Both the position numbers and the translations under genes were made by a program. From Bacilli bacterium (GTDB lineage Bacteria > Bacillota_I > Bacilli_A > RF39 > UBA660): DNA of 35,857 bases. Positions 1 to 35,857 of the stretch are shown piece by piece (within the stretch, counting starts at the first letter, position 1; every line of letters begins with the position of its first letter). The notes beneath the pieces were generated by a model, which had not been told where the DNA came from, searched no databases, and worked only from the letters and a program-made list of their open reading frames with translations. The DNA is taken from the NCBI GenBank assembly GCA_016290195.1, contig JAEETF010000029.1, positions 1 to 35,857 on the forward strand, written 5' to 3'.

Positions 1-2
1 AT

Positions 3-296
3 GATTTAAAAGTAATATCTGAAAAATTAGAAGTGATTAATGAACAATTATCAAATTATCAAAAGGAGAAAAGAAAGCAAAAAAATAAAATATTGATAAT
101 TATAGATATAAGTATCACTTTACTATTCATATTGTTAGCAATATTAGACAGTCCTTATCAGACTTGGGATTATAATATTACCGAATGGGCTATATTAGGA
201 ACTTTCTACCAAGCATTTGAATGGATGTTTATGAGATTAGCACCTATTGTTGTAATAGTATTAACAACTATTATATTAATTAAAAAGAATAAATAG
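3..296 (+). CDS. Small coiled-coil plus two-TM membrane protein, 5'-truncated by the window edge
   Basis: Frame stays open upstream of the listed start to the window edge (DLKVISEKLEVINEQLSNYQKEKRKQKNK...); two hydrophobic segments; ends TAG. Confidence 0.55.
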   Translation, partial: DLKVISEKLEVINEQLSNYQKEKRKQKNKILIIIDISITLLFILLAILDSPYQTWDYNITEWAILGTFYQAFEWMFMRLAPIVVIVLTTIILIKKNK

Positions 297-321
297 CATA
301 ATAATTATAACATAAATAAAA

Positions 322-345
322 AACACTAACAATTAAGCTAGTGTT
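322..345. terminator. Bidirectional intrinsic terminator
   Basis: AACACTA-loop-TAGTGTT with A-run 5' and T-rich 3' side, between convergent ORFs. Confidence 0.75.
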
Positions 346-389
346 TTAATATTTTAAATGGCAGGATATTATAAGAAATTTACAACTTA

Positions 390-641
390 CTATCTGTGTC
401 TTCCAGATGCTCTTTCGGATACTTTTTTAATAGTTTCATTTGTTGGATTTAGATATTCAGCCATACTAATTCCATATTGTTCTTGTAACGCTTCTTCATT
501 CACATCTTCCAATATTCCAATTAAATCAACTAATTGTTCAGAATATGGATTAAAAGTTTGATTGTTATAGGTACTACTTTCTAAGCTACTATTAATATCA
601 TAATCTTTTTCTTCTGGATTTGTAAATTCTTTAAATTCCAT
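390..641 (-). CDS. Hypothetical small acidic protein
   Basis: 83-aa ORF between terminator and tRNA; no recognised family. Confidence 0.5.
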   Translation of the reverse strand: MEFKEFTNPEEKDYDINSSLESSTYNNQTFNPYSEQLVDLIGILEDVNEEALQEQYGISMAEYLNPTNETIKKVSERASGRHR

Positions 642-687
642 ATTACACCTCTATATAGAACTCCATAAGTTGGAGTAAACATCTAAA

Positions 688-762
688 TGGCAGGGAGTTT
701 CAGATTCGAACTGAAATTCTCGGTTTTGGAGACCAAGCGAATAACCATTAACTCAACTCCCT
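688..762 (-). tRNA. tRNA-Trp (CCA), CCA end encoded
   Basis: Acceptor AGGGAGT/ACTCCCT, T-arm TTCAG-TTCGAAT-CTGAA, anticodon loop CTCCAAA. Confidence 0.93.
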
Positions 763-824
763 ATGCAAGTAATTATACCACAAAAATATTTTATAAACAA
801 TATATTTAACAATATTTATTTATA

Positions 825-853
825 TTGTCATCTACTTTTACTTATGATATAAT
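825..853 (+). promoter_or_regulatory. Sigma-A type promoter of tRNA-Leu
   Basis: TTGTCA-N17-TATAAT ending 9 nt before tRNA-Leu. Confidence 0.8.
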
Positions 854-862
854 AACTTTGTT

Positions 863-948
863 GCTTGTGTGATGAAATGGTAGACGTGCTGGACTCAAAA
901 TCCAGTGGTGGCAACACCGTGTCGGTTCGAGTCCGACCACAAGCACCA
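863..948 (+). tRNA. tRNA-Leu (CAA), CCA end encoded
   Basis: GCTTGTG acceptor, long variable arm, anticodon stem-loop CTGGA-CTCAAAA-TCCAG. Confidence 0.95.
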
Positions 949-960
949 ATTATAAAAAAG

Positions 961-980
961 AACTAACTATCAAGTTAGTT
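961..980. terminator. Bidirectional intrinsic terminator
   Basis: AACTAAC-TATCAA-GTTAGTT followed by TTTTATTTT, preceded by AAAAAAG. Confidence 0.8.
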
Positions 981-982
981 TT

Positions 983-1756
983 TTATTTTGTAGGTATTGC
1001 TATAGAATAATTTTGTTTTGCACTTAAGAATCTTTGAATTCTAGGATCATTAATTTCTTCAGAATCAGTTTTTTCTATATCATCTTTTCTTGCAGTTTCA
1101 ATTGCTCCAAAAAAACCATCAGCAGTAGAAACTAAACCTGGAAAGTTATATATTATTGCAGCTGTAATATATTCAATATTTGGAATAGTTTTAATTTTTT
1201 CTATACTTCTAGGATCTTTATCGTTATGAATTAATTTATATAGGTCAAATAGTTTTGCAAAAATGGTATTATTCTTTTTTTGAAGTTCAGATAAGAAATT
1301 ATATAATCTTTTTGAACTAATACCATAATCACTAGCAAATTTTGATACATAATCTTCTAAAGTATTTGTTTCTCTTTCAACTAATTTTAAATTAACATCA
1401 TCTAATTCCTTAAGTTGAGCTTTATTGTATGTTATAAGATTATATATGAAAAGATTAGGATTTTGTTTCATATTAGGATGTGCATTATCAATAACAGCTG
1501 CAGCATACTCGATATTATTTTTTTGTTCTAATTGAGAAATATAAAAATCAAGTTGATTTTGTGAAAGTAATGGAAATTTAAATACCCCATTCATCATATC
1601 AACAATTAAATTATTATTTCTAATTTGTTCTTCAATAACAAATTTTCTAAGCTGTTTACTACTAACACCTAATAACTTTGCTGCTGATTTAAGTGTATAT
1701 AAATTTCCTACTTCTTTTACATATAAATTAGCTTTTATTTCATCATATTTTTCCAT
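983..1756 (-). CDS. Hypothetical protein built from two HTH-containing modules
   Basis: 257 aa; internal duplication (G[VI]SSK[QR]L HTH-like segment, then NIEYxxAxIxNxxP). Confidence 0.7.
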   Translation of the reverse strand: MEKYDEIKANLYVKEVGNLYTLKSAAKLLGVSSKQLRKFVIEEQIRNNNLIVDMMNGVFKFPLLSQNQLDFYISQLEQKNNIEYAAAVIDNAHPNMKQNPNLFIYNLITYNKAQLKELDDVNLKLVERETNTLEDYVSKFASDYGISSKRLYNFLSELQKKNNTIFAKLFDLYKLIHNDKDPRSIEKIKTIPNIEYITAAIIYNFPGLVSTADGFFGAIETARKDDIEKTDSEEINDPRIQRFLSAKQNYSIAIPTK

Positions 1757-1765
1757 AACAATCCT

Positions 1766-2413
1766 CTACTTCCTTTTAAATATTTTAAAATCAGGAAATG
1801 CCCTTATAACACGTTTATATAAAATTGAATCTTTAATAATGTATTCTTTTACTTGTTCATTAAGTTCTTTTTTATTATTTCTTGGTATATCTTTAGCTCG
1901 TACTTTTATTTTATGAACAATTATTGATGATAAAGTAAAATCAAGTACAAATACTACTGATAAAAATATTAGTATAATTAATAAAATATTATGTGGTATA
2001 CCTTCTAATAAAGTTTGAAAATATGGACTTACAAAAGAGACAACTATCGTACCTAAAACTCCAAACAAAATAGAATTTCTTAAACATATACGTCCATTTA
2101 TATTAAACTTAAATCTACTATAGTCCCACCATTTAGTTTTAAAAACTTTTTCTAGAACATATCCTGTTATATATTCAATAATAGTACATACTATAGTAGA
2201 AATTAAAAATACTAATATATAATGATTTTTTAAATTACTAAAAAGATAAGTTAAAAATATACAAGAAACTCCATAAATCGGACAGATTGGTTCAATTAAG
2301 AAACCCCTATCGGTAAATTTTCTATTTAAAATACTGACATATGTTATTTCAATAATCCATCCAAGAAATGAATAAATAAAGAAAAGGCTTACTGCTTCTT
2401 GTATTAATCTCAT
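1766..2413 (-). CDS. Putative ABC-transporter type IV family membrane protein (PF06541-like)
   Basis: FFIYSFLGWIIEITYVSILNRKFTDRGFLIEPICPIYG motif; start placed at MRLIQEAV just downstream of a TATAAT. Confidence 0.75.
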   Translation of the reverse strand: MRLIQEAVSLFFIYSFLGWIIEITYVSILNRKFTDRGFLIEPICPIYGVSCIFLTYLFSNLKNHYILVFLISTIVCTIIEYITGYVLEKVFKTKWWDYSRFKFNINGRICLRNSILFGVLGTIVVSFVSPYFQTLLEGIPHNILLIILIFLSVVFVLDFTLSSIIVHKIKVRAKDIPRNNKKELNEQVKEYIIKDSILYKRVIRAFPDFKIFKRK

Positions 2414-2491
2414 ATTATGCACCCTATCCCTATTATAAATTATATCACAATTAGCAAAAAAAAACCATCTTTTGATGGTAATTATCATAAA

Positions 2492-2567
2492 TGGTGGAGC
2501 ATAACGGGATCGAACCGTTGACCTCCACGGTGCAAACGTGGCGCTCTCCCAGCTGAGCTAATGCCCC
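2492..2567 (-). tRNA. tRNA-Ala (TGC), CCA end encoded
   Basis: GGGGCAT acceptor, anticodon stem-loop CCACG-TTTGCAC-CGTGG. Confidence 0.95.
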
Positions 2568-2631
2568 ATTCGATGACAACAATGTAATTCTAACATAATT
2601 GCCACCATTATGTCAATAGTTTAAATAAAAC

Positions 2632-3222
2632 TTATTTTTTAACTATTCTTCCATGACCTGACAAGCTTGGTTCAATTTCATCAATACTTGTTTTAACTGT
2701 ATCATCAATATTAAAAAATTTGATTAGCTTATTTGTCATTTCAGTATATGAACTTATTGCTTTATCATATTCATTTTGATTAATCATAACTGTGATTGGT
2801 TTTATATAATTTTCAAATAAAATTAAAGACATATTTACTCTACCATTAGAGTTTGCAAGCGATTCACTAATTACTGGTCCAATTTCATCATATTTTACTA
2901 GAATTTCAAGCCCTTTTATATTCTTTTGTAAATAATTTTTTCTGAATCCTCTAAGTGTCTCTAGAAAAATATTCTTATCATCCATATTTAATATTCCACA
3001 TAATGTTGTTGTAATATAACATCCAGTATGTCTTTGACTTTCTTTACTAATATCAAAAGCTTTTTTAGCATCACTACTACTTCTTAAATAAGCTGTACAA
3101 TAACGATTACAAGCATTATCAGTCGCTAAATGTCTTTCTCCTAATTTATCACAATAGTATTTACCATAAACATGATCATGATCAATATTTAAATATGTAC
3201 ATTCACTACAAGTTTTACTCAT
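2632..3222 (-). CDS. Cys-rich protein with CFI-box-like segment
   Basis: N-terminal CSEC...C...C...C; internal GCYITTTLCGILNMDDKNIFLETLRGFRKNYL resembles CFI-box motif. Confidence 0.6.
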   Translation of the reverse strand: MSKTCSECTYLNIDHDHVYGKYYCDKLGERHLATDNACNRYCTAYLRSSSDAKKAFDISKESQRHTGCYITTTLCGILNMDDKNIFLETLRGFRKNYLQKNIKGLEILVKYDEIGPVISESLANSNGRVNMSLILFENYIKPITVMINQNEYDKAISSYTEMTNKLIKFFNIDDTVKTSIDEIEPSLSGHGRIVKK

Positions 3223-3286
3223 AAAAACCCCTCTTTCAAGAGTGATATACTATCATAATTATTAATACAAAGTCAATACTTTTTAT

Positions 3287-3314
3287 TTGTTTTTATTTGT
3301 TTTTCAGTTATAAT
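3287..3314 (+). promoter_or_regulatory. Putative promoter of polysaccharide cluster
   Basis: TTGTTT-N16-TATAAT upstream of ATG at 3336. Confidence 0.55.
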
Positions 3315-3335
3315 ATAAGTAATAGGATGTGTTTT

Positions 3336-4583
3336 ATGAAAAGAATAAAAGAACTTATATTGCCAATATATATTATTATAAATATTTTATATTTAACAAT
3401 CGGCAGTTATTGTTTTGCAACCTTGAAATGGTCTCAATATAATCTTGCACAAGGATTATGGATAATTGCTGGTTTAAATATATTAATTTGTCTTGCAATA
3501 ATGATTAAAAAATTAATTAAAATGGAAAAATTTCGTTTCAAAATAATTGATTTATTTATATTACTTATCATAATATTTAGTATTATATCTTGGATATTTG
3601 CTATTAATCAAAAAGCTGCACTTGTAGGTTCAGTTGGTAGATGGGAAGGATTATTAGTAATTATTTATTATTTTACAATATTATTTTTAAGTTCATTTGT
3701 AAAAAAAGAACATAAAAATATAATTGTATATGCAATTCTTGTTTCAGGAATGATTCAAGTATTTTATTCACTTTGCCAAGTACTATCAATATTTGATGTA
3801 GCAACAGTTTACCATGATCAAAAACCATGGGCATCTGGATTTACTTATAATCCTATGTTTTTTGCAACATATATGATAATATGTCTTGGATTATCTATTG
3901 GATTATATTTTGATTCAGAAAAATTAATCAAAAAAATTTTATTTATTCTTTGTTCACTATGCTTTACAATTGGTCTTTTTATTAGTAATACTTTAAGCTG
4001 TTTTATTGGATTAATATTCATTTTTATTATTGTTTTAATATACTCCATTAAAAACAAATATTTTTGTAAATTGATCATTATAACTATCTTATTAATATCT
4101 ACATCTATTACAATGCATTTATTAAATGCTACTACAATGTTTAATGATTTTATTACAATGCAAAATGAATCTAAAGAAATAGTATCTGGTAATGCTCAAA
4201 AATATTATGGAAGTGGCAGAGTTTTTATTTGGACTGAAACTATGAAAATTGTACCTAAATATCTTACTCATGGTGCTGGAATTGATAATTTTTTATATGC
4301 ATTTGGTAATAAACCTCTTCAAAAAAATCGTATAATATATGATAAAGCCCATAATGAATACTTACAAATACTAATTACTGAAGGATTATTTTGTCTTATA
4401 AGTTATTTATTATTATATATTTTTATTGTTGTAAAAGGGTTTAAAAATAATTTTAAAAATAAACAAATATTTTTACTTCTTCCAATTATTGGATATTTAG
4501 TACAAGCATTCTTTAATATAAGTGTTATTGTAGTAGCCCCTATTTTTTATATATGTTTAGGCCTATTAGTTGATAGAAAATAA
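3336..4583 (+). CDS. O-antigen ligase / Wzy-like polymerase family protein
   Basis: Polytopic; GRVFIWTETMKIVPKYLTHGAGIDNF...DKAHNEYLQILITEG is typical of the Wzy_C/O-antigen ligase family. Confidence 0.85.
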   Translation: MKRIKELILPIYIIINILYLTIGSYCFATLKWSQYNLAQGLWIIAGLNILICLAIMIKKLIKMEKFRFKIIDLFILLIIIFSIISWIFAINQKAALVGSVGRWEGLLVIIYYFTILFLSSFVKKEHKNIIVYAILVSGMIQVFYSLCQVLSIFDVATVYHDQKPWASGFTYNPMFFATYMIICLGLSIGLYFDSEKLIKKILFILCSLCFTIGLFISNTLSCFIGLIFIFIIVLIYSIKNKYFCKLIIITILLISTSITMHLLNATTMFNDFITMQNESKEIVSGNAQKYYGSGRVFIWTETMKIVPKYLTHGAGIDNFLYAFGNKPLQKNRIIYDKAHNEYLQILITEGLFCLISYLLLYIFIVVKGFKNNFKNKQIFLLLPIIGYLVQAFFNISVIVVAPIFYICLGLLVDRK

Positions 4584-4618
4584 GAAAATATGTTAAAATT
4601 ATTATGATGGTGGTTAAT

Positions 4619-5194
4619 ATGTATAGAAAGTATATAAAGCGCGTTTTAGACATTATTATTTCACTAATTATTTTATTAATAGTTTGGCCACTACTACTAA
4701 TAATTAGTCTAATAATTAAAATAGTTGATCATGGTAAAGTTTTCTATAATCAGGAAAGAACTGGATTATATGGAAAAAGCTTTAAAATGTATAAATTTAA
4801 AACTATGAATGATAAAAAAGTAACTAAATTTGGTAAATTTTTAAGAATAACTTCTTTAGATGAATTACCACAGTTTATTAATATATTAAAAGGTGATATG
4901 TCTTTAATTGGTCCAAGACCTTGGATACCTGATTATTTTAAAAGATTTAATAATACCCAAAAAAAACGTGTTAATGTTAAACCTGGTATTATTGGTCTTG
5001 CCCAAGTAAATGGTAGAAATAGTATTAATATATTTCAAAAAATTAACTATGATATAGAATATATTGAAAATTTAAGTTTTATATTAGATATAAAAATTTT
5101 ATTTAAAAGTTTAAAAGTCATTATTATAAAAGAAGACATTAATAATATTGAAGAACATTTAAAAGAAGAATTACACTTATTAGAAAATCAATAG
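4619..5194 (+). CDS. Priming sugar transferase (polyprenyl-phosphate glycosylphosphotransferase, PF02397)
   Basis: KRVLDIIISL..., ERTGLYGKSFKMYKFKTM, LDELPQFINILKGDMSLIGPRP, KPGIIGLAQVNGRN. Confidence 0.93.
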   Translation: MYRKYIKRVLDIIISLIILLIVWPLLLIISLIIKIVDHGKVFYNQERTGLYGKSFKMYKFKTMNDKKVTKFGKFLRITSLDELPQFINILKGDMSLIGPRPWIPDYFKRFNNTQKKRVNVKPGIIGLAQVNGRNSINIFQKINYDIEYIENLSFILDIKILFKSLKVIIIKEDINNIEEHLKEELHLLENQ

Positions 5195-5202
5195 GAGGAT
5201 AC

Positions 5203-5985
5203 ATGAAATTAGAAATTCTATTATCAGTAATGAATTTAAATAAAAAAGATTTGGATAAAATGAATATTACAAGTAAATGTACTGTTATAAATCAATGTGA
5301 AAAAAATGATACTGAAAATTATAAAAATTTCAATATTTATTCTTATAATGAAGTTGGTTTATCAAATAGTCGAAATAGAGGACTTGAAAAAATAAGTAAA
5401 GACATATGTATTTTATGTGATGATGATGTTATTTATAATGAAAATTATGAAAATATGATAATTCAAGAATTTGAAAATAATAAAAAAGCAGATATTATCA
5501 TATTTAATATAACAAGTCCCAATAGAAAAATAAGAATAAATCAAAAAAACAAAAGGTTACATTTCTACAATATTCTTAATTTTACTAGTACTAGAATTGC
5601 TTTTAGAACAAATAAAATTATTTTAAAAAAAATTAAGTTCAATCCTATGTTTGGAGCGGGAGCGAAATATCAAAATGGTGAAGAAGCAATTTTTTTAAAT
5701 GAATGTTTAAAACATAAATTAAAAATATATGCTAGTACTAAAAATATTGGAATAGTATATCAAAATAAATCTACATGGTTTAATGGTTATGATAAAAATT
5801 TCTTTTTTGATAAAGGAGCAATTTTTACAGCTATTAATAAAAAAGCAAGACATTTATTATTTTTACAATTTTTATTACGACATAAAAATTTTTTACACAA
5901 ATTAAGTTCTTTTGCTGCATACAAGTATATGCTTCAAGGTTCAAAGGAGTATTTAAATGATATCCGTAATAGTCAACGTATATAA
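5203..5985 (+). CDS. Glycosyltransferase, GT2-like
   Basis: VGLSNSRNRGLE...ICILCDDDVIY. Confidence 0.8.
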   Translation: MKLEILLSVMNLNKKDLDKMNITSKCTVINQCEKNDTENYKNFNIYSYNEVGLSNSRNRGLEKISKDICILCDDDVIYNENYENMIIQEFENNKKADIIIFNITSPNRKIRINQKNKRLHFYNILNFTSTRIAFRTNKIILKKIKFNPMFGAGAKYQNGEEAIFLNECLKHKLKIYASTKNIGIVYQNKSTWFNGYDKNFFFDKGAIFTAINKKARHLLFLQFLLRHKNFLHKLSSFAAYKYMLQGSKEYLNDIRNSQRI

Positions 5986-6901
5986 TGGTGAAAAATATAT
6001 TAAAAAATGCCTAGACAGTATTATTAATCAAACATATAAAAATTTAGAAATATTAATTATTAATGATGGTTCTACTGATGATACATTAAAAATATGTCAA
6101 AGTTATGAAGATAAAAGAATAAAAATTATAAATCAAAAAAATATTGGTATATCTCTTTCAAGAAATGTAGGAATTGACAATGCAACTGGTGAGTATTTAT
6201 TCTTTGTTGATTCTGATGATTATATTGAACAAGATACTATAAAATACTTATATAATACTTGTAAAAAACATGATGTCAAAATGGCAATTTGTCAATCAAT
6301 AGTAGTAAATAATTATGACAAAAAAATTAAAAATGAAGATGAGAATGTTACAATAATATCAGGTGTAGAATTAGTAAAAAAAATATTACTTAATATTGAA
6401 AGAAATGGTAATATTTGGGGAAAACTAATGCATAAAGATATTATTAAGCAAATAAGATTTGAAAATAGAATAATAAGTGATGTAGCAGTTATTCATAAAA
6501 TGGCATTACTTTTAGAAGAAATTGCATATTCAAATCAAATAAAATATTATTATTACAAACATCCAAATAGTATTTTATCAAGTAAGAGTGCAGATCATTC
6601 AATTGATTATTATAAAGCATCTTTAGAAAGATATGACTTTATTAAAAAATTATATCCTAATTTAATTGAAAATGATATTTGTATTTTATTATCGATAGTT
6701 AATCTATATTCTCATAATAATATTAAATTAAATAATTTTTTAAATAGTGAAAATGCAGTAAATAAATTTAAGAAAATGTTTACTTTAAAATTTATAAAAA
6801 GTAATTTAAAAAGAAATGATAAAATTAAAATATTATTATTTAGAATTAGTCCAAAATTATATCAATTTATTTTAAAAAAATATTTAAACCATAAAAAATA
6901 A
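5957..6901 (+). CDS. Glycosyltransferase family 2
   Basis: ISVIVNVYNGEKYIKKCLDSIINQTYKNLEILIINDGSTD...FVDSDDYIE; overlaps upstream CDS by 29 nt; SD aaaggag. Confidence 0.92.
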   Translation: MISVIVNVYNGEKYIKKCLDSIINQTYKNLEILIINDGSTDDTLKICQSYEDKRIKIINQKNIGISLSRNVGIDNATGEYLFFVDSDDYIEQDTIKYLYNTCKKHDVKMAICQSIVVNNYDKKIKNEDENVTIISGVELVKKILLNIERNGNIWGKLMHKDIIKQIRFENRIISDVAVIHKMALLLEEIAYSNQIKYYYYKHPNSILSSKSADHSIDYYKASLERYDFIKKLYPNLIENDICILLSIVNLYSHNNIKLNNFLNSENAVNKFKKMFTLKFIKSNLKRNDKIKILLFRISPKLYQFILKKYLNHKK

Positions 6902-6926
6902 TATTTAAACAATTATGAGGTTCAAT

Positions 6927-7991
6927 ATGAAAGTACTACAAATTATAGATGGTGATTCCTATGGAGGAATTGCTAAAATAATTAATGATTTAACTAAAAA
7001 CATTAATAATATTAAATTTGACTATTTGACTTCTATCAATTTATGTAATAATTGGATAAATTTAAATATCAGTAGGAGAACATTAAAAGGAAAAATAATA
7101 TATAATCATAGATTGCGTAAATTCTTAAAAATGAATAAATATGACATAGTTCATATTAATTCTGGTGTATTTTTATTTTCTTTTCAAGTAGTACTTATAT
7201 GTAAATTAGCTAAAATTAAAAAAATAGTTGTTCATTCACATAGTACACCATATATTTCAAAAGTAAAAAAATTATTTATTAAAATATTAAATCCTATATT
7301 TAGAAAACTTACAAATGTACATTTAGCTTGTTCTATGGAAGCAGCTAAATCATTATTTACTAAAACTAATGATGTTATCATTTTAAAAAATGGTATTGAT
7401 ATAAATTATTTTAAATTTGATGAAAAAATTAGAAATAAATATAGAAAAGAATTTAATATTGATAATAAAACTATATACTGCCATATTGGTAATTTTGAAA
7501 AAAACAAAAATCATAATTTTCTAATAGATTTATTTAATGAAATTCAAAAAAATAATAGTAATTCTATTTTATTACTAATTGGTAGTGATATAAATACTAA
7601 TATAATTGAAAAAGTTAATGAATTAGGCTTAGAAAATAAAATTTTATTTTTAGGTTATAGAAGTGATATAAAAGAATTATTATGTGCAAGTGATATATTT
7701 CTATTTCCTAGTCTTCGTGAAGGTTTAGGAATAGTTCTTATTGAAGCACAAACAAATGGACTTCCTGTATATGTTTCTAAAAATATATCTGAAGAAGCAA
7801 ATATATCTAATTTATTTAATAAAATAAATACTTATGATATTAATGATTGGACAAAAAGAATTAAAACTAATAATGAACGTAAAAATGCATATCAAAATAC
7901 TATTAAAGCAAAATATGATATTAAAATATCTAGTAAACAATTAGAAAATATATATTATAATTTGAAAGAGGCAAAAAATGGAAAAAATTAG
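6927..7991 (+). CDS. Glycosyltransferase family 4 / GT-B
   Basis: MKVLQIIDGDSYGGIAKII..., VVHSHSTPY, FLFPSLREGLGIVLIEAQTNGLPV; start at SD-preceded ATG. Confidence 0.92.
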   Translation: MKVLQIIDGDSYGGIAKIINDLTKNINNIKFDYLTSINLCNNWINLNISRRTLKGKIIYNHRLRKFLKMNKYDIVHINSGVFLFSFQVVLICKLAKIKKIVVHSHSTPYISKVKKLFIKILNPIFRKLTNVHLACSMEAAKSLFTKTNDVIILKNGIDINYFKFDEKIRNKYRKEFNIDNKTIYCHIGNFEKNKNHNFLIDLFNEIQKNNSNSILLLIGSDINTNIIEKVNELGLENKILFLGYRSDIKELLCASDIFLFPSLREGLGIVLIEAQTNGLPVYVSKNISEEANISNLFNKINTYDINDWTKRIKTNNERKNAYQNTIKAKYDIKISSKQLENIYYNLKEAKNGKN

Positions 7992-8712
7992 TGTTATAGT
8001 ACCTGTATATAATAGTCACAAACATATTAAAGAATGCCTTGATAGTATTATTAATCAAACATATAAAAACATTGAAATATTAGTTATTAATGATAAAAGT
8101 ACTGATAATAGTTTAGAAATAATTAATAGTTTTAAAGATAAAAGAATTAAAATTATTAATCTAAAGAAAAATAGTGGTGTTGCAGTAGCAAGAAATAAAG
8201 GTATTGAAGAAGCTACTGGTAATTATATATGTTTTATTGATTCTGATGATTATTGGTATCCTGAAAAACTTAAAAAACAAATTAAATTTATTAAAAATAA
8301 TAATTATGCATTTATTTATAGTGATTATGAATTTTTAAGTTCTAAAAGAAAACATAGAGCAATTGTTCCAAAATCAATAACCTATAAACAAGCATTAAAA
8401 AATACTACTATTTTTACATCAACTGTAATGTTCAATATGCATATTTTAAATAAAGAAGATATTTATATGCCTCTAATTAAAAGAGGACAAGATACAGCAT
8501 GTTGGTGGCAAGTATTAAAAAAAGGCATTACTGCCTATGGAATTAATGAAGTATTATCAGTATATAGAATACATCAAAAGTCTCTTTCACATGATAAATT
8601 AACTGCATTAAAAAGAACATGGCATTTATATAAAAGAGAAAATATTCCATTTTTTAAAAGATGTTACTATTTTATTTGTTATGTTAAAAATGCTATTAAA
8701 CGTAGAATATAA
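7978..8712 (+). CDS. Glycosyltransferase family 2
   Basis: ISVIVPVYNSHKHIKECLDSIINQTYKNIEILVINDKSTD...FIDSDDYWYPEKL; overlaps upstream CDS by 14 nt. Confidence 0.93.
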   Translation: MEKISVIVPVYNSHKHIKECLDSIINQTYKNIEILVINDKSTDNSLEIINSFKDKRIKIINLKKNSGVAVARNKGIEEATGNYICFIDSDDYWYPEKLKKQIKFIKNNNYAFIYSDYEFLSSKRKHRAIVPKSITYKQALKNTTIFTSTVMFNMHILNKEDIYMPLIKRGQDTACWWQVLKKGITAYGINEVLSVYRIHQKSLSHDKLTALKRTWHLYKRENIPFFKRCYYFICYVKNAIKRRI

Positions 8713-8715
8713 GAT

Positions 8716-9015
8716 TTAATCACTAAATTTAATATCTATAATATCACTAATAGGTATTAATTCATTATCAATTGTTATTAAATGAACACTATTTCGCCCA
8801 ATAATTCGTCTTTTAATAGTTTGATCTTTCATAGTTATTTCTACATCTGCTTTATATACATATCTTGATGAACTAAAAATAGAACTAATTTTTCGATTTA
8901 TATTTAAACTATTAGTTTCTACTTTTTCTTTTGTTTCACCATAAGTAATATTTTGATTATGAGCAGCTGTATCTAAAATATTACCAGCAAATACACTAGG
9001 TAGTTTTTTGGACAT
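8716..9015 (-). CDS. Hypothetical 99-aa protein
   Basis: ORF with AGGAGG SD; no recognised family. Confidence 0.6.
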   Translation of the reverse strand: MSKKLPSVFAGNILDTAAHNQNITYGETKEKVETNSLNINRKISSIFSSSRYVYKADVEITMKDQTIKRRIIGRNSVHLITIDNELIPISDIIDIKFSD

Positions 9016-9017
9016 AA

Positions 9018-9048
9018 AAGCATAACCTCCTCATTTAAGGTTATGCTT
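9018..9048 (-). terminator. Hairpin (terminator and/or SD-occluding) between SGNH gene and 99-aa gene
   Basis: Minus strand AAGCATAACC-TTAAATGAGGA-GGTTATGCTT then TTATG; 10-bp perfect stem overlapping AGGAGG. Confidence 0.6.
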
Positions 9049-9060
9049 ATTATTTTATTA

Positions 9061-10284
9061 TTATTCATACATATGAGTGCGAGCATATTCGATTAAAGCA
9101 GCACTTCCTTTGGCAGTTGGATGGATGCCATCACTTCTACAATATCCTTCTTTACAAGCACCATTTTTATCTTTCATAACTGGTGCAGAATTTAAAAATT
9201 TAACATCTAATTCTTCACACATCTTACCTATATAATAATTTAATTTATTAATTTTATCATTATTTATACCTGTTGTTTCTTCATCAAAACTTCCATCAAC
9301 AGGAGGAATTGATTGAATAATTAATTTTGTATCAGGACTTACTTCTTTTATTTTTGTTATTAATTCAGTATATTTTTCATAAAAATACTCAGCAGACATA
9401 TATGCAGCACTATTTGTACCTAAAGTCATTATAACCATTTCAGGTTGATACTTTTCAAAATTTTCTACAAATGTTCTATCAGTATCTTGATGATTTATAT
9501 ATATAGGTGATGTAAGAGCTGTTTCTGGAGTTATTGAAATTTGATGCCATAACTGAGTTCCAGGTATTTCATCATTTATAACATAATAAAGTGCCATAGA
9601 ATCACCAGCAAAAATTATATTATCTATATAATCTTCTCCACCATCTTCAGTTTCTTTTAAAGTAACACCTTCAAATAAACCATCTAAAGTAAAATCTTTA
9701 ACACTCATATTAAGTGGTGAATTTTTAGTAACTTCTACTTTTCTAGTAACAGATTCTTTATTACCACTTTTATCACTAACTTCATATGTTAATATATATT
9801 CTCCTTCTTTAGAAGTATCTACTTCGCCACTTACTTTTACTTCTTCAGTAATATCACCGTCACTATTATCAAGAGCAACATAGCCTGGATCTTTAAATTT
9901 GCTATCAAGCATAACTATAATTTCTTTACCACCTTTTAAAGTTATAACTGGTTTTTCTTTATCTATTACTTCTATCTTTTTAACAACACGATACTCTTTA
10001 TCATTCTTAACATAAATATATGTAACATTATATGTACCTGCTTTAGAAGTATCAACATCACTTTCTACTGTAACATTAGTAGTAACATCTATATCTTTAT
10101 ATGTAGCTTTAAAATCATTTTCAAAAGTACCACCAACATTTACTTCTGTATTTTGAATTTCTACTTTAAAATCTTTACCTAATTTACCAAGTAAACTACA
10201 AATAATTAGTATTATTCCAATTAAGCAAAAAAGAGCAATTAAAACATTCATTACTTTAATTTTTCTACGTCTTCTTCTTTTCAT
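9061..10284 (-). CDS. Membrane-anchored SGNH/GDSL hydrolase with two Ig-like (DUF5011-type) domains
   Basis: N-terminal TM; repeated DKEKPVITLKGG/DNSDGDITEEVKVSGEVDTSKEGEYILTYEVSDKSGN; GDS, LGTN, DGIHP catalytic blocks. Confidence 0.85.
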   Translation of the reverse strand: MKRRRRRKIKVMNVLIALFCLIGIILIICSLLGKLGKDFKVEIQNTEVNVGGTFENDFKATYKDIDVTTNVTVESDVDTSKAGTYNVTYIYVKNDKEYRVVKKIEVIDKEKPVITLKGGKEIIVMLDSKFKDPGYVALDNSDGDITEEVKVSGEVDTSKEGEYILTYEVSDKSGNKESVTRKVEVTKNSPLNMSVKDFTLDGLFEGVTLKETEDGGEDYIDNIIFAGDSMALYYVINDEIPGTQLWHQISITPETALTSPIYINHQDTDRTFVENFEKYQPEMVIMTLGTNSAAYMSAEYFYEKYTELITKIKEVSPDTKLIIQSIPPVDGSFDEETTGINNDKINKLNYYIGKMCEELDVKFLNSAPVMKDKNGACKEGYCRSDGIHPTAKGSAALIEYARTHMYE

Positions 10285-10313
10285 AGTATCACCATTATAA
10301 TTATTGCACACGT

Positions 10314-11090
10314 TTATTTTTTAGTCAATAAAGTAAATGAAAGTAAAAATAGTATTATACCTATTATTAATGAATATAAATTATCTATTTTTATTGTTAA
10401 AAATAGTATTATTATTGATCCAATAGTAAAACCTATAATAGAACTATATAATTCACTTTTATTTCGTTTTAATAATATATGTATAATTCTCGATATTATA
10501 ATTAATCCAAATATAATACCAAATAGAAATGGTATTGTATATTTTAAATAAGAAATTATAAAATAATGTGAAAATAAAGTTAATACAAACTCATAACAAT
10601 CAAGTATCATAAAAATTGCTGTACCACTAATACCAGGTACAATACTTGTAAATGCTTCAATTATACCAAGAAAAAAAATACTAATAAATGAATAATTTAT
10701 AATATTAAAACTATTATTAATAAATTTTAAACTAAATACAATTAAAAATGATATTATTGTAATAATAATATTTTTTTTATTAAAATCTATTTCTTTTTTT
10801 AAATTATAAATACCTCTACTAATTAATCCTATAAAACAAAAAATAACAATATTATAATATTTTAATATTAAGTATTTTAGAAATATACTAGTAATAATAA
10901 TTGCAAGTAAAAAGCCTAAACATATAGGAAATAAAAATAAAATATTCTTTTTAATATTTTTTAAAGGATAACTCATTATTTCAATTATTTTATCATATAT
11001 ACCAAATGTAATAGCTAACATACTACCACTTACACCTGGTAAGACTTTACCTACACCAATAAAAAAACCCTTCACAAATAAATTAATCAT
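10314..11090 (-). CDS. DUF368 / PopT-like polyprenyl-phosphate transporter
   Basis: FVKGFFIGVGKVLPGVSGSMLAITFGIYDKIIE and second half FTSIVPGISGTAIFMILDCYE. Confidence 0.85.
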   Translation of the reverse strand: MINLFVKGFFIGVGKVLPGVSGSMLAITFGIYDKIIEIMSYPLKNIKKNILFLFPICLGFLLAIIITSIFLKYLILKYYNIVIFCFIGLISRGIYNLKKEIDFNKKNIIITIISFLIVFSLKFINNSFNIINYSFISIFFLGIIEAFTSIVPGISGTAIFMILDCYEFVLTLFSHYFIISYLKYTIPFLFGIIFGLIIISRIIHILLKRNKSELYSSIIGFTIGSIIILFLTIKIDNLYSLIIGIILFLLSFTLLTKK

Positions 11091-11112
11091 TTTATCACCT
11101 AATAAAAGATAT

Positions 11113-11298
11113 TTATTTATGTGGGTTTTTAGTATTTAAATTTATAATCAATATTATACCTAATAAAACAATAGACATACCTATTAAAAATGTTTTAATA
11201 TTTTCAAGGTCTATAAATGCTATAATCAAAAAAGATATCATTAAACATAATAAAACAATTTGTAATATCTTCCACTTCACTAGAAACATCACTTCCAT
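11113..11298 (-). CDS. Small two-TM membrane protein
   Basis: 61-aa hydrophobic ORF directly upstream of the DUF368 gene. Confidence 0.45.
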   Translation of the reverse strand: MEVMFLVKWKILQIVLLCLMISFLIIAFIDLENIKTFLIGMSIVLLGIILIINLNTKNPHK

Positions 11299-11387
11299 AA
11301 CTATTGTAACATAAAATCATAAATATTAATATACTAATATTATTGTAATATTTTAGGCATTATTATATAATTGTTTTGGTGATTAAA

Positions 11388-11948
11388 ATGAGTATACTAA
11401 TTATAGGTGCTGATACAAAGCAAGGACTTTTTTTTACTGAACAATTAAATAAATTTGGATATGAATTATTTGTGACTGGTAAAAATAAATTTAAAATTAA
11501 TAAAATTAAAGAAAATATTTCAGATAAAATAGAAACAATAACTATAGATCTTGCTAGTATTTATAATTGTAAAAAATTATTTAATCAATTATCTAAAGAA
11601 AATATTAATATTGTAATTAATTGTACAAATATTTTATCAAATAAAAACTTTTTAGATACATCAATTGATGAAGACTTAGATTTAATTGATAATAATATAT
11701 GTTCAATTCATACTATTACAAAATTATTTCTAACATATTTTGAAGAAAAAAATAATGGGTATATATTTAATTATAATTCAAATGAAAATACTTCCATAAC
11801 AAATAATGCTTGTAATGAATATCTAAATAAATTAACTAAATCAATTAATTATGAACTAGTAAAAAAAGAAAAAAATGTACAAGTAATATCTTTTAATGAA
11901 AATAACAAACAAGAAGTTATTAATAAAATTAATACAATAAAAAAATAG
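11388..11948 (+). CDS. Degenerate short-chain dehydrogenase/reductase-like protein
   Basis: ILIIGADTKQGLFFTEQLNKFGYELFVTGKN Rossmann-like start, NIVINCTNI; canonical SDR motifs eroded. Confidence 0.65.
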   Translation: MSILIIGADTKQGLFFTEQLNKFGYELFVTGKNKFKINKIKENISDKIETITIDLASIYNCKKLFNQLSKENINIVINCTNILSNKNFLDTSIDEDLDLIDNNICSIHTITKLFLTYFEEKNNGYIFNYNSNENTSITNNACNEYLNKLTKSINYELVKKEKNVQVISFNENNKQEVINKINTIKK

Positions 11949-11963
11949 GTTAATCCTATTTTT
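11941..11963. terminator. Bidirectional terminator containing both convergent stop codons
   Basis: AAAAATAGG-TTAAT-CCTATTTTT. Confidence 0.8.
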
Positions 11964-12825
11964 TTTCATCTAATTCTATATCAGCTATATGTTTAGGATG
12001 TCTTTTAGAAATTGGAAGAGTTTCAATCCATTTTTCCCCATCCCATTTTTTTAAAGCGTTTTCTCCATACCATTTTTTCATAACTGCTTCGACATTATTA
12101 TATGAATAATACTGTCTACCTTCAAATTCATATAATCTAAATGGATATACATCTTCTTTTGGAAATATTGGTTCTCGCATTATTTTTTCCCATGGAATTG
12201 CTATTGTTTGAGAAGCATATTTACTATCTTTATTTTTTCTACCATATTTCTCAGCTTTTCTTAATATAATTTTTTTAAGCCATAATGCTTTAAAGCCTAA
12301 ATTATCAAGTAAAACCATAGGTATCATAAGTGCTCTAATTGGTAATCTTTTAAGTTCATCCCAAATTTTATTATTTGCTACATTATCATAAATAACAATA
12401 TCAATAAAAATGCCATCGCCATCACATTTATTACGTAATAATGTATTTACTTCTTTAACATAGGTGCCTTTTTTTCTAATTTTCATAGATGGTATTAAAA
12501 CGTTATATCTATCATCTGTTTCAAAACAATGAAAATAGAATTTATCCGATAAATCTCTTTTTAATGCATCAATAAATCTTAACCAGTCTTCCTTCTTTAT
12601 ACAAACATCGATATCATCATCCCAAGGAATAAATCCCTTATAATTATATATACCTAAGGCTGATCCAGCTATAAGTGCATAATCTATTTTATTTTTAACA
12701 CATATACGATGCAACTCATCCATTATTTCTAATAATTCCATTTGAAGTCTTCTAACAGTAATTTTTTTACCACTTGAAGTTTTTAAATAATAGATATTAT
12801 CATCGATAATACAATCTTTCTTCAT
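11956..12825 (-). CDS. LicD family (phosphorylcholine transferase-like) protein
   Basis: LQMELLEIMDELHRICVKNKIDYALIAGSALGIYNYKGFIPWDDDIDV. Confidence 0.92.
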   Translation of the reverse strand: MKKDCIIDDNIYYLKTSSGKKITVRRLQMELLEIMDELHRICVKNKIDYALIAGSALGIYNYKGFIPWDDDIDVCIKKEDWLRFIDALKRDLSDKFYFHCFETDDRYNVLIPSMKIRKKGTYVKEVNTLLRNKCDGDGIFIDIVIYDNVANNKIWDELKRLPIRALMIPMVLLDNLGFKALWLKKIILRKAEKYGRKNKDSKYASQTIAIPWEKIMREPIFPKEDVYPFRLYEFEGRQYYSYNNVEAVMKKWYGENALKKWDGEKWIETLPISKRHPKHIADIELDEKK

Positions 12826-13010
12826 ATAAACACCTAATATAATTATAATCCTTTTTTCCCAATATTTAAACCTTTATTTTACATATTTAATTTTTAAAAG
12901 CTTTCAATCTATAATTTACAATAATATTACTTTTTTGCTCACTAAAAAATGGTGTTTTTTTTAATAATTCTAAATGTAATTTTATATTATCAAAAAAAAA
13001 TGTAAATAAA

Positions 13011-13027
13011 AACACTTATAAAGTGTT
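13011..13027 (-). terminator. Intrinsic terminator of the HA-repeat gene
   Basis: Minus AACACTT-TAT-AAGTGTTTTTATTT. Confidence 0.75.
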
Positions 13028-13032
13028 AATAT

Positions 13033-14463
13033 TTATTTCTTTAAAGTAAGTTTTTTAGATATATCCAAGTTTTCTAAAAAATCATTATTGATTTCCTTTA
13101 TATCTGCTGCTGATAGATTATCATATGTTATACCGCTTCTTTCATAGCAACATAACAATGAATAAAACCTACTTTCTAATTCTCTACGTTTTTTATCCAG
13201 ATTATTCTCAGTTATTTTTTCGCTTTGCAATTTATTATCAATATTATCAGAAAACCATTTAATTCCTATACTTTCTAATAATTGAACTTTTCTAACATCT
13301 AAATGAGTATTATTTCTACCCTTGTATGCTTGTTTTTGAGATGCTAACCAAGTTCCTATTGTTATGCCATTTTCATCGTAATTAATACCATCACTGGTTT
13401 TGAAATCACTCGCAATATTTATATTTCCATAATATTCATAATACTTCTTAGTCAGTTCATATTTTTTATACCAATTATTTTCATATACATTACATTCAAA
13501 GCGCATACCTATTTCAGTTAATAATTCAATTTGCTTAGAACTAAGTATTCGTCCACCATTTTTTTGATATGCTTGTCTTTGTGCCGCAATCCATACACCA
13601 AGTTGTATTCCATTTTCATTATAATCAATACCGTTTACTGTCTTAAAACGAGAAGATATTTCTAAATTACCATAATGTTCATAATATTTTTTAGCTAATT
13701 CATATTTATAAAGCCAATCTTTAGCAGCATTGATTATTTCAAAGCGCATATTAATTCTATTTAACAATTCAATTTGTTCTTTTTCTATTATCCTACTACC
13801 TCTTTTTTGATATGCTTGTCTTTGTGCTGATAACCAAGCACCAAGTGAATGGCCATTTTCATCATAGTTAATACCATCTATTGTTTTAAAGCTAACTGGT
13901 ATTTCTAAATCGCCATAATGTTCATAATACGTCTTAGCTAAATTATAATATTTCATCCAACTATCAACACGACTAGTACATTCAAAACGCATACCAATAT
14001 TAGTTAGCAAATTTATTTGTTCTTTACTCAAATTTTTTTTAATTCTGTCACTTCTTAATGATGTTATCCAAGCACCAAGTTGTATACCATTTTCATCATA
14101 ATCAATACCATCTAATGTTTTAAAACGAGAAGATATTTCTAAATTACCATAGCGTTCATAATACTTTTTTGCTAGTTCATATTTTTGATGCCATCTAATA
14201 TTATTATTATTTTGTTCAAAATTAATGCCAATTTCTTCTAATAACTTAATTCTTTCTTTATCAATAGTATATGTTCCAATTCCTTTATAGGCTTGTCTTT
14301 GAACATGAATCCAACTGCCTAATGCGACACCATTTTTATCATAATCAATGCCATTTATTGTTTTAAAACGAACTGGTATTTCTAAATTACCATAATATTC
14401 ATAATATTTTTTAGCTAATTCATATTTTTGACACCAATTATTATTTCTTTTATTTTTTTCCAT
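13033..14463 (-). CDS. Protein of five tandem helicase-associated (HA, PF03457-like) repeats
   Basis: Five units of about 80 aa, W..KYELAKKYYE.YGNLEI...FKT..GI.Y.ENG..LG.W...QR.AY......LL..IG..F; no helicase motifs. Confidence 0.85.
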   Translation of the reverse strand: MEKNKRNNNWCQKYELAKKYYEYYGNLEIPVRFKTINGIDYDKNGVALGSWIHVQRQAYKGIGTYTIDKERIKLLEEIGINFEQNNNNIRWHQKYELAKKYYERYGNLEISSRFKTLDGIDYDENGIQLGAWITSLRSDRIKKNLSKEQINLLTNIGMRFECTSRVDSWMKYYNLAKTYYEHYGDLEIPVSFKTIDGINYDENGHSLGAWLSAQRQAYQKRGSRIIEKEQIELLNRINMRFEIINAAKDWLYKYELAKKYYEHYGNLEISSRFKTVNGIDYNENGIQLGVWIAAQRQAYQKNGGRILSSKQIELLTEIGMRFECNVYENNWYKKYELTKKYYEYYGNINIASDFKTSDGINYDENGITIGTWLASQKQAYKGRNNTHLDVRKVQLLESIGIKWFSDNIDNKLQSEKITENNLDKKRRELESRFYSLLCCYERSGITYDNLSAADIKEINNDFLENLDISKKLTLKK

Positions 14464-14520
14464 AAAAACACCCCTGTAGTGGTTGTTATTATACACTGAT
14501 TCTATTTTTATGTAAAGAAA

Positions 14521-14538
14521 AACACTTATAAAAGTGTT
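14521..14538 (-). terminator. Intrinsic terminator of fhs
   Basis: Minus AACACTT-TTAT-AAGTGTTTTTC, overlapping the fhs stop codon. Confidence 0.75.
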
Positions 14539-16177
14539 AAAAGATACCTACTATTTCTTCATTATCATCTATATCTATTTTTTCATAATTAGGTATTTTT
14601 GGTAAACCTGGCATAGTTAATATGTCACCAAGAAGTATTGTTATAAATCCAGCACCATTATAAAGTTTAATATTTTTTACATGTATATCATAATTAGTTG
14701 GATATCCTAATTTATCTTTATCATCAGAAATAGAATACTGTGTTTTAGCAACACATATTGGAAGTTTACCAAAACCTAATTTTTCTAATCTATCTATTTC
14801 TTCTAAAGCTTTATCACTATATATAACATTACTTGCATGATATATTTCTTTAGCTAATTTCTCTAATTTTTCTTGTAATGAATCATTTAAATCATAAATA
14901 TATTTTAAATCTCTTTCTTCACAATTTTTTAAAACTTTATTAGCTAAATCTATTGCCCCATGACTACCTTTATAATAAGCAGTTGAAATACTAAATGAAA
15001 TGTTTTCTTTATCGCAATATTCTTTTACAATATTAATTTCAGAATCATAATCTGTATTATATTTATTTAAACATACTACTAAATTAATATTAAATTTCTT
15101 TAAATTATCAATATGAGCTTTTAAATTACATAAACCATTTTTTACTGCATCAACATTTTCAGTTAATAATGCGTCTTTTTTAATACCAGCATTATATTTA
15201 AGAGCTTTAATTGTTGATACTAATACAATACAACTTGGCTTAATATTAGCAAATCTACATTTAATATCAAGGAATTTTTCTGCTCCTAAGTCAGAACCAA
15301 ATCCTGCTTCTGTTACTACATAATCAGCTAAATTCATAGCAGTTTTAGTAGCAATTATTGAATTACACCCATGAGCTATATTAGCAAATGGTCCTCCATG
15401 AATAATTACAGGATTATGTTCAAGAGTTTGTACTAAATTAGGTTTTAGTGCTTCTTTTAAAATAACAGTCATAGCACCATCTACTTTTAAATCTTTGGCA
15501 AAAACTGGTTTACCATCTTTTGTATAAGCTACTAATATATTACCTAATCTTTTCTTTAAATCTTTAATATTGCTTGCTAAACATAAAATAACCATTATTT
15601 CACTAGCTGCAGTTATATTAAATCTATCATCTCTTTTTAAACCTTTACCATCTATATCAATTGATATATTTCTAAGTGCTCTATCATTTAAATCTAAACA
15701 TCTTTCAAATTTAATAGTATTAATATCAATATTTAATTCATTACCAAAATATATGTGATTATCTATAGCCGATGCAAGTAAATTATTAGCACTTGTAATC
15801 GCATGAAAATCACCATTAAAATGAAGATTAATATCATCCATAGGAACAACTTGTGAATATCCACCACCTGTTGCACCACCTTTAAGTCCAAATACTGGTC
15901 CAAGAGAAGGTTCACGAAGAGCAGCTATTGCTTTCTTTCCTAATTTATTTAAAGCATCTAATAGTCCAATACTTACAGTTGTTTTTCCTTCACCAAATGG
16001 TGTTGGATTAGTTGCTGTTACAAGTATTAAATGACTATTTTTACTTTTATTTAAAGGATTTATTTTAGCTTTATATTTTCCATAAAAATCTATATTATCT
16101 TCTAATCCTAAGTTTTTAGCAATCTCACTAATTGGTAACATTTTTGATGAATGTGCAATTTCAATATCTGATTCCAT
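14537..16177 (-). CDS. fhs: Formate--tetrahydrofolate ligase
   Basis: TATNPTPFGEGKTTVSIGL, REPSLGPVFGLKGGATGGGYSQVVPMDDINLHFNGDFHAI. Confidence 0.97.
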   Translation of the reverse strand: MESDIEIAHSSKMLPISEIAKNLGLEDNIDFYGKYKAKINPLNKSKNSHLILVTATNPTPFGEGKTTVSIGLLDALNKLGKKAIAALREPSLGPVFGLKGGATGGGYSQVVPMDDINLHFNGDFHAITSANNLLASAIDNHIYFGNELNIDINTIKFERCLDLNDRALRNISIDIDGKGLKRDDRFNITAASEIMVILCLASNIKDLKKRLGNILVAYTKDGKPVFAKDLKVDGAMTVILKEALKPNLVQTLEHNPVIIHGGPFANIAHGCNSIIATKTAMNLADYVVTEAGFGSDLGAEKFLDIKCRFANIKPSCIVLVSTIKALKYNAGIKKDALLTENVDAVKNGLCNLKAHIDNLKKFNINLVVCLNKYNTDYDSEINIVKEYCDKENISFSISTAYYKGSHGAIDLANKVLKNCEERDLKYIYDLNDSLQEKLEKLAKEIYHASNVIYSDKALEEIDRLEKLGFGKLPICVAKTQYSISDDKDKLGYPTNYDIHVKNIKLYNGAGFITILLGDILTMPGLPKIPNYEKIDIDDNEEIVGIF

Positions 16178-16230
16178 TTAAATCACCTCATTAATGATTA
16201 TACTATGTTTTAGCTATTTATGCACGAAAA

Positions 16231-16247
16231 AAAAGCTATTAGCTTTT
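16231..16247 (-). terminator. Intrinsic terminator of the lipoprotein gene
   Basis: Minus AAAAGCT-AAT-AGCTTTTTTTT, overlapping the stop codon. Confidence 0.7.
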
Positions 16248-16755
16248 ATTCTGTATATATTCCATTGATTTTATCCATATTTTCACTAGTTAATGGATCA
16301 ATAATCCACTTATTATCTTTTTTAGTAAATGTTAAAGAAATAGTATACTTAATTTGTTTTTTTGTATCTTTCATTATGCCTAAACGACGTTTCATAATTT
16401 CATCTTCATTTTCAATACTTAAATCTGAAATAATTTTTTCAAGTCCTGATTTAACATCACTATAATCATTAACTTCTATTAAAACATCTACTGTTGCTTT
16501 ATCACCATCTATTCTTTCTTCTAATATTTTATATTCTAAATCTTGATAATGTTTTTTCATAACACTACGGTATTTTTCTTTATTTTCATTACTTAAATCC
16601 ATTTTATCTATTTCTAAATCTAAATCATTTAATACTTCCTTATGTAATGATTGATATCTACCTAAAAATATTTCTGCTTGCTTTGTTGGAGTATTATTTA
16701 AACTTACTTCACAACCACAAAGTAATAATAACAATAAAGCTATAAATTTTTTCAT
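16246..16755 (-). CDS. Putative lipoprotein
   Basis: MKKFIALLLLLLCGCEVS signal peptide with lipobox-like end. Confidence 0.75.
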   Translation of the reverse strand: MKKFIALLLLLLCGCEVSLNNTPTKQAEIFLGRYQSLHKEVLNDLDLEIDKMDLSNENKEKYRSVMKKHYQDLEYKILEERIDGDKATVDVLIEVNDYSDVKSGLEKIISDLSIENEDEIMKRRLGIMKDTKKQIKYTISLTFTKKDNKWIIDPLTSENMDKINGIYTE

Positions 16756-16843
16756 TTTATCACCTTCTATAGTTATATTGTATTTTTTTATAAATTTTAT
16801 TCATAAAATGCGTTAAATTGCGTAAAGTATGAATATATCTATA

Positions 16844-16871
16844 TTGACTTGTTAAGGGTTAATGTTACAAT
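16844..16871 (+). promoter_or_regulatory. Promoter of the 349-aa ORF
   Basis: TTGACT-N16-TACAAT followed by SD gaggtgac. Confidence 0.65.
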
Positions 16872-16891
16872 TAAAGTAGAGGTGACTATAT

Positions 16892-17941
16892 ATGAATCGT
16901 ATGAATTTACTTGCAAATAGATATCTTATTAGAACTTATGCATATAGATTTAAAGCAGCTGGTATTGTTTTAGAAGAAGATGAGCTTGTCAAAAAATTAG
17001 AAAACTTAGATGAGACTGCACTTAAAAATACTTTAGGAAAAATACTTTTTAAAGATAAAAATCAAATTCTTGAATCTATTAAAGCATTAAATATTCAAGC
17101 ATATATAGTTAATAAAGATGATAGTATTGATAAACTTAAAGAAGATGCGAAAAAGAAATTAAATTTATCTGACATATCCGAATTTCAAAATGGTAATAAA
17201 AGATACTTTAAATTTACTGATAGAAATGGTGACATAGCCGTTACTAAAAATTTAAATAGTAATGCTCGTGATTTATTTTTAGATATTTTGAGTAGTGATA
17301 CTTTTGTAGATAAAAATGATGGTAAAAGTAATGCTGAAGATATATTCAAAGCACTTAAAAAGAGAAAACTAATTGAAGTTAAACTTAATAGTTCAACTAA
17401 TATTGAAAATGAAAAATCTAAACGTACTAAAGCAATTATTAAAGAATTTCAAAAACATTTTCCTAATAAAAAAATTGAGTATTCAATAGAAGAACAATTA
17501 TTCATTGTTAGAGATGAAAAAGAAGATAAAATATTAGCTATTGATAATGTTAATGGTAAATTAAAAATTAAACAATTAACTCAAAATAAATATGATAATA
17601 ATGATAATGGTGAAAAAGAACAAACTGCAGCACCTATTAATGAACAAGAAATAATTATTGAGATAGAAAATGATTCAGAAATTAATAATATTATCAATAA
17701 TGGTATTGATAATGATGTTAGTGATGAAATAATAACTTCACAAGTTCAAAATGTTATTAATAGAAAATATTCAAGATTTGCAAGCTATGCAGGTATGGCA
17801 TTAATTATTTCTAATTTAATTAATAATGCTAGAAATAATGGTCATGATAACAGTAATAACTTATCACGTGGTAAAGCATATGTTCTAACAAATGGAAGAA
17901 ATATTTTTACACCTTCAGATGAAGTTCCACAAACCGCATAA
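16892..17941 (+). CDS. Hypothetical 349-aa protein
   Basis: Own promoter, SD and terminator; no recognised family. Confidence 0.75.
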   Translation: MNRMNLLANRYLIRTYAYRFKAAGIVLEEDELVKKLENLDETALKNTLGKILFKDKNQILESIKALNIQAYIVNKDDSIDKLKEDAKKKLNLSDISEFQNGNKRYFKFTDRNGDIAVTKNLNSNARDLFLDILSSDTFVDKNDGKSNAEDIFKALKKRKLIEVKLNSSTNIENEKSKRTKAIIKEFQKHFPNKKIEYSIEEQLFIVRDEKEDKILAIDNVNGKLKIKQLTQNKYDNNDNGEKEQTAAPINEQEIIIEIENDSEINNIINNGIDNDVSDEIITSQVQNVINRKYSRFASYAGMALIISNLINNARNNGHDNSNNLSRGKAYVLTNGRNIFTPSDEVPQTA

Positions 17942-17949
17942 TGCGGTTT
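17931..17949 (+). terminator. Intrinsic terminator whose loop is the stop codon
   Basis: AAACCGCA-TAA-TGCGGTTTTTTT. Confidence 0.85.
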
Positions 17950-17962
17950 TTTTAGTAAAAGA

Positions 17963-17984
17963 AAAAATCACTAATGTGATTTTT
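17963..17984 (-). terminator. Intrinsic terminator of the coiled-coil repeat gene
   Basis: Minus AAAAATCAC-ATTA-GTGATTTTTTC. Confidence 0.8.
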
Positions 17985-19383
17985 ACATACTTCTTACAGG
18001 TGCAACAACTGGATCTTGTTTTATATTTTTAGTTATTTCTTCAATTAATTTATCTCTTTCAATTCTAAGTTTCTCAATTAGTTCATCATGTTCTTTTTGT
18101 AATCTTTCTCTCTCTGCGGCTTTCTCAATAGCAGCCTGTTCTTTTCGTTTGCTATTCCATTCTCTAAAGGACTTAATTTGTTCAGATGCATAATTTTTTA
18201 CATTATTGTAAATAAGTACACCGCCAACTATGTAACCAGCAGTCTTTACTCTTGCTTCTTTAAAAGCAGTAGATACTTTTTCATCAAGAGCATCTTTTTT
18301 ATTTTTTATTGCTTGTACAATATTATTACCCATTGATCCTACTTTAGACAATGCACTCTTAGTATTTTGAACAACACTAGCTTTTAAGTTTAACATATCT
18401 TGTTTACGCATTTCTGCACTTAATACTCTTGCACTTTGTTTAGCATTCTTATGAGATTCTTTTTCTTTAGCTTTTTCTGCTTTCTTTCGAGCAAGTTCTT
18501 CTTTATATGCTTCTATTTTTTCTTTTTTTACACGTTCTTTTTCAAATTTATCAGCTCGATATTGCGCTAATTGTTCAGATAAAAAGTCGATTCTATCATT
18601 AATTCCTTTAATAGCATTATTAAAAAGTGAAGTTACAAATATTTGAGAATTTGCAAATGCATTAGCAATTTTTAAATCTATATTTCTTGGATTTAAGCTA
18701 TTTAATAACTTTTTACCAACAATTTTCATAAGTGCCATTGCAGATTTAGCCTTTTGAATAGCTCCCTTTTTAAAATTTAAGACAGCTTCTTTTCTTTGTT
18801 CGCGGAAATATTCTTTAAATGCTTCAGCACTTTCAACTGCATTTTGATGTTGTTTTTCTCTTTCTGCTGCCTCAGCTATACGAGCTGCTTGTTCTCTTTG
18901 CTTTTGAGCTATAAGTTCTTGTTTTTGGCGAATACGTTCAGCTCTATTAGCACGATATTTAGCAATTTGTTCTGAAGTAAAATTAATAATACCATTAACT
19001 GCACTAACCGCAACCGCCGCACCTTCAAGAGCAATAGTGCCTGATTTAATAAGTACATTAGTAGCTTTTTGTCCAAAATTGCCTAATGATTCTTTTACTT
19101 TCTTAATAGCTACATTCTTAGCACTTCCAATAACTGCCTTGGCTGCTGTTGCCTTTTGAGAAACATTTTCTTTAAATTTTAAAATACTTTTCTTACCATT
19201 ATTTAAAGCTTTGGAAATACTAGTATTTACATCTTTAACTTTTCCAAGCATACTAGTTCCTACTGTTTTAAGTCTAGATTTTTCTAAGTCAATTTTTGCA
19301 GTAGCATATATTTTTAAATTTTTACCTAATTCTGTAAAAGAATTCTTTAAATTTTCTTTTGCAGCAATTACTGTTTCTTCCAT
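17983..19383 (-). CDS. Large Ala/Lys/Glu-rich coiled-coil protein with three-fold internal repeat
   Basis: Repeats [FY]xSEQ[IL]xx[YF]R followed by charged coiled coil and basic helix. Confidence 0.75.
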   Translation of the reverse strand: MEETVIAAKENLKNSFTELGKNLKIYATAKIDLEKSRLKTVGTSMLGKVKDVNTSISKALNNGKKSILKFKENVSQKATAAKAVIGSAKNVAIKKVKESLGNFGQKATNVLIKSGTIALEGAAVAVSAVNGIINFTSEQIAKYRANRAERIRQKQELIAQKQREQAARIAEAAEREKQHQNAVESAEAFKEYFREQRKEAVLNFKKGAIQKAKSAMALMKIVGKKLLNSLNPRNIDLKIANAFANSQIFVTSLFNNAIKGINDRIDFLSEQLAQYRADKFEKERVKKEKIEAYKEELARKKAEKAKEKESHKNAKQSARVLSAEMRKQDMLNLKASVVQNTKSALSKVGSMGNNIVQAIKNKKDALDEKVSTAFKEARVKTAGYIVGGVLIYNNVKNYASEQIKSFREWNSKRKEQAAIEKAAERERLQKEHDELIEKLRIERDKLIEEITKNIKQDPVVAPVRSM

Positions 19384-19392
19384 TTATATCAC

Positions 19393-19644
19393 CTACGAAA
19401 ACATAATATTAACAAGAGCTAAAACATTTTTTCTAGTTTCAGCATCTTCAATATCTACAAGAGTATCATATCCTTCTGCATCAGTAACAACTTCAGAAGC
19501 TAAAATATCTGATTCTTCTTCATTTTTTGGAACAGCATATATAACATATCTTTTACCATCTATTCCTACTACTTTTAATACATCAGCTTCTTTTGTTACT
19601 CCGTCTACCTCAACAATAAATTTTTGACTTTCATTACTTTCCAT
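19393..19644 (-). CDS. DUF1292 family protein
   Basis: KRYVIYAVPKNEEESDILASEVV-type core, small acidic protein. Confidence 0.75.
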   Translation of the reverse strand: MESNESQKFIVEVDGVTKEADVLKVVGIDGKRYVIYAVPKNEEESDILASEVVTDAEGYDTLVDIEDAETRKNVLALVNIMFS

Positions 19645-19700
19645 ACCAAAGTCCTCCTATCATAATAATGATAACATATTTATACTAATTTATCAAATAA

Positions 19701-19724
19701 AAAGAATATATTTCTATATTCTTT
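19701..19724 (-). terminator. Intrinsic terminator of the gatCAB-aspS operon
   Basis: Minus AAAGAATATA-GAAA-TATATTCTTTTTATTTG, 10-bp stem. Confidence 0.75.
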
Positions 19725-21468
19725 AATCTCTAACTTTAATATGTACTTCTCTTAATTGTTGTTCAGTAAGTTCAGATGGACATCCCATCATTTTATCTTC
19801 ACCACTAGCACTTGGTGGGAAAGCTTGAACTTCACGCAAATTTGGTTCATCTAATAAAATCATTAAAATACGATCAATACCAGGAGCCATACCTGCATGT
19901 GGTGGAACACCATATTTAAATCCATTAAATAATGATTTAAATCTTTCATGTACTTCTTCAGGTTTATAACCTACAATTTCAAATCCTTTAGTAAGTAAAT
20001 CTAAATTAGTATTACGAACAGCTCCACTAGCCATTTCATATCCATTACATACAAAATCAAATTGATAAGCTAAAATATCATCAATATTCTTTCCTTCATA
20101 ATCTTTAATATCACCATGAGGTAAACTAAATGGATTATGACAGAATTCATACTTACGATTTTCTTCATCATATTCAAACATTGGAAAGTCATTAATAATA
20201 CAAAGCTCAATTTTGTTTTTATCTATTAAATCAAGTCTCTTACCAAGTTCTGTTCTAATCATACCAGCTTGTTTAGCAGCCATGTTTTCTTTCTTATCAG
20301 CTATAAAGAATAATACGCTTCCTACTTTTAAACCAGCTCTATCAGTTAATGCTTTTCTATCTTCTTCAGTTAAGAACTTATCAATAGGTCCTTTAAAAGA
20401 TTTATCTTCTTCAACTGTTATATAACCAATACCTGGCATACCAATACTTTTTGCATAATCAACTACTTCATTAAACCATGAATTTGATTTAGAAGCAAGA
20501 TCATCTACTTTAATACCTCTTACTGTTACTCCTCTAAATGGTTTAAATTCTGTATTTACAAACAAATCACTTAAATCAATTATTTCAAGAGGATTACGTA
20601 AATCTGGTTTATCTGTTCCATATTTTAACATTGCATCTCTATAAGCAATTCTTCTAAATGGAGCAGGGCTAACTTCTTTATCACTAAATTCTTTGAATAC
20701 TGAGTAGAATACATCTTCTCCTACTTTATATACATCTTCTTCAGTTACAAAAGCCATTTCCATATCTAGTTGATAGAATTCAAGTGTTCTATCTGCTCTT
20801 GAATCTTCATCTCTAAAGCATGGTGCAACTTGATAATATTTATCAAATCCAGCTACCATTAATAATTCTTTAAAGATTTGTGGAGCTTGAGGAAGAGCAT
20901 AAAATTTACCTTTAAATTTACGAGATGGAATAATAAAATCTCTTGCTCCTTCTGGAGAAGAAGCAGTAATAATTGGAGTTTGTACTTCTGTAAAGTTTAA
21001 AGAGTCCATTTTATTTCTTAAGAATTTTAATACTTTACTTCTAAGTACAATATTACTATGTACTTTTTCATTTCTTAAATCTAAATAACGATATTTAAGT
21101 CTTACTTCTTCATTTACTTCTTTAGAAGTCATTACCTCAAATGGAAGTTCATTTGGAGCTTTACCAAGTACTTCTATCTTTTCTACAAGTACTTCAAGTT
21201 TACCTGTTTTAAGTCTTGGGTTATAATCTTCTTCTGCTCTTTTACGAACCTTTCCAGTTAAAGTAACACTTGATTCTCTAGTTAAACCACTAAAAATACT
21301 ATCATCATTACTTACTACTTGAATTGTACCATGTTCATCACGAATATCAACAAAGATAACACCACCATGGTCACGAATGTTTTCAACGAAACCAGCTAGT
21401 TTAATCTCTTTATCGATTTCTTTTTCTGTTACATCGCCACAATATATATTACGATATTTATTATTCAT
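19723..21468 (-). CDS. aspS: Aspartate--tRNA ligase, bacterial type
   Basis: IRDHGGVIFVDIRDEHGTIQVV, FRDEDSRADRTLEFYQLDMEMAFV, GIDRILMILLDEPNLREVQAFP. Confidence 0.97.
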   Translation of the reverse strand: MNNKYRNIYCGDVTEKEIDKEIKLAGFVENIRDHGGVIFVDIRDEHGTIQVVSNDDSIFSGLTRESSVTLTGKVRKRAEEDYNPRLKTGKLEVLVEKIEVLGKAPNELPFEVMTSKEVNEEVRLKYRYLDLRNEKVHSNIVLRSKVLKFLRNKMDSLNFTEVQTPIITASSPEGARDFIIPSRKFKGKFYALPQAPQIFKELLMVAGFDKYYQVAPCFRDEDSRADRTLEFYQLDMEMAFVTEEDVYKVGEDVFYSVFKEFSDKEVSPAPFRRIAYRDAMLKYGTDKPDLRNPLEIIDLSDLFVNTEFKPFRGVTVRGIKVDDLASKSNSWFNEVVDYAKSIGMPGIGYITVEEDKSFKGPIDKFLTEEDRKALTDRAGLKVGSVLFFIADKKENMAAKQAGMIRTELGKRLDLIDKNKIELCIINDFPMFEYDEENRKYEFCHNPFSLPHGDIKDYEGKNIDDILAYQFDFVCNGYEMASGAVRNTNLDLLTKGFEIVGYKPEEVHERFKSLFNGFKYGVPPHAGMAPGIDRILMILLDEPNLREVQAFPPSASGEDKMMGCPSELTEQQLREVHIKVRD

Positions 21469-21472
21469 AAAA

Positions 21473-22927
21473 TCATCTCTTTTCTATTTCTTCTCTAATT
21501 ATATTAGCTGTTAAACTTGGATTTGCTTGTCCTCTTGTTGCCTTCATTACTTGACCTACAAAGAAGTCAAATACTGGTTTACCTTTTCTATGTGCTTCAA
21601 TTAAATCAGGATGTTCATCAAGAACTTTAACAACGATATCACGAATTAGATTATCATCACCAATTTGTTTCATACCAAGTTCGTCAACTATCTTTTCTGG
21701 TTCTTTATCATCTTCAATTACTTTATATAATACTTCTTTTCCTTGTTTAGATGAAATTTTACCATCTTCTACTAATTTAATTAATTTAGAAAGTCTTTCT
21801 GGAGTTAAACAAACATCACTAATTTCTAATTCATGTTTATTTAAATAACCAAGTACAGTAGTTGTAATCCAGTTAGAAGCTGATTTAGGACTTACTCCAC
21901 ATTTAATTGTTTCTTCATAATAATCTGATACTGCTTTTTCTTTAACAATTATAGTAGCATCATATTCAGTTATACCATATTCATTTATATATTTTGCTTT
22001 TCTTTGTGGTGCAAGTTCAGGAATAGATTTTCTTATTTCTTCTAACCATTCTTTAGATAATTTAAACTTAGGAATATTTGGTTCAACAAAATATTTATAG
22101 TCGATTGCATCTACTTTACTACGCATATAGATAGTTGAAGCTGAATCTTCATCCCAGCGACGAGTTTGTTGCTCCATTTCATCATAAGTACCATTTTCTT
22201 TTAATTCCATTTGTCTTGTTATTTCATAATTGATAGCATCTCTTACACCACCAAATGAGTTAACATTCTTAATTTCAACTTTAGTACCCCAGTTTTTCAT
22301 ATCAGATTCATCAAGTGATGCATCCATAATAGATACGTTAACATCACATCTAATTTGACCCTTTTTACTATCTGCTTCACTAATACCAGCATATTGGTAA
22401 ATTGAGCGCATTGTCTCTAAGAAAGCAACAGCTTCATCAGCGCTTCTAAAATCTGGTTCTGTAACAAGTTCTAGAAGTGGTACACCAGCACGGTTGTAAT
22501 CAATAGTTGATGTTGTAGCATAGTGATCACTACTTGCAGCATCCTCTTCTAAGTGAATATTATTAATACGTACTGTTTTTACTTCTCCATTACATTCATA
22601 ATCTAATTTACCATAAATTCCAACTGGAGCTGGTTTTGTTTCTTGAGTAATTTGGAAGTTTTTAGGCATATCTGGATAATAATAGTTTTTTCTTTCAAAA
22701 TACATATATTCTGGTTGTTTACAACCAAGTATCATACTAGCCATTAAAGCCATTTTAACAGCTTCTTTATTTACAACAGGAAGTACACCTGGAAATGCCA
22801 TATCATATGGTCTTACATTTGTATTAGGTATTTCTGAATAACAATTTGCGGCACTTGAAAATACTTTTGATTTTGTTTCACTAATTTCACAGTGCATTTC
22901 AAGGCCAACCATTACTTTATATTCCAT
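21473..22927 (-). CDS. gatB: Asp-tRNA(Asn)/Glu-tRNA(Gln) amidotransferase subunit GatB
   Basis: GLEMHCEISETKSKVFSSA, YYYPDMPKNFQITQ, DYNRAGVPLLELVTEPD; stop TGA; ATG overlaps gatA stop. Confidence 0.97.
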   Translation of the reverse strand: MEYKVMVGLEMHCEISETKSKVFSSAANCYSEIPNTNVRPYDMAFPGVLPVVNKEAVKMALMASMILGCKQPEYMYFERKNYYYPDMPKNFQITQETKPAPVGIYGKLDYECNGEVKTVRINNIHLEEDAASSDHYATTSTIDYNRAGVPLLELVTEPDFRSADEAVAFLETMRSIYQYAGISEADSKKGQIRCDVNVSIMDASLDESDMKNWGTKVEIKNVNSFGGVRDAINYEITRQMELKENGTYDEMEQQTRRWDEDSASTIYMRSKVDAIDYKYFVEPNIPKFKLSKEWLEEIRKSIPELAPQRKAKYINEYGITEYDATIIVKEKAVSDYYEETIKCGVSPKSASNWITTTVLGYLNKHELEISDVCLTPERLSKLIKLVEDGKISSKQGKEVLYKVIEDDKEPEKIVDELGMKQIGDDNLIRDIVVKVLDEHPDLIEAHRKGKPVFDFFVGQVMKATRGQANPSLTANIIREEIEKR

Positions 22928-24384
22928 TATTTTACCTCCTTTGCAATTTGATTTTTATAAGGCATTGCACTTTCTAAGGCATAAGCAATATTAAGTACTT
23001 TTTCATCTTCGTAGCAATTACCTGTAATATTAACTCCAACAGGAAGATTATCAATAAATCCATTTGGAATAGTAATTGATGGGAATCCGCCAAAGTTTCC
23101 AACTTGTAGATGTTCTTCTAATACAGCTGTATTTTCATCTAGAATATCAAGTGAACCATCTAAGTGTTTAGCAGGACCACTTCCTACTGGCATAATTACA
23201 GCATCATATTTCTTATATAAATCTTTCCATGCATCAACTAAAAGTCTTCTAACTCTTTGAGCATTATAGAAATATCTATCTTTATTTTGAGCTTGAAGGA
23301 CATAAGATCCAATTACAAAACGACGTTTAATAAGCGGAGAAAAACCTTTAGTACGATAATTTTTCATCATATCAATATAGTTGTCTCCTTCTGCTCTAGG
23401 CCCAAAGATAATACCTGTTAAGTTAGACATGTTTGAAGTTGCTTCAGCACATGAAATAACAACATAAACAGATGGAAGAGCATTTAATAGTGTCTGATCA
23501 ATTGATACTTCATCAACAGTCATACCAAGTTCTTTGCATTTTTCTACTGTTTTCATAAAGTTTTCAAGATGTTCTTTTAGTTCTTTAGAAGCATGTGGAT
23601 AATTCTTAATATCACATATTTCTTTAACATAGCATAATTTTTTACCTTTAACATCACCAGTTAAAGCTTTTTCAAGATTAATTTTACTAGAATCCCAGCT
23701 AGTCATATCATTTTTATCGATACCCTTCATGTTGTCAACAACAATTGCGGCATCTTCAACACAACGAGATAGTACACCACAGTGATCAAGACTACTAGCA
23801 AATGGGAAAAGTCCATAACGAGATATCATACCATATGTTGGTTTATATCCAACAATACCACAATAAGCAGCAGGTTTTCTAATAGAATCTCCTGTATCAG
23901 ATCCTGTTGCATATGGATAGACACCGGCAGCTACGGCAGCAGCAGATCCAGCACTAGATCCAGCACACATTCTTGTATGATCCCATGGATTAGTTACAAT
24001 ACCAGTATGACCTGTTGTTCCTGTTCCACCCATACCAAATTCATCCATAACTGTTTTGTTAACTGGTACTGCTCCTGCTTTATCAAGATTTTCAATTGAT
24101 GTTGCAGTAAAGAATGGTACATAATCTTTTAAAGTATTACTAGATCCTGTACTTAATATACCTTTAGTACTATAGTTATCTTTAATTCCATAAGGAATAC
24201 CAGATAGAATATTATCTGTTACTTTTCCCTCTTTAGCATCATCCAAAATAGTTACAAATGCATTACAAGATTCTTGTACTTCATGACTTCTTTTTAGAGA
24301 TTCTTTAATAAGCTCAGCACTAGTTACTTTACCATCTTTCAAATCTTTATGTATTTCTTTTAAAGTTTTAGTCATATATTCCAT
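22927..24384 (-). CDS. gatA: Asp-tRNA(Asn)/Glu-tRNA(Gln) amidotransferase subunit GatA
   Basis: Amidase signature SSAGSAAAVAAGVYPYATGSDTGDSIRKPAAYCGIVGYKPTYG; start at MEYMTK following the gatC stop. Confidence 0.96.
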   Translation of the reverse strand: MEYMTKTLKEIHKDLKDGKVTSAELIKESLKRSHEVQESCNAFVTILDDAKEGKVTDNILSGIPYGIKDNYSTKGILSTGSSNTLKDYVPFFTATSIENLDKAGAVPVNKTVMDEFGMGGTGTTGHTGIVTNPWDHTRMCAGSSAGSAAAVAAGVYPYATGSDTGDSIRKPAAYCGIVGYKPTYGMISRYGLFPFASSLDHCGVLSRCVEDAAIVVDNMKGIDKNDMTSWDSSKINLEKALTGDVKGKKLCYVKEICDIKNYPHASKELKEHLENFMKTVEKCKELGMTVDEVSIDQTLLNALPSVYVVISCAEATSNMSNLTGIIFGPRAEGDNYIDMMKNYRTKGFSPLIKRRFVIGSYVLQAQNKDRYFYNAQRVRRLLVDAWKDLYKKYDAVIMPVGSGPAKHLDGSLDILDENTAVLEEHLQVGNFGGFPSITIPNGFIDNLPVGVNITGNCYEDEKVLNIAYALESAMPYKNQIAKEVK

Positions 24385-24385
24385 A

Positions 24386-24679
24386 TTATCCCACCACCTT
24401 TGGTACTTGTACTTCTCTTTCATTGTAATCATCACAGTTTTGTAATAATTCTTCAATTGGTACTGATTCTTCAGCCACATCTTCTCTTAATTCATATTCA
24501 AAATCATCTAGACAATGTGACATTGGTTCTACTTCTTTAATATTTGGTATTTCATTAATCAAATCAATATTTTTATCAATGATTTCAAATTCATCTAATA
24601 CCATTTTATTTTCTTCTTCTGTAAGCCCAATTAAAAGCTTATCTGCATAGTCATCTACCATTTCTTTTGTAAATTTCAT
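24386..24679 (-). CDS. gatC: Asp-tRNA(Asn)/Glu-tRNA(Gln) amidotransferase subunit GatC
   Basis: 97 aa directly upstream of gatA; IKEVEPMSHCLDDFEYELREDVAEES; SD aaaggagga. Confidence 0.9.
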   Translation of the reverse strand: MKFTKEMVDDYADKLLIGLTEEENKMVLDEFEIIDKNIDLINEIPNIKEVEPMSHCLDDFEYELREDVAEESVPIEELLQNCDDYNEREVQVPKVVG

Positions 24680-24703
24680 ACTATTCCTCCTTTATAACAA
24701 AAA

Positions 24704-24723
24704 ACAAGTCCCTTAGGACTTGT
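24704..24723 (-). terminator. Intrinsic terminator between tRNA-Asn and gatC
   Basis: Minus ACAAGTCC-TAAG-GGACTTGTTTTTTGTT, 8-bp stem and T-tract. Confidence 0.85.
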
Positions 24724-24733
24724 AATTATCTTA

Positions 24734-24809
24734 TGGCGCCTGATGTAGGACTCGAACCTACGACCTATCGGTTAACAGCCGAGTGCTCTACCGACTGAGC
24801 TAATCAAGC
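24734..24809 (-). tRNA. tRNA-Asn (GTT), CCA end encoded
   Basis: GCTTGAT/ATCAGGC acceptor, anticodon stem-loop CTCGG-CTGTTAA-CCGAT, T-arm GTAGG-TTCGAGT-CCTAC, G73. Confidence 0.95.
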
Positions 24810-24821
24810 ATATTATAATTA

Positions 24822-25046
24822 TTCGCCCTAATCATGGGACGAAATATTCCGCGGTGCCACCCAAATTGTCATCTTATGACCACTTATGGAACCTATAACG
24901 GGGTTTAACCGGTTTATCCTACTATTAATTTCAGTAAACAACTCCGTGGTGTTCTTCATATTAGCCACAATGTCAGTTCCCACCATCCTGACTCTCTATA
25001 AATAGAATCTAATATTACTTTTCCACATCGCAGTCTTTAAATGACT
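24822..25046 (-). ncRNA. T-box riboswitch leader, specifier GAAC (Asn AAC overlapping Glu GAA)
   Basis: T-box GGGTGGCACCGCGG at 24849-24862, 3' partner CGTCCC, stem I AGAGAG...ATGGTGGGAA, ATATTAG/CTAATAT and GTGG/CCAC flanking a specifier loop GAAGAACA. Confidence 0.95.
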
Positions 25047-25052
25047 GTTTTA

Positions 25053-25081
25053 AGTATATAACAACAGCCTTTAATTGTCAA
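25053..25081 (-). promoter_or_regulatory. Promoter of T-box / tRNA-Asn / gatCAB-aspS transcript
   Basis: TTGACA-N17-TATACT on minus strand. Confidence 0.88.
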
Positions 25082-25100
25082 TTGTTTTTATATAAAAAAA

Positions 25101-25304
25101 CTAATTTCTAGATATAAAAATGGATAGTAACATTAAAACAATACCAATTGTTGCATATATACATTCTAATCGTTTAATAATAAATTTTATATATTCTGAA
25201 AAACTATATCCAATAGTCAATAAATTTAAATAACTAATTATATAAACAAAACCAATAACTGTTAACCCAAACCCTACTAAGAATAAAGTAATTCTAGCAA
25301 ACAT
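25101..25304 (-). CDS. Small two-TM membrane protein
   Basis: 67-aa hydrophobic ORF. Confidence 0.5.
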   Translation of the reverse strand: MFARITLFLVGFGLTVIGFVYIISYLNLLTIGYSFSEYIKFIIKRLECIYATIGIVLMLLSIFISRN

Positions 25305-25388
25305 AGTACCACCTATTTAATTTTATACATTTGATTTATTTTTATTTATTAATTTAAAAAAATAGTATATAATTAGTTAGGTGATAAT

Positions 25389-26201
25389 ATGTTATTAGAT
25401 TTATTAAAATATTTATTTTTAGGATTAGTTCAAGGTATTACTGAACCAATACCAGTTTCATCTAGTGGTCATCTTCTTATTTTTAAAAATATTATTGACT
25501 TAAAAGTAGATTTTGAAATACTAGCTACTATTACTAATTTTGGTAGTTTACTAGCAATTACACTTCTTTATTGGAAGCAAATCGTTTCATTATTTAAAAG
25601 TTTCTTTGGCTATTTAACTACTAAAAAAGAAGAATATAAAAAGGAATATAATTATGCTTGGATGATTGTAGTTGCTACTATACCAGCTGGTATTATGGGT
25701 ATTGTTGTTTCTAAACTTAAGTTATTTGATACTCTTGAAAAAAATATTAAATTTGTAGGGGCAACACTTTTAGTTACTGCTTTATTCTTATTTTTAATTC
25801 GTAATATTAAAGGTAAAAAAGATAAACATGATATTAAAATTAAAGATGCAATTGTAGTTGGATTATTCCAAGTAATTGCCTTACTTCCAGGTATTAGTAG
25901 AAGTGGTGCAACTATTGTTGGGGGTATGACTAGAGATTTAAAACGTACTACAGCATTTGATTTTTCATTCATCTTATATATTCCTGTTTCTATTGGTACT
26001 TCACTTTTAGGAATTAAAGATTTACTTAGTAGTCATTTGAGTACTCAAGAATGGATTTTCTATATTCTTGCTGCATTTGTAGCATTTATTGGAACTATTG
26101 TTGCTACAAAATGGTTTAGAAAAATTGTTAAAGAAGGAAAACTTATTTACTTTGTTGTATATTGTGCAATTGTTGGACTTGCAGTACTTATATTTTTATA
26201 A
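25389..26201 (+). CDS. uppP: Undecaprenyl-diphosphatase (UppP/BacA family)
   Basis: LGLVQGITEPIPVSSSGHLLIF and LLPGISRSGATIVGGM. Confidence 0.93.
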   Translation: MLLDLLKYLFLGLVQGITEPIPVSSSGHLLIFKNIIDLKVDFEILATITNFGSLLAITLLYWKQIVSLFKSFFGYLTTKKEEYKKEYNYAWMIVVATIPAGIMGIVVSKLKLFDTLEKNIKFVGATLLVTALFLFLIRNIKGKKDKHDIKIKDAIVVGLFQVIALLPGISRSGATIVGGMTRDLKRTTAFDFSFILYIPVSIGTSLLGIKDLLSSHLSTQEWIFYILAAFVAFIGTIVATKWFRKIVKEGKLIYFVVYCAIVGLAVLIFL

Positions 26202-26204
26202 AAT

Positions 26205-26227
26205 AAAACGAGATTAAATCTCGTTTT
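26205..26227. terminator. Bidirectional terminator between convergent genes
   Basis: AAAACGAGAT-TAA-ATCTCGTTTT. Confidence 0.85.
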
Positions 26228-26567
26228 TATTTTCTTCCATTTTATTTTCAAGTTGTTTTGGCATTAATAAATCATTTAACATTCTTCTTGCATTTTCAGG
26301 ATCTTTTAAATTTTTTAAAGTAATAATTTTACCATCACTTTTTTTAATATAAATAGTACCTACTTTTATAAGTCTTTGATATAAACTTTCTACTAAGCTT
26401 ACACTTTTTAAATCTGATAGTTTTATAATAGTAGTATTTCTATTTAAAAAACCTTCTTTAATTATTAATTCATCATTACTTATTTCATAAATAGTAGCTG
26501 TTAAACTAATAATACGATTAATTAAACCATATGATGAAGCTTGCCATATTATTTTATTTTCTTCCAT
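26214..26567 (-). CDS. PH-domain (bPH_2-like) protein
   Basis: ATIYEISNDELIIKEGFLNRNTTIIKLSDLKSVSLVESLYQRLIKVGTIYI. Confidence 0.7.
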   Translation of the reverse strand: MEENKIIWQASSYGLINRIISLTATIYEISNDELIIKEGFLNRNTTIIKLSDLKSVSLVESLYQRLIKVGTIYIKKSDGKIITLKNLKDPENARRMLNDLLMPKQLENKMEENKNEI

Positions 26568-26672
26568 ATTATCACTTCCATACTAAGTATATCATAAATT
26601 TTTAATTGTATAAATAATTATGTTTGTGAACATGATAATAATATGTTATACTTAAAATAGCGAGGCGATTAT

Positions 26673-27182
26673 ATGACATTATTTTTATTATGTTTAAAAA
26701 TTTTTTGTGCACGTATAATGGATGTTTCTTTAGGTACTCTTCGAACTTTAATGACTGTCAAAGGTAAGATTATCTATGCCGCTATTATTGGTTTTGTTGA
26801 AATATGTATTTGGTTTACTATTGTTAGAGAAGCTTTAAATACTGATGAAACTAGTATATTTATTATGGTTGCATACGCTGGTGGATATGCTACTGGAACA
26901 CTTTTTGGAGGCTTAATTTCTAAAGTTCTTATTAAAGGAAATCTTGGAGTACAAGTTATTACTAAAAATATTGATTTAATAAAAGCAATTAGAGATGCTG
27001 GATATGCAGTTTCTGTAATGGATATCAAAGGACAAGATGAAAATATTGATAGATATATGCTTTATATTGAAATAAATAATCATAGTTTTGTAGAACTTAG
27101 AAATTTAATTGAAAAAAATGACAACAAGGCATTTCTTGTTGTCAATGAAACCAAATATGTTCAAAATGGATTTATTAAATAA
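26673..27182 (+). CDS. UPF0316 / DUF2179-type membrane protein
   Basis: ARIMDVSLGTLRTLMTVKGKIIYAAIIGFVEICIWFTIVREAL plus C-terminal cytoplasmic domain. Confidence 0.88.
   Translation: MTLFLLCLKIFCARIMDVSLGTLRTLMTVKGKIIYAAIIGFVEICIWFTIVREALNTDETSIFIMVAYAGGYATGTLFGGLISKVLIKGNLGVQVITKNIDLIKAIRDAGYAVSVMDIKGQDENIDRYMLYIEINNHSFVELRNLIEKNDNKAFLVVNETKYVQNGFIK
27119..27144 (-). terminator. Intrinsic terminator inside the convergent UPF0316 coding sequence
   Basis: Minus TGACAACAAG-AAATGC-CTTGTTGTCATTTTTTTC, perfect 10-bp stem and 7-nt T-run, 37 nt after the stop of the minus-strand gene. Confidence 0.85.
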
Positions 27183-28400
27183 TTATTTAATATTATATGA
27201 AATATTTTGATTAAAGAATAATTCATCACTTTGAATTATTTTTTTTATACCTGTTTTTTCAGAATAATAGGCAACATAATTATCCTTTTTAAAATACATA
27301 TAATCATCTTTATATTTAATAGAATTAATATCCTCAATATCAAATAAATAATTCTTAATATTTGGAGTATATTTATTACTCTTATAAATACTATAATAAT
27401 CACCATTTTTATTAAATGTATATATATAATTATTTACTTCATCTATATAAGTATTTTTATCTATTTTCTTACGATAATCATTAAATATAAATATTGGTTT
27501 TTCATTAATAATTTGGGATGTACTAACTTTACTCCACTCTTTATCTTCATAAATCATTACATCTCTAGTTAAATTACCAATTATATCAATAACCATATCT
27601 TCAAGAGAAATTTTATATTGAATTTTATTTTCTAAATCAAATAAATATACCATATCGTTATTAAAACCTTGAATATATGAAGTAAAAGATATTGGTTTTT
27701 CAAGTTTCATAATTTCTTTTTTACTATTATTTAAATTTATTATATATATTGTTTTAAATTCATAATTTTCATCATAATTAGGTATCATATAATAATTCTC
27801 AGTAAAAACACCTAAATTTTTAGTATATTTATCATTATCAAATATTTTAATTTCATTTACTTTTTTATCAATATTAATAATTCCTCTATAGCTTTCAAAT
27901 GAAAAAGTATTATTAATATTATCTAAGTAAATATTAAACATATCATGTTTTTCTATTTCACTATCATCATTAAATTGTTTAAAATCATAACTTCCTATAT
28001 TATTTAAAAATGCATCAATATTACCATCTTTCTCCATATTGTGATAATAATATTCTTTATTCCCATCACTACATGTTAAATCAAATATAACTCCTTTATC
28101 TTTAAATAAAGGTAATATACATTCTTTTTCTTCATCTTTATATGTTTTTAAGTTATATATTATTCTTTCACCAAAATACTCATCTTCAAATTGATATGAA
28201 TACATAATATCATTATGAATAATATTTATATAATAAGTATTTGGTATTTTTTTATTATAATCGATATTAATAGAATACTTACCATGTTCTGTATCTATAT
28301 CATAATTTATTTCAAATTTTTTATGACTACAACTGATTATAAATTGAATAAAAACAAATAGAAAAATAACAATAATTAAACAAACTACCTTTTTATGCAT
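27183..28400 (-). CDS. Hypothetical exported/lipoprotein-like protein
   Basis: N-terminal hydrophobic segment ending IISCSHKK; 405 aa. Confidence 0.65.
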   Translation of the reverse strand: MHKKVVCLIIVIFLFVFIQFIISCSHKKFEINYDIDTEHGKYSINIDYNKKIPNTYYINIIHNDIMYSYQFEDEYFGERIIYNLKTYKDEEKECILPLFKDKGVIFDLTCSDGNKEYYYHNMEKDGNIDAFLNNIGSYDFKQFNDDSEIEKHDMFNIYLDNINNTFSFESYRGIINIDKKVNEIKIFDNDKYTKNLGVFTENYYMIPNYDENYEFKTIYIINLNNSKKEIMKLEKPISFTSYIQGFNNDMVYLFDLENKIQYKISLEDMVIDIIGNLTRDVMIYEDKEWSKVSTSQIINEKPIFIFNDYRKKIDKNTYIDEVNNYIYTFNKNGDYYSIYKSNKYTPNIKNYLFDIEDINSIKYKDDYMYFKKDNYVAYYSEKTGIKKIIQSDELFFNQNISYNIK

Positions 28401-28402
28401 AA

Positions 28403-28852
28403 CTAAACTCGATTCTTATAACTATTTAAACCATATTTTTTCTTTTCACGCATCATATATTCAGTAATGTTAGTTTCAATAATATCACTAGCTTTTTTCT
28501 GAATTTTTGATAATACAATAAACTCTTTTGCTGTATCGATATAAATTTTAGTCCAAAAAATACCACTCTTAACTTTAAGGTCATTAAATAGATCTGGTGT
28601 AACTGCTGTAAAAAAATATCCAAAAAGTAATCTTTTTTGTGCAAGTAAAATACGTCTATTAGTTAATACTACAACATTAGTTGCTATAAAATCTAATGTA
28701 TGTTCAGTTTTTTGACCTACAAAAGCAAAATTCACTTCTTCACCCGGATTTAAGTGTTTTTCAATTATCTTACAATGTGCTTTAAGTCGCCAGCCAATAG
28801 TTAATGGATACTGTCTTTTAAATGCCTTTACCATATCATACAATCTTCCCAT
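28403..28852 (-). CDS. PH-domain (YokE-like) protein
   Basis: IIEKHLNPGEEVNFAFVGQ...VVVLTNRRILLAQKRLLFGYFFTAV. Confidence 0.65.
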   Translation of the reverse strand: MGRLYDMVKAFKRQYPLTIGWRLKAHCKIIEKHLNPGEEVNFAFVGQKTEHTLDFIATNVVVLTNRRILLAQKRLLFGYFFTAVTPDLFNDLKVKSGIFWTKIYIDTAKEFIVLSKIQKKASDIIETNITEYMMREKKKYGLNSYKNRV

Positions 28853-29017
28853 AAAATCCTCCTTTTTACGAAAATATTACCTTTTAAGTAATTATTTATT
28901 CATATTTTATATTACAGTTAAAACTATTATTTCATTAATTTGTATAGTTTTTGTTAATAAAAATGTAAACATTTATGCTCATCTTCATTATATATCAAAA
29001 TTAAAAAAAAGTATAGT

Positions 29018-29566
29018 TTATAAATGTTTAATCTTAGTTAAATCAAAATCATATATTATTGCTTCATTAGTAGCATCCCTTGTAATAACAACATTTTTTA
29101 AATTTTCATTTAAGCTTTCTAATGTCTTAATTGAAGCAATATTTTTTTCTAAACTAGCAATGCGTATCTTATCAATACCATTTTCTTTTAAATATGGGAT
29201 TAAAATTAATAGACCATTTAAAGCAAAATCATTTCCCCTATATTTTTCATCTATCTCATAAGAAATATCACCATAAAAAGTATCACTATACTCTGGTCGA
29301 TATGTTATTTCACCAATTTCAATAGGTAGTTTATGAAAATATAAAAAATAAGGTCCATCTATTGTAGCAACTGGTTTATATATATCTATAATATTATCAT
29401 TACCAATTAGAGTCCAATTCTTCATTTGTATTTTAGTTAATTCTGTTTCTAATTCAAAAATTTCTAACTCTATTTTTTCAATAAGTTCAAGATTAAATTC
29501 ATATCTTGCTTTTTTTAATTCCTCATACTTTTCATTCATAGCAGTATATATTTCTTTTTCTGTCAT
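29018..29566 (-). CDS. GNAT-like N-acetyltransferase
   Basis: ISYEIDEKYRGNDFALNGLLILIPYLKENGIDKIRIASLEKNIASIKTLESLN; start placed at MTEKEIY. Confidence 0.65.
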   Translation of the reverse strand: MTEKEIYTAMNEKYEELKKARYEFNLELIEKIELEIFELETELTKIQMKNWTLIGNDNIIDIYKPVATIDGPYFLYFHKLPIEIGEITYRPEYSDTFYGDISYEIDEKYRGNDFALNGLLILIPYLKENGIDKIRIASLEKNIASIKTLESLNENLKNVVITRDATNEAIIYDFDLTKIKHL

Positions 29567-29688
29567 ATTAATCCCCATTTCATGCACGCATATAATACAA
29601 CAAAACTAAATAATCTTCAATACTTTATATTTAAAATTTAATATACATATGTTATAATAATTACATAAAGAATGGTAAGGGATTTATT

Positions 29689-31128
29689 ATGAAGTTATTA
29701 AGTGTTATTGTACTTGGAAATGAATATTATTTAAATTCAAATGATAATATTGAATTATTATTTTTTAAAGGTGGAAATTTAGAAAAATTTATTGAAACTA
29801 ATGCCACTGGAAAATATATTCTAATTATTAATCCTGAAGACAATATAAGTGAAAACTTTTTTGATATCATAATTAATAAATGTAATGAGAATTTTGATTC
29901 TTGCTTACTTAATTATCACCTTGAATATGACATAAAAAAAGATATGAAAGAATTAAATGATTTGTTTGAATTAAAACATAAACCATATAGAAATAGTTAT
30001 ATTTGGAGTTTTATATTTGAAAAGAATAAACTTCTTCAAGTTATGAAATTACCAAATAATAATGAATTTGATGAACAAATTAATAATATATTTACTAACT
30101 GTACATATCTTAATGAAGCAATTATTTATCACAAACCATATAGAAATAGTTATTTTTATGCAACCCCATATATAGACGTTAAACCAACTAAATATTTTAA
30201 AAATGTTATTTATGTAGGGAATTTTTGTAATGGTCAATTTAATGGATATATTTCTTGGCTTAATAATTTAGGTAGAATCTTTGGAGAAAAATATCAAATT
30301 ACAATTTTATATGATAATTTAAATGAACCAGTTAAAGAATCATTTAAAAAGTATTTTCATGTAGAACAATATTCTAGTTATTATAATTATATATGTAATC
30401 GTCTTTTAGTGACATATTCAACATATTATTATCCTAAAAATATCGTTTGTACTGATGAGAATTTTATGTTTATTCATGGTAATACTGCTGATTATAAAAA
30501 TGCCCGTGATTTTAAAGATGATATATATACAAAATATTTTGGAGTATCTAAAATTGCTGCTGATAAAGCAAAAGGATATTATCCAACAAAAGAAATTGAT
30601 TATGTAATTAATCCAATTAAAATTGATAATGAACTTGTAAAACCTCATTTAAAACTTGTTACTGCACAAAGAAACGATCCAATCAAAAGAGCAGATCGTA
30701 TTGAATTAATTGCAAGTATTTTAGATGAAGAAAATATACCATATACTTGGAATTTATTTATGGATTCAGTTGAACATAGAGTTGTAGGCGGTCTTGTTTA
30801 TCGTGAATCAACTAGTAACCCACTTCCATATATTAATGATGCTGATTACTATGTTCAATTAAGTGATAGTGAAGCATTTTGTTATTCAGTTGTAGAAGCA
30901 CTTTGTTTAAATACTAAAGTAGTTGTTACACCACTTGAATGCTACGATGAATTAAATGTTAAAGACGGTGAAAATGCTACTATACTTCCATTTGATATAT
31001 TTGAACCTGAAAATAAAGAAAAATTAAGAGCTGTAATTTTAAAAATGTATCAAGAAAAAGATAAAAAAATTAATTATCGCTTTAATTCTGATTTATATAA
31101 AAAATATAATGATATTTTTACAAAATAA
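29689..31128 (+). CDS. Glycosyltransferase: GT-A-like N-terminus plus GT-B-like C-terminal domain
   Basis: GKYILIINPEDNISENFFD and ADYYVQLSDSEAFCYSVVEALCLNTKVVVTP. Confidence 0.75.
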   Translation: MKLLSVIVLGNEYYLNSNDNIELLFFKGGNLEKFIETNATGKYILIINPEDNISENFFDIIINKCNENFDSCLLNYHLEYDIKKDMKELNDLFELKHKPYRNSYIWSFIFEKNKLLQVMKLPNNNEFDEQINNIFTNCTYLNEAIIYHKPYRNSYFYATPYIDVKPTKYFKNVIYVGNFCNGQFNGYISWLNNLGRIFGEKYQITILYDNLNEPVKESFKKYFHVEQYSSYYNYICNRLLVTYSTYYYPKNIVCTDENFMFIHGNTADYKNARDFKDDIYTKYFGVSKIAADKAKGYYPTKEIDYVINPIKIDNELVKPHLKLVTAQRNDPIKRADRIELIASILDEENIPYTWNLFMDSVEHRVVGGLVYRESTSNPLPYINDADYYVQLSDSEAFCYSVVEALCLNTKVVVTPLECYDELNVKDGENATILPFDIFEPENKEKLRAVILKMYQEKDKKINYRFNSDLYKKYNDIFTK

Positions 31129-31148
31129 AAGCAACATTTGTTGCTTTT
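31127..31148. terminator. Bidirectional terminator
   Basis: AAAAGCAAC-ATTT-GTTGCTTTT. Confidence 0.85.
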
Positions 31149-33349
31149 TATTTTATATTATCTTTAATAAATTTACTTAATGCATTATTTCCTTCATTAG
31201 ATAAATGAATATTATCTACCATTAAATAATTGTCATGAGATTTTATTTCACTGTAGAAATCTAATATAGTAACATTTTCTGCATCAACATTTATTTTATT
31301 TTCAGTAGCATTAACTATATATATTTCACTACCTTCACATAAATTAATAATTGCTTGATAATCTTCTGTAGTTAATTTAGCACTTTCATCAAATACAAAT
31401 AATAATTTATGAGTTAAAGTATTATTATCTATTGCTTCTTTTATCTTTTCTTTTAACTTAGAAACATCAAAGCTTTTATCTGTAATATATTGTACATCTT
31501 TAAATTCATGATTTATTTCATCATATGCATTTAATAATAAATCATTACCATAAAAACTAGTTTTACTATTTTGATTTTCTTGATACTTCTTTAATATTTC
31601 TTCTTTCTTAGCAAGTGCTTCTTGATAATAAACATCATATATAGCATTATATACTATTTCAGTATATGCTTTTCTTCCAACTCCATTTAAATGAATGCCA
31701 TCAGCATAAAAATATTCAGAATGACCTTTAGATAAATTCTCCCAATCAATAATATAAGATTTATCAAGATTACTTACATATTCTTTTAAACCAGCATTTA
31801 TATGAACATCAGAATCATTTGTAACTGTAACCCAGAATACTTTCTTATCACCAATAGTTTCCATCATAACATTACGACATCTATTGCCACATTCTCCATT
31901 AGTGCCTAAATGAATTAAAATAGGTTCTCCAAGCATATCATTATCTTTTAAATTACTTAAAATAGGATTTGCTTCATAATCAGTTCTAGATACTCTAGCA
32001 TCAACATAGGCATTTGGAAATTGATTATATAAACTATCAGAAGCTCCAAGCATTACAGAATCACCTATACAAATAATAGGTAAATTCTTAACCTTTTCAG
32101 CAATCTTATTTTCTAAATCATCATATGCACTAAGATCTTCAGCCCATTTTTCTTCTTCTTCTTTTAATTTTTTAGCATATTCCTCTTGTTTACTTTGCAT
32201 TACTTCAGCATTTTGATTTAATAATTCTTCTAATTGCTTCATTTCTTTAGTATGATCTTTAGCATCTACAAATTGATAAAAACCATAGAATGTAACTCCC
32301 AAAAATAGTGCCAATATTATATATTTAAGTGGTCTTTTCTTTTTAGATTTAAAATTCAAAGCAAAATGTAATAAGAATGATAATAAAATTGTAATAGCAA
32401 TTACTGCTGTAATTTTTAATGTTCCATCCATCTTAACATTTTGGAAAGCAAAATATACTGGATATTGAAATAAATACACTTCATATGAAATACTAGCACA
32501 ACCTTTAATAAATTTATCTAAAATATTTAGTTTTTTACTAGTAGTAGTTGTACCATATGATATAAGTCTGCAAGTAATAATTGTAGTAGCAAGCATAGCA
32601 AGTGCAAACCACTCTGACTTATCATCAATAATTAAACATAAAACAGTAAGAATGATTAAATAAGCAAAAAATATGATGCGATTTAATATTTTATTTTTAA
32701 AAGTAAATGATTTGTAATAACAATGAATAAAGCCAATAAAAAGGCCAAATATAATTGAAAACATTCTTGTAAATGTACCATAATACACAGGCATTATATC
32801 CATACTAGTACTACATAAATAGAAATAAACTGCACTAGCTATAGCTAGTATACCTAAAATAATGCAAGGTACTAATTTATGCAACTTATCACCCATTTTT
32901 TTAAATAACATAAATATAAATGGAAATACAAGTTCAAATTGTAATAAGATTCCAATATACCAAAAATGCATAAATGGTGAGCTTACATGTCTAGCAAAAT
33001 AATCCAATTTAGCTCCTAATTGCCAAAAATTATTATAACCAAATATTACAGAAAAAGTTTCTGGTTTCAAATTTAACCAATTAATTGATAATAAAGATAC
33101 AGCAAATATAGAAATAAATACTACTATAATAAGTGGTAAATAAATATGAGTTAATCTATTTAAATAATACTGCCCTATTTGAAACTTTTTATTTTTAAAA
33201 GCAGATTTGCAAGATAAATATCCTGTCAAAACAAAAAAAGTACAAACAGCTAAATATCCACCTTTAATGATATTTAAGTGATATAACAAAACTGCAATAC
33301 ACGCAAATAAACGTAATAAATCTAAATCTTTATAATATTTTTTTGTCAT
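31148..33349 (-). CDS. Acyltransferase-3 family membrane protein fused to SGNH domain and a second degenerate SGNH-like domain
   Basis: LDLLRLFACIAVLLYHLN..., ICIGDSVMLGA, LGTNGEC, DGIHLNGVG; then FYGNDLLLNA...VDNIHLSNEG. Confidence 0.88.
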   Translation of the reverse strand: MTKKYYKDLDLLRLFACIAVLLYHLNIIKGGYLAVCTFFVLTGYLSCKSAFKNKKFQIGQYYLNRLTHIYLPLIIVVFISIFAVSLLSINWLNLKPETFSVIFGYNNFWQLGAKLDYFARHVSSPFMHFWYIGILLQFELVFPFIFMLFKKMGDKLHKLVPCIILGILAIASAVYFYLCSTSMDIMPVYYGTFTRMFSIIFGLFIGFIHCYYKSFTFKNKILNRIIFFAYLIILTVLCLIIDDKSEWFALAMLATTIITCRLISYGTTTTSKKLNILDKFIKGCASISYEVYLFQYPVYFAFQNVKMDGTLKITAVIAITILLSFLLHFALNFKSKKKRPLKYIILALFLGVTFYGFYQFVDAKDHTKEMKQLEELLNQNAEVMQSKQEEYAKKLKEEEEKWAEDLSAYDDLENKIAEKVKNLPIICIGDSVMLGASDSLYNQFPNAYVDARVSRTDYEANPILSNLKDNDMLGEPILIHLGTNGECGNRCRNVMMETIGDKKVFWVTVTNDSDVHINAGLKEYVSNLDKSYIIDWENLSKGHSEYFYADGIHLNGVGRKAYTEIVYNAIYDVYYQEALAKKEEILKKYQENQNSKTSFYGNDLLLNAYDEINHEFKDVQYITDKSFDVSKLKEKIKEAIDNNTLTHKLLFVFDESAKLTTEDYQAIINLCEGSEIYIVNATENKINVDAENVTILDFYSEIKSHDNYLMVDNIHLSNEGNNALSKFIKDNIK

Positions 33350-33415
33350 AACACACCATACTCCTGTACTTTATATTTATTATTATATTACAAATCTAAC
33401 TTTATTTAAAGTATA

Positions 33416-33676
33416 TTATTTATTTAACCACAATTTTTTTATTATTTTTAAAGTTTGTGTTGATAAAAAGAAACCAGCACAAGGAACAACAGCACCTAAA
33501 AATGGATTAGTTGTATCAGCTATTTTCAAGTATAAAACAGCAAATATATAAGTTAAAATAATAATTAATATTTTTCTTAACCAAGATGTTTCCCAAGCTT
33601 TATCCCCTTCAACTCTTTTATTTCTTTCTTCTATTTTTTTTACTTTTAATTCTAATTCCTTAATTCTTTCTTCCAT
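33416..33676 (-). CDS. Small coiled-coil plus TM protein
   Basis: MEERIKELELKVKKIEERNKR followed by two hydrophobic segments. Confidence 0.55.
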   Translation of the reverse strand: MEERIKELELKVKKIEERNKRVEGDKAWETSWLRKILIIILTYIFAVLYLKIADTTNPFLGAVVPCAGFFLSTQTLKIIKKLWLNK

Positions 33677-33685
33677 AAAAGCCTC

Positions 33686-34894
33686 CTATATTAAATTATT
33701 AAAATAACCAATCATTATCAAAATTAATATTGAAAGATTAATTATTAAAATTAGCCAAATATGTTTTTTTCTTTCTTGAACTAAATTAGCAATAAATTCT
33801 CTAATTAAAGCGTTAGTATAAAAATACCATTTTGTTTTACTTCCCATACCTTCACAATCTATACCACAACTAGTTGCAATTATACCACTTCTAAAAACAT
33901 GATAATTGGCTGTTGAGAATGTTATTTTAGCACCTTTTTGTCTTTTTTCAATAATATTATTTGAAAACTTCATATTTTCAGTAGTATTTTTTGATTTATT
34001 TTCAATAACTATATTTTTATTTTCTATTCCTTGTGATAATAAATATTTTTTCATGGCTAATGCTTCAGATATTACTTCATCATCACCTTGACCACCAGAT
34101 GGAACGAAAACAATATTCTTTCCTGTTTTTTCTTTTTGTTTTTTAGCAAAATCTAAAGCTTTATCTACTCTTGATTTTAATAATGGTGTAAGACTACCAT
34201 CTTTACATATTTGACATCCTAGAATAATTATATAGTCTTTATCATATTTTGGTGTATGCTTTGCTGCTTTAATATTGCAATACAAAGTAGCTACTATCAA
34301 TGTATAAAGGTAAGATAATGTCACATTAATAAGAATATCAATTGTTAGCTTTATAATATTCCCAGATAGTAATCTAGATGTCAACATATATATTCCTTGA
34401 CTTCCAAATAATCCTATTAAAGCAAATATACCTAAGAACATTCCAAGTAAATTCTGATATCCAAAACCTTCTCTTTTTATTAATACTATATTAGTTATAA
34501 TACTATAAATAGATAATACTGCAATAAATGGTAATATTAGCATTGAAAAATAAGAAAATGATTTAAGAGTATTATTATATATATCAATAATATTTAATAC
34601 ATTCCAATTGCTAAATAAAAGATTTATATTTCTTAAAATATTTATATTAATAAATATAAGTAATCCTAAATTCATTATAATTGAATAAGAATACTTATTT
34701 TTTTTATATTGTTTTCTTATATATAATGTACATCCATATGAAATACGTATTAAAAATAATATTATAATTATTTGAATTGATTTACTTAAAGCTACGTTAT
34801 TAGTCAAATTAGTATTTTTTAATAAAATAATACTAACCAAAATAAAAAGAAGTGTTACAATTATATATTTAGTTTTATCTTTCATATATAACAC
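33686..34894 (-). CDS. YdcF/DUF218 family membrane protein
   Basis: DYIIILGCQICKDGSLTPLLKSRVDKA...VPSGGQG...NKSKNTTENMKFS...NYHVFRSG. Confidence 0.88.
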   Translation of the reverse strand: MLYMKDKTKYIIVTLLFILVSIILLKNTNLTNNVALSKSIQIIIILFLIRISYGCTLYIRKQYKKNKYSYSIIMNLGLLIFININILRNINLLFSNWNVLNIIDIYNNTLKSFSYFSMLILPFIAVLSIYSIITNIVLIKREGFGYQNLLGMFLGIFALIGLFGSQGIYMLTSRLLSGNIIKLTIDILINVTLSYLYTLIVATLYCNIKAAKHTPKYDKDYIIILGCQICKDGSLTPLLKSRVDKALDFAKKQKEKTGKNIVFVPSGGQGDDEVISEALAMKKYLLSQGIENKNIVIENKSKNTTENMKFSNNIIEKRQKGAKITFSTANYHVFRSGIIATSCGIDCEGMGSKTKWYFYTNALIREFIANLVQERKKHIWLILIINLSILILIMIGYFNNLI

Positions 34895-34920
34895 CTCTTT
34901 CTTTAAATATTATAACATAT

Positions 34921-35857
34921 TTAAATATTATTAGCTAAATAAGTTATTGAAATCATTATTATTAAAAGTATAATTATTATTGTAAATACTATTATATGTT
35001 TTTTCTTTTCAGAATATAATGTTCCAATAAATTCTCTTATAAATGCATTAATCCAAAAATATGATTTGGTATTACTTCCCATACCTTCTATTTTTAAACC
35101 TTGTTCAGTAGCTATCAATCCTGCTCTTAAAACATGATAATTAGTAGTGGAAAAAGCAATATTCTTATTTTTATTATTAATTAAATTATTTGAAAATTTA
35201 ATATTTTCATAAGTATTTTTAGATTTATTATCAATAATAATATTATTCTCACTAATACCTTGATCAATTAAATAATTTTTCATTGCTTCTGCTTCAGAAA
35301 TTATTTCATTAGCGCCCTTACCACCAGATGGAATAAATATTAAATCTTTTTTTGTTTTTTTTAATTGTTCGTTTCTAAATTTAATTGCTCTATCAACTCT
35401 TCCTCTAAGAAGTGGAGTAAGAGTTCCATCTTTTCTTATTTGACATCCCAGTATAATTACATAATCTTTATTATATTTTACTTTTTTAATTACTGATTTT
35501 ATAGCAATTATAATGGTACCAATTAAAACACATTCCAAATAAGCAACTGTTAAATAAATTAATGATTCAATAAAATTATATAAATATGGTCCAATACTAT
35601 TCAAATTATAAATATCTATCTTTTGAGATTTCATTAATGTTTGATAAATATAATCTGGTAATAATGTTGAAATACAAATAAATATTCCTAAAAATAATCC
35701 TAATAAATTACCAAGTGATTTACCTTCTTTAATTATTAATCTAATATTACTTAAAGTTACTAATATAAAAGTAATAAAAGCTATTGGAAATAAATAAAAT
35801 GACATAAAAGATGTTGAACCAATTATACGATTAGTAGTATCAAATAATCCATGATAA
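34921..35857 (-). CDS. YdcF/DUF218 family membrane protein, 5'-truncated by window edge
   Basis: DYVIILGCQIRKDGTLTPLLRGRVDRA...; frame open past 35805 to the edge (YHGLFDTTNRIIGSTSF) and alignable with the paralogue there. Confidence 0.87.
   Translation of the reverse strand, partial: YHGLFDTTNRIIGSTSFMSFYLFPIAFITFILVTLSNIRLIIKEGKSLGNLLGLFLGIFICISTLLPDYIYQTLMKSQKIDIYNLNSIGPYLYNFIESLIYLTVAYLECVLIGTIIIAIKSVIKKVKYNKDYVIILGCQIRKDGTLTPLLRGRVDRAIKFRNEQLKKTKKDLIFIPSGGKGANEIISEAEAMKNYLIDQGISENNIIIDNKSKNTYENIKFSNNLINNKNKNIAFSTTNYHVLRAGLIATEQGLKIEGMGSNTKSYFWINAFIREFIGTLYSEKKKHIIVFTIIIILLIIMISITYLANNI

What the first reader, a model, noticed from the sequence alone, without database searches (positions are those of the whole stretch)
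24386..25081. T-box switch whose first downstream gene is tRNA-Asn, a likely ligand of the switch, ahead of gatCAB-aspS
One promoter (TTGACA-N17-TATACT) drives a complete T-box leader, then tRNA-Asn(GTT) 12 nt after the antiterminator region, then gatC, gatA, gatB and aspS. The specifier loop contains AAC (Asn). If uncharged tRNA-Asn binds, it activates transcription of its own gene plus the AspRS and GatCAB needed to make Asn-tRNA(Asn). That would be a cis-encoded ligand with positive feedback. T-boxes upstream of transamidation genes are known; this exact order with the cognate tRNA first is what deserves a look.
Basis: partly seen in the sequence, partly recalled or inferred. Interest (0 to 1): 0.82.

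Follow-up and report, generated by a model that had tools for sequence, protein, structure and literature searches.

The report
T-box switch wrapped around its tRNA
A bacterial RNA switch that senses uncharged asparagine-tRNA carries the organism's only detected asparagine-tRNA gene inside its own leader, and the sequences suggest it switches the charging genes downstream by folding across that tRNA rather than by switching the tRNA itself.

Summary
On the minus strand, one promoter is followed by an Rfam T-box (143 bits, specifier AAC, bulge UGGC matching GCCA of tRNA-Asn), tRNA-Asn(GUU), then gatC, gatA, gatB and aspS. It recurs in 68 non-redundant loci, nearly all from uncultured Bacilli, with the AAC specifier in all 68. 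In 16 of 16 genomes checked, every detected tRNA-Asn gene lies at this locus.

The hairpin between T-box and tRNA has no U-tract. The only strong terminator (T2) lies after the tRNA, before gatC. The strand freed when the T-box antiterminator forms can instead pair across the tRNA gene with the 5' half of T2. This long-range helix is backed by compensatory changes (0/5000 and 0/500 permutations as good) and absent from relatives whose terminator precedes the tRNA. I infer a five-strand relay: tRNA-Asn is always made, and uncharged tRNA-Asn opens gatCAB-aspS.

Other T-boxes precede cognate tRNA-Tyr (Patescibacteria) and tRNA-Pro with proC (Chloroflexi). A new variant of a known kind; no experiment has been done.

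The parts
25053..25081 (-). sigma-70-type promoter TTGACA-N17-TATACT
   Evidence: 11/12; over the homologous loci the region upstream of the T-box has a perfect 12/12 promoter in 41 of 66 tested
24832..25040 (-). T-box leader (RF00230): stem I, specifier, stem III, antiterminator
   Evidence: 143.2 bits against a gathering score of 93, full-length match
24951..24953 (-). specifier codon AAC (Asn)
   Evidence: Rfam alignment (GAA-G-AAC-A); AAC in 68/68 loci while the base before it varies
24856..24859 (-). T-box bulge UGGC, complementary to tRNA end GCCA
   Evidence: 36 loci UGGC with GCCA, 28 loci UGGU with GCCA as a wobble
24836..24843 (-). strand b, UUCGUCCC: 3' strand of the antiterminator and 5' strand of hairpin T1
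24822..24843 (-). hairpin T1 (UUCGUCC/GGGCGAA) without U-tract; not a convincing terminator
   Evidence: T score 2.37
24815..24829 (-). strand c: AGGGC-gaa-UAAUUAU, 5' side of the long-range antiterminator helix (first half shared with T1)
24734..24809 (-). tRNA-Asn(GUU), CCA encoded; the only tRNA-Asn detected in the draft genome
24715..24729 (-). strand d: AUAAUUA-caa-GUCCU, 3' side of the long-range helix, overlapping the 5' half of T2
24704..24723 (-). intrinsic terminator T2 (ACAAGUCC UAAG GGACUUGU), followed by a U-tract to about 24698; proposed regulated terminator
24386..24679 (-). gatC
   Evidence: TIGR00135, 4.9e-11
22927..24375 (-). gatA
   Evidence: TIGR00132, 1.9e-129
21473..22927 (-). 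gatB
   Evidence: NF004012, above cut-off
19723..21468 (-). aspS, bacterial type
   Evidence: NF001750, above cut-off

Best explanation
This is a transcriptional T-box switch for tRNA-Asn whose regulated terminator has moved to the far side of an embedded tRNA-Asn gene. Five strands pair in a chain: a (GGGUGG), b (UUCGUCCC), c (AGGGC-gaa-UAAUUAU), d (AUAAUUA-caa-GUCCU) and e (GGACUUGU plus U-tract). With charged tRNA-Asn, b pairs c (hairpin T1, harmless because it has no U-tract) and d pairs e (terminator T2), so the transcript ends after the tRNA. With uncharged tRNA-Asn, the T-box antiterminator a:b forms, c is freed and pairs with d across the tRNA gene, T2 cannot form, and polymerase reads on into gatC, gatA, gatB and aspS. 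tRNA-Asn is made in both states; only the enzymes for making Asn-tRNA(Asn) are switched. Shown by sequence: the T-box, its specificity, the tRNA, the missing U-tract, T2, and the covarying c:d helix. Inferred: tRNA binding, charging dependence, the order of folding, and readthrough at T2.
For: T-box and specifier. No U-tract at T1: best T score 2.37 in the window, group B mean 2.22, group A mean 4.98, T2 of group B mean 5.00. c:d complementarity in own pairs averages -11.4 kcal/mol, against -10.3 for partners permuted within genus (0/5000 as low), -8.0 for all permutations (0/5000) and -4.4 for shuffled c; architecture A loci show no clear excess (-7.9 against -7.4 shuffled). Core c:d pairs on an alignment anchored without reference to d: 91.3% paired, 15 two-sided changes against 6.0 +/- 1.8 shuffled (0/500), slid registers at most 49%. 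All three steps A-U, G-U and G-C are seen at one pair within genus g57. Strand c matches d (161/175) better than its own T1 partner b (133/175); two T1 pairs are broken in about half the loci. L057 has lost T1 but keeps a 7+9 bp c:d helix. Folding just before e is made: mean P(c:d) is 0.46 with b free and 0.97 with b sequestered; 0.36 with shuffled c. Pathway fit: non-discriminating AspRS, no AsnRS or GlnRS above cut-off.
Against: No experiment. Folding energies do not include tRNA binding or transcription speed. In several loci (L057, L063, L102, L150) the model predicts c:d even with b free, so the switch would be weak or constitutive there. The g75-type loci keep only 4-6 pairs. In the window itself P(c:d) rises only from 0.48 to 1.00. 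Some A relatives also have a terminator between tRNA and gatC without the helix, so T2 could partly be a constitutive ratio-setter. The B loci are MAGs of related species, so changes are not fully independent.
Confidence: 0.72

Rival explanations
1. One reading: the hairpin directly after the T-box is the regulated terminator, so uncharged tRNA-Asn switches on its own gene together with gatCAB-aspS (positive feedback).
For: The T1 hairpin is partly conserved, and in architecture A relatives a U-tract terminator sits at that place before the tRNA array.
Against: In the window and nearly all of the 35 further B loci T1 has no U-tract (L047 is borderline). The T1 3' strand follows T2, not T1, in covariation. 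T2 would be left unexplained.
Confidence: 0.1
2. The helix flanking the tRNA gene is a processing or insulation stem for the precursor tRNA, and T2 is a constitutive partial terminator that sets the tRNA to mRNA ratio; the T-box has little effect.
For: The helix does enclose one or two tRNAs, and some A relatives have a T2 without the helix between tRNA and gatC.
Against: The covarying core lies inside the 5' half of T2 and so excludes T2, which a processing stem need not do. The T-box with its AAC specifier is kept in every locus.
Confidence: 0.15
3. Cis-binding: the tRNA domain of the nascent transcript docks into the T-box of the same transcript and acts as a timing or self-sensing device.
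For: Anticodon and acceptor end match the leader, and the tRNA is tethered nearby.
Against: T-boxes need a free 3' end (established for the family); the nascent tRNA still carries the T2 trailer and sits inside a helix when the decision is made. Nothing here tests it.
Confidence: 0.03

Closest known systems
T-box leaders, RF00230 (transcriptional class, e.g. Bacillus and Clostridium)
   Same: Stem I, specifier codon, stem III, antiterminator with UGGN bulge; tRNA charging is sensed (family knowledge).
   Different: The canonical terminator, which reuses antiterminator strand b and ends in a U-tract, is missing; control is passed on through two more strands to a terminator beyond a tRNA gene.
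Clostridium acetobutylicum T-box of the transamidation (AspRS-GatCAB) operon (Saad 2012, 2013; known here only through PMC4052509 and PMC4206432)
   Same: tRNA-Asn T-box in front of the transamidation operon; overlapping GAA/AAC reading possible (the window has GAAC).
   Different: No tRNA gene inside the leader is described in the passages read. Most relatives here have UAAC, so Glu sensing is not conserved. The originals could not be read.
Bacillus cereus T-box of lysK with tRNA-Other (PMC2916919)
   Same: T-box responding partly to tRNA-Asn charging.
   Different: tRNA-Other is a tRNA-like RNA; no tRNA gene between T-box and structural gene is described in the passages read.
Multi-strand attenuators (trp-type 1:2, 2:3, 3:4 alternatives)
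   Same: A chain of mutually exclusive helices passes a signal to a distal terminator (own knowledge).
   Different: The input here is a tRNA-binding RNA, and a whole tRNA gene sits in the loop of one helix.

Membership tests
T-box leader RNA (RF00230) | Covariance model match above the curated score | tested here: met
   143.2 bits against 93; representative relatives 112-152 bits, but L100 and L103 gave no match above the cut-off
T-box leader RNA (RF00230) | Specifier codon matching an available tRNA | tested here: met
   AAC with tRNA-Asn GUU; 68/68 loci
T-box leader RNA (RF00230) | UGGN bulge pairs with discriminator and CCA | tested here: met
   UGGC with GCCA
T-box leader RNA (RF00230) | Binds tRNA and responds to its charging | not testable with these tools
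   needs biochemistry
Canonical terminator-coupled (class I) T-box | Antiterminator 3' strand also forms an intrinsic terminator with a U-tract right after the T-box | tested here: not met
   hairpin present but no U-tract; T score 2.37 against a mean of 4.98 in relatives that have one
Canonical terminator-coupled (class I) T-box | Terminator and antiterminator mutually exclusive | tested here: inconclusive
   true through a relay (a:b frees c, c:d excludes d:e) by covariation and folding; not shown experimentally
T-box-controlled AspRS-GatCAB transamidation operon | tRNA-Asn T-box in front of gatCAB and aspS in a genome that makes Asn-tRNA(Asn) indirectly | tested here: met
   non-discriminating AspRS elsewhere in the genome, no AsnRS above cut-off; draft genome 89% complete

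The most novel reading that the evidence does not exclude
A class of T-box leaders that contain their own ligand gene and act across it by a five-strand relay to a terminator beyond the tRNA, evolved within one Bacilli family beside a sister form in which the genome's only detected tRNA-Asn genes sit behind a T-box terminator that opens only for uncharged tRNA-Asn. Independent T-box to cognate tRNA couplings occur for Tyr in Patescibacteria and Pro in Chloroflexi.
Probability: 0.68. Interest if true: 0.86.

Novelty: new variant of a known kind. Interest (0 to 1): 0.8.

Why it matters
T-boxes are textbook sensors of tRNA charging, but their targets are taken to be protein genes. Here the sensed tRNA is encoded inside the sensor's own transcript, and in 16 of 16 genomes checked that locus holds every detected tRNA-Asn gene. 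This gives a natural system with two opposite wirings in close relatives: tRNA outside the switch (window) or behind it (sister form). It makes testable how a cell balances tRNA number against charging capacity. It also suggests a riboswitch acting at a distance over a folded tRNA domain, which database pipelines that trim at a nearby poly-U would miss (TBDB extends Rfam-derived leaders by 50 nt and trims to UUUUU; PMC7778990).

Tried and rejected
T1 as the terminator: rejected for lack of a U-tract. A separate tRNA promoter: TATAAT lies before the tRNA but without a -35 (best 9/12; over all loci that stretch never exceeds 9). A general MAFFT alignment of the c and d regions (A1) misaligned strand c, so an alignment anchored on T1 was used (A2). 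A first energy run with mis-set constraints was discarded: 'GUCCU' hit the tRNA T-arm. One pair count used a wrong register and is not used. Pattern hits in Patulibacter, Streptomyces, Acidobacteria, Treponema and others had no T-box in Rfam where scanned and were dropped. Glu co-sensing as in C. acetobutylicum: possible in the window (GAAC) but not conserved. Two key papers (PMC3370219, PMC3732954) are not held. Ten paper searches found no report of a T-box in front of tRNA genes, but the library holds only CC0, CC BY and CC BY-SA papers.

Full report
OBSERVATION. On the minus strand a consensus promoter (25081-25053) is followed by a full-length T-box leader (25040-24832, 143.2 bits), tRNA-Asn(GUU) (24809-24734, CCA encoded), gatC, gatA, gatB and aspS. 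The Rfam alignment places AAC in the specifier position, and the UGGC bulge is the Watson-Crick complement of the tRNA's GCCA end. Eight other T-box matches in the draft genome are not followed by tRNA genes, and this is the only tRNA-Asn detected.

WHAT WAS MISSED. Directly after the T-box there is a seven-pair hairpin (T1) but no run of U. A strong intrinsic terminator (T2, 24723-24704) stands between the tRNA and gatC. The tRNA therefore lies upstream of the only convincing terminator.

RELATIVES. A pattern for T-box plus tRNA-Asn anticodon loop hits 27 of 288 genomes of the same family in 9 genera, with no hit for the reversed pattern, 12 of 12 and 13 of 16 genomes in two genera, and 20 of 385 with a stricter pattern. 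One scan of 84,980 species genomes with a general tRNA pattern gave 71 loci; about 50 are tRNA-Asn loci, nearly all titled as uncultured Bacilli. After removing duplicates I hold 68 loci; AAC follows GAA plus 0-2 bases in all of them. Most loci with enough downstream sequence lead into gatC and gatA, often gatB and aspS. In genus g83 the gene after T2 is asnS instead.

TWO ARCHITECTURES. In A the T-box has an ordinary terminator with a U-tract, and 1-5 tandem tRNA-Asn genes follow it. In B, which includes the window, T1 lacks a U-tract, one or two tRNA-Asn genes follow, and then comes T2. The best U-tract score after T1 averages 4.98 in A and 2.22 in B (window 2.37), while T2 of B averages 5.00. 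L047 is borderline (3.75). In L086 and L120 two T-boxes flank the array.

LONG-RANGE HELIX. In B the 3' strand of T1 and the bases after it (strand c) can pair with the bases just before and within the 5' half of T2 (strand d), closing the tRNA gene or genes as a loop. In the window this is AGGGC/GUCCU, an internal loop, then UAAUUAU/AUAAUUA. Own-pair duplex energies average -11.4 kcal/mol, against -10.3 when partners are permuted within genus and -8.0 when permuted overall; none of 5000 permutations of either kind was as low, and A loci show no clear excess over shuffled sequence. With strand c placed by its match to T1 only, 161 of 175 core positions pair with d, against 149.4 +/- 2.0 in shuffles (maximum 157), and only 133 pair with its T1 partner. 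On alignment A2 the core has 91.3% paired cells and 15 two-sided changes against 6.0 +/- 1.8 (0 of 500), while slid registers fall to 49% or less. T2 itself is also supported (94.2%); T1 is kept less well (78.9%, two pairs broken in about half the loci). L057 has lost T1 but keeps 16 long-range pairs.

MECHANISM. Strands a, b, c, d and e form a chain of alternatives: a:b antiterminator, b:c T1, c:d long-range helix, d:e T2. Only a:b plus c:d, or b:c plus d:e, use every switch strand without conflict. Folding transcripts that stop just before e gives P(c:d) 0.46 with b free and 0.97 with b sequestered, averaged over 36 loci; with shuffled c it is 0.36. So uncharged tRNA-Asn, by holding a:b, should lead to readthrough into gatCAB-aspS, while tRNA-Asn is transcribed either way. 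Binding, charging dependence and readthrough are inferred. Loci such as L063, L102 and L150 favour c:d even with b free, so the switch may be weak there.

METABOLIC FIT. The genome has a non-discriminating AspRS (487.9 bits, above cut-off) besides the operon's bacterial AspRS, and no AsnRS or GlnRS above cut-off. Asn-tRNA(Asn) is then expected from AspRS plus GatCAB. In all 16 genomes tested, every tRNA-Asn gene found by pattern lies at the T-box locus. In architecture A this would place the detected tRNA-Asn supply behind a terminator that opens for uncharged tRNA-Asn; architecture B avoids that loop.

OTHER LINEAGES. Patescibacteria loci L105 (94.7 bits), L094 and L062 have a T-box with UAC, a U-tract terminator, tRNA-Tyr, and tyrS further down. 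Chloroflexi loci L076 and L115 have a T-box with CCG, a terminator, tRNA-Pro(CGG) and proC (proC and tyrS named from the translated sequence, not by a family search). All but L105 are below Rfam's gathering score, though with E-values of 1e-9 or better. L089 has a T-box before an unassigned tRNA.

KNOWN AND NEW. A tRNA-Asn T-box over the AspRS-GatCAB operon is known from Clostridium acetobutylicum (described in PMC4052509 and PMC4206432). I found no paper on T-boxes in front of tRNA genes or on a terminator relayed across a tRNA, within an open-licence library. I therefore rate it a new variant of a known kind.

LIMITS. All evidence is comparative sequence, mostly from metagenome-assembled genomes of related species. 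Pattern searches give lower bounds. Shuffle tests do not remove relatedness, although the within-genus permutation goes some way.

Noticed in passing
L105, L094, L062 (Patescibacteria): T-box with specifier UAC and a U-tract terminator directly before tRNA-Tyr, with tyrS 1-2.3 kb downstream; an independent T-box to cognate tRNA coupling.
   Followed up: partly
L076, L115 (Chloroflexi): T-box with specifier CCG, terminator, tRNA-Pro(CGG), then proC.
   Followed up: partly
L089:2858-3236 (Nealsonbacteria): T-box (75 bits, specifier perhaps CGA) and terminator before a tRNA whose anticodon ARAGORN could not assign, then a prfB-like gene.
   Followed up: no
L043, L044, L146, L147 (genus g83): Same B leader with tRNA-Asn and T2, but the controlled gene is asnS, not gatC.
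   Followed up: partly
L086:4325-5145 and L120:1044-1973: Two T-boxes flank an array of 4-5 tRNA-Asn genes, the second directly before gatC.
   Followed up: partly
L131, L040, L072, L035, L091, L101: In some A loci the terminator between array and next gene contains AGGTCGTAGGT-like sequence resembling a decayed tRNA-Asn T-arm. In L035 the gene after the array looks like pgi.
   Followed up: no
G000:C59:11116-12408 (L155): Second, non-discriminating archaeal-type AspRS next to hisS in the window's genome.
   Followed up: yes
window 24954-24951: Specifier loop reads GAAC, the overlapping Glu/Asn codons reported for C. acetobutylicum, but most relatives have UAAC.
   Followed up: partly
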